A program made the position numbers and the translations under genes. The notes beneath the pieces are model-generated. The model searched no databases, had not been told where the DNA came from, and was given only the letters and a program-made list of their open reading frames with translations. A stretch of DNA of 64,000 bases from Aminomonas paucivorans DSM 12260 (GTDB taxonomy: Bacteria; Synergistota; Synergistia; Synergistales; Synergistaceae): positions 1,955,812 to 2,019,811 of the forward strand of contig NZ_CM001022.1 of assembly GCF_000165795.1 (NCBI RefSeq). Direction: 5' to 3'. Positions 1 through 64,000 of the stretch are shown here, in pieces; position 1 is the stretch's first letter; every line of letters starts with the position of its first letter.

Positions 1-904
1 CCCCCACGGGCAGCTCCTCCAGACAGCGGGCCCCCGCGTCCGCCAGGACCAGCAGCGCCCCTCCTCCCAGCAGAGACAGGGGCAACAGGGCGCGATGCCC
101 CGGCCCCACGCAGAACCGAAGCAGGTGGGGTCCCACCAGGCCCACGAACCCCACCACACCGAACTGGCTCACCACCAGGGACGTGCCCAGGGACCCTCCC
201 ACCAGCAGGCGCAGCCGAACCCGCCCCTCGTCCACCCCCAGGGCCCGGGCCTGGGTGCCCGAGGCCAGGATGTCCAGCTCCCGCCAGGAGGCCAGCCCCA
301 CCAGGGCACAGACCCCCGCCCCCGCCGCCGCCAGGGCGGCCTGGGACCAGGTGGCGCCGGAGAAACTCCCCAGAAGCCACAGGACGATGGCCGCCACCTT
401 CTCCCCCGCCAGGGCCTTCAGGAGGGTCAGGGCCGCCCCCAGGAGGCTGCCCACCACCACCCCCGCCAGCACCATCCGGGTGGCGTCCCCCCGGCGCCCC
501 AGGAGCCACACCAGCCCCAGGGCGCCGAGGCTTCCCGCGAAGGCCGCGGGAGCCGTGGCGGAAAGGCCCAGGAGGATGGCGCAGGCGGCCCCGAAGGCCC
601 CCCCGGAGGCGACCCCCAGGGTATAGGGCTCCGCCAGAGGGTTGCGCAGCGCCGCCTGGAACAGCACCCCCGCCCCGGCCAGCACCGCCCCGGAGGCGAA
701 AGCCGCCGCCGTTCGAGGCAGCCGGATGCTCCAGAGCACCGAGGCGGCGGGGTCCCCGGACGCTCCCCCGGGCCCTTCCCGGAGGAGACGCAGCACTTCC
801 CCCGCCGTAAGGGGCCACTCCCCCACCAGGAGGCCGCAGAGGAGGGCCCCTCCCGTCAGGCATCCCAGGGCGGCGGAAGCCGCCAGGACCCGCCCTCGGA
901 GCAC
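1..904 (-). CDS. FecCD-family ABC importer permease (partial, BtuC-like)
   Basis: Inner-membrane permease of a cobalamin/heme/siderophore-type ABC importer; the C-terminal end lies beyond the left edge. Reading the minus strand from a GTG at 904 gives an uninterrupted frame to base 1 (about 301 codons). It holds the family hallmarks RLPRTAAAFASGAVLAGAG and FQAALRNPLAEPYTLGVASG near the N-terminus, and GVVGFVGLVGPHLLR and ADAGARCLEELPVG near the visible end. Several hydrophobic membrane segments are evident. The start lies 2 bases after the stop of the CobT-like gene, so the two are almost certainly co-transcribed. That makes a corrinoid or its precursor the most likely cargo; iron-siderophore or heme uptake cannot be excluded from the permease alone. 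The substrate-binding and ATPase partners are not in the window. Confidence 0.9.
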   Translation of the reverse strand, partial: MLRGRVLAASAALGCLTGGALLCGLLVGEWPLTAGEVLRLLREGPGGASGDPAASVLWSIRLPRTAAAFASGAVLAGAGVLFQAALRNPLAEPYTLGVASGGAFGAACAILLGLSATAPAAFAGSLGALGLVWLLGRRGDATRMVLAGVVVGSLLGAALTLLKALAGEKVAAIVLWLLGSFSGATWSQAALAAAGAGVCALVGLASWRELDILASGTQARALGVDEGRVRLRLLVGGSLGTSLVVSQFGVVGFVGLVGPHLLRFCVGPGHRALLPLSLLGGGALLVLADAGARCLEELPVG

Positions 905-906
905 CC

Positions 907-1899
907 CTAGGCCCCCTGGGTCATGAGGCGGTACAGCTCCTCCGTTCGGGCGCAGACCCGCTGGGGGGACACCCCCAGGCGCTGGGCGTACCACACCGAG
1001 CCCCCCGCCCCCACTCCCTCCTTCACGAAGCCCCGCTCGTAGTCCGCCAGCCCGGGGAAGGGACAGGCGGAGAAGTCCAGGGGTGCCGCGTAGGCCTCCA
1101 CCTCCAGGTCCCGGGCCATCTCCCGGAAGTGGGCCGACGGGTCCTGGTCCACGTACCGGGTGGTGGCCACAACGAGGGGACGGTCCTCCCCCAGGTGGCG
1201 CAGCACCGCCGCCACCGCGACCATCTGGGTGCCCCCCGCCAGGACCACCTCGCAGGTCCGGGGCAGCCCCGCGACGAAACCCGCCACGGCGGCCTGCATG
1301 GGGTCCCCCAGCTGGCGCACCGCCTCCAGGGGATCCGAGCCCAGGCCGCCGAAGGAGATCCCTCCCCGGGAGGAGGCCCGTTCCCAGACCTGCTCCTTGG
1401 CGGGGACGGGGTTCTCGGGCCCCGCGGAGGAGACCATGCCGGGACGGCCCAGGGCCCGCAGCACCAGCAGCGCCGTGGTGGTACCTCCGGGGACGGATTC
1501 CCCCAACACGAAGGGCCCCGGCAGGGAAGCCAGGTTGCCCCCCAGCTCCCGGGCGGCCTCGAAGATCCCCCGGGCCTCCGGCACCGCCGGGCCCTCCTGG
1601 GGGTCCCCTCCCGGGAGGGCCCCCAGGTCCAGGAACGGACAGGCGGGGGGCAGGTAGGACCCCGATCGGACCGCCAGATAGGGGAAGCCCGACTCCAGAC
1701 GGGCCGCCCGGGTGACGAGGGCAGGGGTGGGGTGTCCCTGGGGGTCCACGGGGACCACGTCCACCACCCGGGGACGCCCCCAGCAGACCAGGTCCGCGTC
1801 CGCCGGGGCGGTGAAGGGGACCACCTGGGGGTTCGCCCCGGCGGCGGAAAGCCCCGGGACCTTGCAGATGTCGCTGGCGCCGATGAACAGGAAGAACAT
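907..1899 (-). CDS. CobT-like nicotinate-nucleotide phosphoribosyltransferase (UPF0284/TIGR00303 type)
   Basis: 330-residue cytosolic protein resembling the archaeal-type nicotinate mononucleotide-dependent phosphoribosyltransferase family, related to CobT, which activates the lower-ligand base of cobamides. The diagnostic glycine-rich motif GESVPGGTTTA is at residues 133-143, and the N-terminus (FFLFIGASDICKVPGLSAAG) is typical. The frame is open further upstream, but the ATG at 1899 is preceded by GGAGGAG about 10 bases away and the protein then begins at the family consensus. The downstream neighbour is a FecCD permease 2 bases away, supporting a corrinoid salvage unit. A weak minus-strand -10 (TATGCT, 1988-1993) lies upstream. 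I looked for a cobalamin riboswitch in the short leader and saw none. The family assignment is firm; the exact base substrate is inferred. Confidence 0.85.
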   Translation of the reverse strand: MFFLFIGASDICKVPGLSAAGANPQVVPFTAPADADLVCWGRPRVVDVVPVDPQGHPTPALVTRAARLESGFPYLAVRSGSYLPPACPFLDLGALPGGDPQEGPAVPEARGIFEAARELGGNLASLPGPFVLGESVPGGTTTALLVLRALGRPGMVSSAGPENPVPAKEQVWERASSRGGISFGGLGSDPLEAVRQLGDPMQAAVAGFVAGLPRTCEVVLAGGTQMVAVAAVLRHLGEDRPLVVATTRYVDQDPSAHFREMARDLEVEAYAAPLDFSACPFPGLADYERGFVKEGVGAGGSVWYAQRLGVSPQRVCARTEELYRLMTQGA

Positions 1900-1925
1900 G
1901 TCCTTGTCACTCCTCCGATGCCCCG

Positions 1926-1955
1926 TTGGCTTTTTCGTAAGCTCGGGGTTAGAAT
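1926..1955 (+). promoter_or_regulatory. Putative promoter of the V-type ATPase operon
   Basis: TTGGCT (1926-1931), an 18-base spacer and TAGAAT (1950-1955) lie in the divergent gap between the CobT-like gene and the ATPase operon. This leaves a leader of about 155 bases before the first ATPase gene. The elements are recognisable but not consensus. Confidence 0.4.
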
Positions 1956-2118
1956 CACGGTGCGGCTCGGGGCCGTTCGCTTCCGCGAGCATAGAACACC
2001 TTTCCGGGTTTCGGGAAGGCGGCCGTCGCCGGGAACGAAGCGCAGCCTCCGCCGCCTGATCCGGGGCGGGACGCGGCAGGCGACGCCCCCAGGACCGACC
2101 AAGACGGGCGGTGAACCC

Positions 2119-2745
2119 ATGAAGTTGAAGATGCCCCCGACTCGGGGGAACCTCGTCAAGGCTGCGCGTGCCATGGTCCTGGCCCAAGGAGGACACGACC
2201 TGCTGGAGCAGAAGCGTCAGGTCCTGATGATGGAGCTGGTTCGGCACATGGATGCCGCCAAGTCCCTCCAGAAGGACATGGCCTCGGTCTTTTCCGGGGC
2301 CTACGAATCCCTGCAGCGGGCCAACGTCTCCCTGGGCATCGACACGGTGGAGGAGATCGCCCAATCCGTGCCCCTGGTCTCGGACATCACCGTCCGGCTC
2401 CGCTCCGTCATGGGGGTGGAAATCCCTGAGGTGGACCCGGTGGACCCCGTCCCCATCCCCAGCTACTCCTTCCACAGCTCCTCCAGCGCCATGGACAAGG
2501 CCTACCTGCGGGCGCGGGAGGTCCTTTCCCTCCTGGCCCGCCTCGCGGAGGTGGAGACCTCCGTCTATCGGCTGGCGGTGCAGGTTCGCAAGACCCACCG
2601 GAGGGTGAACGCCCTGGAGAAGGTGGTCATCCCTGCCAACCGGGAGGCCATGGTCTTCATCGCCGACGTGCTGGAGGAAGGGGATCGGGAGGATTTCGTC
2701 CGCATGAAGATTGCCAAGGAACACCGACCGGGAGGGAGGAACTAG
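2119..2745 (+). CDS. atpD: V/A-type ATPase subunit D (central rotor shaft)
   Basis: 208-residue central stalk subunit that couples rotation of the membrane ring to the A3B3 catalytic head. The N-terminus (MKLKMPPTRGNLVKAARAM) is close to the family signature of a basic start plus a helix that runs into the head. The C-terminal region around residues 155-190 (VRKTHRRVNALEKVVIPAN) is the conserved second shaft helix. The length is normal for the family. The start at 2119 is chosen because the longer frame upstream extends into the divergent promoter region. It is the first gene of the operon, 2 bases before the G/H gene, whereas in many bacterial and archaeal operons D is last, after A and B. 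Confidence 0.95.
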   Translation: MKLKMPPTRGNLVKAARAMVLAQGGHDLLEQKRQVLMMELVRHMDAAKSLQKDMASVFSGAYESLQRANVSLGIDTVEEIAQSVPLVSDITVRLRSVMGVEIPEVDPVDPVPIPSYSFHSSSSAMDKAYLRAREVLSLLARLAEVETSVYRLAVQVRKTHRRVNALEKVVIPANREAMVFIADVLEEGDREDFVRMKIAKEHRPGGRN

Positions 2746-2747
2746 AC

Positions 2748-3089
2748 ATGGCCGCATTGCAGGAGACCCTGGCGGTGCTGTTGGGGGCGGAGACCGAGGC
2801 CAAGCGGGTGGTGAGCGAGGCCAGGACCGAGTCGGAGGACCTGAGACGAACCGCCCAGGACAAGTTCGCCCTGGAGCGGGAGCACCGGATGGCCTCGGCG
2901 CGACAGCAGGCCACCAGCCTCCTGGAGACCGCCCGGACCGCCGCGGAGACCGAGGCCGCCCAGATCCTGGACCTGGGCAAGAAAGAGCGGGACCGGATGG
3001 CCCAGCGGTTCGCCGAGAACGCCCGGGCGGTGGCCCAGGCCCTGGCGGCGGAGACGGCGGAACGGATCCTCCGGCGGGAGGACGCCTAG
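2748..3089 (+). CDS. V/A-type ATPase peripheral-stalk subunit G/H
   Basis: 113-residue, almost entirely helical and highly charged protein with alanine, glutamate and arginine heptad-like patterning, typical of the short coiled-coil stator subunit (NtpF/AhaH-like) that pairs with subunit E. No membrane segment or catalytic motif is visible, as expected. It lies 2 bases after atpD and 3 bases before the C-subunit gene, so position supports the call as much as composition does. Sequence conservation in this family is low, and a different coiled-coil stator name (subunit G or H) would be equally acceptable. Confidence 0.8.
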   Translation: MAALQETLAVLLGAETEAKRVVSEARTESEDLRRTAQDKFALEREHRMASARQQATSLLETARTAAETEAAQILDLGKKERDRMAQRFAENARAVAQALAAETAERILRREDA

Positions 3090-3092
3090 ATC

Positions 3093-4181
3093 TTGTTCGA
3101 CACCGCGCTGGGGGAACGCACCGCCGTAGGGGTCAAGTCCCACGTCCTCTACGGTCGCCTTCTCAAGGACGAAGCGGTCTGGGAACTCCTCCACGCGGAG
3201 AGCGTGGGGGAGATCGCGGAGCGGCTGCGTCATGCCCCGGGATACCAGGCCCACCTGGAAACCCTGCCTCCCCGGGACGTGCACCGCTACGACCTGGAGG
3301 GCCTCATCAAGGCCATCCCCCTCACCGAGGCGGCGGCCTTCCTGAACTACCTCAACGGGCCCCGGGACGCCTTCCTTCGTGCCTGGGTGGAGCGCCACGA
3401 GGCGGACAACCTCAAAAGCCTGCTGCGCTGGATCCTCTCCGGGCGCCAGGACCGGGAGGAGCTGCGCCGGCGCCTCTGGGAGGTGCCGGACTCCAAGCTG
3501 CCGGGGGATCTGCTCCTCTCCGCTCGGGACTTCCCGGAGCTGCTGGAGACCCTTCGGGGCACCCGGTACTACCGAGTGATTCGGGAGCCCATGAAGCACC
3601 TCATCGACGGGGAATCCAACCTCTTCGCCCTGGAGATGGCCCTGGACATCGAGGCGGAGTCTCACATCCACCAGGCCCTCTGGGTCCTGGCCCCGGAGGA
3701 CCGGAGGCTCATCCTCCCCCTCTTCGGGGCCCGCATCGACCTCATCAACCTTTACTGGCTCTACCGGGGGAGGCGGTTCTTCCGCATGGCCCCGGAGGAA
3801 CTGATGAACCGTCTCCTCCCCTGCCGCTACCGCATCCGACCGGCTCAGCTTCGGGCCATGACCCGGGCCCAGACCCTGGAGGAGGCCCTGGAGCTGCTCT
3901 CCCAGACCCCCTACGGGCGGGTGTTCCACGAATCCGCCCCCCAGGACGAACTGGTGGTGGAACGGGACATCAAGCGCTTTCTCCTCCTCTCCGCCCGGGA
4001 GATCTACCGGGTGGGGCCCCCTGCCTTCCACACCGCCATGAGCTACTTCATGCTCCGGGAGCTGGAGATCGAGGACCTGACCACCATCATCGAAGACGTC
4101 CGGTACGACTACGACCGGCGCCACGCCGCGGTCTACCTGGCCCGGCCGCTCCTCTTCGGAGGTGACAACCCATGGCAGTGA
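3093..4181 (+). CDS. atpC: V/A-type ATPase subunit C (d-subunit socket)
   Basis: 362-residue soluble funnel-shaped subunit that links the central shaft (D/F) to the membrane K ring. The protein starts with an apparent TTG at 3093 (FDTALGERTAVGVKSHVLYGRL). It shows family features such as ARVRA-like basic helices, YYRVIREPMKHLIDG near residues 163-177 and ARIDLINLYWLYRGR near 215-229, and the length is normal. Its end overlaps the start of the I-subunit gene by 10 bases, implying translational coupling. The TTG start matches the tight 3-base spacing from the previous gene. An ATG further in would remove conserved N-terminal sequence. Confidence 0.92.
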   Translation: MFDTALGERTAVGVKSHVLYGRLLKDEAVWELLHAESVGEIAERLRHAPGYQAHLETLPPRDVHRYDLEGLIKAIPLTEAAAFLNYLNGPRDAFLRAWVERHEADNLKSLLRWILSGRQDREELRRRLWEVPDSKLPGDLLLSARDFPELLETLRGTRYYRVIREPMKHLIDGESNLFALEMALDIEAESHIHQALWVLAPEDRRLILPLFGARIDLINLYWLYRGRRFFRMAPEELMNRLLPCRYRIRPAQLRAMTRAQTLEEALELLSQTPYGRVFHESAPQDELVVERDIKRFLLLSAREIYRVGPPAFHTAMSYFMLRELEIEDLTTIIEDVRYDYDRRHAAVYLARPLLFGGDNPWQ

Positions 4182-6139
4182 TCAAAATGATGGCCCTGAC
4201 CCTCATCGGCCCCAACGAGGAGATGGAGGCGGTGGCCCGGCAGATGGTCCTCATGGGAGGGTTCCAGCCCCTCCCCCTGGACCTGCTCCTGAACGACCGC
4301 AACCTCCGGTCCCGGGTAAGCACCGAGACGGGCAACCCCTACGACGACCTGCTCCTCAAGCTGGGGGCGGTGTGGAAGGTCGCGGGGGAGTCCGCCCCGG
4401 ACCCCTTCCCCGTTCCCCTGGACGAGTCCTTCACCCTGGAGCGCCTCTCCCGGGAGGTGCACGGGGCGGCGGGAAAGCTGGAGCTTTGGGAGCGACGCCG
4501 GGAATTCCTGGCGGAGGAACTGGAGGAGCTGGAGGCCACCCGCATCTGCGTGGCCTGCCTGAACGACCTGGGACGATCGCCCCGGGACCTGGCAGAGACG
4601 GAGTTCGTCCCCATCTTCTTCGGCCGGACCACGGACGAGAACTACAAGCGTCTGGAGGAGTCCGCCGAGGGGGCACCCCTCCTGGTGATCCCGCTTCGAA
4701 GCAGCGGGGGCAACACCTGGACTCTGGTGATCACCGTGCCGGGCTACCTGGAGGGGACGAAGAAACTCCTGGAGACCATCTACTTCAGGGAATATTCCCT
4801 CCAAGGGGTGGCGGAGCGCTTGGACCCAAAAAATCCCTTGGGGACCCTGGAGACGCGCATCTCCCAACACCGCAAGGCCATGGAGGCCCTCACCCGGGCG
4901 GGGAAACACCTGCTCTCGGACCACCGGACGGAGTACGAGACCCTCTTCTCCCGGGTCTACACCATGCAGCGAGTCTACGACCTCTGCAAGGGTCGGGGAG
5001 AGGTGAGCGGGCTCTTCGTCCTCTCCGGCTGGATCCCCGCGGACACTCTGGATTCGGTGAAGGAGACGGTGGGCAAGGAGGCCCCCCGAAGCTCCCTGAT
5101 GGTGGAAGAATCGGGCACCCTGCCCTACCCGGGCATCCGGGTCCCCACGCTGCTGCGCAACCTGCCCCTGGTGCGGGCCTTCCAGGACGTGGTGGGGCTC
5201 TACAGCCTCCCCTCCTACGGGGAGATCGACCCGTCTTTCTTCGTGGCCCTGAGCTTCTGCCTCTTCTTCGGTTTCATGTTCGGGGACGTGGGACACGGAC
5301 TGATCCTCATCCTGGGAGCCCTGTTCCTCCAGAAGAAGCGCATCCTCAAGAAGTCCCTGGCCACGGTGATGAAATCCGCGGGCACCATGTCCGTGGTCTT
5401 CGGCTTCCTCTACGGCAGCGTCTTCGGCCTGGAGGACGTGATCCCCGCCCTGTGGCTCTCCCCCATGAAGGACATGGGCAAGCTCCTGGGCATCTCCATC
5501 GGCCTGGGGGTGGGGATGGTCAGCCTGGGGATGGTGCTCAACATGGTCGCCCGGTACCGGGAGGGGGACTTCGGCAGGCTGCTCTTCGACGGGGGCGGCC
5601 TGACGGGACTGGTGTTCTACTGGTCCGCCGCGGGGGCGCTGTTCGCGGGCTTCGCGGGCATTTCCCTGCCCTTCCCCAGCTGGGCGGTCTCGGCGGCCCT
5701 GGTGGGCCTGCTGGCCATCATGTTCCTCCGGGACGTGCTGGCCCGGACGCTGCTGCACCAGAAAAAGGGCGCTCCCGGGGAGGAGGAGCCGGGGTTCCTC
5801 CACTTCTTCGAGGTGCTCCACGGGCTGCTCTCCTTCCTGAGCAACACCGCGTCCTTCGTGCGCCTTGCCGCCTTCGCCCTGAACCACGTGGGCCTGTCCC
5901 TGGCGGTGCTCATGCTCTCGGAGATGGTCCACGAACTCCCGGGAGGCCTCTTCTTCAAAGTGGTCATCCTGGTGCTGGGCAACGCGGTGATCGTGGCCCT
6001 GGAGGGGCTCATCGTCTTCATCCAGACCCTCCGGCTGGAATACTACGAGTTCTTCAGCAAGTTCTACCGGGGAGGAGGGAAGGCCTTCCACCCCGTCCGC
6101 TGGAACCGTCCCGAGCGGGCCCGGACCACCCCCTCCTGA
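4172..6139 (+). CDS. atpI: V/A-type ATPase subunit I (membrane stator, a-subunit)
   Basis: 655-residue subunit with a large soluble N-terminal half (about residues 1-350), which contacts the peripheral stalks, and a C-terminal membrane half with about seven to eight hydrophobic segments forming the ion half-channels. The stretch FFVALSFCLFFGFMFGDVGHG (about residues 353-373) is the classic subunit-I transition motif. The region around SNTASFVRLAAFALNHVGLS (about 558-577) carries the conserved arginine that faces the rotor carboxylate. The length is typical. It overlaps subunit C and is followed by a 77-base gap before the rotor-ring gene, the largest gap inside the operon. Confidence 0.95.
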   Translation: MAVIKMMALTLIGPNEEMEAVARQMVLMGGFQPLPLDLLLNDRNLRSRVSTETGNPYDDLLLKLGAVWKVAGESAPDPFPVPLDESFTLERLSREVHGAAGKLELWERRREFLAEELEELEATRICVACLNDLGRSPRDLAETEFVPIFFGRTTDENYKRLEESAEGAPLLVIPLRSSGGNTWTLVITVPGYLEGTKKLLETIYFREYSLQGVAERLDPKNPLGTLETRISQHRKAMEALTRAGKHLLSDHRTEYETLFSRVYTMQRVYDLCKGRGEVSGLFVLSGWIPADTLDSVKETVGKEAPRSSLMVEESGTLPYPGIRVPTLLRNLPLVRAFQDVVGLYSLPSYGEIDPSFFVALSFCLFFGFMFGDVGHGLILILGALFLQKKRILKKSLATVMKSAGTMSVVFGFLYGSVFGLEDVIPALWLSPMKDMGKLLGISIGLGVGMVSLGMVLNMVARYREGDFGRLLFDGGGLTGLVFYWSAAGALFAGFAGISLPFPSWAVSAALVGLLAIMFLRDVLARTLLHQKKGAPGEEEPGFLHFFEVLHGLLSFLSNTASFVRLAAFALNHVGLSLAVLMLSEMVHELPGGLFFKVVILVLGNAVIVALEGLIVFIQTLRLEYYEFFSKFYRGGGKAFHPVRWNRPERARTTPS

Positions 6140-6216
6140 CGGAGGGGACGGGACGACGCCGGGACTTGAGGCAATCGCATCCACATTTCTATCTGCTGGC
6201 GAAGGAGTTGAGGTTC

Positions 6217-6642
6217 ATGTGGGGTTTGGCACTGTGCGGGGTTTCTGTGGCGGGTCTGGTGGGCGCGGGTTTGGTGCTGCGAAACAGGCGCCTTCCCCGG
6301 GCGAAGGGGATCCTCCTTTCCAGCCTGTCGGGGTCGGCTCTGCTTCTGGTGGCGGGGGCCCTGGTGGCCCTGGGCAGCCATCCCGCCCTGGCGGCGGAGG
6401 GAGTTTCCGCCGTGGCCACCGCCAGCACCGGAGCGGGGCTGGGCTTTCTGGCCGCCAGCCTGGCCACGGGCCTGGCCTGCCTGGGGGCGGGTTTCGCCGT
6501 GAGCAGCGTGGGATCCGCCGCCCTGGGACTGGTGGGAGAGAAGCCGGAAATGCTGGGAAGCACCCTGATCTACCTGGGGCTGGCGGAAGGGATCGCCATC
6601 TACGGGGTCATCGTCTCCCTGCTGATCCTGGGCAAGTTCTAG
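6217..6642 (+). CDS. atpK: V/A-type ATPase subunit K (proteolipid rotor ring)
   Basis: 141-residue membrane proteolipid that forms the rotating ion-binding ring. Four hydrophobic segments are visible, roughly at residues 4-21, 32-52, 70-95 and 114-138. The last (GSTLIYLGLAEGIAIYGVIV) carries the ion-binding Glu124. The first pair has no acidic residue and ends in HPALAA at about 60, which looks like a cleavable or non-functional hairpin rather than a second ion site. The start at 6217 follows GAAGGAG by about 9 bases. Ion specificity (proton or sodium) cannot be decided with confidence from the motif alone. It sits between the I and F subunit genes. Confidence 0.9.
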   Translation: MWGLALCGVSVAGLVGAGLVLRNRRLPRAKGILLSSLSGSALLLVAGALVALGSHPALAAEGVSAVATASTGAGLGFLAASLATGLACLGAGFAVSSVGSAALGLVGEKPEMLGSTLIYLGLAEGIAIYGVIVSLLILGKF

Positions 6643-6658
6643 GCGAGACGGGAGGGCC

Positions 6659-6970
6659 ATGCACGCCTTTCTGGTGAGCGACAACCACGACACCCAGGTG
6701 GAGATGCGCCTGGCGGGGATCCAGGGAGTGGTGGTCCACGGCCCCGAGGGAACTCGGCAGGCCATGGAGGAAGCCCTGGCCCTCCCGGACCTGGGAATCC
6801 TGGTGGTGACCGAAAAGGCTGCGGCGCTCGTCCCCGACCTGATGCAGAGGCTTCGGGAGCGGGGGGAGCTGCCGCTGGTGGTGGAGATTCCGGACCGGCA
6901 CGGAACGCTGCGGGGACCGGACTTCCTGACCCGGTACGTCCGGGACGCCATTGGGGTGAAGATGGAATGA
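6659..6970 (+). CDS. atpF: V/A-type ATPase subunit F (central stalk)
   Basis: 103-residue CheY-like small subunit that binds subunit D in the central shaft and modulates catalysis. The N-terminus (MHAFLVSDNHDTQVEMRLAGI) and the middle pattern LPDLGILVVTEKAAALV match the alternating strand-helix fold. The start follows GGGAGG by 2-3 bases, which is close but has no better alternative. It overlaps the next gene by 4 bases (ATGA), so E translation is probably coupled. The length is normal for the family. Confidence 0.9.
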   Translation: MHAFLVSDNHDTQVEMRLAGIQGVVVHGPEGTRQAMEEALALPDLGILVVTEKAAALVPDLMQRLRERGELPLVVEIPDRHGTLRGPDFLTRYVRDAIGVKME

Positions 6971-7581
6971 GCGACGTCCAGAACGAGAAACTGAACGCCC
7001 TGCGGGACATCATCCTGGACCGGGCGGACGGACAGCGGTCGGTGCTCCTTCGGGAGGCCAAGCAGGAGGCGGACACCTGGACGGCCCAGGAGTCGGAGAA
7101 GCTGGATCGGGAGACGGACCTGGTGCTTCAGGACGCCCGCAACCGGTCGGAGGACATCCGGAGACGCCAGATCCTCACGGCGGAGCGGGAACGCTCCACG
7201 GAGACCCTGCGGCTTCAGAACCGCCTTCTGGGGGAGGCCCTGGGGATGCTCCAGGACGAACTGGTGCGCCTCCGGGACCGGGACGACTACCCCCAGATCC
7301 TGGCGGGCCTGGTGCTGGAGGGGGTGGCTGCGGCGGGTCAGGAGGGGACCTACCGGGTCCGCCTGGCCGCCGCCGACGCCGCCCTGGGAGACCAGGTGGT
7401 CTGGATGGTCAAGACGGAGCGCCCGGGGTTGGAGCTGACCTTCGACCCCAACCCCGCCCCCGTCCTGGGTGGCGTGTGGCTGGCCTCCGAGGACGGCAGG
7501 AGGCAGGTGAACGCGGACTGGCACCAGCGGGCCCGCGAGATGGCCGACGAACTGGCGGAGCGGCTCATGCCGCTTCTGTAG
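6967..7581 (+). CDS. atpE: V/A-type ATPase subunit E (peripheral stalk)
   Basis: 204-residue stator subunit. The first roughly 100 residues are a charged coiled coil (many R, E, Q) that pairs with the G/H subunit. The C-terminal half is a globular alpha/beta domain that attaches to the B subunit, with conserved-looking segments at PNPAPVLGGVWLASEDGRR and a terminal helix. The start overlaps the F gene by 4 bases. It is followed after 12 bases by the interrupted A-subunit gene. The call rests on both sequence character and operon position. Confidence 0.9.
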   Translation: MSDVQNEKLNALRDIILDRADGQRSVLLREAKQEADTWTAQESEKLDRETDLVLQDARNRSEDIRRRQILTAERERSTETLRLQNRLLGEALGMLQDELVRLRDRDDYPQILAGLVLEGVAAAGQEGTYRVRLAAADAALGDQVVWMVKTERPGLELTFDPNPAPVLGGVWLASEDGRRQVNADWHQRAREMADELAERLMPLL

Positions 7582-7774
7582 GAGGACCTCCCGGTGAACG
7601 GAGAACGGACGCGCAAGGAAGGATCCCTGACGGCCATCAACGGCCCGGTGGTCAGGGCGCGGGGCATGGGGGAATACGCCATGCGGGAGATGGTCCTGGT
7701 GGGACACCGGACCCTCCTGGGGGAGATCATCCGCATGGAGGAAGACGAGGCCACCATCCAGGTCTACGAGGACA

Positions 7775-7783
7775 CCCAGGGTC
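7775..7783. repeat. Target-site duplication, left copy
   Basis: CCCAGGGTC here is repeated exactly at 9201-9209, directly outside the terminal repeats of the insertion sequence. Eight of these nine bases are enough for the 8-bp duplication typical of the ISL3 family; the ninth is ambiguous. Confidence 0.85.
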
Positions 7784-7807
7784 GGCTCCTCATCATCCCG
7801 TATGGGC
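7784..7807 (+). repeat. IS left terminal inverted repeat
   Basis: 24 bases that match the reverse complement of 9177-9200 at 23 positions; the single difference is at the third position (C versus T). Confidence 0.9.
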
Positions 7808-7915
7808 ACCCTCGGAACAGGGTCTTTGAGGGCTGGCGCGATACGGGTTTGGTGCTAGCATAGAGTTCAAATTTCATGAGGCCTCTTCATGGTTCTCTCA
7901 CAGGAGGACGGATTC

Positions 7916-9191
7916 ATGCGCAAGGCGCGAAAGAGCAGCGGCAAGGAAGTGACGGACTTGAACCAGCTCTTCCTGGGTTTTCTGGGCCTGGAAGAGCCCT
8001 GGTTCATCCAGTCCATCGAATGGGATCCCCTGGAGGGACGGGTGGACCTGCACGTCTCCTTCCGGGAGGGCACCCGATTCCCCTGCCCGAAGTGCGGGGG
8101 TTCCCATCCGGTTCATGACTGCCTGGAGCGCACCTGGCGCCACCTGAACCTCTTCCAGCACAAGACCTACCTTCACGCCCGGGTCCCCCGAACGGAGTGT
8201 CCGGAACATGGAGTCCACCAGATCGCCGTCCCCTGGGGAGAGGAACGGAGCGGCTTCACCCTGCTCTTCGAAGCCTTCGTGATGGAACTGGCCCCCCTTC
8301 TTCCCGTGAAGGAGATCTCCCGCGTCCTGGGGGAGACGGACACCCGACTCTGGCGGATCATCCGCCGGCACGTGGACCGCTTCTTGGCCACCCAGGATCT
8401 TACGGGGCTGCGCAGGGTCGGGGTGGACGAAACCTCCTACCGCAGGGGGCACAGGTATGTCACCGCCTTCGTGGACCTGGACCGGGGACACGCCATCTGG
8501 GTCACGGAGGGGAAGGGCAAGGCCGTCCTGGCGCGGTTTGCGGCCTACCTGACCTCACGAGGTGTCGCCCCCTCCGTCATCACCGACTTCACCCTGGACA
8601 TGTCCGAGGCCTTCATCCAGGGGATCGGGGAGAACTTTCCCCAGGCCCGCCTGACCTTCGACAAATTCCACGTCATCAAAATGATGAACGAAGCGGTGGA
8701 CCAGGTCCGCCGAGAGGAACGCCGGGGTGCCGAGGAACTGACGGGAAGCCGCTACCTCTGGCTTTACAACCCCGAAAGTCTCTCGCCCAAGCAGCAAGCA
8801 GCCCTCACCGCCCCTGCTTGCCTCAAAGAACACCCGCAAGACCCAAAGGGCCTACGCCCTGAAGCTCCTCCTGCAGGAGTTCTACGAGAAGGTCCCGCGC
8901 TGGGGGACCGTGTGGCTGAAACGCTGGTACTGGCGAGCCAGCCACAGCCGCCTGGAACCGGTCAAGAAGCTGGCCCGAACCATCAAGAATCACTGGGAGG
9001 GGGTCCTGAATCACATCCGAACCGGGATCGACAACGGCATCCTGGAGGGACGCAACAGCCTCTTCAAGGCCGCCTCGGCGAAAGCCCGAGGCTACCGCAC
9101 CTCCACCTATGCGGCTCTGAGCTATTTACTGGTCAACGCTAAGATGCAACTGCGGTTTCCTGGGCCCCGGGAAGCAGCCCATACGGGATGA
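7916..9191 (+). pseudogene. ISL3-type transposase, frameshifted
   Basis: The start at 7916 follows AGGAGG with good spacing. The frame encodes a CPKC zinc-finger-like motif with a downstream ECPEHG (about residues 60-105), then the DDE domain. The first catalytic Asp is in RVGVDETSYRRG, the second in VITDFTLDMSEAF, and FDKFHVIKMMNEAVD follows. At a run of four C (8811-8814) the frame shifts. The continuation (LLASKNTRKTQRAYALK through ILEGRNSLFKAASAKARGY, with the catalytic Glu) is in the +1 frame and stops at 9189-9191, inside the right terminal repeat. Without frameshifting, the product would run to 9142 with an aberrant tail and lack the catalytic Glu. One extra C, a sequencing error, or programmed frameshifting could each explain this. 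The restored length is about 425 residues, normal for the family. Confidence 0.88.
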
Positions 9192-9200
9192 TGAGGAACC
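9177..9200 (-). repeat. IS right terminal inverted repeat
   Basis: Partner of 7784-7807. The transposase stop codon and an in-frame ATGATG for the downstream atpA fragment both lie within it. Confidence 0.9.
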
Positions 9201-10846
9201 CCCAGGGTCTCCAGATCGGGGAACCCGTCACGGGCTCCCACGAGTCCCTCTCCGTGTCCCTGGGCCCCGGCCTGGTGGGAGGCTTCTTCGACGGCATCGG
9301 CCGCCCCCTGGGGACCCTCATGGAGCGCCAGGGGGTCTACATCGCCCCGGGACTCAACGTGCCCCAGGTGGACCCGACGACGGAATGGGATCTGGTGCCC
9401 GTGGCCAAGGTGGGAGACATGGCCACGCAGGGCTCCCTGTTGGCCACGGTGCAGGAGACCCCCCTTCTCCTCCACCGCATCCTCACCCCTCCCGGGGTGG
9501 AGGGGGAGATCGTGGAGATGGCCCCCCAGGGAGCCCTCCGCAGCGACGGGATCGTGGCCCGGGTGAAGGACCCCTTCGGCCACGAGACCCCCATCCCCCT
9601 GGTGCAGCGGTGGCCCGTCCGGCTGCCCCGGCCCTACCGGGAGCGGCTGTTGCCCAACGAGCCCCTGGTGACGGGACAGCGGGTCATCGACGGCCTCTTC
9701 CCCATCGCCAAGGGGGGCGCCGCCGCCATCCCCGGAGGCTTCGGCACCGGCAAGACCGTGACCCAGCACCAGCTGGCCAAGTGGAGCGAGGCCCAGGTGG
9801 TGGTGTACATCGGCTGCGGCGAGCGGGGCAACGAGATGACCGACGTGCTGGAGGAGTTCCCGGTGCTGGAGGACCCCCGGTCCGGGCGTCCCCTCATGGA
9901 GCGCACCATCCTCATCGCCAACACCTCCAACATGCCCGTGGCGGCCCGGGAGGCCTCCATCTACACGGGCATCACCCTGGCGGAGTACTTCCGGGACATG
10001 GGATACGACGTGGCCCTCATGGCGGACTCCACCAGCCGCTGGGCGGAGGCCCTCCGGGAGATCTCCGGTCGCCTGGAGGAGATCCCCGCGGAGGAGGGCT
10101 TCCCCGCGTACCTGCCCACCCGTCTGGCGGAGTTCTACGAGCGGGCGGGGCGGGTGGTCACCCAGGGCGGGGAGACGGGGAGCATCACCATCATCGGCGC
10201 CGTGTCTCCCCCGGGGGGAGACTTCACGGAGCCCGTCACCCGACACACCAAGCGGTTCATCCGCTGCTTCTGGGGGCTGGACAAGAACCTGGCCAACGCC
10301 CGGCACTTCCCCGCCATCTCCTGGCTGGACTCCTACAGCGAGTACGCCCAGGAGGTGGAGGACTGGTTCTCCTCCCACGTGGACCCCCGATGGGGCTCCC
10401 TGCGGGACCGGGCCCGAGAGATCCTGGCGGAGGACGAGCGCATCCAGCAGATCATCCGCCTCGTGGGGGAGGACGTGCTCCCGGACGACCAGCGCCTCCT
10501 GGCCTTCACCGCCTTCCTGGTGAAGAACGGCTACCTCCAGCAGAGCGCCTTCGGGCCGGACTCCTACTCCCCTCCGGAGAAGGGCTTCGCCATCCTGGAC
10601 CTGATCCTGCACTTCCACGAGAAGGCCGCGGGGCTGGTGAAGAAAGGGGTGCCCCTGTCCCTCCTGAAGGACGGGGAACCCGTGGACGCCATCACCCACC
10701 TGCGGGAGCTGAAGGCGGAGGACAAGGGAGCCTTCGAGGACCTGCGCAAGAGACTGGACGCCCACCTGGACCGGGTGGGGGCCGAGCGGACTCCCACCCG
10801 GGAGCCCCGACCCGGCGACGCGGGAGGAGATGCGTCATGGCGCTAG
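9188..10846 (+). CDS. atpA: V/A-type ATPase catalytic subunit A, 3' fragment with IS-derived start
   Basis: The 545 codons from 9209 are true subunit A. An ATG inside the IS end (9188) is in frame and would add seven residues (MMRNPQG), two of which repeat the native QG. The fragment keeps the non-homologous bulge domain, the P-loop [11 protein letters not shown] (about residue 183 of this frame), the Walker-B/catalytic region ([38 protein letters not shown]) and the C-terminal helical domain. It lacks the first 63 residues, the N-terminal barrel that holds the A3B3 crown together. The ATG overlaps the transposase stop (ATGA), so coupled re-initiation is possible in principle. Whether this product assembles is unknown; the gene should be treated as disrupted. 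Confidence 0.9.
9201..9209. repeat. Target-site duplication, right copy
   Basis: CCCAGGGTC, identical to 7775-7783. In the uninterrupted gene one copy would encode the TQG-L junction. Confidence 0.85.
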
Positions 10847-12207
10847 CGGAATTTCGCGGCATCCAGCAGATCAACGGGCCCTTCGTGCTGGTGGAGGCGG
10901 TCCCGGGGGTGGGGTACGGGGACCTGGTGGACGTGGTGGTCCCCGACGGCACCCTGCGCCGGGGACGGGTGGTCTCCCTCACGGAGAAGGCGGTGCTCAT
11001 CCAGGTGTTCGCGGGAACGGGCGACCTGGTGCCCGCCACCACCCGGCTGCGCTTCCTGGGCAAGCCCCTGGAGATGCCCCTGGCCCCTTCCATCCTGGGG
11101 CGCACCTTCACGGGCCTGGGGGAACCCCGGGACGGCTGCGGCCCCGTGTACGGGGGCAAGCGGGTCAACGTCAACGGCCTGCCCCTGAACCCCATGGCCC
11201 GCAAGTACCCCCGGGACTTCATCCACACGGGGATCTCCGCCATCGACACCCTCACCACCCTGATCCGGGGCCAGAAACTGCCCATCTTCTCGGGCAACGG
11301 GCTGCCTCACAACCAGCTGGCGGTGCAGATCGCCACCCAATCCCGCCTGGTGGGGGCGGAGAACTTCGCCGTGTGCTTCGCGGGCATCGGCATCAAACAC
11401 GACGACGCGGCCTTCTTCACCCAGGAACTCTCGGTGAAGGGACGCACCAACAGCATCGTCACCTTCCTGAACCTGGCGGACGACCCGGTGATCGAGCGGA
11501 TCGCCACCCCCCGCATGGCCCTGACCGCGGCGGAGTACCTGGCCTACGAGCTGGGAATGCACGTGCTGGTCATCATCACCGACATGACCAACTACTGCGA
11601 AGCCCTGCGGGAACTGGGAGTGGCGGCGGGAGAGGTGCCCAGCCGGAAGGGCTACCCCGCCTACATGTACAGCGACCTGGCCTCCCTCTACGAGCGGGCG
11701 GGGGTGGTGCGAGACCTGAAGGGCAGCGTGACCCAGCTTCCCATCCTCACCATGCCCAACGACGACATCACCCACCCCATCCCGGACCTGACGGGGTTCA
11801 TCACGGAGGGGCAGATCGTCCTCTCCCGGGAGCTGGACGCCAAGGGGATCTACCCCCCCATCGACGTGCTCACCAGCCTCTCCCGGCTCATGAAGGACGG
11901 CATCGGCAAGGGCTACACCCGGGACGACCACCCCGGCGTGGCCAGCCAGCTCTTCGCCTCCTACAGCCGGGTGCAGGACATCCGCTCCCTGGCGGGGGTG
12001 GTGGGGGAAGACGAGCTCTCCAAGAACGACAAGATGTCCCTGGAATTCGGCCGGTTCTTCGAATCCCGCTTCCTGAAGCAGGGAAGGGAGGAGGACCGGG
12101 ACATCTCCCTTTCCCTGGACATGTCCTGGGACATCCTGCGGGCTCTCCCCAAGAACGAGCTGACCCGCGTCTCCATGGACGAGATCCGAGGACACCTCAA
12201 GCCGTGA
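10837..12207 (+). CDS. atpB: V/A-type ATPase subunit B (non-catalytic head)
   Basis: 456-residue non-catalytic nucleotide-binding head subunit that alternates with A. As expected for B, the Walker-A loop is degenerate (SGNGLPHN, residues 152-159), and [12 protein letters not shown] and [15 protein letters not shown] are characteristic. The C-terminus ([20 protein letters not shown]) is normal. The start at 10837 follows a GGGAGGAGATGCGTC purine stretch and overlaps the end of the atpA frame by 10 bases. The subunit is intact, so of the operon only A is broken. Its stop overlaps the GTG start of the next gene. Confidence 0.96.
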
Positions 12208-13655
12208 GCCTCTCCCGGGGTCCCTTCCTCTCCCTTCGGGGGTGTTGGACCCTGGTGTGGCTCGCCTGCTTCCTGGGCGCGGCGCTGCCTGCCCTGGCGG
12301 CTTTCCGCGCCCAGGACCCGCGTTTGCTCTGGCTCTGGGTCCCCTCGGGAGCCCTCCTCTACCTGCTGGGCTCCCGGTGCATCGTGCGCCCCACCAAGGA
12401 GCTTCTGACCTGGGCGCAGACCCCCCTGGACGCGGCCCCTCCCACCTTCCCCCGGCTCCACCTCCTTTCCGTGGAGCTGGTGGACCACACCCAGAACCTG
12501 GTCTCCCTGGTCCAGCAGCTCTGGGCCAACGAGGAGAGCCTCCGGGATCAATACGAGCAGATCACCCGGCGGGAGCGACAGATCGACGCCCTCTTCCGGG
12601 CCGCCCGCATCCTGGGGGAGGGGCAGGAACCGTCGGTGTGGTTCCGCCTCCTGGGCTCCTTCCTGGGAGAGCGCTTCGACCTCCTGGGGGCGGACCTGTA
12701 TCTCCACGATCCCCGGCAGAACCGCCTGGTGCGCCGGGCCTGCTGGGCCCGAGCCCAGGATCTCTACGACGACATGGAGGTCCTTCCCCTGACGGGGATC
12801 TCCTCCGTGTGCACCCAAGCCTTCCGCACCGGGGAGATCCAGAACGTGGGGACCGTGGAGAGCTGCCCCTTCTACCTCCCCGGAAACGACACCACACGAA
12901 GCCAGCTGTCCCTGCCCCTGTACCACTGGGGAAAGCCCCTGGGGGTGCTGAACCTGGAGAGCGCGACCCCCAACGCCTTCCCGGAGGAGGACTCCCTCTT
13001 CTACCAGGGCCTGGCGGAGCTGACCTCCCAGGAGATGGACAACTTGCTGCACCACGAGGGGCAGCAGGCCCACATCGTCCAGGCCCTCACGGGCCTGGCC
13101 CGGGCGGTGGAGCTGCGGGACCCCTACACGGGGCAGCACCAGGAGCGGGTGGCGGGACTGGCGGTGCAGCTGGGGGAAAATCTGGGGCTGCCCTGGCCTC
13201 AGGTACAGGACCTGAAGACCGCGGCGCTGCTCCACGACATCGGCAAGATCGGCATCGCCGACACCCTCCTGCTCAAGCCTGCGGGGCTGAACCCCCAGGA
13301 GTTCCAGCAGGTGCGCACCCACGCGGAGAAGGGAGCGGAGCTGCTGCAGAACCTCCGGTTCCTGGAGAACTGCCTGGCGGGGGTACGGCACCACCACGAA
13401 CGCTGGGACGGCAACGGCTACCCCGACGGCCTTCGGGGGGAGGACATCCCCCTCATGGCCCGGATCATCGCCCTGGCGGATTCCTACGACGCCATGACCA
13501 CCCAGCGGGTCTACCGAACCCCCCGCACCCCCAAGGAGGCCCTGTCGGAGATCCGCCGGTGCGCGGGGAAGCAGTTCGACCCCCGGCTGGCCCGACAGTT
13601 CTGCTCCCTGATGGAGTCCCAATCAGCGCCCCACCCCCACGGGGTCTTTTCCTGA
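12204..13655 (+). CDS. Membrane-anchored GAF + HD-GYP protein
   Basis: 483 residues. A hydrophobic N-terminus (two likely membrane segments within residues 15-58) is followed by a helical linker. A GAF-like domain (about residues 130-280) comes next, then an HD-GYP domain with His344-Asp345 (LLHDIGKIG) and GYP at 405-407 ([20 protein letters not shown]). HD-GYP proteins with these residues usually hydrolyse cyclic di-GMP, so a phosphodiesterase sensing a ligand through GAF is the likely role. The GTG start overlaps the atpB stop (GTGA), so translation is coupled to the ATPase operon. The upstream part of the same frame within atpB is a shadow. No GGDEF domain is present here. Confidence 0.9.
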
Positions 13656-13666
13656 GGCAAAGGCAT

Positions 13667-13697
13667 AAAAAAACGGAGCCGACCGAAGTCGGCTCCG
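13667..13697 (-). terminator. Rho-independent terminator, minus strand
   Basis: A perfect 10-bp stem CGGAGCCGAC/GTCGGCTCCG (13674-13683 with 13688-13697, loop CGAA) is followed on the minus strand by seven T. It points leftward and so ends the orphan minus-strand unit at 13.7-14.07 kb. It may also stop plus-strand readthrough, but it has no T-run in that direction. Confidence 0.88.
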
Positions 13698-13707
13698 CAG
13701 TCTCCAT

Positions 13708-14007
13708 TCAACTCCGTCCCCAGGTCCCGGACCTCGTTCCCGAAAGGGGCGCCGCCTCGACGGGCGGTTTCGGTCCTTGCGCCCCCCGCAGGAACCAGGC
13801 TCCCCGGGAGTCTTTCTCCCAGCCGCTTCCCCAAGCCGTTCCCACGAGACCGTTTCCCGAAGCCTCTTCCGTACCTTTCCATCCGTTCTGCATCATGCCC
13901 CTCCACTCCTCCCGAAACATCGTCCCCGGCACATTTCCGGCTCGTCCAGGCTGATCTCGATGTTCCGTTCGTCGTCGTCGCAGGCCGCAGCGGATCGCAG
14001 GCTTCAT
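13708..14007 (-). CDS. Hypothetical 99-residue protein in an orphan transcription unit
   Basis: I do not recognise this product. The ATG at 14007 has an excellent ribosome binding site (GAAGGAGG, about 8 bases upstream). The frame lies exactly between a strong promoter and a strong terminator, and the stop is just before the terminator stem. The protein starts MKPAIRCGLRRRRTEHRD and is rich in Gly, Arg and Trp, with no clear domain. A second frame in the first third reads CDDDERNIEISLDEPEMCRG and looks more protein-like than the annotated frame, which hints at a frameshift or at a non-coding RNA. The gap between the HD-GYP gene and the LacI gene (13656-14116) holds nothing else that I can see. 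Confidence 0.4.
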   Translation of the reverse strand: MKPAIRCGLRRRRTEHRDQPGRAGNVPGTMFREEWRGMMQNGWKGTEEASGNGLVGTAWGSGWEKDSRGAWFLRGAQGPKPPVEAAPLSGTRSGTWGRS

Positions 14008-14048
14008 GGCGTCTTCCTCCTTCGAGGCCCCCGAAGGGGCTCGGAGGC

Positions 14049-14077
14049 TTTATACCACCCCGGAGCCGGCACGTCAA
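14049..14077 (-). promoter_or_regulatory. Strong minus-strand promoter of the orphan unit
   Basis: Reading the minus strand: TTGACG (14077-14072), 17-base spacer, TATAAA (14054-14049). The predicted transcript begins about 35 bases before the ribosome binding site of the 99-codon frame. The -35 lies in a partly symmetrical CACGTTGACGTG sequence that could be an operator for the adjacent LacI-type regulator (inference). Confidence 0.75.
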
Positions 14078-14116
14078 CGTGGGTTCACTAAACATGACCA
14101 AGTAAACCAAAATCCC

Positions 14117-14938
14117 CTATGGTTTCCTCTTCTCCTCCCGGGGCAGGGGTTCTCCTCGGGAATCCCGGGGGTGCACCAGCCACCGCAGCTTGGGAAAGAG
14201 CGCTTCGGGATGCCGCAGGCGTCTTTGCAGAAGCCGCCCCGCGGCGACGCCGATCTCGAAGGCCCCCCAGGGAAGACAGCAGAGCCCCAGGAGGGCGGCG
14301 ATCCGGGCGTCGCCGCACCAGAGGGAAGGGCCGGGGGGCAGCGCCTGCGCTCCGTCCACCAGGGCCAGGGGAAGCCCCTCGCCCTCCTCCTCCAGCCGGG
14401 AGAGGAAGGGGAACAGGGCGCCGGGTCCCCCGCAGTAACGGAAACGTCGGCCCGGAAAGGCCCGTCGGACGCCCCGGAGCACCCCCGGGGCGTCCAGCCC
14501 CAGGCAGGCTCCCTCGTCGGCCCCCCAGCGCACCGTGGGAAGGAAAAACCCCTCCGGGGGCAGGATGCGCCCCTCCGCCCACAGGACCCCCTCCACCCTT
14601 CGGGCGACGAGGCGCTCCGCCCCCCGAAGGGCTCCCCGGGGATCCCGCCCCGATTCCAGGGGCAGCAGGTCCCACCCCGCAGATCCCAGGCTCCGACGGG
14701 CTCCCTCCAGAAACGGGCCCACCCACCACTCCCCCAGGGAGGGCACCAGGACCCCCGCCAGGCCCGTGCGCCCGCTGGAAAGCCCCCGGGCGGTGACGTC
14801 CATGCGGTAGCCCAGCTCCCGAGCGGCCTCCCAGACCCGTCGTCCCGTGGCGTCGGAGATGCGCGGGTCTCCCCGAAGCACCCGGCTCACCGTGCCCTTG
14901 TCCACCCCCGCGACCCGGGCCACGTCCTTCATGGTCAC
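14117..14938 (-). CDS. LacI/GalR-family transcriptional regulator
   Basis: 273 residues from the GTG at 14938 (VTMKDVARVAG); a TTG further upstream would add 13 non-conserved residues. The N-terminal 60 residues are a textbook LacI helix-turn-helix and hinge (MKDVARVAGVDKGTVSRVL, then ELGYRMDVTARGLSSGRTG). The remaining sensor domain is about 60 residues shorter than the usual roughly 270 and poorly conserved, so the effector is not predictable. There is no sugar operon next to it. The nearest targets are the orphan unit just downstream on the same strand and the divergent DUF2207-LemA block. Autoregulation or control of those is plausible but unproven. Confidence 0.85.
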   Translation of the reverse strand: MTMKDVARVAGVDKGTVSRVLRGDPRISDATGRRVWEAARELGYRMDVTARGLSSGRTGLAGVLVPSLGEWWVGPFLEGARRSLGSAGWDLLPLESGRDPRGALRGAERLVARRVEGVLWAEGRILPPEGFFLPTVRWGADEGACLGLDAPGVLRGVRRAFPGRRFRYCGGPGALFPFLSRLEEEGEGLPLALVDGAQALPPGPSLWCGDARIAALLGLCCLPWGAFEIGVAAGRLLQRRLRHPEALFPKLRWLVHPRDSRGEPLPREEKRKP

Positions 14939-15003
14939 CCCAAGGGCGCTCCCCCCCTTCCCCCGGATTATGGACAAAGCGTCCCCAGGCGTCCACGGCG
15001 GGT

Positions 15004-15032
15004 TTGACGGGCCCGGTGCCTTTCGTTAGGCT
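15004..15032 (+). promoter_or_regulatory. Promoter of the first DUF2207 gene
   Basis: TTGACG (15004-15009), 17-base spacer, TAGGCT (15027-15032). The two hexamers and the spacing are identical to those at 17081-17109 in front of lemA. Confidence 0.65.
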
Positions 15033-15070
15033 GTGCTGCGACAAGCCATCAACCCAAGGAGGCCCGCGCC

Positions 15071-15157
15071 ATGACCCACCCCACCGTCCCGACCTGCCCC
15101 GCTCCCCCATCCTCCCCAGGGTTCGCCTCTTCCCGAAGGCCCCACGAGGCGTCATGA
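15071..15157 (+). CDS. Possible 28-residue leader peptide
   Basis: A short frame (MTHPTVPTCPAPPSSPGFAS and onward) has a strong ribosome binding site (AAGGAGG, 8 bases before the ATG), and its stop overlaps the ATG of the DUF2207 gene (ATGA). The large gene itself has only a weak GAGG upstream, so translation of this frame may deliver ribosomes to it. The peptide is proline-rich with no recognisable domain. It may simply be a translational lead-in. Confidence 0.35.
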   Translation: MTHPTVPTCPAPPSSPGFASSRRPHEAS

Positions 15158-17106
15158 GGGATCGGGTGCGGCCTCACCTCCTCTTCTGGACCCCCTGTCT
15201 TCTGGGCCTGGCCCTGCTTTTTCTCCCCAGCTCCGCTCGGGGGGACGACCGCATCCTGGCCTTCGACAGCGTGGTGCGCGTCGCCGAAGACGGGACCCTG
15301 AAGGTCACGGAAAACCTGCGTCTGGTCGCGGAGGGGGACGGAGCCCGCAGGGGGCTCCTCCGCGTCTTCTCGAGCCCCTCCCGGGAGGCAGCCGCCCCGC
15401 CGTCGGAGATGGGGTTGGAGGTGCTGGAGGTGCTGCGGGATGGGGAGAAGGAGCCCTGGCGTGCGGAAAGCCGGGGGGGGACGGTCCGGCTCTTCCTGGG
15501 GGAACCGGGACGCCCGGCCCCCCCGGGGGTGCACACCTACCTGATCTCCTACCGCACGGCGGGACAGATCGCCTTCCGGCCGGACCGGGACGAGCTGCGC
15601 TGGAACGTCACGGGGTGCGGCTGGACCCTCCCCGTCGAACGGGCCACCTGCCGCGTCCTCCTGCCCGAGGATTCCGGGGAGGTCCCCCCGTTTCTGGATC
15701 TCTCGGCCACCACGGGGCTGGGAGAGGATCGGGAGGGAGATGTTTCCTACCGGGTGGACGCCGACGGCAGCGCCGCCTTCGAGTCCACCCGGACCCTCCA
15801 GCCCCGGGAGGACCTGAGGGTGACGGCCTCCTGGCCCAAGGGGACGGTGATCTCCTCGGAGGAGGCGGCGGAGCGTCTGGAGACCCGGAGAGGACACGGC
15901 TGGTTCCTCGGGGGGTGCGCCCTCTCCGTTCTGACACTTTTGTACTTCCTGGGGGTGTGGAGCCGGGTGGGCCGACCTCCCCGCCCGGAATCCCTGACGC
16001 CCCGCCTCGCCCCGCCGGTGGACTTCTCCCCGGCGGCCTGCCGCCTGTTCCGCCGCAGGGATTTCGACGGGAGGACCTTCGTCTGCGCCCTCCTGGACGG
16101 GGCGGTGAAGGGTGCCCTGCACCTCCGCCGGGAGGGGGAGGACTACGTCCTGGAGCTGCGGGACCAGGGATGGGAGAACCTCGCCCCGGAGGAGACGGGG
16201 CTGCTGCGGTCCCTTTTCCCCGGGACGGACAAGGTCTTCCGGGCCTGTCCTCCGGGGGGACCGGCCCTTCGGGACGCCCGGGATCGGGTGCGAGCGGCCC
16301 TGGAGAAGGGGCTGGAGGACCTCCTGGGGGACTCCAACCGGGGGTGGTGGCGGGGGGGCGTCCTCCTTTCCCTGCTGGCGGCGGGGGTCCTGACGGCGGG
16401 GCGCCCGGAGGCGCCCTGGGCCCCCCTCCTGGGGGCGGCCTTCCTGGCCTGGACCCTGGGGGTCCTGGGGCTGCTCCAGAAGGTCCGGTCCCGATGGAGC
16501 CTCTGGTGGAGGGCCTCGGAGGGGCGCACCCTCCGGCTCCTCCAGGCCCTGACCACCACCCTCCTGAGCCTGCCCTTCGTGGTCGGGGAGGTCCTGGGGG
16601 CAGGACTCCTGAGCCAGGAAGCAGGGGTGCCGGCGGCGGGAACGGTGGCCCTCCTGGGGGGGCTGGACGCGGTCTTCCGCAGGCTCCTGGCCACCCCCGG
16701 CGGGAGGGGGCTGCGCATCCTCCGCCAGATCGAGGCGTTCCGTCTGTACCTCGCCTGCGGGAAGGGTGGCCCGGGGGATCGGGACAAGCCGCCGACCCGC
16801 ACGCCGGAACTCTACGAGCGCTTCCTCCCCTACGCCCTGGCCCTGGACGCGGAGCGTCCCTGGGGGGAGTCCTTCGCCCCCCCTGCGCCCTCGCCGGAGG
16901 TGGCAAGGCGGATCGAAGCCCCCTTCTGGTACGAGGGGGAGGACTTCGACCCGACCCTCCCGGGGGCCTTCCTCCCCGCACTGGAGGGTCGCCTCCTGAC
17001 CCTCCTCCAGCCCCCCTCCCCCGAGGAGGAGGCAAGGACGCCCAGGGAGGAGACCGACACGGAGGGGGCGGCCCCGCACATTGACGACGCCCCCGGAAAT
17101 GGTTAG
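15154..17106 (+). CDS. DUF2207 (YciQ-like) membrane protein, paralogue 1
   Basis: 650 residues, start at 15154. A signal peptide (residues 1-26, ending SSARG) is followed by an extracytoplasmic beta-rich DUF2207 domain (DDRILAFDSVVRVAEDGTLKVTE; WNVTGCGWTLPVE). A membrane segment lies near residue 255, then a cytosolic region and two to three further hydrophobic segments around 400-530. The C-terminus is acidic and lacks the polyglycine tail of the paralogue at 17699. The function of DUF2207 is not established. The protein is about the length of its neighbour and clearly homologous along its length. The frame remains open upstream to 15004, but that extension is not signal-like. Confidence 0.85.
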   Translation: MRDRVRPHLLFWTPCLLGLALLFLPSSARGDDRILAFDSVVRVAEDGTLKVTENLRLVAEGDGARRGLLRVFSSPSREAAAPPSEMGLEVLEVLRDGEKEPWRAESRGGTVRLFLGEPGRPAPPGVHTYLISYRTAGQIAFRPDRDELRWNVTGCGWTLPVERATCRVLLPEDSGEVPPFLDLSATTGLGEDREGDVSYRVDADGSAAFESTRTLQPREDLRVTASWPKGTVISSEEAAERLETRRGHGWFLGGCALSVLTLLYFLGVWSRVGRPPRPESLTPRLAPPVDFSPAACRLFRRRDFDGRTFVCALLDGAVKGALHLRREGEDYVLELRDQGWENLAPEETGLLRSLFPGTDKVFRACPPGGPALRDARDRVRAALEKGLEDLLGDSNRGWWRGGVLLSLLAAGVLTAGRPEAPWAPLLGAAFLAWTLGVLGLLQKVRSRWSLWWRASEGRTLRLLQALTTTLLSLPFVVGEVLGAGLLSQEAGVPAAGTVALLGGLDAVFRRLLATPGGRGLRILRQIEAFRLYLACGKGGPGDRDKPPTRTPELYERFLPYALALDAERPWGESFAPPAPSPEVARRIEAPFWYEGEDFDPTLPGAFLPALEGRLLTLLQPPSPEEEARTPREETDTEGAAPHIDDAPGNG

Positions 17107-17109
17107 GCT
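17081..17109 (+). promoter_or_regulatory. Promoter of lemA
   Basis: TTGACG (17081-17086), 17-base spacer, TAGGCT (17104-17109), overlapping the end of the first DUF2207 gene. It duplicates the arrangement at 15004-15032. Confidence 0.65.
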
Positions 17110-17148
17110 GCGGTCGAATCCACCCACTCCACGAGGAGGCCCGAACCC

Positions 17149-17694
17149 ATGAAATGGATCGTGCTCGGCATCGTCGCCGCCGTCGCCCTGTGGTTCCTTG
17201 GCATCTACAACCGCTTCGTCCGGCTGCGCAACCTGGCCCAGGAGGCCTGGAGCGGCGTGGACGTGCAGCTCAAGCGGCGCTGGGACCTGGTGCCCAACCT
17301 GATGGAGTCCGTCAAGGGCTACGCGGCCCACGAGAAGCAGATCTTCGAGGACGTGGCGAAGCTGCGGAGCGAATCCCTCTCCGCCACCACCCCTTCGGCC
17401 AAGGCGGCGGTGGAGAACGCCTTCACCCAGTCCCTGCGCAGCGTCTTCGCGGTGGCGGAAGCCTACCCGGAGCTGCGGGCCACGGAGAACTTCCAGGACC
17501 TCCAGCGCAACCTGGCGGAGCTGGAGGAGCAGATCCAGATGGCCCGGCGCTACTACAACGGCTCCGTGCGGGATTACAACATCCTGGTAGACTCCTTCCC
17601 CAGCCTGCTGGTGGCCCGGGCGTTCTCCTACGGCAAGATGGACTTCTTCGACCTGGACGAGGCGGAGCGGGCCGTCCCGAAGGTGGCGTTCTGA
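17149..17694 (+). CDS. lemA: LemA-family protein
   Basis: 181 residues with one N-terminal membrane segment (residues 3-20) and an all-helical domain carrying the family signature [22 protein letters not shown] and [19 protein letters not shown]. The C-terminal [18 protein letters not shown] is also typical. The role of LemA is not known in detail; in many genomes it is paired with DUF2207 or TPM-domain proteins in the cell envelope. Here it lies between two DUF2207 paralogues, 4 bases before the second. The start follows GAGGAGG, and the gene has its own promoter. Confidence 0.93.
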
Positions 17695-17698
17695 CCCC

Positions 17699-19663
17699 AT
17701 GAACCGCACCCCAAGCCGCGCCTCCTTCGGGGGGCGCGTTTCCTTTGCGGCCCTGGTCCTGACCTTGACCCTGCTCCTTTCGGCCCTCCCCGGGGGGGCG
17801 GAGGAGCGGATCCTGGGCTACGAAAGCGTGGTGCGCGTCGCCCCCGACGCCTCCCTGGAGGTGACGGAGACCCTGAAGGTCCGGGCGGAGGGGGATCAGA
17901 TCCGCCGGGGCATCTACCGGGACTTCCCCACCCGCTACCGGAACGCCCAGGGGAAGAGGGTCCGGGTGCCCTTCGACGTGCTCCGGGTCCTCCTGGACGG
18001 GCACCCCGAGGACTGGCACACCGAGGACCGGGACAACGGGGTGCGCCTCTACGCGGGAAGCCGGGACCGGACGGTGGTCCCGGGGGTGCACACCTACACC
18101 CTCGTCTACCGCACCGCCCGGCAGGTGGGACACTTCGAGGGCCACGACGAGCTGTACTGGAACGTCACGGGCAACGGCTGGGTCTTCCCCATCGACCGGG
18201 CCACCTGTCGCATCCTCCTCCCCCGGAAGGAGGGGGGGACGGCACCCTTCCTCCGCCAGGCCGCCTTCACGGGCGCCCAGGGGGAACGGGGCTCCGGTGC
18301 GATCTGGCGGATCGGCGGGGACGGCTCCGCCTTCTTCGAGACCACCCGGCCCCTGGGGCCCCACGAGGGGCTCACGGTGGTGGCCTCGTGGCCCGCAGGG
18401 GTGGTGGCCCCCACGGAGGAGACCCGGGCGGGGGCGGAGGAGGGACGAGGGCTGATCCTGGCGGGCTGGGCCCTGGGAGGGCTCACCTTGCTGGCCTTCG
18501 TCCTGGCCTGGGTGAAGGTGGGGCGGGACCCCAAGAAGGGCACCCTGGTCCCCCGCTTCGCCCCCCCCGAGGGTTTCTCCCCCGCCGCCTGCCGAACCCT
18601 CTGGCGCATGGGAGGGTTCGACTCCCGCACCTTCGCCTGCGCCCTCATCCACGGGGCGGTGAAGGGAGCCCTGACCCTGGTCCAGGAGGAGGACTCCTTC
18701 CGCCTGGAGCTGCGAAACCGCAACCTCCCGGGGCTGGCCCCGGAGGAGGCCCTCCTGGTGCGGTCCTTCTTCCCCGGGGACCGGGGAGCCTTCACCTTCG
18801 GGGACGAGGAGGACGAGACGGTCCGGGCAGCCCAAGACGGGGTCCGCCGGATCCTCAAGAGAGGCACAGAGGGGACCTTCTTCTCCTCCCATCGGGGCTG
18901 GTGGGCCCTGGGGGCGTCCCTCTCCCTGCTGGCCGCCGGAACCCTCCTGATGGGGGAAGGGGGAGGCGATCCGGGCCCCCTCGCCCTGGGCGTGGGGGCG
19001 CTGGCCCTCCTGGGGGTGACGGGGGTGCTGATCCGCAACGTTCCCGCCGCCTGGAGACGCTTTCGGGAAAGCCGGGGCCTCCGCAGGGGGCTCTCCCGCC
19101 TCCTGGGGCTGGTGGGGGCGGTCCTCGCCGTCCCGGCGTTCCTGGCGGCGGACCTGGTGCTCCTGGCCCTCCTGGCGGAGGAGGGCTCCCCCGCCGCCGC
19201 CCTGATGACGACGGTCCTGGGAGCCGCCGACGCCCTGTTCTTCTGGCTCCTCAAGGCCCCCAGCGTCGCGGGGAGGAAGGCCCTGGACGAGCTGGAGGGC
19301 TTCCGCATGTACCTCTCCGTGGCGGAGAAGGACCGCATGAACCTGCTCAACCCGCCGGAGCGCACCCCGGAGCTTTTCGAGCGCTTCCTCCCCTATGCCC
19401 TGGCCCTGGACGTGGAGCAGCACTGGTCGGAGCAGTTCGCCGACGTGCTGGCCCGGGCCGCCCGGGAGCCCGGAGGGTACACCCCCCTCTGGTACGCCGG
19501 GGGGAGCTTCGACCCGACCCGGCCGGACCGGTTCGCCTCCTCCCTGGGGGACAGCCTCTCCTCCCACATCGCCTCCGCCGCCACGCCCCCGGGAAGCGAG
19601 TCGGGCTTCAGCGGCGGCTCCTCCGGGGGCGGGGGAGGAGGCGGGGGAGGCGGCGGCTGGTAG
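17699..19663 (+). CDS. DUF2207 (YciQ-like) membrane protein, paralogue 2
   Basis: 654 residues. The signal peptide ends near SALPGGAEE (residue about 37). The DUF2207 domain follows ([44 protein letters not shown]). Membrane segments lie near residues 255, 405-440 and 460-500. The C-terminal tail ends in a serine/glycine run closing with tryptophan, a hallmark of the family. It starts 4 bases after lemA and is surely co-transcribed with it. Compared with paralogue 1, the extracellular domain is better conserved to the family norm. Function is unknown; an envelope-associated complex with LemA is an inference from genomic pairing. Confidence 0.87.
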
Positions 19664-19724
19664 GGATCAAGCCCCCGAGGCCGCGCCGAGGGAGCGGGGC
19701 TCTCCTCGATGCGGCCGGGAACGG

Positions 19725-21104
19725 TCAGTCCCCCTCGTAGAACGCCCGGTAGGCCTCCCGGGAGGCCAGCACGTCCGCCGTGCTCACCAGCTCGTAGGGG
19801 GCGTGCATGGACAGAAGCGCGGGCCCCAGGTCCAGCACGTCCATGCCTGAGCGGCTCAGGTACTTGGCCACGGTGCCGCCGCCCCCCTTGTCCACCCGCC
19901 CCAGGCTCCCGGTCTGCCAGGGCACGTTCTCCCCCTCCAGTGCCCGGCGAACCCGGGCGACGAACTCCCCCCGGGCCTCGCTGGCGTCGTACTTTCCCCT
20001 CTGCCCGGTGACCTTCATCATCGCCGGGCCGTCCCCGGGCCGGGGGGTCTGCCGGGGATCGAAGGACTCCTTGTACAGGGGGTTGCCCCCCTCGGTGACG
20101 TCGGCGCTCAGGGCCTCCGAGGCGGCGAGGCACCGCCGCAGGTCCAGGACGGAACCGCACCCCTCCCGGCCGAGCAGCTCCCCCAGGAACAGCTCCAGCA
20201 GGGCCCCCTGGGCGCCTCCCACCCCCTCGCTGCCGATCTCCTCCCGGTCCAGGGCCAGGAAGACCGCCCCCCGGGGCAGGTCCCGAGCCTCCAGGAACGC
20301 CTCGAAACCGCAGAAGACGCAGACCCGGTCGTCCAGGCCGTAGGCCCCCACCAGGGCCCCGTCGACCCCCACCCTTCGGGCGGGCCCCGCGGGAACCAGG
20401 GCCAGGTCCGAGGAGGTGAGGTCTTCTTCCCCGAAGCCGTAGCGCTCCTCCAGCAGGGCCAGCACCGCCGCCTTCACCGGGTCCTTCTCCTCACCCGTCC
20501 GGGGACGATGCCCCAGAAGGGCGTCCAGGTTCTCCCCCGTCACGGTCTCGCTGGCCTTGCGGTTCTCCTGCTCCCGGTCCAGGTGGGGGGCCAGGTCGGG
20601 CACCAGAAGCACCGGATCTGACGGGTCCTCCCCCAGGGCCAGTCGCACCGTCGTGCCGTCGGTGCGGTGCACCTCCCCGTGGAGCGCCAGGGGCAGGTTC
20701 ACCCACTGGTACTTCTTGAGCCCCCCGTAGTAGTGCCCGTCCCCCATCAGGAGCCCCCCGTCCTCGTAGAGGGGACGGGGCTTCAGGTCGATGCGCGGGG
20801 AGTCGGCGTGGGCCGCCACCAGGCGAACCCCCGCGCCCAGGGGCTTCCTCCCCGATCGGTAGGCCGCCAGGGCCCGATCCTTCCAGTTCAGGAAGACCCC
20901 CTTGGGGCCCGGGGCCTCCAGGGGGCCGAAGCCCTCCTCCCGAAGCCGCCCTTCCAGGTGCCGCACCGTCTCCCGCTCCGTCTTGCACCGGGTGACGAAG
21001 TCCATCAGCCCCTCCACCGCCGCCTCCCTGCGGGGATCGTCCCCGTAGCGCTCCCAGGCCTTGCTCCCCGGGGCGGGGGCGGCCTTCCGACCCTTCTCCT
21101 CCAT
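19725..21104 (-). CDS. M18-family aminopeptidase
   Basis: 459-residue cytosolic zinc aminopeptidase. Metal-binding and catalytic regions are visible at VAAHADSPRIDLKPRPLYEDGG written in parts: AAHADSPRID (about residue 96), GLDDRVCVFCGFEAFL, LDREEIGSEGVGGAQG, and the final LLSMHAPYELVSTAD with its histidine. M18 enzymes release N-terminal residues from peptides and usually form dodecamers. The start at 21104 is chosen over longer frames because of GGGAGG about 10 bases upstream. The gene stands alone on the minus strand, tail-to-tail with the DUF2207 block. It is one of three peptidase genes in the window, in keeping with peptide fermentation. Confidence 0.92.
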   Translation of the reverse strand: MEEKGRKAAPAPGSKAWERYGDDPRREAAVEGLMDFVTRCKTERETVRHLEGRLREEGFGPLEAPGPKGVFLNWKDRALAAYRSGRKPLGAGVRLVAAHADSPRIDLKPRPLYEDGGLLMGDGHYYGGLKKYQWVNLPLALHGEVHRTDGTTVRLALGEDPSDPVLLVPDLAPHLDREQENRKASETVTGENLDALLGHRPRTGEEKDPVKAAVLALLEERYGFGEEDLTSSDLALVPAGPARRVGVDGALVGAYGLDDRVCVFCGFEAFLEARDLPRGAVFLALDREEIGSEGVGGAQGALLELFLGELLGREGCGSVLDLRRCLAASEALSADVTEGGNPLYKESFDPRQTPRPGDGPAMMKVTGQRGKYDASEARGEFVARVRRALEGENVPWQTGSLGRVDKGGGGTVAKYLSRSGMDVLDLGPALLSMHAPYELVSTADVLASREAYRAFYEGD

Positions 21105-21213
21105 GACATCGCGACCTCCCTTCGTCCGTTCCGCACCAGGGTACCACGACTCCCTCCGGGAACGGGGCAACGTGGTAGGATGGGAACACCACGCCCCTCA
21201 GGAGGGATGAGGC

Positions 21214-22092
21214 ATGATCTGCGAACAGTGCGGCTTCACCAACGCTCCCGACGCCCGGTTCTGCATCCTCTGCGGCGGCGCCCTCGTCCCGCCCGAAGCC
21301 TCCGCCCTCCAGGACCCGGACCCCAAGCTCTGCCCGGGCTGCGGAACCCCCAACGAGGGACTGGCCCGCTTCTGCTCCCGATGCGGGGCCTCCATGGAGG
21401 GGGCACCCAGACGCTCCGAGGCGCCGGAGGCCGCAGCCCCCCTCCCCCACGACCCGGAGGAGGTCCCCCCTGCCCCTCTGACCGAAACGCCTTCCGTCTC
21501 TTCCCTCCCGGAGGATCCGTCCCCCCAGGAGGTTTCTTCCCCCGAGGGGGCACCCGCCCCGGAGCCGGAGGAGCCCTCGGACCAGGAAGAGGATGCCCTT
21601 TCCCCCCCCGAGGGGGAGGAGCCCGATCTGCCAAGCTCTCCCGAAGACGAGCCCCTTGCCGACGATCTCCCCGAACCCTCTTCGGGCCCCGAGGGCGAGA
21701 CCGCCCTTCTCCCCCCCGAGGCCGCGCCGCCCGAGCCGACAGGCCCCGAACCGGAGGCCCCGGCGAGGGAAGACGAGGCGTCCCTCCTGGACGAGGCCCT
21801 CTTCCCCCGGGAAGAACCGCAGGTCCCCGAATCCCCCGAGGAGGGCCCCAGGGAGGAAGCGCCGGAACGCCGGGACGACCCCGCCCCGGAACCGGAGGCT
21901 ACGCCCGAGGCCGCGGCCTCTCCCTCCCCCGAAGAGGAGATAGGCATGGGGCGTCGCCTTCCCCGCCTCTCCCTGCCCCGCCTCTCTGCGGGAAAAATCC
22001 TCCACGCCCTGGCTCGGTTCCTGGTCCTGGCGCTGCTGCTGGCGGTGGGATTGGGCATCGGAGTGCTCTGGTCCTTTTTTCAGGGCGGTTGA
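21214..22092 (+). CDS. Double zinc-ribbon protein with acidic linker and C-terminal membrane anchor
   Basis: 292 residues. Two CxxC-CxxC zinc ribbons occupy residues 1-67 (CEQCGFTNAPDARFCILCG and CPGCGTPNEGLARFCSRCG). A long low-complexity linker extremely rich in Pro and Glu follows (about residues 70-245). The C-terminus has a basic stretch and one membrane helix (FLVLALLLAVGLGIGVLW). The arrangement suggests a tail-anchored protein with a cytosolic ribbon head, but no function can be assigned. The ribosome binding site is AGGAGG, 7 bases before the ATG. The stop codon overlaps the -35 of the next promoter. Confidence 0.75.
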   Translation: MICEQCGFTNAPDARFCILCGGALVPPEASALQDPDPKLCPGCGTPNEGLARFCSRCGASMEGAPRRSEAPEAAAPLPHDPEEVPPAPLTETPSVSSLPEDPSPQEVSSPEGAPAPEPEEPSDQEEDALSPPEGEEPDLPSSPEDEPLADDLPEPSSGPEGETALLPPEAAPPEPTGPEPEAPAREDEASLLDEALFPREEPQVPESPEEGPREEAPERRDDPAPEPEATPEAAASPSPEEEIGMGRRLPRLSLPRLSAGKILHALARFLVLALLLAVGLGIGVLWSFFQGG

Positions 22093-22116
22093 CAGACGGG
22101 GAAAAATCGTCATAAT
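22089..22116 (+). promoter_or_regulatory. Near-consensus promoter upstream of the helicase leader
   Basis: Perfect -35 TTGACA (22089-22094), 16-base spacer, CATAAT (22111-22116). One of the strongest promoters in the window. Transcription would start near 22123, about 225 bases before the helicase start codon. Confidence 0.8.
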
Positions 22117-22144
22117 GGTTCGGTAGCTTCGATGGGCGGTTCGA

Positions 22145-22179
22145 GGGAGCGTGCCTGAGGAAGGACGCTCCCCTTTTTT
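22145..22179 (+). terminator. Intrinsic terminator or attenuator in the helicase leader
   Basis: GGGAGCGT (22145-22152) pairs with ACGCTCCC (22165-22172), followed by C and six T. It lies only about 25 bases after the predicted transcription start, so it either ends the zinc-ribbon transcript or attenuates the helicase transcript. A second perfect hairpin (GCGCCATCC/GGATGGCGC, 22193-22213) follows. The rest of the leader to 22348 holds no gene. Confidence 0.75.
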
Positions 22180-22348
22180 GTGCCGCCTCGAGGCGCCATC
22201 CACCGGATGGCGCGCAGGGATTCCGTATCGCCCGCTCAAGAGAGCCCGTCCCGAAGGACGAGCCCGCCCCGCCCGGGGCGCTGAAGGAGGGACGCTGCGG
22301 ACGACGGAAACCGTGCCGCAGACACCCACACCTTCAGGAGGTACATCC

Positions 22349-24034
22349 ATGACCACCCCGCGATTCGATGAGTTTTCCCTTCGGCCCGAGCTGCTCCGCG
22401 CCTTGGAGCGCAAGGGCTTCGAGAATCCCATGCCCGTGCAGGTCCGCATCCTTGAGGACGACACCCTGCTGGACGGGGACCTGATCGTCCAGGCCCGCAC
22501 CGGCTCCGGCAAGACCCTTGCCTTCGCCCTGCCCCTGCTCCAGAGGATGGAACGGGGCGAACGGACCCCCCAGGTCCTGGTGCTCTCCCCCACCCGAGAG
22601 CTGGCCCAGCAGACCGCCCGGGAGTTCCAGTGGGTGGGCGGCGAGATGGGCATCCGCCCCGCCAGCCTGGTGGGAGGCATGGACATGGACCGGCAGATCC
22701 GTTCCCTCCGGGACGGGGCCGCCGTAGTGGTGGGCACCCCGGGACGGGTGCTGGACCACCTGCGCCGGGGCACCCTCCGGCCCGAGGGCATCCAAAGCCT
22801 CATCCTGGACGAGGGGGACCACATGCTGGACCTGGGCTTCCGGGACGAACTGGAGTCCATCATGAGCGCCCTGGGGACGGTGGAGCGCACCTGGCTCTTC
22901 TCCGCCACCATGCCCGAGGACGTGGTGACTCTGGCCCGGAAGTACCTCAACGCCCCCCGGAAGATCTCCCTGGTCACCGACGCGGCCCGACACGAGGACA
23001 TCGCCCAGCGGGCCTACGTGATCCCTTCCCGCCGCCGCTTCGAGGGACTGGCCAACGTGCTCCTCTGCGAGCACCCCAAGCGGGCCCTGCTGTTCTGCGC
23101 CACCCGCATGGAGACCCAGGAACTGGCGGAGCGTCTGGGGGACGAGGGCTTCCGCGCCATGGCCCTCCACGGGGACATGACCCAGAGGGAGCGGAACAAC
23201 GCCCTGGAGTCCTTCCGCCGCGGTCGGGTGGACCTGCTGGTGGCCACGGACGTGGCCGCCCGGGGCCTGGACATCGACGGCCTCTCCCATGTGATCCAGT
23301 ACGGCCTGCCCGGCTGCCTGGAGACCTTCATCCACCGCAGCGGCCGCACCGGCCGGGCGGGGCACGAGGGGCGCAACGTGATCCTCCTCACCGCCCGGGA
23401 GGCCCGGCAGTTCAAGAGCCTGGTGTCCCACACCGCTCTGGACATCGAGTGGCTCCCCGCCCCGGACGCCTCGGAGGTGGAAGGCATTTCCCGGGCGGAG
23501 TTCGAGAAGACCCTCCTGGAAAGCCCCGAAGACGAGGAAGCCTACCGGGAATGGGCCCAGCAGCTCCTCCAGAGGGAGGACACGGAGGAACTCCTCGCGG
23601 GGCTCTTGGCTCGGGCCTTCGGCAGCCAGGCCCGGGGCTACGCCATCCGGGAGGACGTGGAGGCGGAGATGGCCCGGGAGCAGAACCGGCGCTACGACCC
23701 TCGCCCCACCGGACGGGGTTCCGACCGTCCCCTGCGCAAGCTCCTGGACGGAGCGGTGACCATGAAGTTCGCCCAGGGCCGCCAGGACGGCTGGGAGGTG
23801 GGAGCTCTTCTGGGCGCCCTCTGCCGGGGTCTGGGGGTTCGCCGGGAGGACGTGGGGAACATCCGGCTCCGGGACCACTGCGCCTTCGTGGAGCTGTCCC
23901 CCCACGCCGCCGCCCAGCTGGAGGGCCGCCGGGAGCGTCTGGCCCGGGAGGGACTGAACGGCGCCCAGGAAGCGGACGCCCTGCCCCCGCGTCCCCGCCG
24001 GGACGGCGCCCGGCCCGCCCGGACTCGCCGCTAG
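22349..24034 (+). CDS. DEAD-box-type ATP-dependent RNA helicase with DbpA-like C-terminal domain
   Basis: 561 residues. The Q-motif region (NPMPVQVRIL), motif I ARTGSGKT (49-56), PTRELAQQT, GTPGRVLDHL, motif II at 154-157, SAT (185-187), VATDVAARGLDID and motif VI HRSGRTGRAG (from 329) are all in order. Motif II reads DEGD instead of DEAD. The C-terminal domain (about 470-535, MKFAQGRQDGWEVGALLGAL and RLRDHCAFVEL) resembles the RNA-binding domain of DbpA/CsdA-type helicases, ending in a basic tail. Likely role: RNA remodelling, ribosome assembly or cold adaptation. The start is preceded by AGGAGG. The long structured leader suggests control at the RNA level. Confidence 0.93.
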   Translation: MTTPRFDEFSLRPELLRALERKGFENPMPVQVRILEDDTLLDGDLIVQARTGSGKTLAFALPLLQRMERGERTPQVLVLSPTRELAQQTAREFQWVGGEMGIRPASLVGGMDMDRQIRSLRDGAAVVVGTPGRVLDHLRRGTLRPEGIQSLILDEGDHMLDLGFRDELESIMSALGTVERTWLFSATMPEDVVTLARKYLNAPRKISLVTDAARHEDIAQRAYVIPSRRRFEGLANVLLCEHPKRALLFCATRMETQELAERLGDEGFRAMALHGDMTQRERNNALESFRRGRVDLLVATDVAARGLDIDGLSHVIQYGLPGCLETFIHRSGRTGRAGHEGRNVILLTAREARQFKSLVSHTALDIEWLPAPDASEVEGISRAEFEKTLLESPEDEEAYREWAQQLLQREDTEELLAGLLARAFGSQARGYAIREDVEAEMAREQNRRYDPRPTGRGSDRPLRKLLDGAVTMKFAQGRQDGWEVGALLGALCRGLGVRREDVGNIRLRDHCAFVELSPHAAAQLEGRRERLAREGLNGAQEADALPPRPRRDGARPARTRR

Positions 24035-24064
24035 AACCGTCCCCATCCGGAAACGTGCTATGCT

Positions 24065-24098
24065 CCTCCCCGAGGCATCCGCCTCGGGGAGGTTTTTT
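24065..24098 (+). terminator. Strong terminator of the helicase gene
   Basis: A perfect 12-bp stem CCTCCCCGAGGC/GCCTCGGGGAGG (24065-24076 with 24081-24092) is followed by six T. The right arm contains the ribosome binding site (GGGGAGG) of the next gene, which starts at 24100. Confidence 0.92.
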
Positions 24099-24099
24099 C

Positions 24100-25428
24100 A
24101 TGGTCCCATGCCGATCCTTCCGTGCCCTCTTCTGGCTTCTTCTCGCCGCGTCCCTCCTTGGGGCGCTTCCCTGCCTCGCCCAGGAACCCGTGGCGGACCT
24201 GGAACGGCTCCCCCAGGACGTGCGGACCTACCTGCCCCCGGATCCGGACCGACCCCTGCTGGAGGGAGCCGCCCGGGAGGAGGCCACCGACCGGTTTCTG
24301 AAGCGCCACTTCTCCCCCTGGGCCCCGGACTTTCCGCTGCCCGACGCGGCGAAAACCCGAAAGGGCTGGCAGGAACTGGCGGGATCGGAAGGGCTGGGGG
24401 AGAACCGCCGCCCCGTCCCCGCCTCCCTCCGGCGCTCCTGGCTGGAGGCGGCCTGCGCCGCCCCCTTCGGGGAGGAGAACCGTTGCGGCGTGGTGCTCCT
24501 CCCGGCGGACCTGCGTCTCCTGCCCACCTCCCGAGCCCTTTTCGAACCCCTCACCCGGGACGGGGGCGGAGGCTACCCCTTCGACCAGCTCCAGAACAGC
24601 ACCCTCAAGCCCGGGGAGGCGGTGCGTCTCCTCCACCGCACCCCCGACGGAGCCTGGGCCTTCGTGGCGGCGGGAACCGCCAACGGCTGGGTGGAGTCCT
24701 CCCGGGTAGCCCCGGCGGACGAGGCCTTCCGCTCCCTCTGGCTGGCGGGACCCTACCTGGCGGTCCTGGACGACCCCACCGCCCTCAAGGACGAGACGGG
24801 ACGCTTCCGATGCCTGGCCCCCCTGGGGACCCTGCTCCCCCGCACACCCGACGGCGCGGCGCTGATCCCCGTGGCGGACGAGGCCACGGGGCTGGCCAGG
24901 GGGATCCCCGTGCACCTGCCCGAGGGATCCGCCGCCCCCTTCCCCCTGGAGGCGACACCCCGCAACCTGGCGGAGACGGCAAACCGCCTGGTGGGTCAGA
25001 CCTACGGGTGGGGCGGCTCCTTCGGCCTGCGGGACTGCTCCGCCACCACCCGGGACCTCTTCCTCCCCTTCGGGGTCTGGGTGCCCCGCAACTCCGGCGA
25101 GCAGGCCAAGCTGCCCGGGCGGGACCTGGCCTCCCTGTCTCCGGTGGACCGGGAGGCGGCGCTGATGCGGGAGGGGGTACCCTTCGCCACCCTGGTGCAC
25201 ATGAAGGGACACATCCTCCTCTACCTGGGTCCCTACGAGGGGAGGCCCCTGGTACTGCACAACTTCTGGAGCCTCCGCACCCGGGACACCGGGCGGATCC
25301 TGGTGGGGCGCTGCGCCGTCACCACCCTCACCCCCGGGGCGGAGCGCCGGGACCTGGACCCGGAAAAGAGTCTTCTGCATCGGGTCCGCCGCATGGTCTT
25401 CCCCCTGGAGGGAAGGGATCTCCCGTGA
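24100..25428 (+). CDS. Secreted NlpC/P60 cell-wall hydrolase with SH3-like domains
   Basis: 442 residues. The signal peptide occupies residues 1-27 (LFWLLLAASLLGALPCLAQ) and could be a lipoprotein-like or Sec signal. The middle is SH3-like (AVRLLHRTPDGAWAFVAAGTANGWV). The C-terminal NlpC/P60 domain has catalytic Cys313 (GLRDCSATTRDLF) and His371 (HMKGHILLYLG), followed by the conserved LVLHNFWSLRT. Such enzymes cleave peptide bonds in peptidoglycan stems. The only sensible start is the ATG at 24100, whose ribosome binding site is buried in the right arm of the upstream terminator. A weak -10 (TATGCT) precedes that hairpin. It stands alone, followed by a separate promoter. Confidence 0.9.
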   Translation: MVPCRSFRALFWLLLAASLLGALPCLAQEPVADLERLPQDVRTYLPPDPDRPLLEGAAREEATDRFLKRHFSPWAPDFPLPDAAKTRKGWQELAGSEGLGENRRPVPASLRRSWLEAACAAPFGEENRCGVVLLPADLRLLPTSRALFEPLTRDGGGGYPFDQLQNSTLKPGEAVRLLHRTPDGAWAFVAAGTANGWVESSRVAPADEAFRSLWLAGPYLAVLDDPTALKDETGRFRCLAPLGTLLPRTPDGAALIPVADEATGLARGIPVHLPEGSAAPFPLEATPRNLAETANRLVGQTYGWGGSFGLRDCSATTRDLFLPFGVWVPRNSGEQAKLPGRDLASLSPVDREAALMREGVPFATLVHMKGHILLYLGPYEGRPLVLHNFWSLRTRDTGRILVGRCAVTTLTPGAERRDLDPEKSLLHRVRRMVFPLEGRDLP

Positions 25429-25442
25429 AGGACCGTTCCCGT

Positions 25443-25471
25443 TTGCCCCGTACCGGGACCGGCGGTATACT
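25443..25471 (+). promoter_or_regulatory. Promoter of the homoserine dehydrogenase gene
   Basis: TTGCCC (25443-25448), 17-base spacer, TATACT (25466-25471). The transcript would have a leader of about 50 bases. Confidence 0.65.
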
Positions 25472-25528
25472 GACCCACGGACCCAAGACCCAGAACCACC
25501 ACGGACCACGAGGGGGAGGAATGGATTG

Positions 25529-26563
25529 ATGACCTGGAAACTGGCTCTGGCGGGCTGCGGCAACGTGGGAACGGCCCTGCTGGAGATCCTGCACCGCAAG
25601 GGGGCGGAGCTGGCGACGCGCCACGGTTTCGACTGCCGGGTCTGCCTCGTCACGGACCCCCTGCGGGGGGTGGCCCTGAATCCCGAGGGGCTGGACCTGG
25701 GGACGCTGCTGGAGAAGCTGCGCAACGGGGGCACCTTCAACGGCCTGCCCGAGGGCCTGGGCTCCTTCGAGTCCCTCCTGGCCCGCTCCGGGGCGAACCT
25801 CTTCGCCGACGCCACCCCCACCAACCTGACCACCGGCGAGCCGGGGCTGACCCACCTGCGGGTGGCCCTGTCCCGGGGAGTCCACGCCACCACCAGCAGC
25901 AAGGGCCCCCTGGCGGTGGCGGCGGAGGAGCTGGAGAGCCTGGCGAAACGCCACGGCGCCCTCTTCCGCTACGAGGGGGCCGTGATGAGCGGCACCCCCC
26001 TGGTGGCCCTGATCCGGGAAAACCTGGCGGGCTGCGCCGTCACCAAGGTGGAGGGCATCCTCAACGGCACCACCAATTACATGCTCACCCGCATGGAGGA
26101 AGGGCTCTCCTACGGGGAAGCCCTGGCGGAGGCCCAGGGAAAGGGCTACGCCGAGGCGGATCCCACGGCGGACGTGGAGGGATGGGACGCGGCGGTGAAG
26201 GTGGCCATCCTCTCCCGGGTGGTCTCCGGCGTCGCCCTGCCCGTGGACCGGGTGGACCGGACGGGCATCTCCGCCCTCACTCCGGAGGACCTCCGCACGG
26301 CCAAGGAGGAAGGGCGGCGGATCCGGCTGGTGGCCACCCTGATCCCCGACCCGGAATCCCCGGTGGCCAAGGTGGCCCCGGAACGCCTGCCCCTGGACCA
26401 CCCCCTGGCTTCGGTCCGGGGGGCCACCAACGCGGCGACCCTCCACACGGACCACCTGGGCCCGATCACCATCACCGGCCCCGGGGCGGGACGCACCGAG
26501 ACGGGACAGGCCCTGCTGACGGACCTGCTGGCCATCGCCCGCCTGGCGAGAGAAGAGAACTAA
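25529..26563 (+). CDS. hom: Homoserine dehydrogenase (no ACT domain)
   Basis: 344 residues; interconverts aspartate semialdehyde and homoserine with NAD(P)H in threonine/methionine metabolism. The N-terminal Rossmann motif is LAGCGNVGTALLEIL. The catalytic domain carries KVEGILNGTTNYML (about residues 170-183) and AEADPTADVEGWDAAVK (about 210-226, with the catalytic Asp/Lys). The C-terminal ACT regulatory domain seen in many bacterial enzymes is absent. The chosen ATG (25529) lies 8 bases after GGGGGAGGA; a TTG one codon earlier and an out-of-frame ATG at 25521 are rejected. It is monocistronic between its own promoter and a strong terminator. Confidence 0.95.
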   Translation: MTWKLALAGCGNVGTALLEILHRKGAELATRHGFDCRVCLVTDPLRGVALNPEGLDLGTLLEKLRNGGTFNGLPEGLGSFESLLARSGANLFADATPTNLTTGEPGLTHLRVALSRGVHATTSSKGPLAVAAEELESLAKRHGALFRYEGAVMSGTPLVALIRENLAGCAVTKVEGILNGTTNYMLTRMEEGLSYGEALAEAQGKGYAEADPTADVEGWDAAVKVAILSRVVSGVALPVDRVDRTGISALTPEDLRTAKEEGRRIRLVATLIPDPESPVAKVAPERLPLDHPLASVRGATNAATLHTDHLGPITITGPGAGRTETGQALLTDLLAIARLAREEN

Positions 26564-26582
26564 AAAGACACGACACAGGATG

Positions 26583-26624
26583 GCGCTCCCGTTTGCCCGC
26601 CGAGGCAAACGGGAGCGCTTCTTC
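26583..26624 (+). terminator. Terminator of hom
   Basis: A perfect 15-bp stem GCGCTCCCGTTTGCC/GGCAAACGGGAGCGC (26583-26597 with 26604-26618) is followed by TTCTTC. Confidence 0.88.
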
Positions 26625-26640
26625 ATGGGGGGACCGTTCC

Positions 26641-26717
26641 CCAGAAGGCGGCACCCGGGACTTCCACCGACGGTGCCACGTTCGCAGCTCGCGGTAAAAT
26701 GGGGGTGCCCCTTCTGG
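26641..26717. repeat. Inverted repeat around the toxin-antitoxin promoter
   Basis: CCAGAAGGCGGCACCC (26641-26656) is matched by the reverse complement of GGGTGCCCCTTCTGG (26703-26717) with one base missing and no other mismatch. The arms flank a -10-like TAAAAT (26695-26700). The repeat could be an operator for the antitoxin-toxin complex or an RNA hairpin. Confidence 0.55.
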
Positions 26718-26737
26718 GGCCCGAAGGAGGGATACCC

Positions 26738-26980
26738 ATGTCTCGGGTAGTGTCGGAAACAGCCGCTGGAAAGGAACTGTACCGCCGTTTCCGGCGTCTC
26801 TCGGAACGAGACGCCGCCCGGGTGCTCGGCTACATGGACGCTCTGGAGGAAAAGCACCCCAACGAGGAAACCCAAGCCGCACTGCATGAGGCGGAGCGGA
26901 TCGCCCGAGACCCCTCGGTGAAGGGGTTCACCGACGTGGCCGAACTGATGGATTCGATTCTCAACGATGTACGTGATTAA
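26738..26980 (+). CDS. RelB/DinJ-like antitoxin
   Basis: 80-residue protein encoded directly before a YafQ/RelE-type toxin and overlapping it by 14 bases. The N-terminal part (KELYRRFRRLSERDAARVLGYMDAL) is helical. The C-terminal part (AALHEAERIARDPSVKGFTDVAELMDSI) matches the toxin-binding tail seen in many RelB/DinJ-like antitoxins. The start at 26738 is chosen over an upstream ATG at 26699 because of AAGGAGG 8 bases before it. The antitoxin is expected to neutralise the toxin and, with it, repress its own promoter. Confidence 0.85.
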   Translation: MSRVVSETAAGKELYRRFRRLSERDAARVLGYMDALEEKHPNEETQAALHEAERIARDPSVKGFTDVAELMDSILNDVRD

Positions 26981-27245
26981 ACCCACATCGCGTTTCAAGA
27001 AAGACATACGGGGGATCGCCAAGAGCGGGGGCGATCTCTCGCGCATGGTTCGCGTGGTGGAACTGTTGGCTCAAGACATCCCCCTGCCATCTCGCTACCG
27101 AGACCACGAACTCAAGGGGGAGTGGCTCGGACACCGGGAGTGTCATCTCGCCCCGGACTGGTTGCTGATCTACATGAAGGACCGGGAGATTCTCGTCCTG
27201 ACCCTCACCCGTACCGGAACCCACTCGGAGCTTTTCAAGGAGTAG
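26967..27245 (+). CDS. YafQ/RelE-family mRNA interferase toxin
   Basis: 92-residue ribosome-dependent RNase toxin. The family pattern is nearly perfect: YRDHELKGEWLGHRECHLAPDW (written as YRDHELKGEW then LGHRECHLAPDW), LLIYMKDREILVLTLTRTGTHSELF. The histidines and the C-terminal His-Ser-x-Leu-Phe are the catalytic and structural residues of YafQ. The 14-base overlap with the antitoxin shows a single operon. The following 126 bases (27246-27371) separate it from a convergent gene and hold nothing I can identify. Confidence 0.92.
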   Translation: MYVIKPTSRFKKDIRGIAKSGGDLSRMVRVVELLAQDIPLPSRYRDHELKGEWLGHRECHLAPDWLLIYMKDREILVLTLTRTGTHSELFKE

Positions 27246-27371
27246 CCTCAAGGGCTCCACTCCAGACGCGGCAGACCCCGTCCTGGACCCTCGCCAAGGG
27301 GCATCGCAGCAGCCGCCACGGCGACGACGAGGGTCCTGTCCGGGACAATCCCGCTGCCCTGCGTTCCAGCC

Positions 27372-28796
27372 CTACTTCCTGGGACCGACCTTCAGGGTAC
27401 CGTGGGCCTCGCCCCGGGCGTGGATGCCCTGGCCGTCCACCCGGACGCCCACCACCCCCAGGCCTTCCACCTTCCCCGTGAGGACCAGGTCGCCGTAGGG
27501 ACGCCCGCCCGCCAGGGCTCCCTCCAGGAGGGAGCGAAGCTGGTCCAGCCTCTCTCCCACCGGAAAGACCAGGCTGTCCCCCAGGGCCTGGATCCAGGGC
27601 CCCTCCAGCAGCCACGCCGCCTGGGCGGAGACCGCCCGGACCGTTCCCGGGTCCGCCGTCAGCCCCGTGACCCGAAGGGTCCGGGTGGCGGGGTCGTACA
27701 CGGGCTTCCCGGAGAGCTGCATCCGCCCCTGGGCGGACCGGCCTTCGGAACCCGTCCCGGTGACCTCCGCGGTGATCACGAACCGGTCCCCGCTGCCCCC
27801 CACGCCGAATCGCTCCAGGTGGACCTTGCCCCCCATGGGCAGATCCACGTCCCGGCCGGACCAGTTCTGGGCGATGAGGCCGTTGATGAAGGCATAGTGC
27901 ACCGTGGCGGGGAGGATCACCCGGAAGGCCCCGTCCAGAGGCCCCCCGGTGGCAAGGGGGGGAAGGGAGGGGTAGGCCAGGGGAAGCACCGGGATCGCCC
28001 CGGCCAGGGCGGTGATCCGGGCGTCCAGCCCCGCGGAGAGCTTCACGCCCCCCGGCCCCGTCTCCAGAGCGGAGGCTCGGAAGCGCTCCGGCCGCACCAC
28101 CAGCCACAGGGGAGGCTCCTCCCCGATCTTCAGGGGCTTGCCCAGGTCCTTCCAGACCTTCTCGGCCCGCTGCTTCAGCTTCAGGTTCTCGTTGAGGATG
28201 GGGTCCAGTCGGGCCTTCTTGGACTCCACCCAGTCGTTCAGGAACCGGTCCGCCAGGCCCTGGAAGGTGAGTCGCGCCCCCAGGACGTGGATCCCCGGGG
28301 CCTTGCGCCAGGCCAGGCGCACCACCGGCCGGGTGGAGACGGTCCAGTCCGGGTTCAGGACGGGCCGGGTCACCAGGGTGGCGGTGAGGGAACCGTCCGC
28401 CTCTGCGGAGAAGGGAAGCCCCAGCCCCCCCGCTCCCCCGGAGAACCGGGCCTTGAAGGCCAGGGGCACCTCCAGGGCGATGCCTCCCCCCTCGGGGCGC
28501 ACCTTCAGTGCCCCCTCCCGGGTCACGGTGTAGCGTACCTCCCCGGTGAGGGAGCCCTGGGTCACCCGGTCCTTGCCTTCCAGCCGCCGGGGGAGCTTTC
28601 GGTCCCCCAGGGCCTGAAGTTCCCCGTAGGTCGCCTCAAAGGTCACCGCCAGCTGGGATAGGGTTCCCGCGTCCTCCGGGACGAAGGGAACCTGCTCCGG
28701 CTCCGGGGGCGTCCAGGTGACCGTCTCCTCGGCCGAGGCCGAAAGGGCCCCTCCCAACAAACAACACAACAGACCCAACGCGCACAGAACCTTCAC
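27372..28796 (-). CDS. DUF4403-family secreted protein
   Basis: 474 residues from a GTG overlapping the stop of the upstream helicase gene (GTGA). The signal peptide ends SASA-EE (about residue 22). The mature part is a repetitive lipid-binding-like beta-rich domain resembling DUF4403 (VPLAFKARFSGGAG; LADRFLNDWVESKKARLDPILNENLKLK; ATVHYAFINGLIAQNWSGRDV). Function in the envelope is unknown; the domain resembles lipid-transfer tubular folds. Coupling to a DNA helicase gene looks positional rather than functional. The ribosome binding site AGGAGG lies inside the end of the helicase gene. Confidence 0.75.
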   Translation of the reverse strand: MKVLCALGLLCCLLGGALSASAEETVTWTPPEPEQVPFVPEDAGTLSQLAVTFEATYGELQALGDRKLPRRLEGKDRVTQGSLTGEVRYTVTREGALKVRPEGGGIALEVPLAFKARFSGGAGGLGLPFSAEADGSLTATLVTRPVLNPDWTVSTRPVVRLAWRKAPGIHVLGARLTFQGLADRFLNDWVESKKARLDPILNENLKLKQRAEKVWKDLGKPLKIGEEPPLWLVVRPERFRASALETGPGGVKLSAGLDARITALAGAIPVLPLAYPSLPPLATGGPLDGAFRVILPATVHYAFINGLIAQNWSGRDVDLPMGGKVHLERFGVGGSGDRFVITAEVTGTGSEGRSAQGRMQLSGKPVYDPATRTLRVTGLTADPGTVRAVSAQAAWLLEGPWIQALGDSLVFPVGERLDQLRSLLEGALAGGRPYGDLVLTGKVEGLGVVGVRVDGQGIHARGEAHGTLKVGPRK

Positions 28797-31009
28797 TCGT
28801 CCATGCCTCCTGAATGCCGCAGCCGCTCCGCCAAAGCGCCGAACCGGGCGCGGATCGTCTCGTTGTGCACCGCCAGGGACAGGGCCCTCCGGGAGCCCAC
28901 CAGCACCACCAGGCGCTTGCCTCGGGTGACGGCGGTGTACAACAGGTTCCTCTGGAGCAGCACGTAGTGCTGGGTCACCAGGGGGACCACCACGGCAGGA
29001 TACTCGCTTCCCTGGGCTTTGTGAACCGTCACGGCGTAGGCGGGCATGAGGCAGTCCAGGTCCTCGTCCAGGCAGGGAACCTCCCGCCCCTCGAAACGCA
29101 CGTGCAGCAGGTTCCCCTCCGGGGCCACCCAGGTGATCCGCCCCAGGTCCCCGTTGTAGATCTCCCGGTCGTAGTCGTTGCGCAGCTGCATCACCCGGTC
29201 CCCCTCCCGGAAGACGCGGCTTCCCCGGCGCAGTTCCCGGCCGAAGGGGTTCAGGGCGTGCTGGAGCCGGGCGCCCAGGCTCTGGGCCCCCGCATCTCCC
29301 CGGTGCATGGGGCAGAGCACCTGGATGTCCAGCAGCGGGTCCAGGCCGAAGCGGGCGGGGATGCGGGAGGAGACCAGTTCCACCACCAGCTCCGCCGTGC
29401 GGACCGGGTCCTCCTGAGGGACGAAGTAGAAGTCCTGCAGCTCCGGGGTGTTCTCCCACTCCGGAAGGTGCCCCCGGAGGATGCGGTGGGCGCTGCGGAC
29501 GATGCGGCTCTCCTCCGCCTGTCGGAACACCTCCTGGAGGGTCACGGAGGGGACGGCCCCGGAGGCCAGGAGGTCCCGGAGCACGCTCCCCGGTCCCACG
29601 GAGGGGAGCTGGTCCGCGTCCCCCACCAGCACCAGGGAACCGTGTCGGGGCAGGGCGGAGAGGAGGCACGAGAAGAGGGGCAGGTCCACCATGGAGACCT
29701 CGTCCACCACCAGGCGGCTTCCCTCCAGGGGGTTGGAGGCGTTCCGCTGGAAGCGTCCCGTGTGGGGCTCGAACTCCAGGAGGCGATGGAGGGTCTTGGC
29801 CTCCCGGCCCGTGGCCTCCCCCAGGCGCTTGGCCGCCCGGCCCGTGGGAGCCCCCAGGAGCACCGATTCCCCCCGGGCTTCGCAGAGGTTCACCAGGAGG
29901 CGCACCAGGGTGGTCTTTCCCGTCCCCGGTCCCCCGGTGACCACCACCACCCGGGAAAGCAGGGCCGCCAGCACCGCCTCCCTCTGGGCGGGGGCCAGGG
30001 TGATCCCCAGGGAGGCCTCCAGCTTTCCCAGGTCTTCCTGGGCCTCCCGGGGATCCTCCGAAGAACCCGGCCGAGCCAGGAGATCCCGCAGGCGGGCCGC
30101 CGCTGCCTCCTCCGCCCGGCAGAGGGAGGGGACGTAGACCCCTCGGGCCTCCCCCTTCCAGGGCTCGGGGGAGAAGGTCTCCTGCACCAGGAGGCCGTCC
30201 TCCAGGGCTCCCTCCAGGGCCGGCTCCAGATCCGCCGTCAGGTCCAGCAGGTCCCCCGCCCGGCGCAGCAGCTCCCCCCGGGGAAGGAGCACGTGCCCCT
30301 CCTCGGCGGCCTTGCGGAGGGCAAAGAGAAGCCCGGCCCGCACCCGAGCCGGGTCTCCGGGGTCCAGGCCCCCTTTGAGGGCGATGCGGTCCGCCGTGGC
30401 GAAGCCGATGCCCTCCACGTCCTCCGCCAGCTGGTAGGGGTTGGCCCGCACCACCCGCTCCGCCTCGTCCCCGTACCGGCGCACGATGCGGTTCGCCGTG
30501 GCCGCGCCGATGCCGTGGTCGTGGAGGAACAGCAGCACTCCCCGCCTCTGGCGGTGGGCCTCCCAGGCCAGGCGAAACTCCTCCCGGCGGCGCTCGCCGA
30601 TCCCCGGGACCTCCCGCAGGCGCGGGAAGTCCTCGTCCAGGACCCGGAGGGTATCCGCCCCGAAGACCCCCACGATGCGGGCCGCCAGCACCGGGCCGAT
30701 GCCCCGGATCACCCCGGAACCCAGGTAGCGGATCAGCCCCTCCTCGGACACCGGCGCCTCGGCCCGACAGAAGGAAACGTCGAACTGGGGGCCGAAGCGG
30801 GGGTGCACCTTCCAGCGTCCCTCGAAGCGAAGCCGCTCCCCCGGGGAGGGGAGGGGGAAGCACCCCACCACGGTGGCTTCCTCTCCCCGGGAGGTCTCGA
30901 CCCGGGCCACGGTGTACCCCGTGACGTCGTCCCGAAAGGAGACCGACGTCAGCTCTCCCTCCAGGGACGTGCGGTCCTCCAAAGAGGCCGTCCCGGGGTC
31001 CCGGCCCAT
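28793..31009 (-). CDS. recD2: RecD2-like 5'-3' DNA helicase
   Basis: 738 residues. The N-terminal OB-like region (GELTSVSFRDDVTGYTVARV) precedes tandem helix-hairpin-helix motifs (SGVIRGIGPVLAARIVGVFG; LREVPGIGERRREEF; HGIGAATANRI). The SF1 helicase core has Walker A GGPGTGKTTLV, motif II VDEVSMVD, VGDADQLPSVGPG, and the late motifs YAVTVHKAQGSEY and LLYTAVTRGKRLVVLVG. This is the RecD2 architecture of organisms lacking RecBC, acting in DNA repair. The ATG at 31009 lies 3 bases after the previous stop. It is the fourth gene of a five-gene minus-strand run. Confidence 0.94.
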   Translation of the reverse strand: MGRDPGTASLEDRTSLEGELTSVSFRDDVTGYTVARVETSRGEEATVVGCFPLPSPGERLRFEGRWKVHPRFGPQFDVSFCRAEAPVSEEGLIRYLGSGVIRGIGPVLAARIVGVFGADTLRVLDEDFPRLREVPGIGERRREEFRLAWEAHRQRRGVLLFLHDHGIGAATANRIVRRYGDEAERVVRANPYQLAEDVEGIGFATADRIALKGGLDPGDPARVRAGLLFALRKAAEEGHVLLPRGELLRRAGDLLDLTADLEPALEGALEDGLLVQETFSPEPWKGEARGVYVPSLCRAEEAAAARLRDLLARPGSSEDPREAQEDLGKLEASLGITLAPAQREAVLAALLSRVVVVTGGPGTGKTTLVRLLVNLCEARGESVLLGAPTGRAAKRLGEATGREAKTLHRLLEFEPHTGRFQRNASNPLEGSRLVVDEVSMVDLPLFSCLLSALPRHGSLVLVGDADQLPSVGPGSVLRDLLASGAVPSVTLQEVFRQAEESRIVRSAHRILRGHLPEWENTPELQDFYFVPQEDPVRTAELVVELVSSRIPARFGLDPLLDIQVLCPMHRGDAGAQSLGARLQHALNPFGRELRRGSRVFREGDRVMQLRNDYDREIYNGDLGRITWVAPEGNLLHVRFEGREVPCLDEDLDCLMPAYAVTVHKAQGSEYPAVVVPLVTQHYVLLQRNLLYTAVTRGKRLVVLVGSRRALSLAVHNETIRARFGALAERLRHSGGMDE

Positions 31010-31012
31010 GCC

Positions 31013-32314
31013 CTAACGGGCGAGGGCGTGCCGCTGATCCAGGATGTCGATGATCACCCGATCCACGGTCTTCATGCCCTCCCGGTTCACCCGGGCCACG
31101 TTCTCCACGGTCTGCTCCAGGGAGGCTCCCACCACCCCCTGGGGGAGGCTCAGGGCGCGTCCCTCCAGGGCGAACCGGGCGGACAGGAACGCCTCGCAGG
31201 CGCCGACCCCCACCTTGAGGGCACAGCTCTCCTTGGCCCCGTCGCAGAGCATCCCCGCCAGGTTGGCCAGAAGCAGCTCCATGGACGCGGACACCACCTC
31301 CGGGGTGCCGTCCAGGAGGGCCGTGATCCCCGCGGCGGCCCCCGCTCCGGCGGCCACGGCGCAGCCGCACACCGGGGAAAGGCGTCCCAGGCGGCGCTTC
31401 ACGAAGCTGGTGGCCAGGTGACTGGCCCCCAGGGCCCGGGCGATGTCCCGGCGGCTCTTGCCCAGGTGCTCCCCCGTCAGGGCCACGGGCAGGATGGCGG
31501 TGATGCCGTGGTTGCCGCTGCCGGCACTGCTCATCACGGGAAGCAGCGCCCCCGCCATGCGGGCGTCCGCCGCGGCGGTGCAGGCGACGCGGATGCGCGT
31601 GGGGAGGTCGTCACAAACATCCCCCGAGGACAGGAGGTCCTGCAGCGCCCGGCCGAAGCCCGCCGCCCCCACGTCCCCCTCCAGGCCCACGTCGGCCATG
31701 GTCCGGTTCATGACCACCCCTTCCATGAGGAAATCCTCGTCCTCCCGATCCATCTGGTCCAAGAGCTTCAGGGTCTCCTCCAGGGTCTCGGGAAGGTCCT
31801 CCTCCGAGGCCGCTCCGGACGGCGAACCCGGAGTCTCGGGGAGTTCGAAGGTCCTCTGGCCGTCCAGGGTCACCTGGACGATCCGGTCATGGCTTCCGGA
31901 GATGAGGCACACCGCCTTGTGGGTGGGGGTGAACACCGCCGCCAGCACGTAGACCCCCGTGCGTTCGGGATCGCAGACCACGGAGACCCGCTCGTCCTCC
32001 ACCCAGCACTGGGCCTTCCGCACGTCCTCGTCCGTCGTGTCCCGCAGCACCTCCAGGCCGTAGGCGGACCGCCCCACCAGGGCTCCCAGCCCCGCGGCCA
32101 GAGCGTTGCCCCGAGCCCCCTTGGCCCCGGGGATCCCCACGGCCATGCCGTTCTTGTAGATGCTGCCGCTCACGGTGACCCGGATGGCGGCCACGGATTC
32201 CCGGTCGGTGAGTTCCTCGCAGGCTCGCGCCACCGCAAGGGCCACCGCGCCGGGCTCCGTACAGCCCAGGGCGGGCCGAACCTCTCTGCGAAGAAACGCC
32301 TTCAGTGTGGTCAT
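31013..32314 (-). CDS. L-cysteine desulfidase / UPF0597 (YhaM, CdsB) family protein
   Basis: 433 residues related to the serine-dehydratase-alpha fold that carries an oxygen-labile Fe-S cluster. The proposed cluster cysteines lie in ALGCTEPGA (about residue 18), SPVCGCAVAAGAGAAAG and MLCDGAKESCALK. The GSGNHGITAILPV motif is also typical. Family members break L-cysteine into pyruvate, ammonia and sulfide, which suits an amino-acid fermenter; other substrates have been proposed for the family. The start at 32314 is preceded by GGGAGGGAG, so the much longer upstream frame is a shadow of the next gene. It sits between an amidohydrolase and RecD2. Confidence 0.88.
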   Translation of the reverse strand: MTTLKAFLRREVRPALGCTEPGAVALAVARACEELTDRESVAAIRVTVSGSIYKNGMAVGIPGAKGARGNALAAGLGALVGRSAYGLEVLRDTTDEDVRKAQCWVEDERVSVVCDPERTGVYVLAAVFTPTHKAVCLISGSHDRIVQVTLDGQRTFELPETPGSPSGAASEEDLPETLEETLKLLDQMDREDEDFLMEGVVMNRTMADVGLEGDVGAAGFGRALQDLLSSGDVCDDLPTRIRVACTAAADARMAGALLPVMSSAGSGNHGITAILPVALTGEHLGKSRRDIARALGASHLATSFVKRRLGRLSPVCGCAVAAGAGAAAGITALLDGTPEVVSASMELLLANLAGMLCDGAKESCALKVGVGACEAFLSARFALEGRALSLPQGVVGASLEQTVENVARVNREGMKTVDRVIIDILDQRHALAR

Positions 32315-32343
32315 CTTTTCTTCTCCCTCCCGAAGTGAAATGG

Positions 32344-33966
32344 TCAGACCAGATGCCTCAGGACCCCGCCGCAAATCGTGAGCCCCACGGGGATGGCCCC
32401 GATCTCCTCCCCCTCCACGCGGAAGGGGTCTTCCATGAGCACCACCAGATCCGCCGCTTTGCCGGGCTCCAGGGTGCCACGCCGCCTTCCCTGTCCGCAG
32501 ACGTGGGCCGCCCCGCCGGTGTAGAGCCAGAAGGCCTCGGGCACCTCCAGCCGCTGCTGGGGCATCCAGCCGTAATCCGGCTGCCCCGCCAGGTCCTTTC
32601 GGGTCACCGCCGCTCGGATCCCCTCCAGGGGACCGGGGGTCTCCGCCGGGGCGTCGGATTCCCCCGCCAGGACCACCCCCCGGTCCAGGAGGCTCTTCCA
32701 GGCGTAGCCCGTGCGGGCCCGATCCGCCCCCAGGCGGTCCAGGATCATGGGCCAGTCGGAGGCCACGAAGGCGGGCTGCACGTCCGCCGCCACCCCCAGG
32801 CGGACCATGCGGTCGTAGAGTTCCTCGTCCCCCACCTGACAGTGGAGGATCCGGGGGGGGTGGCCGCAGCGCGTCCCCGCTCCGGTAGTCTCGAAAGCCT
32901 CCAGAGCCTGCTCCAGCGCCGCGTCCCCGATGGCGTGGCAGGCCACCTGACACCCCGCCGCTTCAATGCGCCCCACCAGGTCCACCAGCTCCCGGGTCTC
33001 GAAGGCCAGAAGCCCCCGACCGGGACCGTCGGCGTAGTCCTCCCGAAGGGCCGCGGTGCGGGCCCCGAGGGTCCCGTCCAGCACCAGCTTCACGGGGCCC
33101 AGGCGGCAGAGCCGCCCCTGGTGCGCCTTGGCCCGGGCGAGGATGCGGGACAGGGCCTCCAGGTCCCGGTGCCCCGAAAGGAGGAGCTGGAGGTCCACCC
33201 GCAGGGGCAGCCGCCCCGCCGCGTCCTCCTCGAAGTAGAAGTCCGTCAGGCGCTCCAGGTCCCCCACCAGGGAGAAGTCGTCGGTCTGCACCGTCGAGAC
33301 CCCCCCGCGGGCCAGTCCCTCCGCCCCCAGACGCAGCCACTCCCGAAGCTGCTCCTCCTCCGGGGGGGGAAGGTGGGCCTGCACCCAGTTCAGGGCGCCC
33401 TCCCGCACCACCCCCGTGGGTTCCCCCCGGTCGTCCAGATCCACCACGCCCCCGTGGACGTGCAGGTCCCCTCGGACTCCCAGCCGCTCCAGGGCGGGGG
33501 AGTTGAGGACCCCCACGTGCCCGCACACCCGTTCGTAGAGGATGGGCCGGGTGTCGGAGATCCGGTCCAGATCCTGCCGGGAGGGGAACCGCTCCTCCGC
33601 GAGGCGGTTCTGGTCCCACCCCCGACCGAAATGCCACAGTTCCCTCGCCCCGGCGCTTCGAGCCAGGGCATCCCGTCCCCGCTGCACCATCCCTTCGATG
33701 GAGGTCACGTCCCGCAGGTCCGGGGACACCAGGGACCGCCCGTACTCCAGCAGGTGCAGGTGGGTGTCCTGAAAGCCCGGGAAGACGTAGCGTCCCCGCA
33801 GGTCCAGCACCACCGTCCGGGCGTCGCACCGTTCCAGCACGTCCCGATCGTCCCCCACCACCTCCAGGACCCCGTCCCGGGAGAAGACCCCCGAGGCCTT
33901 CCCCGGGGCGGCGAAGGGGTAAACCGTTCCGTTGATGAGCGCCAGGGTCGGTCCGGAGCGTTCCAT
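32344..33966 (-). CDS. YtcJ-like metal-dependent amidohydrolase
   Basis: 540 residues of the amidohydrolase superfamily. The N-terminal small beta domain is followed by FPGFQDTHLHLLEYG (HxH metal ligands, about residue 67). Later come ILHCQVGDEELY and GVVLAGESDAPAETPGPL (the conserved catalytic Asp), and the protein ends with a beta domain (GTLEPGKAADLVVL). Similarity is to the YtcJ/exoenzyme-regulator (AepA) group, whose substrates are amides or N-acyl compounds and are mostly unknown. It starts 4 bases after the aminopeptidase gene and precedes the cysteine-desulfidase-like gene by 29 bases, suggesting a shared amino-acid or peptide breakdown role. Confidence 0.9.
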   Translation of the reverse strand: MERSGPTLALINGTVYPFAAPGKASGVFSRDGVLEVVGDDRDVLERCDARTVVLDLRGRYVFPGFQDTHLHLLEYGRSLVSPDLRDVTSIEGMVQRGRDALARSAGARELWHFGRGWDQNRLAEERFPSRQDLDRISDTRPILYERVCGHVGVLNSPALERLGVRGDLHVHGGVVDLDDRGEPTGVVREGALNWVQAHLPPPEEEQLREWLRLGAEGLARGGVSTVQTDDFSLVGDLERLTDFYFEEDAAGRLPLRVDLQLLLSGHRDLEALSRILARAKAHQGRLCRLGPVKLVLDGTLGARTAALREDYADGPGRGLLAFETRELVDLVGRIEAAGCQVACHAIGDAALEQALEAFETTGAGTRCGHPPRILHCQVGDEELYDRMVRLGVAADVQPAFVASDWPMILDRLGADRARTGYAWKSLLDRGVVLAGESDAPAETPGPLEGIRAAVTRKDLAGQPDYGWMPQQRLEVPEAFWLYTGGAAHVCGQGRRRGTLEPGKAADLVVLMEDPFRVEGEEIGAIPVGLTICGGVLRHLV

Positions 33967-33970
33967 GGGC

Positions 33971-35428
33971 CTACAGGGTTTCCAACCAGGAGGCGAGGCA
34001 GCGGACCCCGAAGCCCGTGGCCCCCTTGGGGGACCACCCGAAGGGCTCCTTCACCGTGTCCACCCCCGCGATGTCCAGGTGGGCCCAGGCCGTCCCCGGG
34101 GGCACGAAGGCCTCCAGAAACAGGGCCGCGGTGATGGCCCCGCCCCACCGGGACCCGCAGTTCACCAGGTCCGCCACGGGAGACTTGAGCTGCTTCTTCA
34201 GCCGCTCGTCGTCCATGGGAAGCCGCCACAGCCGCTCCCCCGAGGCTCGGGATGCCCCGGCAAGGGCCTCCGCCAGGGCGTCATCGGGGGAGAAGAGCCC
34301 CGCGGTGTTCTCCCCCAGGGCCACCACGCAGGCCCCCGTGAGGGTGGCCAGGTCCACCAGCCGGTCGGGATGCTGTTCTCCCGCGTAGGCCAGGGCGTCC
34401 GCCAGGGTGAGGCGCCCCTCCGCGTCCGTGTTGTCCACCTCGATGGTCTTGCCGTTGTAGGCCCGGAGGATGTCGTCGGGACGGAAGGACCCCCCGTCGG
34501 GCATGTTCTCCGCCGCCCCCACCACCACGTGAAGCTCCAGGGGCAGGTCCAGCTCGCAGACCGCCCGGAAGACCCCCAGGGCGACGCAGGCCCCGGACTT
34601 GTCCCCCTTCATGGTGCGCATGGAGTCCCCGGGCTTGATGTTGAGCCCTCCGCTGTCGAAGGTGACCCCCTTGCCCACCACGGCCACCCGCACCCGGGCC
34701 TCGGGGTGCCGACGGATCAGGTGCACCAGCCGGGGAGGGTTCGCGGACCCCCGCCCCACCGCCAGGAGGGCGTTCATGCCCTTGGCGGCCAGCTGTCCCT
34801 CGTCCAGCACCACGCAGGTCCCGTCGTACCGCCGGGCCAGGGCCCGAGCCTCCCGGGCGAAGGCCTCCGGGGTGACCACGTTCCCCGGCTCGTTGGCCAG
34901 ATCCCGGGCGTAGTTCTGGCACGCCCCCAGGATCGCCCCCCGACGGCACCCCTCCTCGTTCCCCCCCGCCACTGCCACCCGGTCGGGCAGGCGAAATCGG
35001 TCCTTCTCGTCCCGAGCCTTGTACTTGTGGAAGCGGTAGGTCCCCAGGACCACCCCCTCCGCCAGAGCACGGCTTCGGACGGGGTCCGAGGCTCCGGGAG
35101 CGGCCAGAATGATGGAGACGCACCCCTTCTCCGCGGCCCGCCGAGCCACTTCCGCCGCTCCGGCCCGGAAGAGGTCCTCCCCCCGGGCCTCCTCGGGCTT
35201 GCCCAGCCCGACGAGGAAAAGCCGCGTCCCCCGGGAGTCCTCCACGAACCCCTGGGCGTGGGCCCCCTTGGCCCCGGTGAAAGCCTCCCGCTCCGCCAGG
35301 ACCCGACACCGGGTCTCCAGCTCCGGGGCAAGCAGCCCCTCGCAGCTCTCCATCCCTTCCCGCCAGAAGACCCCCAGGGCCTCCGCCTCGTCACCCCGGA
35401 CCGGACCGGGGACATAACTCCACTCCAT
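33971..35428 (-). CDS. pepA: Leucyl aminopeptidase (M17 family)
   Basis: 485-residue cytosolic zinc or manganese aminopeptidase that removes N-terminal residues from peptides. The C-terminal catalytic domain has VVGKGVTFDSGGLNIKPG (metal ligands Lys and Asp), MRTMKGDKSGA and NTDAEGRLTLADALAYA (about residues 346-362), the M17 signature. The N-terminal domain is shorter and divergent, as usual. The start at 35428 keeps a normal length; a longer frame to 35623 runs into the divergent promoter. It is the first gene of a five-gene minus-strand run (pepA, amidohydrolase, desulfidase-like, recD2, DUF4403). Confidence 0.94.
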   Translation of the reverse strand: MEWSYVPGPVRGDEAEALGVFWREGMESCEGLLAPELETRCRVLAEREAFTGAKGAHAQGFVEDSRGTRLFLVGLGKPEEARGEDLFRAGAAEVARRAAEKGCVSIILAAPGASDPVRSRALAEGVVLGTYRFHKYKARDEKDRFRLPDRVAVAGGNEEGCRRGAILGACQNYARDLANEPGNVVTPEAFAREARALARRYDGTCVVLDEGQLAAKGMNALLAVGRGSANPPRLVHLIRRHPEARVRVAVVGKGVTFDSGGLNIKPGDSMRTMKGDKSGACVALGVFRAVCELDLPLELHVVVGAAENMPDGGSFRPDDILRAYNGKTIEVDNTDAEGRLTLADALAYAGEQHPDRLVDLATLTGACVVALGENTAGLFSPDDALAEALAGASRASGERLWRLPMDDERLKKQLKSPVADLVNCGSRWGGAITAALFLEAFVPPGTAWAHLDIAGVDTVKEPFGWSPKGATGFGVRCLASWLETL

Positions 35429-35479
35429 ACCGACACCCCCATGGGCGACCCGACAATCCGCCCCAAGATTCACGAAACG

Positions 35480-35485
35480 ATGATA
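35480..35485 (-). promoter_or_regulatory. Possible -10 element of the pepA run
   Basis: TATCAT on the minus strand, 52 bases upstream of pepA; no convincing -35. A matching TATCAT serves the divergent gene at 35557. Confidence 0.3.
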
Positions 35486-35553
35486 CACCAAGGGGCTGCC
35501 GGCCCGGAAAGCGTTTCGAAAAGCAGGGACCCTGGAGGCGCGGCGACGTTTTC

Positions 35554-35562
35554 TGCTATCAT
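35554..35562 (+). promoter_or_regulatory. Extended -10 promoter of the iron alcohol dehydrogenase
   Basis: TGC directly before TATCAT (35557-35562) forms an extended -10, 30 bases upstream of the start codon. No clear -35. Confidence 0.45.
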
Positions 35563-35591
35563 GACGGTGAAGCGAAGGGAGGCGACACCCC

Positions 35592-36737
35592 ATGGCCGAA
35601 ACCACGGAAACCCTTTTCCCCATGAGGAAGTTCTTTGCCCCGGAGTTCGTCTTCGGCGTGGGGGCCTTGGACCTGGCGGGGCGTTACGCCCGCAACCTCG
35701 GGGCCAGCCGGGTCTTCCTGGTGAGCGATCCGGGAGTTCGGGAGGCGGGCTGGGTCAGGGACGTGGAGGCCAGTCTGGAGGCGGAGGAACTCCCCTGGGT
35801 CCTCTTCGACCAGGTCTCCCCCAACCCCCAGATGGAGGAAGTGGAAGCGGGGACCCGGGCCTTCGAGGAACACCGGTGCGACATGATCTGCGCCGTGGGG
35901 GGCGGTTCCCCCATCGACTGCGCCAAGGCCGTCTCCGTGCTCTCCACCAACGGGGGAAACATCCGGGACTACCTGGGGGTGGACCAGGTACCCCAGCCGG
36001 GGTGCCCCCTCCTGATGATCCCCACCACCGCAGGCAGCGCCGCGGAGGTCTCCCAGTTCGCCATCCTCTCGGACCCCCGGGCCCGGCGCAAGTGCGGCAT
36101 CATCAGCAAGCTCATCGTCCCCGACGTGGCCCTCGTGGACCCCCGGACCCCCTGCAGCCTGGACACCCATCAGGCGGCGGGAGGGGCCATGGACACCCTG
36201 ACCCACGCGGCGGAGGCCTACGTGTCCAACGCCCACTCCCCCGTGACGGATCTGCTGGCCCTGGAGGCGATCCGCCTGGTGGGGGCGCATTTCGAGGAGG
36301 GCATCGCCCACCCCGCCCGGCCGGAACACCGGGGACACCTGCTGAAGGCCAGCCTGCTCTCGGGCCTGGCCTTCTCCAACGCCAGCCTGGGGCTGGTGCA
36401 CGCCATGGCCCACGCCCTGGGGGGGATGCTGGACTCCATCCACGGGGACAGCAACGCCCTGCTCCTGGACGGTGTGGTGCGCTTCAACCTTTCCTCGGCG
36501 ACCTCCCGCTACGCCCGGGTCGCCGAGGCCCTGGGGGTTTCCCCGGAGGGTCTGATCCCCCGACTCCGGGAACTCCGGGGGCTGGCGGGGCTGGGGGAGG
36601 GGATCGCGTCCCTGGGAGCCACGGAGGCGATCATCCCGGACCTGGTGGCCCGGGCCATGGCGGACCCCTGCCTGGTCACCAACCCCAGGCAGCCCCGGCC
36701 GGACGAGGTGGCCCAACTCTTCCGGGAGGCCCTCTGA
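35592..36737 (+). CDS. Iron-containing alcohol dehydrogenase 1
   Basis: 381-residue group III (iron-activated) alcohol dehydrogenase. The nucleotide-binding loop is VGGGSPIDCAKAV, followed by IPTTAGSAAEVSQFA. The metal site lies in MDTLTHAAEAYVSN and LGLVHAMAHALGGMLDSIHGDSNA (Asp and three His). Such enzymes reduce aldehydes from amino-acid fermentation or oxidise alcohols; the substrate cannot be read from sequence. The start has AGGGAGG 8 bases upstream. Two bases separate it from the following HD-GYP gene. A divergent homologue is at 56420-57580. Confidence 0.93.
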   Translation: MAETTETLFPMRKFFAPEFVFGVGALDLAGRYARNLGASRVFLVSDPGVREAGWVRDVEASLEAEELPWVLFDQVSPNPQMEEVEAGTRAFEEHRCDMICAVGGGSPIDCAKAVSVLSTNGGNIRDYLGVDQVPQPGCPLLMIPTTAGSAAEVSQFAILSDPRARRKCGIISKLIVPDVALVDPRTPCSLDTHQAAGGAMDTLTHAAEAYVSNAHSPVTDLLALEAIRLVGAHFEEGIAHPARPEHRGHLLKASLLSGLAFSNASLGLVHAMAHALGGMLDSIHGDSNALLLDGVVRFNLSSATSRYARVAEALGVSPEGLIPRLRELRGLAGLGEGIASLGATEAIIPDLVARAMADPCLVTNPRQPRPDEVAQLFREAL

Positions 36738-36739
36738 GC

Positions 36740-37462
36740 ATGGACACCCCCTGGAACAAGGACCTCCGAGACCAGATCATCGGCCTGGGGGAGCGCTCCG
36801 TCCACAAGAGCTACTACACCCAGATGCGCCGCCGCATGGCGGAACTGGAGGACCTGTTGGAAGGAGCCATCGCAGCCCTGTCCACCATGTCGGAGATCCG
36901 GGATCCCTACACGGGGGGACACCAGCAGCGGGTGGCGGAGCTGGCGGAGGGACTGGCCCGGACCATGGGGCTGGACGGCCCCACCTGTCGCCTCCTCCAC
37001 GTGGCGGGGATGCTCCACGACATCGGCAAGATCTCCGTGCCCTTTGAGATCCTCAACAAGCCCCGATCCCTCACGGAGGCGGAATTCTCCCTGGTGCGGA
37101 CCCACTCCGAATCGGGCTACGAGATTCTGCGTCCCCTGCGCTTCGAGGGCCCCGTGGCGGAGATCGTCCGGGAACACCACGAACGCCTGGACGGCAGCGG
37201 TTACCCCCAAGGCCTCCGGGGGGACGGGCTGCGCCTGGAATCCCGCATCCTGGCGGTGGCGGATGTGGTGGAGGCCATGTCCTTCCACCGCCCCTACCGC
37301 CCCGCCCTGGGGATCTCCGCAGCCCTGGAGGAGATCCTCGCCGGGCGGGGAACCCGCTTCGACCCTCGGGTGTGCGACGCCTGCAGCGCCCTTCTGGGGG
37401 AGGGACGTCCTCCCTTCACCTTTTCCCGGGACGGGCTTGGCTCCCTGGGACCTTGCGGGTAG
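36740..37462 (+). CDS. HD-GYP domain protein without sensor domain
   Basis: 240 residues. A short helical N-terminus (about 45 residues) is followed by a complete HD-GYP domain: TGGHQQRVAELA, His93-Asp94 in GMLHDIGKIS, and EHHERLDGSGYPQGLRG with GYP at 154-156. All expected metal-binding residues appear present, so cyclic di-GMP hydrolysis is likely. It starts 2 bases after the alcohol dehydrogenase stop, so the two are co-transcribed. The other HD-GYP gene in this window is attached in the same way to the ATPase operon. There is no membrane segment and no receiver domain. Confidence 0.9.
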   Translation: MDTPWNKDLRDQIIGLGERSVHKSYYTQMRRRMAELEDLLEGAIAALSTMSEIRDPYTGGHQQRVAELAEGLARTMGLDGPTCRLLHVAGMLHDIGKISVPFEILNKPRSLTEAEFSLVRTHSESGYEILRPLRFEGPVAEIVREHHERLDGSGYPQGLRGDGLRLESRILAVADVVEAMSFHRPYRPALGISAALEEILAGRGTRFDPRVCDACSALLGEGRPPFTFSRDGLGSLGPCG

Positions 37463-37506
37463 AATCCCCTGCCGGAGACCCACCCCAACACGAGGAGGTC
37501 CTGACG

Positions 37507-38895
37507 ATGAAACCCTATGACGTGATCCTGGTGGGCGCAGGCCCGGCGGGCATCTTCGCCGCCCTGGAGCTGACGAAGGCGGGCAAGCGGGTCGCCCTGG
37601 TGGACAAGGGACGGGCCATCCGCAACCGGGTGTGCCCCCTCAAGGAGGGCTCCGTGGACCAGTGCATCCACTGCCGCCCCTGCAACGTGGTGTGCGGCTG
37701 GGGAGGCGCGGGGGCCTACAGCGACGGGAAGCTCACCCTCACCCCGGAGTTCGGGGGCAACCTGGAGCAGTACTGCGGGCGGGTGGACCTGGTCTCCCTC
37801 ATCGCCGAGGTGGACCGGGTATACGTGGACCACGGAGCCAGCGAGGAAAAGTTCGTACCCGAGGGAACCTTCGCCAACCAGATCCTGGACCGGGCCCGCA
37901 GGGCAGGGCTGGAGGTCATCCCCGCAACCATCCGCCACATGGGCACGGACCGGTCCAAGGAGATCTTGAGCCGCCTCCGGGAGGACCTGGAGGGAAGATG
38001 CGACATCCTCCTGGACACCCCGGTGGAGGACGTGCTGGTGAAGGACGGCCGGGCGGCGGGGGTGCGCCTGGGGGACGGGACGCTCCTGGCGGCGGACACG
38101 GTGCTGTTGGCCCCCGGTCGAGAGGGAGCGGCCTGGATGGAGGACACGGTGCGCCGCCTGGGCCTGTCCATCGAGTCTCTCCCCGTGGACATCGGCGTGC
38201 GGGTGGAGATCCCCGCAGCCTGGGCCAAGGACATCACGGACCAGTTCTACGAGATCAAGGCCATCCTGGACACCCCCACCTTCGACGACCGGGTGCGCAC
38301 CTTCTGCATGTGCCCCAACGGGGAGGTGACCACGGAGTACCAGACCCACCACGACATCCTCACGGTGAACGGCCACTCCAACCGGGACGAGGGCCGCAAG
38401 ACGGAGAACACCAACTTCGCCATCCTGGTGTCCACCCAGTTCACCAAGCCCTTCAAGGACCCCAACGGCTACGGAAGCCACGTGGCGAGGCTTGCCAACA
38501 TGCTGGGGGACACGGTGCTGGTGCAGCGCCTGGGGGACCTGAAGCGGGGTCGGCGCTCCACGGCGGACCGCATCGCCCGGGGGCTGGTGCGCCCCACCCT
38601 GAAGACCGCGGAGCCCGGGGACCTGTCCTTCGTGCTGCCCTACCGGCACCTGGTGGGCATCCTGGAGATGCTCGCCGCCCTGGATCCCCTCATGCCGGGG
38701 ATCAACGGCAACCACACCCTCCTCTACGGGGTGGAGGTAAAGTTTTACAGTCTCAAGCTGGCCCTGGCCTCCACCCTGGAGACCAGCATCCCGGGGCTCT
38801 TCGCCGCCGGGGACGGGGCGGGGGTGACCCGGGGAGTCATCCAGGCCTCCGCCTCGGGTCTCTGGGCCGCCCGGGCCATGCTGCGCCGGGGCTAG
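37507..38895 (+). CDS. FAD-dependent oxidoreductase (COG2509-like)
   Basis: 462 residues. The N-terminal dinucleotide-binding motif is ILVGAGPAGIFAALEL. A cysteine cluster (CPLKEGSVDQCIHCRPCNVVC, residues about 42-62) precedes GWGGAGAYSDGKL. The C-terminal FAD motif is IPGLFAAGDGAGVTRG. This layout belongs to uncharacterised FAD-dependent dehydrogenases common in anaerobes. The physiological partner is unknown, and the Cys cluster may bind metal or a disulfide. The start has GAGGAGG 8 bases upstream. The gene ends at a strong terminator shared with the convergent peptidase gene. Confidence 0.88.
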   Translation: MKPYDVILVGAGPAGIFAALELTKAGKRVALVDKGRAIRNRVCPLKEGSVDQCIHCRPCNVVCGWGGAGAYSDGKLTLTPEFGGNLEQYCGRVDLVSLIAEVDRVYVDHGASEEKFVPEGTFANQILDRARRAGLEVIPATIRHMGTDRSKEILSRLREDLEGRCDILLDTPVEDVLVKDGRAAGVRLGDGTLLAADTVLLAPGREGAAWMEDTVRRLGLSIESLPVDIGVRVEIPAAWAKDITDQFYEIKAILDTPTFDDRVRTFCMCPNGEVTTEYQTHHDILTVNGHSNRDEGRKTENTNFAILVSTQFTKPFKDPNGYGSHVARLANMLGDTVLVQRLGDLKRGRRSTADRIARGLVRPTLKTAEPGDLSFVLPYRHLVGILEMLAALDPLMPGINGNHTLLYGVEVKFYSLKLALASTLETSIPGLFAAGDGAGVTRGVIQASASGLWAARAMLRRG

Positions 38896-38918
38896 GGCCT
38901 TTGTCCCCGAGGAAAACC

Positions 38919-38954
38919 GACAGGGGGAGGGGCGTACCCGCCCCTCCCCCTGTC
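38919..38954. terminator. Terminator hairpin between convergent genes
   Basis: A perfect 16-bp stem GACAGGGGGAGGGGCG/CGCCCCTCCCCCTGTC (38919-38934 with 38939-38954). It has a weak T-rich tail to the right (CTGTTC) and TTTTCC on the minus strand, so it may act in both directions. Confidence 0.75.
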
Positions 38955-38990
38955 CTGTTCATACGGCCCTCTTTCGACTCCCCGCCTCGC

Positions 38991-41735
38991 CTAGGGCTTC
39001 AGGTCCCCCGCCAGGACCACGGAAAAGGACCGGGGGTCCAGGTGGCGGCGCAACGCCGCCAGGGCGGATTCGGGGGTCACGGCCCGAAGGCGGGCCTCCA
39101 GCTCCTCCGTCCAGGCGAAGGTCCGGCCCAGGAACAGATCCCTAGCCAGCAGCCCCGCCAAGGCAGCGTCCCGGGAGCGATCCACCTTCATCCCCTCCAG
39201 GAGGTAGGACGTCCCCCGAGCCACCTCCTCCGGGGTGAACCCGTCCTTCAGGGCCCGCTGGAGTTCCTCGAAGAAGGCCCGCTCCACCAGGGGGACGTTC
39301 CGGGGGCCGGTGATGGCGGTGAAGTTCCAGCGTCCGAAGTCGTCCAGGTTGGAGGCCTCCAGGGAGAGGCGCACCCCGTAGCTCGTCCCCTCGGTGTGGC
39401 GGATCCGGGTGGCCAGCCTCGAGTCCAGCCAGCCTCCCCCCAGAACCGTGGCGGCCACCCACAGGTCCGGATAGTCCCGGTCCCCCCGGAGGATCTTCAC
39501 GGGGGCGGAGGCGGCCACCACCGCGTTGGGTTTGTCCTCCACCCTCAGGGTCTCCCGTCGGGGGGGCACCTCCTCGAAGGGGCGCATCGCCCGGACGAAG
39601 GGCGTCGCGGCCCGCCAGGCCCCGAAGTGGCGGGACAGCAGGTCCTTCATCCGCTCAGGCTCGAAGGGACCCACCGCCGCCACCTCCCCCACGGACAGGC
39701 CGTAGAAGGTCCGGTGGAAGTCCCGCAGGTCCGGGACGTCGATCACCCGCGTCCCCTCGGCCTTCTCCTCCAGGGAGAGGGGACGTCGCACGTCCCCCGC
39801 CGGGTAGGGGGCAAAGATCCGCTCCAGACGATCCCAGGCTCGGGAACCCGGATCGTCCCGGCTCTCGTCCAACGCCGCCAGGGTCTCCCGCCGGAGCACC
39901 TCCACCTCCCGGGGGTCCAGGGCGGGCTCCTTCAGACACTCCGCCACCAGGGCCAGGGTCTCCTCCAGGTGTTCCTCCGGAACCAGCACGAAGACCCCCA
40001 CCTGGTCCGCCCCGCCCCAGAAGGACACGGTGGCCCGCAGGCGGTCGAAGAGCTGCTGGATCTGCTCCCGGCTGTGTCTTGCGGTGCCCCGGTCCAGCAT
40101 CCCCGCCAGGAACTCCCCGACGGCGACCCGCCCCGCCAGGCTCTCCGGGGTCCCCAGGTGCAGGGAAAGACGCAGGCTCACCATGCCCCCCCGGGTCTTG
40201 CGGGGAAAGAAGGCCCCCTTGAGCCCCGGCGCCACCTCGACCCGGGTCACCGACCGGTCCAGGGCGGCGCAGGACACGTCGAAGGAGGCCCCCAGTTTCG
40301 GCTCCTGGGAGAGGACGAAGGTCGACAGGGTCGCCTCCAGGGGACGGGGCTGCGAGACGACCACCCGAAGGGGCCGGTCCACGGGCACGAACCGCCCCAG
40401 GGTTCGGTTCTCCGCCACCAGGTAGCGCCGCGCCGCCCGCACCAGATCCTCCCCCGTGGCCCGGGCGATCCGGTCCCGGTAGAGGAAGAAGAGCCGCCAG
40501 TCCCCCCGGGCGATCCACTCGGACAGGCCGAGGGCGAAGCGGTCCAGGTCGGCGAACTCCGAGTCCAGGTACAGGAGGATCCGTTCCCGGGCCCGGCCCA
40601 GTTCCTCCTCCGAGGGGGGGTCCTGGGCGAAGCCCTCCACCGTCTCCAGAAGGACCTTCTGCGCCGCATCCAGGGACCGGTCCCGGGGCACCTGAGCCAT
40701 CACGAAGGCAGGCCCGGAGGGGTCCCGGAAACCGAAGGAGGCCGCCCAGACGGAGCTGGCCAGCCCCTTCTCCACCAACCGTCGGTACAGCCGCCCCGAG
40801 GGGGCGTCTCCCAGAACCCCCAGGGCCAGGTCGAAGGCCGCCGCGTCGGGCTCCGAAACGGCGGGGCCGTGGTAGAGCAGCCCCAGGGCCTGGACTTCCC
40901 CCTTGCGGGAGAGGGTCACGGCCCGGTCCCCATCCTGCCCCACCTCCCGGCTGCGTCCCGCCGGGGGCTGCCCCGGTGCCTTGGGAAGGGGGGCGAAGTG
41001 TTTCGCCACCGCCCCCAGGGCCGCGGCCTCGTCCACCGCCCCGGCCACCACGATGGTGGCGGTGTCGGGACGCATGTGACGCCGGTAGAAGTCCACCACC
41101 TCCCGGTGGGTGACGGACTTCAGGTCTCCCGGGTTGCCGATGGTGGAACCCCCGTAGCCATGCCAGTCGTAGGCCACCGAGGCCATGCGGTCCATGAGGG
41201 TGGCCGTCGGATCGTTCTCCCCCATCTCCATTTCGTTGAGCACTACCCCTCGCTCCTTGTCCAGAAGCTCCGGGGTGATGCGCCCCCGGCTCATGCGCTC
41301 CGCCTCCAGGGAAAGGGCCCAGTCCAGGTTCTCCGCCGTGGCGGGAAGCACCTCGAAGTAGCAGGTCCGGTCCGCCCAGGTGTTTCCGTTGGCCCGTCCT
41401 CCCCGGGCGGCGATCTCTTTGGGGATGTCCGGGTGCGACGGGGTCCCCTTGAAGAGCAGGTGCTCCAACAGGTGGGCCAGTCCCTTCTCCCCGTCTCCCT
41501 CCAGGGCGGACCCCACCCGGTGCACCGCGTTCACCGTCACCGTGGGCTTGGAGAAATCCGAAACGATGAGGGTCGTGAGGCCGTTGGGGAATCGGTACTC
41601 CGCCACGCCCCCCATGCGGGGCCCCGCCACGGCTCCCCCGGGAAGGGGAGCGGCGACGGCCCCCGCCGCCAGGGACCACAGGAGCAGCAGGGCGCCCAGC
41701 CACGAGGCAGGGCGAGGGAATCGGATGGGCTTCAT
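38991..41735 (-). CDS. Secreted M16-family zinc peptidase, double-domain
   Basis: 914 residues from the ATG at 41735 (GGAGG upstream). A signal peptide (residues 1-30, LLLLWSLAAGAVAA) is followed by two M16 units. The first is active (inverted zinc motif in LAHLLEHLLFKG, about residue 82, with downstream ERGVVLNEMEM supplying the third ligand). The second (from about residue 500) lacks an HxxEH motif, as is usual for the inactive half. The overall layout is like pitrilysin/PqqL-type proteases. Likely role: periplasmic or extracellular peptide degradation. The frame remains open far upstream, but that part is non-coding. Confidence 0.93.
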   Translation of the reverse strand: MKPIRFPRPASWLGALLLLWSLAAGAVAAPLPGGAVAGPRMGGVAEYRFPNGLTTLIVSDFSKPTVTVNAVHRVGSALEGDGEKGLAHLLEHLLFKGTPSHPDIPKEIAARGGRANGNTWADRTCYFEVLPATAENLDWALSLEAERMSRGRITPELLDKERGVVLNEMEMGENDPTATLMDRMASVAYDWHGYGGSTIGNPGDLKSVTHREVVDFYRRHMRPDTATIVVAGAVDEAAALGAVAKHFAPLPKAPGQPPAGRSREVGQDGDRAVTLSRKGEVQALGLLYHGPAVSEPDAAAFDLALGVLGDAPSGRLYRRLVEKGLASSVWAASFGFRDPSGPAFVMAQVPRDRSLDAAQKVLLETVEGFAQDPPSEEELGRARERILLYLDSEFADLDRFALGLSEWIARGDWRLFFLYRDRIARATGEDLVRAARRYLVAENRTLGRFVPVDRPLRVVVSQPRPLEATLSTFVLSQEPKLGASFDVSCAALDRSVTRVEVAPGLKGAFFPRKTRGGMVSLRLSLHLGTPESLAGRVAVGEFLAGMLDRGTARHSREQIQQLFDRLRATVSFWGGADQVGVFVLVPEEHLEETLALVAECLKEPALDPREVEVLRRETLAALDESRDDPGSRAWDRLERIFAPYPAGDVRRPLSLEEKAEGTRVIDVPDLRDFHRTFYGLSVGEVAAVGPFEPERMKDLLSRHFGAWRAATPFVRAMRPFEEVPPRRETLRVEDKPNAVVAASAPVKILRGDRDYPDLWVAATVLGGGWLDSRLATRIRHTEGTSYGVRLSLEASNLDDFGRWNFTAITGPRNVPLVERAFFEELQRALKDGFTPEEVARGTSYLLEGMKVDRSRDAALAGLLARDLFLGRTFAWTEELEARLRAVTPESALAALRRHLDPRSFSVVLAGDLKP

Positions 41736-41863
41736 GATCGACACCTCCGGCGGGCCCGGGGAGCGACCCGGTTTTCGGGCCATCCTACCACGGAGGGGAC
41801 GCGGTGAGATCCGAAGGTCTGCGGAGAGGGGGTGCGGCTTTCTCAGCTTTCGGGAAACCGGGA

Positions 41864-41902
41864 GGGGCCCCGAGGCTCCTTGGGTCCCCTTTGCATTTTT
41901 TT
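41864..41902 (+). terminator. Terminator-like hairpin in the M16/zinc-ribbon intergenic gap
   Basis: GGGGCCCCGAGG (41864-41875) pairs with CCTTGGGTCCCC (41878-41889) with one mismatch and a wobble, followed by TTTGCATTTTTTT. The gap 41736-42062 holds no other gene that I can support. The hairpin could end an unseen short plus-strand RNA or act as a leader attenuator for the zinc-ribbon gene. Confidence 0.45.
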
Positions 41903-42062
41903 GCGAAAGGCCTCGCCTTCTTGGGCTTCCGGGAGCTTCTGCAAAAGGGACGGAGCGCCGAAACAGAACCGGAGTCGGGGATAAGGCGTCTCCGCGGCCC
42001 GGGACCGGGATCGTCCGCCCGGGGACACACCGAAGGCAAAGGAGAAAGAGGAGGGAACGCCC

Positions 42063-42443
42063 ATGGATCTGCGCATCAACAGCGTCGGCAACGCGGCGGA
42101 ACAGGCGGCCCAGGCCTCCGAGCAGGCGAAGAAGGCGGCCCAGCAGGAAAAGCCCGCCGAGTCGGCTTCCCCGGCGGCCCCCGCAGAGAGCAAGGAGGCA
42201 CCCGGGGCCCCCGCCAGCACCGGAGGCGCGGGGGGAGCTTCCCAGCACTGCAAGACCTGCGGGGCTCCCATCTCCTCGGGAGCCACCGTGTGCGGCAAGT
42301 GCGGGGCCAAGGTGGAGACCGCGGCGGACCAGCTTCTCAAGGCCCTGACGGAATCGGACATCAAGTCCAAGTCCACGGACAACCGCATCGGCACCCTGCA
42401 GGCCCTGTCACAGCTGGAAGACCAGGAGGAGTCCGAGGCCTGA
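42063..42443 (+). CDS. Small zinc-ribbon protein
   Basis: 126 residues. An Ala/Gln/Glu/Lys-rich helical N-terminus (about residues 1-58, EQAAQASEQAKKAAQQEKP) precedes a single four-cysteine zinc ribbon (CKTCGAPISSGATVCGKCG, about residues 61-79) and a charged helical tail. Function unknown. It resembles small ribbon proteins with a low-complexity arm, similar in style to the larger ribbon protein at 21214. The ribosome binding site GAGGAGGG is strong. It stands alone on the plus strand between two minus-strand genes. Confidence 0.7.
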   Translation: MDLRINSVGNAAEQAAQASEQAKKAAQQEKPAESASPAAPAESKEAPGAPASTGGAGGASQHCKTCGAPISSGATVCGKCGAKVETAADQLLKALTESDIKSKSTDNRIGTLQALSQLEDQEESEA

Positions 42444-42453
42444 GCCCCTTCTC

Positions 42454-42494
42454 CCTCTTCCGAGTCCTCTCCCCCGGAGGGGGCTCGGAAGAGG
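42454..42494 (+). terminator. Hairpin after the small zinc-ribbon gene
   Basis: The outer stem CCTCTTCCGAG/CTCGGAAGAGG (42454-42464 with 42484-42494) encloses a C-run/G-run inner stem. There is no T-run, so termination is only likely, not certain. Confidence 0.5.
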
Positions 42495-42642
42495 GGCGTC
42501 GATCCCCCACGGCGACGACCTCCGGGTCGAAAGGGGAAACGGATTCCGCTTGCGGTAGCCCGACCCTACCCCGCTCCACCCTCTCGGCTTCCCGCTGCGT
42601 CCCCGTCCGGAACCACCGATCCGGCCCGGAAGGGAAACCCAG

Positions 42643-42666
42643 AAAAGGGGGGGGCCGAAGCCCCCC
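42643..42666 (-). terminator. Terminator of the saccharopine-dehydrogenase-like gene
   Basis: On the minus strand GGGGGGC-TTCG-GCCCCCC is followed by CC and TTTT. It lies 37 bases after the stop codon at 42703. Confidence 0.8.
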
Positions 42667-42702
42667 GTGCCTTCCCTTTCGGGCCACCGACCCGGGATGA
42701 GG

Positions 42703-43866
42703 CTACAGCTCCACCACCGAGTGGTGCAGCACCACGTTTCGCTTGCGCAGTTCCTCCATGAACCGCTCCACCGCCTTGTGGTTCTTTCCCACCGCCTCGG
42801 GAGGGTTGACCCCGGGCATCTTCAGGACCCCCTCGGCCACGAGACGCCCCACGATGACGCAGGGAAAGCCCGTGGTGCGGGACATGGAGGGGTAGCCCGT
42901 CACCCCGTCCCGCTCGTCGTAGAGGCTGTAGCGGTACTGGAGGCGTTTGCCGTCCTTCCTTCCCGTCACCTCCACGTGGTAGAAGGTGAACTCGTTCTCC
43001 CCCTCCTCCAGGCGCATCTTCGGGTACGCCAGGGCTCCGAAGAGGTCCCGAGGGACCACCTTGCACCCCTTCACGTCCACGGGCTCCGTGCCGAACAGGC
43101 CGATCTCCCGTAGGAACTCCATGCGCTCTGCCGTACCGGGGTAGCGCAGGGTGTACTCCGTCACGTTGGGGGAAGGGATGGTATCCAGCAGGGTGCGGGA
43201 CCCGTCGGTGAAGAAGCCCTCCATCCGGGGAAGTTTGATCCCCGGCAGATCGAAATCCAGCATCTTGCGGCCCGACAGGGCGGAAACCGTGAGGATCCGG
43301 CCGTCCCGTTTGGTGCGGGCGGGGCGCACGTACTCCTCGATGAGGTCGTCGGGGCTGAACACCAGCTTGTAGTCGAAAGGAGGCTTCGGGTCCGCCGGCA
43401 GCCCGGTGACGTAGTAGGTCACGTCCTCCACCTGGTCCAGCAGGTCGCAGGCGTAGCCGATGAGGATGCTGGAAGACCCCGGCGCCACCCCCACGTCCTC
43501 GAAGGCCGTGACTCCCGCCGCCTTGGCCTGCCCGTCCCACTCCCGGTAGTCCTCCCCCATGAAGGAGATGTCCGACAGGTCCACCCCCGCCCGGATCACC
43601 GCCCCCACCATGGGGTAGCCCAGGAAGCCCGGGACGGCGCCGATGCACAGGTCCTGCCCCCTCACCGCCTCGGTGATGGAATCGGGGGAGGTGAAGTCCA
43701 CGTCGGAACGTGTATCCACTTTCCCCCGCGACCGCTCCTTCGTCCTCCCCAGCCCCGCTTCGTCCCGGTCGCAGACCGTGACCTCGTACCCCTCGTCCTC
43801 CGCCAGATCCAGGGCCATCACCGAACCCACCAGCCCGTTACCCAACACGGTGACCTTCTTCTTCAC
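42703..43866 (-). CDS. Saccharopine-dehydrogenase-like oxidoreductase
   Basis: 387 residues from a GTG at 43866 (GGAGGAGG upstream). The N-terminal Rossmann motif is VTVLGNGLVGSVMALDLAED; the middle has GVAPGSSSILIGYACDLLDQ, and the C-terminal domain shows SRTTGFPCVIVGRLVAEG as in the saccharopine dehydrogenase superfamily. The family includes lysine, opine and related amino-acid dehydrogenases; the substrate is undetermined. It is monocistronic, with a terminator downstream and a promoter in an AT-rich gap shared with the divergent toxin-antitoxin pair. Two further members of the superfamily are at 59112 and 60595 but are not close copies. Confidence 0.85.
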   Translation of the reverse strand: MKKKVTVLGNGLVGSVMALDLAEDEGYEVTVCDRDEAGLGRTKERSRGKVDTRSDVDFTSPDSITEAVRGQDLCIGAVPGFLGYPMVGAVIRAGVDLSDISFMGEDYREWDGQAKAAGVTAFEDVGVAPGSSSILIGYACDLLDQVEDVTYYVTGLPADPKPPFDYKLVFSPDDLIEEYVRPARTKRDGRILTVSALSGRKMLDFDLPGIKLPRMEGFFTDGSRTLLDTIPSPNVTEYTLRYPGTAERMEFLREIGLFGTEPVDVKGCKVVPRDLFGALAYPKMRLEEGENEFTFYHVEVTGRKDGKRLQYRYSLYDERDGVTGYPSMSRTTGFPCVIVGRLVAEGVLKMPGVNPPEAVGKNHKAVERFMEELRKRNVVLHHSVVEL

Positions 43867-43909
43867 GGGGAACCCCCTCCTCCTCCGGTCGTCTAGGTCT
43901 CGCCTGCCG

Positions 43910-43937
43910 CGTATATGTATACTTTTATTGCATCCAA
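43910..43937 (-). promoter_or_regulatory. Promoter of the saccharopine-dehydrogenase-like gene, with GTATAC palindrome
   Basis: Minus strand: TTGGAT (43937-43932), 16-base spacer, TATACG (43915-43910). The -10 overlaps the near-palindrome GTATATGTATAC (43911-43922), whose half-sites resemble the operator of the neighbouring antitoxin gene. Confidence 0.5.
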
Positions 43938-44000
43938 CTCTACCCTCCCTCCGCCGAGGCGTCAAGGCCTTCCGCTGGAAGCTCCAAAGCAAGACAGGCC

Positions 44001-44048
44001 TGGACAGCCCCCCCAAACGACGTATACTAATGAAAAGATCTATACGTC
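44001..44048 (+). promoter_or_regulatory. Promoter and operator of the DUF6364/PIN toxin-antitoxin operon
   Basis: TGGACA (44001-44006), 16-base spacer, TATACT (44023-44028). The -10 is the left half of a perfect inverted repeat GACGTATA/TATACGTC (44019-44026 with 44041-44048). An autoregulatory antitoxin binding site is the natural reading. Confidence 0.65.
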
Positions 44049-44064
44049 ACGGGGGGATGACTCC

Positions 44065-44298
44065 ATGCAGACCAAGCTGACCTTGCGGCTGGAGGAGGAC
44101 CTGATCCGTCGGGCCAAACGGGCTTCCGCCCGCACCGGCAAGTCGGTCTCCCAGATGGTGGGGGATTTCTTTCGGACCCTGGAGCAGGACCCGGCGCAGG
44201 AGGAGCTGTCCCCCAGGGTGAAGGCCCTGCTGGGGGTTCTTCCTCCCTCGGTCTGCGAAGAGGACTGGAGAGCCCATCTGGAGGAAAAACACCAGTGA
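44065..44298 (+). CDS. DUF6364-like antitoxin
   Basis: 77 residues. The N-terminus (MQTKLTLRLEEDLIRRAKRA, then SARTGKSVSQMVGDFF) has the ribbon-helix-helix-like pattern of antitoxins paired with PIN toxins. The C-terminal part (SPRVKALLGVLPPSVCEEDW) is the presumed toxin-binding segment. The start at 44065 follows a GGGGGGATGA purine stretch. It overlaps the toxin gene by 4 bases. Autorepression through the GTATA inverted repeat is likely. Confidence 0.85.
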   Translation: MQTKLTLRLEEDLIRRAKRASARTGKSVSQMVGDFFRTLEQDPAQEELSPRVKALLGVLPPSVCEEDWRAHLEEKHQ

Positions 44299-44723
44299 AG
44301 GTCCTCTTCGACACCAACGTGGTTCTGGACGTGCTCCTGGCCAGGGAACCCTTCGTCCGCCCGGCAACGCTGCTTCTGTGCATGGTGGACCGGGGGGAGA
44401 TCCGGGGACTCTTGGGCGCCACCACGCTGACGACCCTTCACTACTTGGCATCCAAGGGGATCGGGAGAGAACGAGCCCGGGAGCAGGTACGGCGGCTTCT
44501 GGACCTCTTCGACGTGGCTCCCGTGGATCGAGAAGTGTTACACCAGGCCCTGGAGGTAGACTTCCCGGATTTCGAGGATGCGGTCCTCCACGAAGCCGCC
44601 CGAGCGGTGGGGGCGGAAGCCATCGTCACCCGAAACGGGAACGATTTCCGCCAGGCCACCCTTCCCGTATACACTCCGGAGGAACTCCTTCGGGCCCTTC
44701 AGGCGAAACGGGGGCTCTCGTAA
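44295..44723 (+). CDS. PIN-domain RNase toxin
   Basis: 142 residues with GTG start overlapping the antitoxin stop. PIN-domain acidic residues are present in order: FDTNVVLDVLL (Asp6), the middle acidic residues around DFPDFEDAVLHEAA (about 89-101), and VTRNGNDF near the C-terminus (about 112-119). PIN toxins cleave RNA with divalent metal. The length and layout match VapC-like partners of DUF6364 antitoxins. It is followed directly by a strong hairpin terminator. Confidence 0.9.
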   Translation: MKVLFDTNVVLDVLLAREPFVRPATLLLCMVDRGEIRGLLGATTLTTLHYLASKGIGRERAREQVRRLLDLFDVAPVDREVLHQALEVDFPDFEDAVLHEAARAVGAEAIVTRNGNDFRQATLPVYTPEELLRALQAKRGLS

Positions 44724-44729
44724 ACAGGC

Positions 44730-44763
44730 TGGGGCGGGGCCGGATGCCTCCGGCCCCGCCCCA
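44730..44763. terminator. Terminator hairpin between convergent genes
   Basis: A perfect 15-bp stem TGGGGCGGGGCCGGA/TCCGGCCCCGCCCCA (44730-44744 with 44749-44763). It lacks a strong T-run on either side and probably serves both convergent transcripts. Confidence 0.65.
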
Positions 44764-44795
44764 GCGATTTCGCCCCGACGAGTTTTCCTCCCGCC

Positions 44796-46439
44796 TCAGT
44801 CCTCGAAGCAGCTGCCCCCCACGAACTCCCGGAGGATGGAGAGGTTCGGCACGTTCTCCGCGGGGATCACCGGCACGAAGCGCAGCATGGAGAGGAGGCG
44901 CTGGGCCTCCCCGTAGGCGGGGGACTCCTCCGGCACCGCCCGAAGCAGGGGCTCCGCGTAGCCCTTCAGCACCGGCAGCTCGTACACCAGGGCGGTGTTG
45001 AACATCACGTCCGCCCGTTCCTGGTAGGGGAAGATGTGCTTGTGGGACCCCCGGATCACCGAGGGCCACCGCAGCAGGGTGCCCTCCGGGGAGTGGCCCC
45101 GCCTCCGGTAGTCCCGCACCATCCGGCGCAGAAGCCGGTCGTCGGTGGTGCTGGTGCGGTTGTGCCGGTCCAGGCTCACCCCCGTGAGGGGGGAGATGAA
45201 GATGCGGTACTTCATCTCGTCGGGGATGGACTCGGTGAGGCGGTCGTTGAGACCGTGGATCCCCTCGATGATGAGCAGGTCTCCCTGGCGAAGGCGCAGC
45301 TTCTTTCCCGGAGCTCTCTGCCCTGTGACGAAGTCGAACTTCGGCAGCTGCACCTCCTCCCCCGCCAGGAGAGCCTCCAGGTGCTCGTTGATGAGCTTCA
45401 GATCCAGGGCCTCGAGGGCCTCGAAGTCGTAATCCCCCTTCTCGTCCCGGGGGGTGTCCTCCCGATCCACGAAGTAGTCGTCCAGGGAGATGGACACGGG
45501 GTGCCTGCCGCACACCTGGAGCTGGATCTGAAGCCTCCTGGCGGTGGTGGTCTTGCCGGACCCGGAGGGCCCCGCCAGACAGACCAGGCGCACGGAGGGA
45601 CGGTCGCAGATCGCCCGGGCCATCCTCGCCAGGGCCTCCCCGTGGAACGCCTCGGAGATGAGGATCAGGTCCAGGGCCTTTCCCGTGGCCACCCGCTCGT
45701 GGATGCTGTCCATGGTGCTCACCCCCAGCACGTCCAGCCACTGGGAGTACTCCCGGAACACCTCCGCCAGGCTCTTGGCGGCCTGGAAGGGAGGAAGACG
45801 GTCGGGGAAGGAGACGGTGGGAAACTGAAGCACCATGCCCGGGGGGTAGCGGAGCAGGTCGAAGACCTTCACCTGCCCGGTGCTGGAGGCCAGGGGGGCG
45901 TAGAAGTAGCCGTAGGTGTCGGCGCAGCGGTAGACCACCGTGGGGTCCAGGGCGGTCCACTGGAGAAGCCGGGCCTTGTCGTAGTTCCCCTGGCGCTCGA
46001 AGATGCGCCGGGCCTTGTCCAGGGGCAGCACCTCCCGGTGGATGGGGATGTTCTGGTCCACCAGGTGGGCCATGCCCTGCTTGATGGCCCCCACCTGCTC
46101 CTCCGTGGCGGGACCGCCGGAAAGCTCGCAGTAGTAGCCGTCGCTCATGGAGTGGCGGATGGTCACGTCCTGCCCCAGGACCTTCTTGGAGGCCTGCACC
46201 AAAAGGAAGCTCAGGGTGCGCCGGTAGACCTCCATGCCCTCGAAGCTGCCCGTGTCCACGAACTCCACCGAGGCGTCCTCGTCCACCACCCAGCCCAAGG
46301 GACGGAGGTTGCGGTTCACCCGCCAGGCCACCACGTTGTTGGCCCCGCCATAGCCGGACAGGGAGAGCACCTCCGACCCCGTGAGGGGGGTTTCGCACCG
46401 GAGCTTGCCGTCTCCCGCCACATCCACCACAAAACCCAT
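44796..46439 (-). CDS. Uridine kinase / phosphoribulokinase-like nucleoside kinase with ThrRS-like N-terminus
   Basis: 547 residues. The N-terminal part has a TGS-like segment and a region resembling the second additional domain of threonyl-tRNA synthetase (RHSMSDGYYCEL, GAIKQGMAHLVDQNIPIHREVLP). The P-loop kinase domain (from about residue 285) has AGPSGSGKTTTARRL, DDYFVDREDTPRDEKGDYDFE and IEGIHGLND, as in uridine kinases. Proteins with this fusion exist in Thermotoga and Clostridia; their substrate is a nucleoside. The ATG at 46439 has a weak purine-rich site. It has its own promoter, divergent from the FadR-type gene. Confidence 0.9.
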   Translation of the reverse strand: MGFVVDVAGDGKLRCETPLTGSEVLSLSGYGGANNVVAWRVNRNLRPLGWVVDEDASVEFVDTGSFEGMEVYRRTLSFLLVQASKKVLGQDVTIRHSMSDGYYCELSGGPATEEQVGAIKQGMAHLVDQNIPIHREVLPLDKARRIFERQGNYDKARLLQWTALDPTVVYRCADTYGYFYAPLASSTGQVKVFDLLRYPPGMVLQFPTVSFPDRLPPFQAAKSLAEVFREYSQWLDVLGVSTMDSIHERVATGKALDLILISEAFHGEALARMARAICDRPSVRLVCLAGPSGSGKTTTARRLQIQLQVCGRHPVSISLDDYFVDREDTPRDEKGDYDFEALEALDLKLINEHLEALLAGEEVQLPKFDFVTGQRAPGKKLRLRQGDLLIIEGIHGLNDRLTESIPDEMKYRIFISPLTGVSLDRHNRTSTTDDRLLRRMVRDYRRRGHSPEGTLLRWPSVIRGSHKHIFPYQERADVMFNTALVYELPVLKGYAEPLLRAVPEESPAYGEAQRLLSMLRFVPVIPAENVPNLSILREFVGGSCFED

Positions 46440-46480
46440 TCCCCTACCCCCTTCGGGGCCCGCAAAGGGCCTGAAAAACC

Positions 46481-46496
46481 CATGGTTTCATGGTTT
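46481..46496. repeat. Tandem CATGGTTT repeat
   Basis: Two adjacent exact copies of CATGGTTT, at the expected transcription start of the kinase gene. Could be an operator; otherwise unexplained. Confidence 0.4.
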
Positions 46497-46498
46497 CG

Positions 46499-46507
46499 AT
46501 TCTAGCA
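46499..46507 (-). promoter_or_regulatory. Extended -10 promoter of the kinase gene
   Basis: Minus strand TGC followed by TAGAAT (46504-46499), about 60 bases upstream of the start codon. Confidence 0.5.
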
Positions 46508-46578
46508 CGCCCCCCTCTTGGCCCCCCGGCATCCTTTCGCTCCCGAGTGTTCGCGCAATTCCGACGCATTGCGACCCC

Positions 46579-46607
46579 TTGAACGAATTGTCTGCTGATG
46601 CTATATA
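46579..46607 (+). promoter_or_regulatory. Promoter of the FadR-type regulator / hydratase operon
   Basis: TTGAAC (46579-46584), 17-base spacer, TATATA (46602-46607). A strong match to the vegetative consensus. Confidence 0.75.
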
Positions 46608-46615
46608 GTGCACTG

Positions 46616-46626
46616 GGTGGTCCACC
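46616..46626. promoter_or_regulatory. Probable GntR/FadR-type operator
   Basis: Perfect palindrome GGTGG-T-CCACC just after the -10. It also contains TGGTCCACCA, in the style of FCD-class GntR operators. Its position near the transcription start predicts autorepression. Confidence 0.55.
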
Positions 46627-46644
46627 AGAAGGAGGAGTCGGCGG

Positions 46645-47346
46645 ATGGAAAACCAGCGACTGCGCCAGACCCGGATCTACGAAAAGGTGGTGGAGGAACT
46701 CAAGGGGGACATCGCCCGCGGAGCCCTCCGGCCAGGGGATCCCCTGCCTCCGGAGCGCAAGCTCATGGACGAGATGGGGGTCAGCCGCAGCTCCCTGCGG
46801 GAGGCCTTCCGGGTCCTGGAACTCCTGGGGCTCATCGAGAGCATCCCCGGGAAGGGACGGTTCGTCCGCCGGCCCCGAAGCGCCGCGGGGGAAGGCCGCA
46901 AGATGCCCCTGGAGGACGAGGCCATCCTGGAACTCATGGAGGCCCGTCGGCTTCTGGATCCCTCCATCGCCCGGGAGGCGGCCCGGCGCGCTCTGCCCGC
47001 GGACCTTACCCGGCTTCGGCGCATCATCTCCGTCACCCAGACGAACCTGGACGACCTGGACCACCGGGCCCAGTCGGACTTCGACTTCCACCTGGCCATG
47101 GCGGAGGCCACCCACAACTTCGTGTTCGTCAACATCATGCGGATGAACTTCAACCTCATCCTGGCCACCCACGACCGCATCTACCGCCTCCTGACGGACA
47201 AGGAGGCCTTCCTCCACGAACACATGGCCCTCTACGAGGCCATCCTGGACCACGACGGCTCCCGGGCGGCGGAGCTTTCCGCCTCGCACATCGAACGGAT
47301 CTACAAGACCCTCCAGGAGGTCATGGCCCTGGAGAAACCGGTCTGA
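46645..47346 (+). CDS. FadR-subfamily GntR transcriptional regulator
   Basis: 233 residues. The N-terminal winged helix (VVEELKGDIARGALRPGDPLPPE; MGVSRSSLREAFRVLELLGLIE) and the C-terminal all-helical FCD domain are clear. The FCD metal site is supported by DFDFHLAMAEATHN (about residues 148-161) and SASHIERIY near the end (His). FCD-GntR regulators commonly respond to organic acids such as lactate, citrate or malate-like ligands. Being first in front of the hydratase/citrate-lyase block, it is the likely regulator of that operon, with a tri- or dicarboxylate as effector (inference). The ribosome binding site AAGGAGGAG is strong. Confidence 0.92.
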   Translation: MENQRLRQTRIYEKVVEELKGDIARGALRPGDPLPPERKLMDEMGVSRSSLREAFRVLELLGLIESIPGKGRFVRRPRSAAGEGRKMPLEDEAILELMEARRLLDPSIAREAARRALPADLTRLRRIISVTQTNLDDLDHRAQSDFDFHLAMAEATHNFVFVNIMRMNFNLILATHDRIYRLLTDKEAFLHEHMALYEAILDHDGSRAAELSASHIERIYKTLQEVMALEKPV

Positions 47347-47402
47347 CCACGAACGCCAGCCCCTACGGGGGAACCATCTCATACACACAGGAGGGAACGA
47401 AA

Positions 47403-47960
47403 ATGAAGGAACGCATCATGCAGCTCCTCCCGGAGATCCAGTGGATCGGCGACCCCACCCTGCGGGCTCAGGTGGTGGCCAGCTACGAAGACGCGCTGAA
47501 GACCGGCGGGTGGGAACCCGACGACATGGCCAAGATCCCCTTCACCCTTCTCATCCCCAACTGCCCCGCCTCCTACCTCACCCACACCCGCGGGGTGGTC
47601 CGGGTGGCCAAGGCCTCCATGGACGAGTTCAACGCCCTCTACGAGAACGAGGGGGGCTTCAAGCTGGACAACGACAAGCTGGTGGCGGGAGCCCTGCTCC
47701 ACGACGTGGGCAAGCTGGTGGAGTACGAGAAGACCCCGGACGGCAAGTTCGTGAAGTCCCAGATGGGCAAGGACCTGCGCCACCCCTTCTCGGGCACCGT
47801 CATCGCCCTGCGAAACGGCGTGTCCAGCGAGATCGGCCACATCATCGCCAACCACGCCCACGAGGGGGACGGCACCCTGCGCAGCCCCGAAGGGGTCCTG
47901 GTCAACAAGGCGGATTTCATCAACTTCGAGACCATCAAGTCGTTCCTGGGGATGAAGTAG
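47403..47960 (+). CDS. HD-domain phosphohydrolase
   Basis: 185 residues with a single HD domain: YLTHTRGVVRVAKAS, then AGALLHDVGKLVEYEK (His-Asp, about residue 101), then HPFSGTVIALRNGVSSEIGHIIANHAHEGD. This gives the metal-binding pattern of small HD hydrolases. It is not an HD-GYP protein. Substrate unknown; a nucleotide or a phosphorylated metabolite is usual. It lies between the regulator and the hydratase genes with short spacing, so it is part of the operon. Homologues in similar clusters would be the best clue to a pathway-specific role. The ribosome binding site AGGAGGG is good. Confidence 0.85.
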   Translation: MKERIMQLLPEIQWIGDPTLRAQVVASYEDALKTGGWEPDDMAKIPFTLLIPNCPASYLTHTRGVVRVAKASMDEFNALYENEGGFKLDNDKLVAGALLHDVGKLVEYEKTPDGKFVKSQMGKDLRHPFSGTVIALRNGVSSEIGHIIANHAHEGDGTLRSPEGVLVNKADFINFETIKSFLGMK

Positions 47961-48012
47961 GGACCCGGCGACGCCGGGCAGGCTGAGAAGACACACGGGA
48001 GGTGCAGGCCAG

Positions 48013-49293
48013 ATGGGCAAGACGATGATCCAGAAGATCATGCAGCGGGCCTCGGGCAAGGAGGTGCAGATCGGCGACCGGGTCTGGTGCAACGTGGACC
48101 TTTCCACGGCCCGGGACTTCGGGGGACCGAACTGCGTGCTCCAGTTCGAGGAAGTGACGGACAAGCAGGGCAAGGTGTGGGATCCCAAGAAGATCGCCTT
48201 CACCTTCGACCTTCAGGCCCCCGCCCACTCCGAGAAGGTCTCCAACAACCAGAAGATCATCCGGGAGTTCTCCCGCAAGCAGGGCATCGACAAGGTCTTC
48301 GACATCAACTGGGGCATCGGGCAGCACGTGCTCCTGGAGAACGGCCACGTGAAGCCCGGGGACGTCATCCTGGGGACGGACAGCCACATGAACCTGCTGG
48401 GCGCCGTGGGGGCCTTCGCCACCGGCGTGGGCAACACGGACATCGTGGCCTCCTGGATCCTGGGGACCCTGTGGTTCCGGGTGCCCGAGACCATGAAGAT
48501 CACCGCCACGGGCAAGTTCGCCAAGGGCGTGTACATGCGGGACCTCCTCACCCACCTGGTGGGGACCCTGGGAGCGGACGGCATGTTCTTCAAGGCCGTG
48601 GAGTTCTACGGCGACACCGTGGAGAACAGCACTCTGGCGGACCGCATCACCCTCTGCTCCATGGTGACGGAGATGAGCGGCAAGGTGGGGCTCATCATGC
48701 CGAGCGGCCCCGTGCTGGACTGGCTGGCCGCCCGGGCGGGAGACGAGGTCCGCCAGCGGGTGAAGGATCTGGCGGCGGACGCGGACGCTCCCTACTGCCA
48801 GGAGGTCTCCGTGGACGTGTCCAAGCTGGAGCCCCTGGCCTCCTGCCCCGACGCGCCGGACAACGTGAAGAAGGTCCGGGAGGTGGCGGGGGAGAAGATC
48901 CAGCAGGTGCACATCGGCTCCTGCTCCAACGGCCGGTTCGAGGACATCACCGCGGCCTTCGAGGTGCTCCAGGCGGGGGGCTTCCAGGTCTCCCCGGAGG
49001 TGCGCACCATCATCACCCCCAGCACCCGGGAAGTGATGAAGCAGTGCGCCGAGGCGGGGTACATCCAGAAGTTCCTGGAGGCGGGAGTGGTCTTCACCAA
49101 CCCCACCTGCAGCCTCTGCACCGCGGAGCACTACGGCGCCCTGCCCTCCGGCGACGTGGCCATCTCCACCACCAACCGGAACTTCATCGGCAAGGTGGGC
49201 AAGGGCAGCCACACCTACCTCATGAGCCCCGCCTCCGCCATGGCGAGCGCGGTCCGGGGCGTCATCACCGACCCCCGGGACATCCTGGGCTAG
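48013..49293 (+). CDS. Aconitase-superfamily hydro-lyase large subunit 1 (LeuC/DmdA-like)
   Basis: 426 residues of the large, Fe-S-cluster-carrying subunit of a two-subunit aconitase-type dehydratase. The cluster cysteines are in GSCSNGRFED and NPTCSLCTAEH; the usual GCGPC is replaced by TCSLC but both cysteines remain. WGIGQHVLLENGHVKPG and GTDSHMNLLGAVGAFATGVGN are divergent versions of the catalytic HQ and DSHT motifs. The divergence suggests a substrate other than isopropylmalate: mesaconate/citramalate, dimethylmalate and citrate are all possible. Its small subunit follows 25 bases later. Confidence 0.9.
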   Translation: MGKTMIQKIMQRASGKEVQIGDRVWCNVDLSTARDFGGPNCVLQFEEVTDKQGKVWDPKKIAFTFDLQAPAHSEKVSNNQKIIREFSRKQGIDKVFDINWGIGQHVLLENGHVKPGDVILGTDSHMNLLGAVGAFATGVGNTDIVASWILGTLWFRVPETMKITATGKFAKGVYMRDLLTHLVGTLGADGMFFKAVEFYGDTVENSTLADRITLCSMVTEMSGKVGLIMPSGPVLDWLAARAGDEVRQRVKDLAADADAPYCQEVSVDVSKLEPLASCPDAPDNVKKVREVAGEKIQQVHIGSCSNGRFEDITAAFEVLQAGGFQVSPEVRTIITPSTREVMKQCAEAGYIQKFLEAGVVFTNPTCSLCTAEHYGALPSGDVAISTTNRNFIGKVGKGSHTYLMSPASAMASAVRGVITDPRDILG

Positions 49294-49318
49294 GAACGGG
49301 ACTAGGGAGGGAACGATC

Positions 49319-49846
49319 ATGAGCGACGCGATCCTTCGCGGCAAGGCCTGGGTCTTCGGGGACGACGTGGACACGGACCTCATCTACCACAACAAGTACC
49401 TGGCGGAGACGGACCCCAAGAAGATGGCCCAGTACTCCTTCGAGTACTACCCCGGCAAGGAGCACTTCGCCAAGGAAGTGAAGCCCGGCGACTTCGTGGT
49501 GGCGGGGCGCAACTTCGGCACCGGCTCCAGCCGGGAGCACGCGGTGTACTGCCTCAAGGAGATCGGGGTGCCCGTGGTGCTGGCAGAGAACTACGCCCGC
49601 ATCTACTACCGCAACGCCATCAACAACGGCTACCCGGTGCTCTTCGTGAACGGCATGTCCGACGCCATCAAGGCCGGGAAGATCCAGGACGGGGACGAGC
49701 TGGAGGTGGACCTCGCCACCGGCCGGATCAAGAACGTCACCAAGGGCACGGAGTTCCACGGCGACGCGGTGACGGACCTGGAGAAGGACATCATGGGCGC
49801 GGGGGGCCTGATCGAGTACCTCAAGGCCCAGGCGGCCAAGAAGTAG
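49319..49846 (+). CDS. Aconitase-superfamily hydro-lyase small subunit 1 (LeuD-like)
   Basis: 175-residue swivel-domain subunit partner of the preceding large subunit. It shows the conserved GDDVDTDLIYHNKYL at the N-terminus and the substrate-loop motif GRNFGTGSSREHAVYCLKE (about residues 63-81). This motif usually reads GxNFGxGSSREHA in LeuD-type subunits. The composition of the swivel loop often determines substrate, but I cannot assign it here. The ribosome binding site is GGGAGGG; it precedes the second hydratase pair by 12 bases. Confidence 0.92.
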   Translation: MSDAILRGKAWVFGDDVDTDLIYHNKYLAETDPKKMAQYSFEYYPGKEHFAKEVKPGDFVVAGRNFGTGSSREHAVYCLKEIGVPVVLAENYARIYYRNAINNGYPVLFVNGMSDAIKAGKIQDGDELEVDLATGRIKNVTKGTEFHGDAVTDLEKDIMGAGGLIEYLKAQAAKK

Positions 49847-49858
49847 GGAGGGACGATC

Positions 49859-51115
49859 ATGGGCAAGACCTTTGCCGAAAAGGTGCTGGGCAAGGCGGCG
49901 GGCTACGCCGTGAAGGCGGGGGACGTGGTGACCGTGGAGCCCCACTTCTGCATGAGCCACGACAACGCCGCCCCCATCGCCAGGACCTTCAAGAAGATCG
50001 GGGTTCCCAAGGTCTGGAAGCCGGACCACATCGTGTTCATCCTGGACCACGCCATCCCGGCCCCCACGGACGAGCACGCCCAGAACCACAAGGAGATCCG
50101 GGAGTTCTCCGCCGCCCAGGGCATCAAACACTTCTACGACGTCACCAGCAAGGGCGGGGTGTGCCACCAGAAGATGTGCGAGGAGGGCTTCGCCCTTCCC
50201 GGGCTGGTCATGATCGGCAGCGACAGCCACACCTGCACCTACGGGGCCTACGGGGCCTTCTCCACGGGCATCGGCCGCTCCGAGATGGCCGCCGCCTGGG
50301 CCACCGGCAAGATCTGGTTCCGGGTGCCCGAGTCCATCAAGATCACCCTCACCGGCTCCTTCCAGAAAGGGGTCTCCGCCAAGGACCTGATCCTGAAGAT
50401 CATCGGAGACATCAAGGCGGACGGGGCGGACTACATGAGCGTGGAGTTCCACGGACCGGGGATCCACGCCATGTCCCTGGCGGAGCGCATGACCCTCTGC
50501 AACATGGGCATCGAGATGGGCGCCAAGAACGCCGTCTGTCCCCCCGACGACAAGGTGCTGGCGGACATCCAGGGCAAGGAGAAGACGAAGGACTGGGAGG
50601 CCCTGTGGGCGGACGACGACGCGGCCTACGCCAAGGAGCTGGCCTACGACCTGGGGACGCTGGTTCCCTGCGTGGCCAAGCCCCACACGGTGGACAACTA
50701 CGCCTCCATCGACGAGGTGAAGGACACCCCCATCCACCAGGCCTTCCTGGGCAGCTGCACCAACGCCCGCATCGAGGACCTGCGGCTGGCGGCGGCCATC
50801 CTCAAGGGCAAGCAGGTGGCGGTGCGCACCATCGTCATCCCCGCCTCCTGGGTGGTGTACCGGCAGGCCATGAAGGAAGGGCTGATCGACGTGTTCCTGG
50901 ACGCGGGCTGCGTCCTCGCCAACCCGGGCTGCGGGCCCTGCATGGGCAACCACGAGGGCATCCTGGCCCCCGGGGAGGCCTGCATCAGCACCGCCAACCG
51001 GAACTTCAAGGGGCGCATGGGCAACAAGGAAAGCTTCATCTACCTGGCCAGCCCCATGACCGTGGCGGCCTCCGCCCTGACCGGCAAGATCTCCGATCCT
51101 CGGGAGGTGCTGTAA
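49859..51115 (+). CDS. Aconitase-superfamily hydro-lyase large subunit 2 (LeuC-like)
   Basis: 418 residues. This copy is canonical: GGVCHQKMCEEGFALPG and GSDSHTCTYGAYGAFSTGIG, with cluster cysteines in LGSCTNARIEDL and NPGCGPCMGNHEG. It is of the short archaeal/bacterial LeuC/homoaconitase type. Possible reactions include isopropylmalate, citramalate/3-methylmalate, homocitrate or citrate isomerisation. Placing it next to a second, divergent pair argues for two successive hydration/dehydration steps or two related substrates. It is followed 2 bases later by its small subunit. Confidence 0.93.
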   Translation: MGKTFAEKVLGKAAGYAVKAGDVVTVEPHFCMSHDNAAPIARTFKKIGVPKVWKPDHIVFILDHAIPAPTDEHAQNHKEIREFSAAQGIKHFYDVTSKGGVCHQKMCEEGFALPGLVMIGSDSHTCTYGAYGAFSTGIGRSEMAAAWATGKIWFRVPESIKITLTGSFQKGVSAKDLILKIIGDIKADGADYMSVEFHGPGIHAMSLAERMTLCNMGIEMGAKNAVCPPDDKVLADIQGKEKTKDWEALWADDDAAYAKELAYDLGTLVPCVAKPHTVDNYASIDEVKDTPIHQAFLGSCTNARIEDLRLAAAILKGKQVAVRTIVIPASWVVYRQAMKEGLIDVFLDAGCVLANPGCGPCMGNHEGILAPGEACISTANRNFKGRMGNKESFIYLASPMTVAASALTGKISDPREVL

Positions 51116-51117
51116 CC

Positions 51118-51615
51118 ATGAAGATCCAAGGCAAGGTGTGGAAGTACGGCGACGACGTGAACACCGACGTCATCTTCCCGGGGAAGTACACCTACACCAT
51201 CAAGGAACGCTCCGAGATGGCCAAGGTGGCCTGCGAGGACCTGGACCCGGAGTTCAACAAGAACGCCGCGGCGGGGGACATCATCGTGGGGGGCAAGAAC
51301 TGGGGCTGCGGCTCCTCCCGGGAGCAGGCGGTGACCTGCCTGGTGGAACGGGGCATCGGGGCCATCATCGCCAAGGGCTTCGCCCGGATCTACTACCGCA
51401 ACTGCCTCAACGAGGGGCTGCCCATCCTGGTCTCCCCGGAGGCGGTGGACGCCATCCAGGCGGGGGAGCAGGTGGAGATCGACTTCGACGCGGGGCAGAT
51501 CCGCACCGCCTCGGGCAAGTCCTTCTCCTTCCCCCCCTACCCGGAGTTCGTCCGGGGGCTCATCGAGGACGGGGGCCTCATCCCCCACGTGAAGAAGTCC
51601 CTGGGGCTGAAGTAG
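51118..51615 (+). CDS. Aconitase-superfamily hydro-lyase small subunit 2 (LeuD-like)
   Basis: 165-residue swivel subunit. KYGDDVNTDVIFPGKYTYT and the loop GGKNWGCGSSREQAVTCLVE (about residues 58-77) are diagnostic; this loop has Trp-Gly-Cys where the first small subunit has Phe-Gly-Thr, consistent with different substrates. The ATG lies 2 bases after the large-subunit stop. The following gene is an isocitrate-dehydrogenase-family enzyme, which would use the product of an isomerase of this kind. Confidence 0.92.
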   Translation: MKIQGKVWKYGDDVNTDVIFPGKYTYTIKERSEMAKVACEDLDPEFNKNAAAGDIIVGGKNWGCGSSREQAVTCLVERGIGAIIAKGFARIYYRNCLNEGLPILVSPEAVDAIQAGEQVEIDFDAGQIRTASGKSFSFPPYPEFVRGLIEDGGLIPHVKKSLGLK

Positions 51616-51664
51616 CCCCTTCCGGAAGACACGGGAATCACCAAACGAAAGGGAGGTTTTTCGC

Positions 51665-52927
51665 ATGGCCCGCAACGTGCTGAAGGTGAAGGAACAGAAG
51701 GATCGCTACCAGGTCTGCTACATGGCGGGGGACGACTCGGGCTTCGACATGATGGAGGGGGCCCTCCTGGTCCTGGAGTCCCTGAACCTGCCCATCGACT
51801 GGGTCCGCGCCGACCTGGGCTGGTGCATGTGGGAGAAGTCCATCCAGAAGTTCGGCGAGGGAGATCCCCGCTGCAACACCGTGCCGCCTGAGACCATCGA
51901 GTCCATCAGGAAGACCGACGCCACCCTCATGGCCGCCATCACCTCCAAGGCGGGGGTGAAGGGCTTCAAGTCCGCCATCCTCCAGATGCGGCAGCTCTTC
52001 GACCTGTACATCAACCTGCGCCCCGCCAAGACCCTCCCCGGCGTGGGCACCCCCCTGAAGGGCGACCCGAAGGTCGACATCGTCCTCTTCCGGGAGAACA
52101 CCGAGGACCTCTACTCCGCCGTGGAGTTCTTCCCCCTGCCGGCGGAGCACTACGCGCTGCACAAGGGCATGGAGCGGTTCAAGAAGATGGGCGACGTGGC
52201 CGTCTCCTGGCGGGTCTTCTCCACCGTGGGCTGCGAGCGCATCATCCGGGCGGCCTTCGAGTACGCCAAGGCCACGGGCCGCACCACCGTGCACTGCTGC
52301 AACAAGGCCAACGTCATCCGGGAGACCGACGGTCTGATGAAGCGCCTCTTCCTCCAGATCGCCAAGGAGTACGAGCAGTTCGGCATCAAGGGGATCGAGG
52401 AGAACGCCGACGCCACCGCCATGTGGCTCATCAAGAACCCCCAGGACTACCAGGTCATCGTGGCCTCCAACGTCTTCGGGGACATCCTCTCCGACGAGGC
52501 CAGCCAGCTCACCGGCGGCCTGGGCTTCGCCCCCAGCGGCAACATCGGGGAAGGCACCGCCCTCTTCGAGCCCTCCAGCGGTTCCGTGCCCAAGTACGCC
52601 CACCAGTACCGGGTGAACCCCTCCGCCATGGTGCTCACGGCGAAGATGATGCTGGAGTACCTCGGCCTGGACGACGCGGCCAAGAAGATCGAGAAGGCCC
52701 TGGGTGAGGTGCTGGTGGAGAGCAAGCCCGGCACCCTCACCTACGACGTGCTGCGGGACTTCCGGGGCGATCCGAACTGGGAGAAGAACGCCGCCTCCAC
52801 CATCGACATGGCCGCCGCCATCGCCGGGAAGATCAACCCGGCCTTCGCGGGCAAGGTCCTGGAGGACGCCAAGGCCAAGGTCCACGCCATGTGCGACTGG
52901 ACCAAGACCGTGGGCTTCGAGGACTAG
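51665..52927 (+). CDS. Isocitrate/isopropylmalate dehydrogenase family enzyme (ICDH-like)
   Basis: 420 residues of the beta-decarboxylating dehydrogenase family. The substrate-site motif LFRENTEDLYSAVEF (about residues 139-153) is much closer to bacterial isocitrate dehydrogenases (RENTED) than to isopropylmalate dehydrogenases. The metal/cofactor region NADATAMWLIKNPQDYQVIVASNVFGDILSD is also ICDH-like, as is GGLGFAPSGNIGEG. Oxidative decarboxylation of isocitrate (or reductive carboxylation of 2-oxoglutarate) is the favoured reaction; a 3-methylmalate or homoisocitrate role is an alternative. The ribosome binding site is GGGAGG. A terminator-like hairpin follows before the citrate lyase genes. 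Confidence 0.9.
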   Translation: MARNVLKVKEQKDRYQVCYMAGDDSGFDMMEGALLVLESLNLPIDWVRADLGWCMWEKSIQKFGEGDPRCNTVPPETIESIRKTDATLMAAITSKAGVKGFKSAILQMRQLFDLYINLRPAKTLPGVGTPLKGDPKVDIVLFRENTEDLYSAVEFFPLPAEHYALHKGMERFKKMGDVAVSWRVFSTVGCERIIRAAFEYAKATGRTTVHCCNKANVIRETDGLMKRLFLQIAKEYEQFGIKGIEENADATAMWLIKNPQDYQVIVASNVFGDILSDEASQLTGGLGFAPSGNIGEGTALFEPSSGSVPKYAHQYRVNPSAMVLTAKMMLEYLGLDDAAKKIEKALGEVLVESKPGTLTYDVLRDFRGDPNWEKNAASTIDMAAAIAGKINPAFAGKVLEDAKAKVHAMCDWTKTVGFED

Positions 52928-52963
52928 GGATTCCCGGGGGCGCAAGCCTCGACGGAACACGCC

Positions 52964-52995
52964 GGGGCCCGCTGATCCACAGGCGGGCCCCGTTT
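52964..52995 (+). terminator. Hairpin terminator or attenuator before citD
   Basis: GGGGCCCGC (52964-52972) pairs with GCGGGCCCC (52983-52991), followed by GTTTCC. With no obvious promoter before citD, partial readthrough is likely, lowering citrate lyase expression relative to the upstream genes. Confidence 0.7.
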
Positions 52996-53015
52996 CCTTG
53001 GGGAGGGATGAACCC

Positions 53016-53288
53016 ATGAAGACCGCACAGGCGGGGACGGTGGAGTCCATGGACTGCCTCGTCACCCTGAGCGAAGGAACCGCCGGGTCCGGCGTGGCGG
53101 TGCAGATCGCCGGGTCCGGGGCGGCGCGCTTCCGCACCGCCATGGAGAAGAAGGTCCGGCAGGTCCTGGAGAGCCTCCAGGCCTCGGACGTATCGGTGAA
53201 CGTGCAGGACAACGGGGCCCTGGACATCGTCCTGGGGGCCCGAGTGGAGGCGGCGTACCGCCGCTTCGCGGGAGGTGAGGGGCGATGA
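53016..53288 (+). CDS. citD: Citrate lyase acyl carrier protein (gamma subunit)
   Basis: 90 residues. The motif QAGTVESMDCLV near the N-terminus places the prosthetic-group-accepting serine at residue 11 (conserved AGTxES context). The remainder (VSVNVQDNGALDIVLGARVEAAYRR) matches CitD. It carries the phosphoribosyl-dephospho-CoA arm that swings between CitE and CitF. The ribosome binding site is GGGAGGG; a nearby out-of-frame ATG at 53008 is rejected. It overlaps citE by 4 bases. Confidence 0.92.
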   Translation: MKTAQAGTVESMDCLVTLSEGTAGSGVAVQIAGSGAARFRTAMEKKVRQVLESLQASDVSVNVQDNGALDIVLGARVEAAYRRFAGGEGR

Positions 53289-54166
53289 GGCGCACCATGC
53301 TCTACCTGCCCGGCAACAACCCCAACATGCTGGTGCGGGGACACCTCTTCGGCCCCGACGGCCTGGTCCTGGACCTGGAGGACGCGGTGTCCGTCTCCGA
53401 GAAGGACTCCGCCCGGGTGCTGGTGCGGGAGATGCTTCGCCAGGGGGAGTTCGGCTCCTGCGAGGTGACGGTGCGCATCAACGGGGTGGACACGGAGTAC
53501 TGGCGGGACGACCTGGCCGCCGTGGTCCCCGCAGGGGTCTCGGGCATCCGGGTCCCCAAGGTGGAGGGCCCCGAGACCATCCGGATCCTGGACGAGGAGC
53601 TTTCAGGCGTGGAGTCCAAGGCGGGGATCCCGGTGGGGCAGACCAAGATCTTCTGCCTCCTGGAGACCGCCCTGGGCATCTGGAACGCCTACGACGTGGC
53701 GAAGGCCTCCCCCCGGGTGGCGGCCATCATCCCCGGCGGGGAGGACCTCACGGCGGACCTGCGCACCAACCGGTCCCCGGAGGGCACGGAGCTGGAGTGG
53801 GCCCGGCGGATGCTGGTCTTCGCCGCCCGGGCCGCGGGGGTGGACGCCCTGGACACGGTGTTCCCCCGCATCACCGACGACGAGGGACTGCGCCGCGAGG
53901 TGGGCTTCATCAAGCAGTTGGGCTACGACGGCAAGAGCGTGATCCATCCCAACCAGATCCCCATCATCCACGAGGTCTTCACCCCCACGGAGGGGGAGAT
54001 CGAGAAGGCCAAAAAGGTCGTGGCCGCCGCCAAGGACGCGGCGGAGCGGGGCCTGGGGGCGGTGTCCGTGGACGGACGCATGGTGGACGCCCCGGTGGTG
54101 AAACGGGCCCAGTACACCCTCACCCGGGCGGGCCTGTCGGAGGAGGTGCAGGGACATGGCTGTTAA
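53285..54166 (+). CDS. citE: Citrate (or citramalate) lyase beta subunit
   Basis: 293 residues of the HpcH/CitE TIM-barrel family. MLYLPGNNPNMLVRG, GLVLDLEDAVSVSEKD (metal Asp), the VRINGVDTEYW segment, KVEGPETIRIL, LLETALGIWNAYDVAKA and IPGGEDLTADL are all conserved. It cleaves the acyl-ACP-bound substrate to oxaloacetate (or pyruvate for citramalate) and acetyl-ACP. The overlap with citD and with citF (11 bases) shows tight coupling. Substrate choice between citrate and citramalate cannot be decided by motif alone. Confidence 0.94.
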   Translation: MRRTMLYLPGNNPNMLVRGHLFGPDGLVLDLEDAVSVSEKDSARVLVREMLRQGEFGSCEVTVRINGVDTEYWRDDLAAVVPAGVSGIRVPKVEGPETIRILDEELSGVESKAGIPVGQTKIFCLLETALGIWNAYDVAKASPRVAAIIPGGEDLTADLRTNRSPEGTELEWARRMLVFAARAAGVDALDTVFPRITDDEGLRREVGFIKQLGYDGKSVIHPNQIPIIHEVFTPTEGEIEKAKKVVAAAKDAAERGLGAVSVDGRMVDAPVVKRAQYTLTRAGLSEEVQGHGC

Positions 54167-55709
54167 CGCCGCAGGACGGGACATCCCCTCCTCCATCCCC
54201 GGCTACGGGGAGGTGCGCCCCTACCAGGGGGCCTTCGCGAGGGTTCCCGAGGGCTTCCGGGCGGGGGGCAGGCTGAAGGCGGTCAACGGCTCCTGCCGGG
54301 ACAAGCGTCTGAAGGACATCGAGGCGGCCATCGTCGCCTCGGGCCTCAAGAGCGGCATGACCGTCTCCTTCCACCACCACCTGCGCAACGGGGACTACGT
54401 GGTGAACCGGGTGATGGACGCCTGCGCCGCCCTGGGCATCCGGGACCTCACCCTCTTCCCCACGGCCCTCTTCGGGGTGCACAAGAAGCTCATCGACCAC
54501 ATCAAGTCCGGAGTGATCCGGCGCATCATGGGGTCCGTCAACGGCCCCATCGGCCAGCTGGTCTCCGAGGGAGGCATGGACGCGCCGGTGGTGCTCCGCA
54601 GCCACGGGGGACGCCCCCGGGCGGTGGCCGCCGGGGACGTGCACATCGACGTGGCCTTCGTGGCCGCCCCCTGCGCGGACCGGTACGGCAACCTCTCCGG
54701 GGCGGAGGGGCCCGGAGCCTGCGGCTCCCTGGGCTACACCTTCACGGACGCCCAGTATGCGGACTGCGTGGTGGCGGTGACGGACCACCTGCGCCCCTAC
54801 CCCATCGCCCCCATCTCCATCCCCCAGTACCTGGTGGACTACGTGGTGGAGGTGGACAGCATCGGGGACCCCGCGGGCATCGTCTCCGGCACCACCCGGG
54901 TGACCCGGGACCCGCTGCGGCTGCTCATCTCCCAGTACGCCTCCCGGCTCATCGAGGCCTCGCCGTACTTCGTCGACGGCATCTCCTTCCAGACCGGCGC
55001 CGGGGGCATCCCCCTGGCGGTGACGGCCTTCATGAAGGAAGCCATGAAGAAGCGGGGCATCAAAGGCAGCTTCGGCCTGGGGGGCATCACGGGGTACTTC
55101 GTGGACCTGCTCAAGGAAGGCCTCGTGGAGAAGCTCATGGACGTGCAGTCCTTCGACCTGGAGGCGGTGAAGTCCATCGCCACCAACCCGAACCACATCG
55201 AGATCTCCGCGGACTGGTACGCCAACCCCTGGAACGGCGGCGCGGCGGTGAACATGCTGGACGTGGTGATTCTGGGGGCCACGGAGCTGGACCGGAACTT
55301 CCACGCCAACGTGAACACCGAGGCGGACGGGGCGCTCCTCCACGGCATCGGGGGGCACCAGGACACGGCGGCGGGGGCGAAGCTCACCATCATCGCCCAG
55401 CCCCTGCTCCGGGGCCGCATCCCCTGCGTGGTGGACAAGGTGCACTCCGTCACCACCCCCGGCGAGGTGGTGGACGCGGTGGTCACGGAGTACGGCGTCA
55501 CCCTCAACCCCCGGCGGACGGACCTTCTGGAAGCCTGCCAGGCCGCGGGCAACGTGCCCCTGGTGTCGGTGGACGAGCTGGTGGACCGGGCGCACCGCAT
55601 GGCGGGCCCCATGGACCCGGTGGCCCAGGAGGAGCGCATCGTGGGGGTCGTCGAGTGGCGGGACGGCACGGTGATCGACGTGGTGCGGCAGTTGAAACAG
55701 AAGGCCTGA
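54156..55709 (+). CDS. citF: Citrate (or citramalate) lyase alpha subunit
   Basis: 517-residue acyl-ACP transferase that exchanges acetate for the substrate on the carrier protein. Family features include the N-terminal GRDIPSSIPGYGEVRPYQGAF, SFHHHLRNGDYVVN, APCADRYGNLSG, and the CoA-transferase-like C-terminal GIGGHQDTAAGAKLTI with VDKVHSVTTPGEVVD. The length is typical for CitF. The block lacks the ligase (CitC) and prosthetic-group enzymes (CitG/CitX), which must lie elsewhere. It ends at a terminator. Confidence 0.95.
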   Translation: MAVNAAGRDIPSSIPGYGEVRPYQGAFARVPEGFRAGGRLKAVNGSCRDKRLKDIEAAIVASGLKSGMTVSFHHHLRNGDYVVNRVMDACAALGIRDLTLFPTALFGVHKKLIDHIKSGVIRRIMGSVNGPIGQLVSEGGMDAPVVLRSHGGRPRAVAAGDVHIDVAFVAAPCADRYGNLSGAEGPGACGSLGYTFTDAQYADCVVAVTDHLRPYPIAPISIPQYLVDYVVEVDSIGDPAGIVSGTTRVTRDPLRLLISQYASRLIEASPYFVDGISFQTGAGGIPLAVTAFMKEAMKKRGIKGSFGLGGITGYFVDLLKEGLVEKLMDVQSFDLEAVKSIATNPNHIEISADWYANPWNGGAAVNMLDVVILGATELDRNFHANVNTEADGALLHGIGGHQDTAAGAKLTIIAQPLLRGRIPCVVDKVHSVTTPGEVVDAVVTEYGVTLNPRRTDLLEACQAAGNVPLVSVDELVDRAHRMAGPMDPVAQEERIVGVVEWRDGTVIDVVRQLKQKA

Positions 55710-55726
55710 CGGAGACCGGAAGGCGA

Positions 55727-55762
55727 GGGGGCGGGGCTCGGTGAGGCCCCGCCCCCCTTCCT
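55727..55762 (+). terminator. Terminator of the citrate lyase genes
   Basis: GGGGGCGGGGC (55727-55737) pairs with GCCCCGCCCCC (55746-55756), followed by CTTCCTTTT. Confidence 0.82.
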
Positions 55763-55795
55763 TTTCCGGAACCCATGGACCTCGCGGAGGGAAGG

Positions 55796-56377
55796 TCAGC
55801 CCCGAGGAACGATCCGCTCCAAAAGCCAGGCCATGTTCCGCCCCAGCACCCGCATGTTCTCCATGCCCTCCTGGTCCTCCGCCACATCCCCCGGTTTCAT
55901 GCCGTAGCCCATGTTCCAGTAGGACGCCCCCACCAGGTAGGTCTGCATCATGTGGAGCCAGTGGTTGAGGGTGTCGAAGGCGTGGGTGGCCCCACCCCGG
56001 CGCACCGCCAGGACCGCCGCTCCCGCCTTGTGGCGGAACAGCCCCCCGTTGGCCCCGGAAACCAGCCCCGCCCGGTCCAGAAAGCCCTTCATCTCCGACG
56101 TGACGTCGGTGTAGTACACGGGAGAACCCAGGAGGATGCCGTCCGCTTCGGCCATCTTCGCCACCAGCTCGTTCAGGGGGTCTCCCTCCAGGACGCAGCG
56201 CCGGTCCCGGTTCTCGAAACACCGGCGACAGGCCACGCACCCCCGGAAGGGACGCCCCCCGATGCGCACCAGCTCCGTCTCCACCCCCGCCGCCTCCAGC
56301 TCCCCGAAGACCGTCCGCATCAGGATCTCCGTGTTGCCCCCCTCCCGGGGGCTGCCGTTGATGCCCAGAACCTTCAT
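55796..56377 (-). CDS. Flavodoxin-family / NADPH-dependent FMN reductase-like protein
   Basis: 193-residue FMN-binding protein. The N-terminus LGINGSPREGGNTEILMR is the phosphate loop. A four-cysteine motif (CVACRRCFENRDRRC, residues about 47-61) sits just after GGRPFRG, as in iron-sulfur flavoprotein-like reductases. ILLGSPVYYTDVTSEMKGFLDR is typical of the NADPH-dependent FMN reductase fold. The Cys set may hold an Fe-S cluster. It follows the iron alcohol dehydrogenase by 42 bases on the same strand and probably shares its transcript. Electron-transfer role inferred. Confidence 0.85.
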   Translation of the reverse strand: MKVLGINGSPREGGNTEILMRTVFGELEAAGVETELVRIGGRPFRGCVACRRCFENRDRRCVLEGDPLNELVAKMAEADGILLGSPVYYTDVTSEMKGFLDRAGLVSGANGGLFRHKAGAAVLAVRRGGATHAFDTLNHWLHMMQTYLVGASYWNMGYGMKPGDVAEDQEGMENMRVLGRNMAWLLERIVPRG

Positions 56378-56419
56378 GGCCTCTCCTCCTTCGGGCCGGG
56401 TCGCGGCCTCCTCCGAAGG

Positions 56420-57580
56420 TTACAGGGCCTCCCGGTACAGCGCCAGCACCTGTTCCCGTGTGTAGGGGCGAGGGTTGGTGGCCCCGATGGCTTCCCGCAT
56501 GGCCTCCTCCGCCAACCCGGGCAGATCCTCGGCCCGGACCCCCACGGAGGAGAGCCCCGAGGGGATCCCCACCTCCCGGGCCAGGGCGAAGAGGTCCCGC
56601 ACCGCCGCCTCCCCGTTCTCCCGCTCGCTGTGCCACCCCTTCCCCACCCCCAGGGCCAGGGCCACCTCCCCCATCTTGAGGGGCGAGGCGTCCAGGTTGA
56701 ACCGGGCCACGTGGGGAAGCAGCAGGGCGTTGCACAGACCGTGGGGCAGGTTGTACAGCCCCCCCAGGGGGTGGGCCATGGCGTGGGTCAGCCCGAGCCC
56801 CGCGTTGTTGAAGGCCGTCCCCGCCAGGAAGCTGCCGTAGCACATCCCCTCCCGGGCCTCCAGATCCTCCCCCTTCTGCACCGCCCGGGGCAGGTTCCGG
56901 CGGATCAGCTGCACCGCCTTGAAGGCCTTGCCGTCGGTGATGGGGGTGGCCCCGGTAGAGAGGAGGGCCTCCACCCCGTGGGTCAGGGCGTCCATCCCCG
57001 TGGCGGCGGTGAGGGAGGGGGGCATGGAGAGCATCATCTCCGGGTCGTTCACGGAGACGCAGGGGGTGAGACGCCAGTCGGTGATGGTAAACTTGGAGTG
57101 GTCCCGGTCGTCGGAGACCACCGCGAACTGGGTCACCTCGCTGCCCGTGCCCGCGGTGGTGCTGATGGCCACCAGGCGGGGCAGGGGAACCGCCACCCGG
57201 CCATATCCCTCGTAGTCCCGAAGGTTTCCCCCGTTGGACACCAGGATGCCCACGGCCTTGGCGGAGTCGATGGCGCTGCCGCCCCCCACCGCCACCAGCA
57301 GGTCGCAGTCCCCCGCCAGGAAGGCCTCCGCCCCCCGCACCGCCACGTCCACCGTGGGGTTGGGCACCGCCTCGCAGAAGGAGACCGAATCCACCCCTCC
57401 CTCCCGGAGCAGCTCCCCGATCTGCGCCGCCTGGGCCTCTCCCACCTCGCCCCGGGAGGCCACCACCAGAGCCCTTTTTCCCCCCAGGATACGGGCCTCC
57501 CGCCGGATTTCCCCCACACACCCCGCCCCCAGCAGGTTGAGGCTGGGGATGTAGTAGCGACAACCGCCTACCCCGACCAT
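56420..57580 (-). CDS. Iron-containing alcohol dehydrogenase 2
   Basis: 386 residues from the second of two closely spaced ATGs (57580), chosen because GGGAGG lies 6 bases upstream. The dinucleotide loop VGGGSAIDSAKAVGIL, ISTTAGTGSEVTQFAVVSD and the metal ligands in MDALTHGVEALLS and GLTHAMAHPLGGLYNLPHGLCNALLLPHV (shown in parts) are canonical. Compared with the enzyme at 35592, this one has the standard His pattern of butanol/propanediol-type dehydrogenases. Aldehyde disposal in fermentation is the expected job. It is divergent from msrB. Confidence 0.93.
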   Translation of the reverse strand: MVGVGGCRYYIPSLNLLGAGCVGEIRREARILGGKRALVVASRGEVGEAQAAQIGELLREGGVDSVSFCEAVPNPTVDVAVRGAEAFLAGDCDLLVAVGGGSAIDSAKAVGILVSNGGNLRDYEGYGRVAVPLPRLVAISTTAGTGSEVTQFAVVSDDRDHSKFTITDWRLTPCVSVNDPEMMLSMPPSLTAATGMDALTHGVEALLSTGATPITDGKAFKAVQLIRRNLPRAVQKGEDLEAREGMCYGSFLAGTAFNNAGLGLTHAMAHPLGGLYNLPHGLCNALLLPHVARFNLDASPLKMGEVALALGVGKGWHSERENGEAAVRDLFALAREVGIPSGLSSVGVRAEDLPGLAEEAMREAIGATNPRPYTREQVLALYREAL

Positions 57581-57702
57581 GTCCATCCTCCCTTCCGCGC
57601 CCAGGAGGGCACACCGCTTCAGCGTCATGATAGGATCAAGGGAAGAGGATCGCTAATGGGCGATCAGGGGTTTTTTTGACCGCCCGCGAAGGAGGAAACC
57701 CC

Positions 57703-58161
57703 ATGCCCGATGCCCCGAGGACCTACCCCCAGCCCGACGACGAGACCCTGCGCCGGGTTCTCACGCCCCTGCAGTTCGCCGTGACCCGGGAGAACGCCAC
57801 GGAGCCTCCCTTCCGCAACCCCACCCACGACGAACGCCGGGAGGGACTCTACGTGGACGTGGCCACCGGGGAACCCCTCTTCTCCTCCCGGGACCAGTTC
57901 GACGCGGGCTGCGGCTGGCCCAGCTTCTCCCGCCCCCTGGACCCCGGGGCGGTTCGGGAGCGGGAAGACACAAGCCACGGCATGGCGCGCACGGAGGTGC
58001 GCAGCCGAAGCGGAGACAACCACCTGGGACACCTCTTCGACGACGGCCCTCCGGACCGGGGGGGCCTGCGCTACTGCATCAACAGCGCCGCCCTGCGCTT
58101 CATCCCCCGGGAGAAGCTGAAGGAAGAAGGCTACGGGGAATACGAAGACCGGTTTCGCTAG
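57703..58161 (+). CDS. msrB: Peptide methionine-R-sulfoxide reductase
   Basis: 152 residues; repairs methionine-R-sulfoxide in proteins. The catalytic Cys125 is in [13 protein letters not shown], and the substrate-site residues are in [12 protein letters not shown] and [10 protein letters not shown]. The four cysteines of the structural zinc site found in many MsrB proteins are missing, so this is the zinc-free form. The start at 57703 follows GGAGG by 7 bases. It stands alone. Presence of oxidative-repair enzymes in an anaerobe is common. Confidence 0.95.
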
Positions 58162-58238
58162 GGGACGGGAACCGGGGTCCTGCGGTATCATGCCTGAGGC
58201 CCCTGGGGCACACTGGAACAAGCGGAGGCGCGGAGAGG

Positions 58239-58916
58239 ATGCCGCAGAAGAGTCTCAACGCGGAGGAGCGGGCCTATCGCTCCATCATCAAGCTGATCCT
58301 CTCGGGGTTCTACCGCCCCGGGGATTTTCTCCTGGAGGTGGAACTGGCGGAACGCCTCCAGATGAGCCGGACCCCCGTGAGCCGAGCCCTGGCCCGGCTG
58401 GTGGTGGAGGGCTTTCTGGACAAGATGCCCAAGAAGGGGTGCTTCATCCCCGTCCCCACCCCGGAGGACGCGGCGCAGGTCTTCCGCGCCCGCATCGCCG
58501 TGGAGAGCGAGGCGGCGGCCGGAGCCGCCCGGCTCGCCACGGAGGAGGAGATCCGCCATCTGGAGGACCTGGTGGCCCAGGACGAAGAGGCGGTACGCAC
58601 CCTGGCCAAGGAGTCCTTCTCCGCCATCAACGAGGCATTGCACCTGGGCATCGCCCGGGCGTCCCGCAACGCCTACCTGGAGCGCTGGTGCCGCTACATC
58701 TTCTGGCGGTCCAATCTCTACGTCTTCTACCTGGACAGCTTCTACCGATCCGTGGAACGCAGCCAGGTGCCCCCCCAGAAGACCCCGGCACAACACCGGA
58801 CCCTGGTCCAGGCCATCCGGGAGCACGACCCGGAGGAAGCGGCCCGGCTCATGCGGGTCCACATCGAACGCAGCTACGAGGTCCTCCTCTTCCGCCCCGA
58901 AGACCCCAGACCCTAG
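58239..58916 (+). CDS. FCD-type GntR transcriptional regulator
   Basis: 225 residues. The N-terminal winged helix (AYRSIIKLILSGFYRPGDFL; LAERLQMSRTPVSRALARLVVEGFL) is followed by an FCD domain with metal-site candidates in INEALHLGIARASRN (about residues 129-143) and MRVHIERSYE near the C-terminus. It is directly upstream of an amino-acid dehydrogenase/racemase operon and separated from it by a terminator. The promoter of that operon contains two copies of a TGATG-N4-CATCA-like site, a plausible operator for this protein. Effector unknown, possibly an amino acid or its keto derivative. Confidence 0.9.
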   Translation: MPQKSLNAEERAYRSIIKLILSGFYRPGDFLLEVELAERLQMSRTPVSRALARLVVEGFLDKMPKKGCFIPVPTPEDAAQVFRARIAVESEAAAGAARLATEEEIRHLEDLVAQDEEAVRTLAKESFSAINEALHLGIARASRNAYLERWCRYIFWRSNLYVFYLDSFYRSVERSQVPPQKTPAQHRTLVQAIREHDPEEAARLMRVHIERSYEVLLFRPEDPRP

Positions 58917-58931
58917 ACTCGCCCCTAACAG

Positions 58932-58967
58932 AGGGCCCCGTATCTCTCCGGGGCCCTTTCGTTTTTT
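58932..58967 (+). terminator. Terminator of the GntR gene
   Basis: AGGGCCCCG (58932-58940) pairs with CGGGGCCCT (58949-58957), followed by TTCG and six T. Confidence 0.88.
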
Positions 58968-58978
58968 CTTTCTCCAAG

Positions 58979-59008
58979 TTGACCCGCTTCCCCCGTCGTG
59001 GGTAAAAT
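58979..59008 (+). promoter_or_regulatory. Promoter of the dehydrogenase/racemase operon
   Basis: TTGACC (58979-58984), 18-base spacer, TAAAAT (59003-59008). Transcription would start about 100 bases before the first gene. Confidence 0.65.
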
Positions 59009-59023
59009 CAGACAAGTGATCAT

Positions 59024-59037
59024 TGATGGATACATTA
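59024..59037. promoter_or_regulatory. Operator-like repeat, copy 1
   Basis: TGATGGATACATTA, an imperfect TGATG-N4-CATCA palindrome just after the predicted transcription start. It shares TGGATACAT with copy 2 at 59073-59086. Confidence 0.55.
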
Positions 59038-59064
59038 CCCCGTCCCGGACGGGGTTCTTCTTTT
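59038..59064 (+). terminator. Terminator-like hairpin in the operon leader
   Basis: CCCCGTC (59038-59044) and GACGGGG (59048-59054) form a 7-bp stem followed by TTCTTCTTTT. It is downstream of the promoter and before the first gene, the layout of an attenuator. Confidence 0.6.
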
Positions 59065-59072
59065 CTCTCTAG

Positions 59073-59086
59073 ATATGGATACATCA
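59073..59086. promoter_or_regulatory. Operator-like repeat, copy 2
   Basis: ATATGGATACATCA, the other imperfect half of the same TGATG-N4-CATCA-like motif, located between the hairpin and the first gene. Confidence 0.55.
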
Positions 59087-59111
59087 ATCCACCCACAAGG
59101 GAGTGACGGGC

Positions 59112-59813
59112 ATGGCGGGAAAGCAGGTTCTTCTTCTCGGCCTGGGAAAGCAGGGACGGGCAGCCCTCTGGGATCTCTCGCGGGACCCGAGCATCGAGAC
59201 CCTTCGGATATGCGACCCTTCCCCGGAAACCGCCGAGGTGGCCTCTCGCTACGGCGGGGGAAAGGAGACGATCCTTCCCCTCTCCGCAGAGGACCCGAAG
59301 GGTCTTCTGCGGGAGATGGAACGGGCGGACGGGGTCCTGGAGACTCTCCCGGGGCGGTTGGCCCTCCCCGTGGCCCGTCTGGCCGCCCGGGCAGGGGTCC
59401 CCACGGTCAGCACCATGTACCTGGCCGATCCGGGGGAGCGGGACCCGCAGCGGCGTCTGGCCCAGCAGGAGGAGCTGATCGCCCTGGACGAGGAAGCCCG
59501 GCGGACCGGGGCCATTCTGCTCCCGGAGTGCGGCATGGACCCGGGGCTGGACCTGGTGCTCTGCAAGGAGGCCCTTCGGGGGTTCGAGACGGTGGAGTCC
59601 CTGGTCTCCTACGGGGCGGGGTTTCCCGAGGCCGCCGCGGCGGACAACCCCCTGGGCTATCGGTTCACCTGGTCCATCCCGGGGGTGATGCGCTCCTACC
59701 TGCGTCCCGCCCTGGTGATCCGGGGAGGGAAAGCCTGCCCCATCCCGGCGGAGGCGGTCTTCGCCCCGGAAAACACCAGACCCCGGCACGAGGAGGAGGA
59801 CAAACGGCCATGA
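59112..59813 (+). CDS. Short saccharopine-dehydrogenase-like protein (C-terminal domain missing)
   Basis: 233 residues. The Rossmann region (VLLLGLGKQGRAALWDLSRD) and the first part of the catalytic domain (ILLPECGMDPGLDLVLCKEAL; DNPLGYRFTWSIPGVMRSYLRPAL) align well with the full-length relative at 60595. The protein stops soon after GGKACPIPAEAVF, about 200 residues short of the usual length. The last 15 residues are charged and unlike the family. It is intact as a frame, with a good start (AAGGGAG) and a 4-base overlap with the next gene, so it may be a natural short form rather than debris. It could act as a partner of the long protein. Confidence 0.75.
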   Translation: MAGKQVLLLGLGKQGRAALWDLSRDPSIETLRICDPSPETAEVASRYGGGKETILPLSAEDPKGLLREMERADGVLETLPGRLALPVARLAARAGVPTVSTMYLADPGERDPQRRLAQQEELIALDEEARRTGAILLPECGMDPGLDLVLCKEALRGFETVESLVSYGAGFPEAAAADNPLGYRFTWSIPGVMRSYLRPALVIRGGKACPIPAEAVFAPENTRPRHEEEDKRP

Positions 59814-60598
59814 GTAACCTCGCACCATCTGAACTGCGACCCCTAGCACACATCGGGGTCCTCTGCTGGGAGGCGGGCAAGGTGCCCCGGGGGCTGGTGC
59901 AGCTGGAAGCCCTGCGGGGGAACAGCACCAACCCCCTCACCTATCCCTTCCCCGTGGCGTTCCGGCGGGTGGAGGGGGCCTGCTGGGACACCATCCTGGA
60001 GCACCCGGACCCGGAGGTGCACCGAAGGATGGTGGAGGCGGGGCGGGAACTGGTGGCCTCCGGGATCCGGGGGGTGACCACCAGCTGCGGCTTCAACATC
60101 CTGCTTCAACAAAGGCTGGCGGAGGCTCTGGGGGTGCCGGTCTTCACCTCCAGCCTCCTCCAGGTCCCCTGGGTGGCCCGTCTTCTGGGCCCCCGGGCCC
60201 GGATCGGCGTCCTCACCGCCAAGGAGGACGCCCTGACGGAGGAACACCTGCGCTGCGCCGGCATCGACCCGGCGTCGACCCACATCCGGGGCCTCGACGC
60301 CTGCCCCCAGTGGAGCCGGATCTTCCGTTTCCCGGAGGAGCCGGTGGATCTGGAGGCGATCCGAAAGGAGGTGGTGAACACCGCCCTCGACGCCCTCAAG
60401 ACCGCCCCGGACATAGGCGCCTTCGTCCTGGAGTGCACCGACCTGCCCCCCTTCGCGGAGGCGATCCGACGCGCCACGGGAAGGCCGGTCTTCGACTTCG
60501 TCACCCTGGTGGGATGGGTCCATTCCGCCTTGGGCATCCAAACCCCCGATCCGGTGGGGGGAACACGTACATTCGGCCATGGGAGGCATGGATCATGA
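59810..60598 (+). CDS. Asp/Glu racemase-superfamily protein
   Basis: 262 residues. The pair of catalytic cysteines expected for cofactor-independent racemases is present at Cys93 (GVTTSCGFNILLQ) and Cys209 (FVLECTDLPPF). The remaining sequence resembles aspartate/glutamate/hydantoin racemase-like proteins rather than MurI. The likely reaction is amino-acid or hydantoin epimerisation, or a decarboxylase-type variant. Placed between two dehydrogenase-like genes with 4-base overlaps on both sides, it probably feeds the correct stereoisomer to them (inference). Confidence 0.82.
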   Translation: MSNLAPSELRPLAHIGVLCWEAGKVPRGLVQLEALRGNSTNPLTYPFPVAFRRVEGACWDTILEHPDPEVHRRMVEAGRELVASGIRGVTTSCGFNILLQQRLAEALGVPVFTSSLLQVPWVARLLGPRARIGVLTAKEDALTEEHLRCAGIDPASTHIRGLDACPQWSRIFRFPEEPVDLEAIRKEVVNTALDALKTAPDIGAFVLECTDLPPFAEAIRRATGRPVFDFVTLVGWVHSALGIQTPDPVGGTRTFGHGRHGS

Positions 60599-61914
60599 AG
60601 AGCATTCTGGTTCTCGGAGCGGGACGGGTGGCCCGCCCCTGCGTGCAGTATCTGTTGGGAAAGGGACATGCCGTCACGGCGGTGGATCTGGCCCAGAAGA
60701 ACCTGGACCAGGTCCTGGGAGGGCACCCCCAGGGTACGGGGCTGCTCGGCGACGCGGGACGGGAGGCCGCCGCCCTGGTGGCGACACGGCATTCGGATCT
60801 GGTGGTCTGCCTGCTCCCTCCCCGGTTCATGGGCCCGGTGGCCCGAATCTGCCTGGAGGCTCGGGTCCCCTTGGTGCACCCCGCCTACCTGGACGAGGAA
60901 CAGCGATCCCTGAGCGCGGGCTTCGAGGCGGCGGGGGTGACGATGCTGCCGGAGCTGGGGCTGGACCCGGGGATCGACCACATGTCCGCCGCCCGAACGG
61001 TGCGGCGCATCCGAAGCCTGGGGGGCCGGGTGCGGTCCTTCCGCTCCCTCTGCGGGGCCCTGCCCGCGGCGGAGGCCAACACCAACCCCTGGGGGTACAA
61101 GCTCTCCTGGGCCCCGGAAAGCCTCATCGGGGCCAGCCTGCGCAGCGCCGCCATCCTGGAGGGGGGACTGGCGGTGCACCGTCCCGACGGGACGACCTAC
61201 CGCCACCCGGAGCTGGAGGAGATCGAGGGCCTGGGGTGGTTCGAGGTGTACGCCAACGGCGATTCCCTCCCCTACCGGGAGGCCTACGGCATCCCGGAGG
61301 TTCGGGATCTCTACCGGGGGACCCTGCGCTATCTGGGCTGGTGCGAGACCATCTGCGCCATGAACCGCCTTCGGCTGGTGAGCGGCGAACCGGAAGACCT
61401 GGGGGGGATCCCCCTGCGGGACCTCCTGGCCCGCCGCCTGGGATGCGGGAGCGACCAGGTGGAGGGGGCCTTCTGTGCCGCCCTGGGCCTGGAACGGCAC
61501 TCCGCGGTGTTCCTGCGCTTCGCCTGGTTGGACTTCTTCTCCCGCCGGCCCATCCCGACCTCCTGCGCCACCCCGCAGGACGTGGTGTCCTGGCTCTTCG
61601 GGGAAAAGCTGGTCTACACCCCGGAGGAGCGGGATCTGGTGGTGCTGCGGGACCAGTTCCTGGTGGAGGTCCCGGGAAGCGCCAAACTGCTGCGCCTGCG
61701 CTCCACCCTGGTGGACTTCGGGGAGCCGGGAGGGGACAGCTCCGTGGCCCGCACCACCGGTCTGCCCCCGGCCATCGGCGCCCACCTGATCCTGGAGGGG
61801 CGCATCCGCACCCCGGGCATCCACACCCCCGTGCTCCCGGAGATCTACGAGCCCATCCTGGAGGAGCTGGCAGCCCAGGGGGTGGCCCTACGGGAGGAGG
61901 AGACGGAAGTCTAG
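60595..61914 (+). CDS. Saccharopine-dehydrogenase-like oxidoreductase, full length
   Basis: 439 residues. The Rossmann motif is ILVLGAGRVARPCVQYLLGKG. The middle contains MLPELGLDPGIDHMSAARTV and EANTNPWGYKLSWAPESLIGA, as in saccharopine reductases/dehydrogenases; the C-terminal domain has DSSVARTTGLPPAIGAHLILEG. Reactions of this family link amino acids with keto acids through a secondary amine, or oxidise related amino acids. The gene overlaps the racemase-like gene by 4 bases and ends at a terminator. Lysine or another dibasic amino acid is a reasonable substrate but not proven. Confidence 0.87.
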   Translation: MKSILVLGAGRVARPCVQYLLGKGHAVTAVDLAQKNLDQVLGGHPQGTGLLGDAGREAAALVATRHSDLVVCLLPPRFMGPVARICLEARVPLVHPAYLDEEQRSLSAGFEAAGVTMLPELGLDPGIDHMSAARTVRRIRSLGGRVRSFRSLCGALPAAEANTNPWGYKLSWAPESLIGASLRSAAILEGGLAVHRPDGTTYRHPELEEIEGLGWFEVYANGDSLPYREAYGIPEVRDLYRGTLRYLGWCETICAMNRLRLVSGEPEDLGGIPLRDLLARRLGCGSDQVEGAFCAALGLERHSAVFLRFAWLDFFSRRPIPTSCATPQDVVSWLFGEKLVYTPEERDLVVLRDQFLVEVPGSAKLLRLRSTLVDFGEPGGDSSVARTTGLPPAIGAHLILEGRIRTPGIHTPVLPEIYEPILEELAAQGVALREEETEV

Positions 61915-61934
61915 CTCCTCTCCCACACGCAAGA

Positions 61935-61961
61935 GGGGGCGGCCACCAGGCCGCCCCCTTT
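61935..61961 (+). terminator. Terminator of the dehydrogenase/racemase operon
   Basis: A perfect 10-bp stem GGGGGCGGCC/GGCCGCCCCC (61935-61944 with 61949-61958) is followed by TTT. The hairpin may also serve the convergent amidinotransferase-like gene. Confidence 0.8.
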
Positions 61962-61990
61962 CGCGTCGCCCCGTGGGGTGTTCCTCCCCT

Positions 61991-63010
61991 TCAGCTCCGG
62001 TCCCGCAGGAGGGGCAGGGAAGAGCAGTGCAGCCCCCCGCCGTGCTTGCGGCACTCCTCGTAAGGGGTGGTCAGCACCGTGCAGCCTCGCTTCGTCAGCA
62101 GCTCCGCCGTCCAGACCGCCGAGGCGTCCAGGATCACCTTCCCCGGGGCCACGGCCAGACAGTTGATGGCCGCTCCCCCGTCGTCCCGGAAATCCACGGG
62201 AATCGCCTCGATGCCCAGCTCCGCCAGTTTTTCCAGGAACCAGAAGGGCAGCCGCTCCACCTGCACCAGGGCCTTGTCCCGGTCCACCATCAGAAGGGCC
62301 CCGTCGATGTGCATGCTGTAGCCCACCAGGGGCACCTCCAGAAGCTCCGTATCCTGGTGCCGCAGGACGCACCGGAGCTGGTCCACCCCCGCGGCGTTCT
62401 GCCGGGAGCTGGTGCCCACCACGGCGGTGCGCTCGTTGAGGAAGGTGAAGCTCCCTCCCTCCAGCAGCCCCGCCCCGTGGACGGTGTGGAGGATGGGCAT
62501 CCCCAGCTCCGCCAGCTTGCGGGAAAGGAAGGCCTCCTCCCCCCGCCGTCCCGTCCCATAGGGTTTCCCCACGGGTCCCATGCGACCCACCACGGCTCCA
62601 CCCTTGACCACGATCCCGTTGTCCCGGACGAACATGGCGTTGGGGTCCCGGGGACCTCCTTCCAGATAGACCACCTCCGTCCCGCAGCCCCGCAGGACCT
62701 CCGCGAAGGCGTCGTGCTCCCTCTGCATGGCCCCCAGATCCGGCCCGCGATCGGAGCGGAAGTACCACTGTTCCTCGTCGTCGATGAGGGCGTCCAGCTC
62801 CGGATCGTACCGGTCCGAGGTCATCCGCAGGATCTCCTCCCCCGGACGGTGGAGCAGCACCGTCCGCAGGGGCCCCACGTCGTCGTAGACCCCCCAGCGT
62901 CGGCCCCAGACCCGGGCCTGCATGTCCTCGTCCTCGAAGGCCGGCAGGGCCCGGGAAGGGATCCTCCGGAGGACCAGATGGTAGTATTGGGCGCTGTCTC
63001 GCAGCTTCAT
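61991..63010 (-). CDS. Amidinotransferase / arginine-deiminase-fold hydrolase
   Basis: 339 residues of the guanidine-group-modifying superfamily. Recognisable elements are PNAMFVRDNGIVVKGGAVVGRMG (FxRD), GAGLLEGGSFTFLNE, SMHIDGALLMVDRDKALV (catalytic His) and, near the C-terminus, HGGGLHCSSLPLLRD with the nucleophilic Cys. Candidates are arginine deiminase-like, dimethylarginine hydrolase-like or ornithine/arginine-metabolising enzymes; sequence alone does not choose. The start has GGGAGGGG upstream. It follows the NhaC gene by 31 bases, so both are probably co-transcribed. Confidence 0.85.
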   Translation of the reverse strand: MKLRDSAQYYHLVLRRIPSRALPAFEDEDMQARVWGRRWGVYDDVGPLRTVLLHRPGEEILRMTSDRYDPELDALIDDEEQWYFRSDRGPDLGAMQREHDAFAEVLRGCGTEVVYLEGGPRDPNAMFVRDNGIVVKGGAVVGRMGPVGKPYGTGRRGEEAFLSRKLAELGMPILHTVHGAGLLEGGSFTFLNERTAVVGTSSRQNAAGVDQLRCVLRHQDTELLEVPLVGYSMHIDGALLMVDRDKALVQVERLPFWFLEKLAELGIEAIPVDFRDDGGAAINCLAVAPGKVILDASAVWTAELLTKRGCTVLTTPYEECRKHGGGLHCSSLPLLRDRS

Positions 63011-63041
63011 GCTTCCCCTCCCTTTCCTTCGGACGTGCCCA

Positions 63042-64000
63042 TCAGGCTTCGTCGGGACGCCGCCGTCCCAGGATCGGTTCTCCCCTCTTGCCCAGCCAGG
63101 CGATGCCGATGCCCAGGTAGGCGGTCAGGATCGACACGATGGGGTTCATCCAGTTCAGGAACGCGTAGGGCAGGTACTCCAGGGTGGGCACTCCGAAGAG
63201 CCCCGCGTGGTAGGCCCCGCAGGAGTTCCAGGGCACCAGCACGGAGGTGATGGTGCCAGCGTCCTCCAGGCAGCGGGAGAGCATCCGGGGGTGCAGCCCC
63301 TTCTGGGCGAAGGTGGTCTTGTACATCCGCCCGGGGATCACGATGGCCAGGTACTGGTCCCCCAGAAGGATGTTGCAGGAAACGCTGGAGAGGATCACCG
63401 CCGTGACCAGGCCGCCCACGGTGCGAACCCTCGCCAGGACCTTCTCCAGGATCACATCCAGGAAACCGCACTTCTCCATGACTCCGCCGAAGGCCAAGGC
63501 GCAGAAGCTCAGGGAGACGGTCCAATTCATGGCCTGCAGCCCTCCCCGGGCGAGGAGGTCCTTGAGCATCCCTCCCACCTCCTTGGCCAGGTCCGGCCGG
63601 ATGGAGAGGTTGTTCTCTCCCAGCACCTTCAGGGCCGCGGCGGTGTCGGAGGCGTCCGCCAGGGCGGCGGACAGGGCGGGGGAATAGCCGTTCTGCAGCA
63701 CGTTCAGCATATCTGCGATCCCCACCCCCTGGAGCAACGCCATGGCGCTCCCCGCCAGAACTCCGGCCATGAGGCCGGGCAGGGCGGGGATCTTCATGGC
63801 CACCAGGGCGATGACCAGCACCGGGGGCAACAGTCCCCAGGGAGACACGTGGAACTCCCGGGCCATCACCGCCTGGATGGCCTGGATGCGCTCCACCTCC
63901 AGGGTCCCTCCGGCGAAACGCATCCCCAGTGCCAGGGCCAGGATCAGGACGATGACGTAGGTCGGGCCGGTGGTCCACAGCATGGCCCGGATGTGCTGGA
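63042..64000 (-). CDS. NhaC-type Na+/H+ antiporter (partial)
   Basis: At least 319 residues of a polytopic membrane protein; the N-terminal end lies beyond the right edge (the frame continues upstream of the ATG at 63983 as QHIRAMLWTTGP). Multiple membrane helices are visible. Conserved-looking NhaC segments include SLSFCALAFGGVMEKCGFLD, ILSSVSCNILLGDQYLAIVIPG, and the C-terminal TSVLVPWNSCGAYHAGLFGVP. Members exchange Na+ for H+, or in some cases malate/lactate or amino-acid-related ions. Pairing with an arginine-type enzyme raises the possibility of a substrate/product exchanger (inference). Confidence 0.9.
   Translation of the reverse strand, partial: QHIRAMLWTTGPTYVIVLILALALGMRFAGGTLEVERIQAIQAVMAREFHVSPWGLLPPVLVIALVAMKIPALPGLMAGVLAGSAMALLQGVGIADMLNVLQNGYSPALSAALADASDTAAALKVLGENNLSIRPDLAKEVGGMLKDLLARGGLQAMNWTVSLSFCALAFGGVMEKCGFLDVILEKVLARVRTVGGLVTAVILSSVSCNILLGDQYLAIVIPGRMYKTTFAQKGLHPRMLSRCLEDAGTITSVLVPWNSCGAYHAGLFGVPTLEYLPYAFLNWMNPIVSILTAYLGIGIAWLGKRGEPILGRRRPDEA

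What the first reader, a model, noticed from the sequence alone, without database searches (positions are those of the whole stretch)
58979..59111. Leader with two operator-like repeats bracketing a terminator hairpin
After the TTGACC/TAAAAT promoter come TGATGGATACATTA, a terminator hairpin with a T-rich tail, and ATATGGATACATCA before the gene. The shared TGGATACAT and opposite imperfect halves suggest a dimeric regulator binding on both sides of an attenuator, possibly the GntR protein encoded just upstream. Combined DNA-binding and attenuation control would be unusual.
Basis: partly seen in the sequence, partly recalled or inferred. Interest (0 to 1): 0.6.

Follow-up and report, generated by a model that had tools for sequence, protein, structure and literature searches.

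The report
Two repressor sites around a terminator
The start of this operon carries two copies of a landing site for the repressor encoded next door, one on each side of a short transcription stop signal; the same layout recurs in three distant bacterial lineages and suggests a double lock, which is a neat variation on known control schemes and has not been tested.

Summary
After a sigma-70-like promoter (58979-59008) come ATGGATACAT (core 59026-59035), an intrinsic-terminator-like hairpin (59038-59054) with a T-rich tail, and a second ATGGATACAT (59075-59084), before a saccharopine-dehydrogenase-like gene. The core ATGNATNCAT is almost certainly the operator of the FCD/GntR protein encoded just upstream. 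Exact sites are about 116-fold enriched upstream of gntR and the target gene in related genomes. A solved relative, Atu1419, binds ATGTATACAT, and most of its base-reading residues are kept here. The paired-site leader is unique in its genome. Operator-hairpin-operator recurs in two other families (G038, G037/G056) with unrelated hairpin sequences but nearly the same distance (20, 21, 21 nt) from stem to second operator. That supports a selected layout. Amino-acid attenuation is not supported: no Rfam match, only about 22 nt before the hairpin, no conserved leader peptide or antiterminator. My best explanation is a double-locked promoter: repressor at O1 hinders initiation, and repressor at O2 blocks polymerase over the terminator's U-tract, favouring release. 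The operators are strongly supported; the roadblock-terminator coupling is inference. Repression plus attenuation is textbook (E. coli trp), so this is a new variant of a known kind.

The parts
58239..58916 (+). gntR: FCD-type GntR regulator, 225 aa, proposed binder of both sites
   Evidence: Pfam FCD E 2e-23 and GntR E 6e-13; aligns to Atu1419 (PDB 6z74) E 2e-8 with Glu33, Arg44, Thr45 kept and Arg49 replaced by Ser48
58930..58959 (+). terminator of gntR, upstream of the leader promoter
   Evidence: 11-pair stem and T-run
58979..59008 (+). promoter TTGACC-18-TAAAAT; start site expected near 59015 (inferred)
   Evidence: 10 of 12 consensus matches
59024..59037 (+). operator O1, TGATGGATACATTA, core 59026-59035 (about +12 to +21)
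   Evidence: motif ATGNATNCAT conserved in relatives
59038..59054 (+). terminator-like hairpin, 7-bp stem and 3-nt loop
   Evidence: analogous hairpins in G038 and G037
59055..59069 (+). T-rich tail TTCTTCTTTTCTCTC between hairpin and O2
   Evidence: sequence
59073..59086 (+). operator O2, ATATGGATACATCA, core 59075-59084; 20 nt between stem end and core
   Evidence: spacing 21 nt in G038 and G037
59097..59103 (+). Shine-Dalgarno-like AAGGGAG
   Evidence: sequence
59112..59813 (+). first target gene, saccharopine-dehydrogenase-like (SDH1), 233 aa; orthologues have about 413 aa
   Evidence: Pfam Sacchrp_dh_NADP and Sacchrp_dh_C; alignment A1
59810..60598 (+). Asp/Glu racemase-family gene, overlaps SDH1 stop by ATGA
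   Evidence: Pfam Asp_Glu_race, NCBIfam PRK07475
60595..61914 (+). second saccharopine-dehydrogenase-like gene (SDH2), probably same operon
   Evidence: open frame; orthologues near SDH1 and gntR in relatives

Best explanation
This is a doubly locked repressible leader. The FCD/GntR repressor encoded by the upstream gene binds two ATGNATNCAT operators in the transcribed leader of the SDH1-racemase-SDH2 operon. At O1 (about +12 to +21) it hinders initiation and promoter escape. Any polymerase that gets past makes the terminator hairpin just as its front meets repressor on O2, whose core begins 21 nt past the stem. The roadblock holds polymerase over the U-rich tract and favours release. When the repressor's ligand (unknown, probably an amino-acid-type substrate of the operon) releases it, both locks open and enough polymerase reads through the short-stemmed terminator. 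Shown by comparison: both operators, their link to this GntR clade, and recurrence of operator-hairpin-operator in three lineages. Inferred: repression rather than activation, the roadblock effect on termination, and the ligand. The confidence given is for the operators plus a genuine terminator with O2 taking part in control; for the specific roadblock-terminator coupling alone it is about 0.3.
For: Exact sites: 34 in 6,892 bp upstream of gntR or SDH1 against 11 in 258,808 bp elsewhere in the same loci, about 116-fold. Six of those 11 are themselves leader sites just outside the tested intervals (G038 pair; G014; transporter promoters of three spirochaete MAGs). Atu1419 binds ATGTATACAT and needs G3/C8; both window sites keep them and the protein keeps the Arg that reads G3. 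Promoter-O1-hairpin+T-tract-O2-gene is also found in G038 and G037/G056, on three separate branches of the GntR tree. Hairpin sequences differ (CCCCGTC/GACGGGG, CCCGC/GCGGG, CCGCC/GGCGG), so the shared feature is an RNA hairpin, not a DNA site. Stem end to O2 core is 20, 21 and 21 nt; chance of agreement within 1 nt is about 0.013 if hairpins were placed at random. No second promoter is seen between hairpin and gene. Precedents: repressor roadblocks such as PurR, GalR, CcpA and CodY (PMC10310618); YtgR binding promotes termination of upstream transcripts (PMC6504234); Pol I terminates by hairpin, T-rich stretch and a roadblock 15 bp downstream (PMC12366685).
Against: No experiment. Only three independent cases; most relatives have one site, or sites about 12 bp apart, with no hairpin. 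The nearest sequence in the GntR tree, G016, has no exact site in its locus and carries gntR at the end of the operon. The G037 hairpin scores poorly as a terminator (-28) and the scan finds no consensus promoter there. The stand-off between bacterial polymerase and a GntR roadblock is not known here; with 15-18 bp the polymerase would stop slightly before the usual release point. PMC12366685 reports that LexA as roadblock did not support hairpin termination at a distance requiring backtracking.
Confidence: 0.5

Rival explanations
1. Two plain operators for one repressor (cooperative binding or simple double occlusion), with the hairpin acting as an unregulated partial terminator or leak reducer that does not interact with the repressor.
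For: Multiple operators are common in this clade, most without a hairpin. The window hairpin is a moderate terminator with a broken U-tract.
Against: The hairpin sits at nearly the same distance from O2 in three lineages. A constitutive terminator in one's own leader wastes the promoter unless read-through is controlled.
Confidence: 0.33
2. The repressor is a tetramer that bridges O1 and O2 in a small DNA loop over the start region, as proposed for Atu1419; the hairpin merely lies in the loop.
For: Atu1419 is a tetramer that binds the same 10-mer twice and is proposed to loop (PMC7797058).
Against: Sites 49-52 bp apart (4.7 to 5 turns) would need a very tight loop; the Atu1419 sites are 109-190 bp apart. 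Relatives favour about 12-bp spacing, which cannot loop. It does not explain the hairpin.
Confidence: 0.08
3. Classical attenuation: the leader RNA senses an amino acid, tRNA or metabolite and switches the hairpin on or off, independently of the repressor.
For: A terminator-like hairpin lies between promoter and start codon.
Against: No Rfam family; about 22 nt between start site and hairpin leaves no room for a sensor; no competing antiterminator fold of the leader up to 59069; the possible short ORF from 59026 has no Shine-Dalgarno, no obvious control codons and is not conserved; its ATG is part of the operator.
Confidence: 0.04
4. The hairpin is a chance inverted repeat or a 5'-UTR mRNA-stabilising stem, not a terminator.
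For: Whole-leader folding is not unusual (z -0.25); the G037 hairpin scores poorly.
Against: T-rich tails follow all three hairpins, and chance presence in such a short interval is about 0.2%.
Confidence: 0.05

Closest known systems
Atu1419 and the VanR group of FCD GntR regulators
   Same: Same protein family, same type of 10-bp site (ATGTATACAT against ATGGATACAT), two sites per regulated region, most key base-reading residues kept
   Different: Atu1419 sites lie at promoter elements 109-190 bp apart, without a terminator between reported; effector and oligomeric state of the window protein are unknown
Repressor roadblocks (PurR, GalR, CcpA, CodY, LacI)
   Same: Operator inside the transcribed leader, able to stop elongating polymerase
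   Different: Here an intrinsic-terminator-like hairpin sits directly upstream of the downstream operator
YtgR control of Chlamydia trpRBA
   Same: One repressor both represses a promoter and promotes ending of upstream transcripts at its operator
   Different: YtgR has an operator between genes and was proposed to act without specific RNA structure
E. coli trp operon (TrpR operator plus attenuator)
   Same: Repression of initiation and premature termination in one leader
   Different: trp attenuation senses translation of a leader peptide; no operator follows the terminator
RNA polymerase I terminator (hairpin, T-rich element, Reb1/Nsi1/TTF1 roadblock)
   Same: Same order of parts: hairpin, T-rich stretch, protein site shortly downstream
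   Different: Eukaryotic, unregulated, end of gene; the hairpin there lies farther from the RNA end and needs backtracking

Membership tests
FCD (VanR-group) GntR regulator with an ATGTATACAT-type operator | N-terminal GntR winged helix and C-terminal FCD domain | tested here: met
   Pfam PF00392 and PF07729 above cut-off
FCD (VanR-group) GntR regulator with an ATGTATACAT-type operator | DNA-contacting residues Glu34, Arg45, Thr46, Arg49 of Atu1419 | tested here: inconclusive
   Glu33, Arg44 and Thr45 kept; Arg49 position is Ser48, with Arg49 next to it (alignment)
FCD (VanR-group) GntR regulator with an ATGTATACAT-type operator | Linked operators ATGNATNCAT with G3 and C8 | tested here: met
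FCD (VanR-group) GntR regulator with an ATGTATACAT-type operator | Actual binding, ligand and tetrameric state | not testable with these tools
   Needs biochemistry
Classical transcription attenuator (leader peptide, riboswitch, T-box) | Intrinsic terminator between promoter and gene | tested here: met
Classical transcription attenuator (leader peptide, riboswitch, T-box) | Sensor RNA and competing antiterminator | tested here: not met
   No Rfam match; no competing fold; about 22 nt upstream of the hairpin
Classical transcription attenuator (leader peptide, riboswitch, T-box) | Conserved leader peptide with control codons | tested here: not met
   Short frame differs between G000 and G038 and has no Shine-Dalgarno
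Repressor roadblock | Operator downstream of the transcription start | tested here: met
   Predicted from promoter and site positions; start site itself not mapped
Repressor roadblock | Bound repressor stops elongating polymerase | not testable with these tools
   Needs in-vitro transcription or 3'-end mapping

The most novel reading that the evidence does not exclude
A bacterial repressor-gated intrinsic terminator: DNA-bound GntR at O2 converts a weak hairpin terminator into an efficient one by parking polymerase on its U-tract, so one protein controls initiation (O1) and termination (O2) with no RNA-binding or RNA-sensing part. It would be a small bacterial counterpart of hairpin-plus-roadblock termination by RNA polymerase I.
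Probability: 0.28. Interest if true: 0.62.

Novelty: new variant of a known kind. Interest (0 to 1): 0.42.

Why it matters
If the coupling is real, attenuation can be run by an ordinary DNA-binding repressor simply by putting an operator about 20 nt after a weak terminator. That is easy to evolve, and it would be missed by searches that look only for RNA sensors. It also makes a general question testable: do roadblocks and hairpins act together on bacterial polymerase as they do on polymerase I? At the least, the work assigns an operator motif and target genes to an FCD GntR clade in Synergistota and some other bacteria.

Tried and rejected
Rfam scan: nothing. Leader peptide: the frame from 59026 is not conserved and lacks a Shine-Dalgarno. 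RNA antiterminator made by pairing of the two repeats: the repeats are near-palindromes, so they can pair as RNA, but O2 is transcribed after the terminator decision and the whole-leader fold is unremarkable. Terminator then operator in G040 and G031 (18 nt apart) first looked like more cases, but there the operator core lies in the 17-nt spacer of a TTGGCA/TTGACC...TAAAAA-like promoter that starts at the end of the gntR terminator's T-run (read), so these were dropped as ordinary. Other genomic copies of the motif in G000 lie in or near unrelated genes with no second exact site and look like chance. Paired-site searches over 188 Synergistota genomes at spacing 52 and 49 added no leader beyond G038, G037, G056 and G000. 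The hairpin as a DNA operator of another regulator: rejected, because its sequence is not conserved between lineages.

Full report
What is there. The leader at 58979-59111 was read directly. TTGACC-18-TAAAAT (58979-59008) is the only promoter-like site in 58900-59150. Expected start is near 59015. The two repeats share the 10-mer ATGGATACAT (59026-59035 and 59075-59084). Between them is CCCCGTC-CCG-GACGGGG (59038-59054) followed by a T-rich tail. A Shine-Dalgarno-like AAGGGAG (59097-59103) precedes ATG 59112 of a saccharopine-dehydrogenase-like gene, here SDH1. An Asp/Glu racemase-family gene and a second saccharopine-dehydrogenase-like gene (SDH2) follow, each overlapping the one before by four bases. 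Upstream lies an FCD-type GntR regulator with its own terminator.

Chance. The 8 fixed bases ATGNATNCAT occur 7 times in the 2.63-Mb genome, two of them here. The other five are in or near unrelated genes and single. A pair at 49 bp occurs once in this genome. Terminator-like hairpins with T-rich tails number 11 in both strands of the 64-kb window, so one in this short interval has a chance of roughly 0.2%.

Who binds. GntR orthologues at 55-68% identity were found in 19 of 188 Synergistota genomes, the window's own included, mostly next to or near an SDH1 orthologue, and in spirochaete MAGs and Bacterium UASB270. In 26 loci, exact sites within 150 bp upstream of gntR or SDH1 number 34 in 6,892 bp, against 11 in 258,808 bp elsewhere, about 116-fold. 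Six of those 11 are themselves leader sites just outside the tested intervals: the G038 pair, one downstream of gntR in G014, and the promoters of transporter-like genes next to gntR in three spirochaete MAGs. An independent anchor is Atu1419 of Agrobacterium fabrum, an FCD (VanR-group) regulator crystallised on ATGTATACAT, for which G3 and C8 are essential and G3 is read by Arg45 (PMC7797058). The window protein aligns to it (PDB 6z74, E 2e-8) and keeps Glu33, Arg44 and Thr45; the Arg49 position is Ser48. That 6z74 is Atu1419 rests on the agreement of its residue numbering and my own knowledge, not on a title shown by the tool. I take the assignment of both repeats to the upstream GntR as strongly supported, though not shown by binding.

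Operator layout in relatives. Most relatives have a single site or sites about 12 bp apart at the promoter. Three lineages instead have promoter, O1, hairpin with T-tract, O2, gene: the window, G038 (L026, reverse strand of 200-390) and G037 with its near-twin G056 (L023 10600-10850; L034, L035). Core-to-core distances are 49, 52 and 52 bp. In G037 and G056 the O1 core is one base off (ATGAACACAT). Hairpins are unrelated in sequence. The distance from stem end to O2 core is 20, 21 and 21 nt. On the GntR tree these three fall on separate branches, so the layout arose more than once or was kept from an ancestor and lost often; either way it is more than a local accident. If hairpins had been placed at random between the sites, agreement of the three spacings within 1 nt would have probability about 0.013. 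This is modest evidence, not proof.

Mechanism. The hairpin begins about 22 nt after the expected start, so there is no room for a riboswitch or T-box; Rfam finds none, and no leader peptide is conserved. The remaining way to make a terminator in one's own leader useful is to let a protein change read-through. O2 begins just past the T-rich tail. If a bacterial polymerase stops about 14 bp before a DNA-bound protein (a figure for EcoRI roadblocks recalled from memory, not checked here), its RNA 3' end would lie 7-8 nt past the stem in all three leaders, close to the distance of about 8 nt for bacterial intrinsic termination quoted in PMC12366685. A larger stand-off would put it a few nucleotides short. 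Bound repressor could thus strengthen a weak terminator; ligand-released repressor would open both locks. Repressors that block elongation are well known (PMC10310618). In Chlamydia, YtgR promotes termination of upstream transcripts at its operator (PMC6504234). Polymerase I ends transcription by hairpin, T-rich stretch and a roadblock 15 bp on (PMC12366685). The same paper cautions that LexA did not support efficient hairpin termination when backtracking was needed.

Limits. The G037 hairpin is a poor terminator by score and its promoter is below the consensus threshold. The nearest GntR in the tree (G016) lacks exact sites in its locus. In G038 no separate gntR terminator was found upstream of the promoter, so there the leader hairpin could also serve to end gntR transcripts. 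Nothing was measured.

Verdict. Observation confirmed; interpretation partly supported; new variant of a known kind, with a testable and more novel reading (roadblock-gated terminator) that the evidence does not exclude.

Noticed in passing
59112-59813: SDH1 in the window is only 233 aa; orthologues have about 413 aa. The C-terminal 180 or so residues are missing and the frame ends by ATGA overlap with the racemase gene, so it may be a decaying or remodelled gene.
   Followed up: partly
L060 about 2240-2320, and downstream of gntR in L061 and L064: In spirochaete MAGs the same operator sits at the centre of a roughly 40-bp super-palindrome (for example TTTATACATACTTTGATGTATACATTGAAGTATGTATAAA) upstream of a transporter-like gene, suggesting an array of several sites.
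   Followed up: partly
L023 6850-6895 (G037) and L137 about 1445-1490 (G056): The gntR leader itself holds operators in a long inverted repeat, GCGTAGAATGGATGCATCCATCAGGGATGCATCCATTCTACGC, which would also form a strong RNA hairpin.
   Followed up: no
L024 5000-8600 (G016): The closest GntR in the tree lies at the end of the operon (racemase-SDH2-SDH1-gntR) and its locus has no exact operator; control of gntR seems rewired.
   Followed up: partly
window 44148-44237: ARAGORN reports a tRNA-like gene with a four-base anticodon (ggag), 90 nt; probably a Ser-type tRNA with an odd loop call, or a false call.
   Followed up: no
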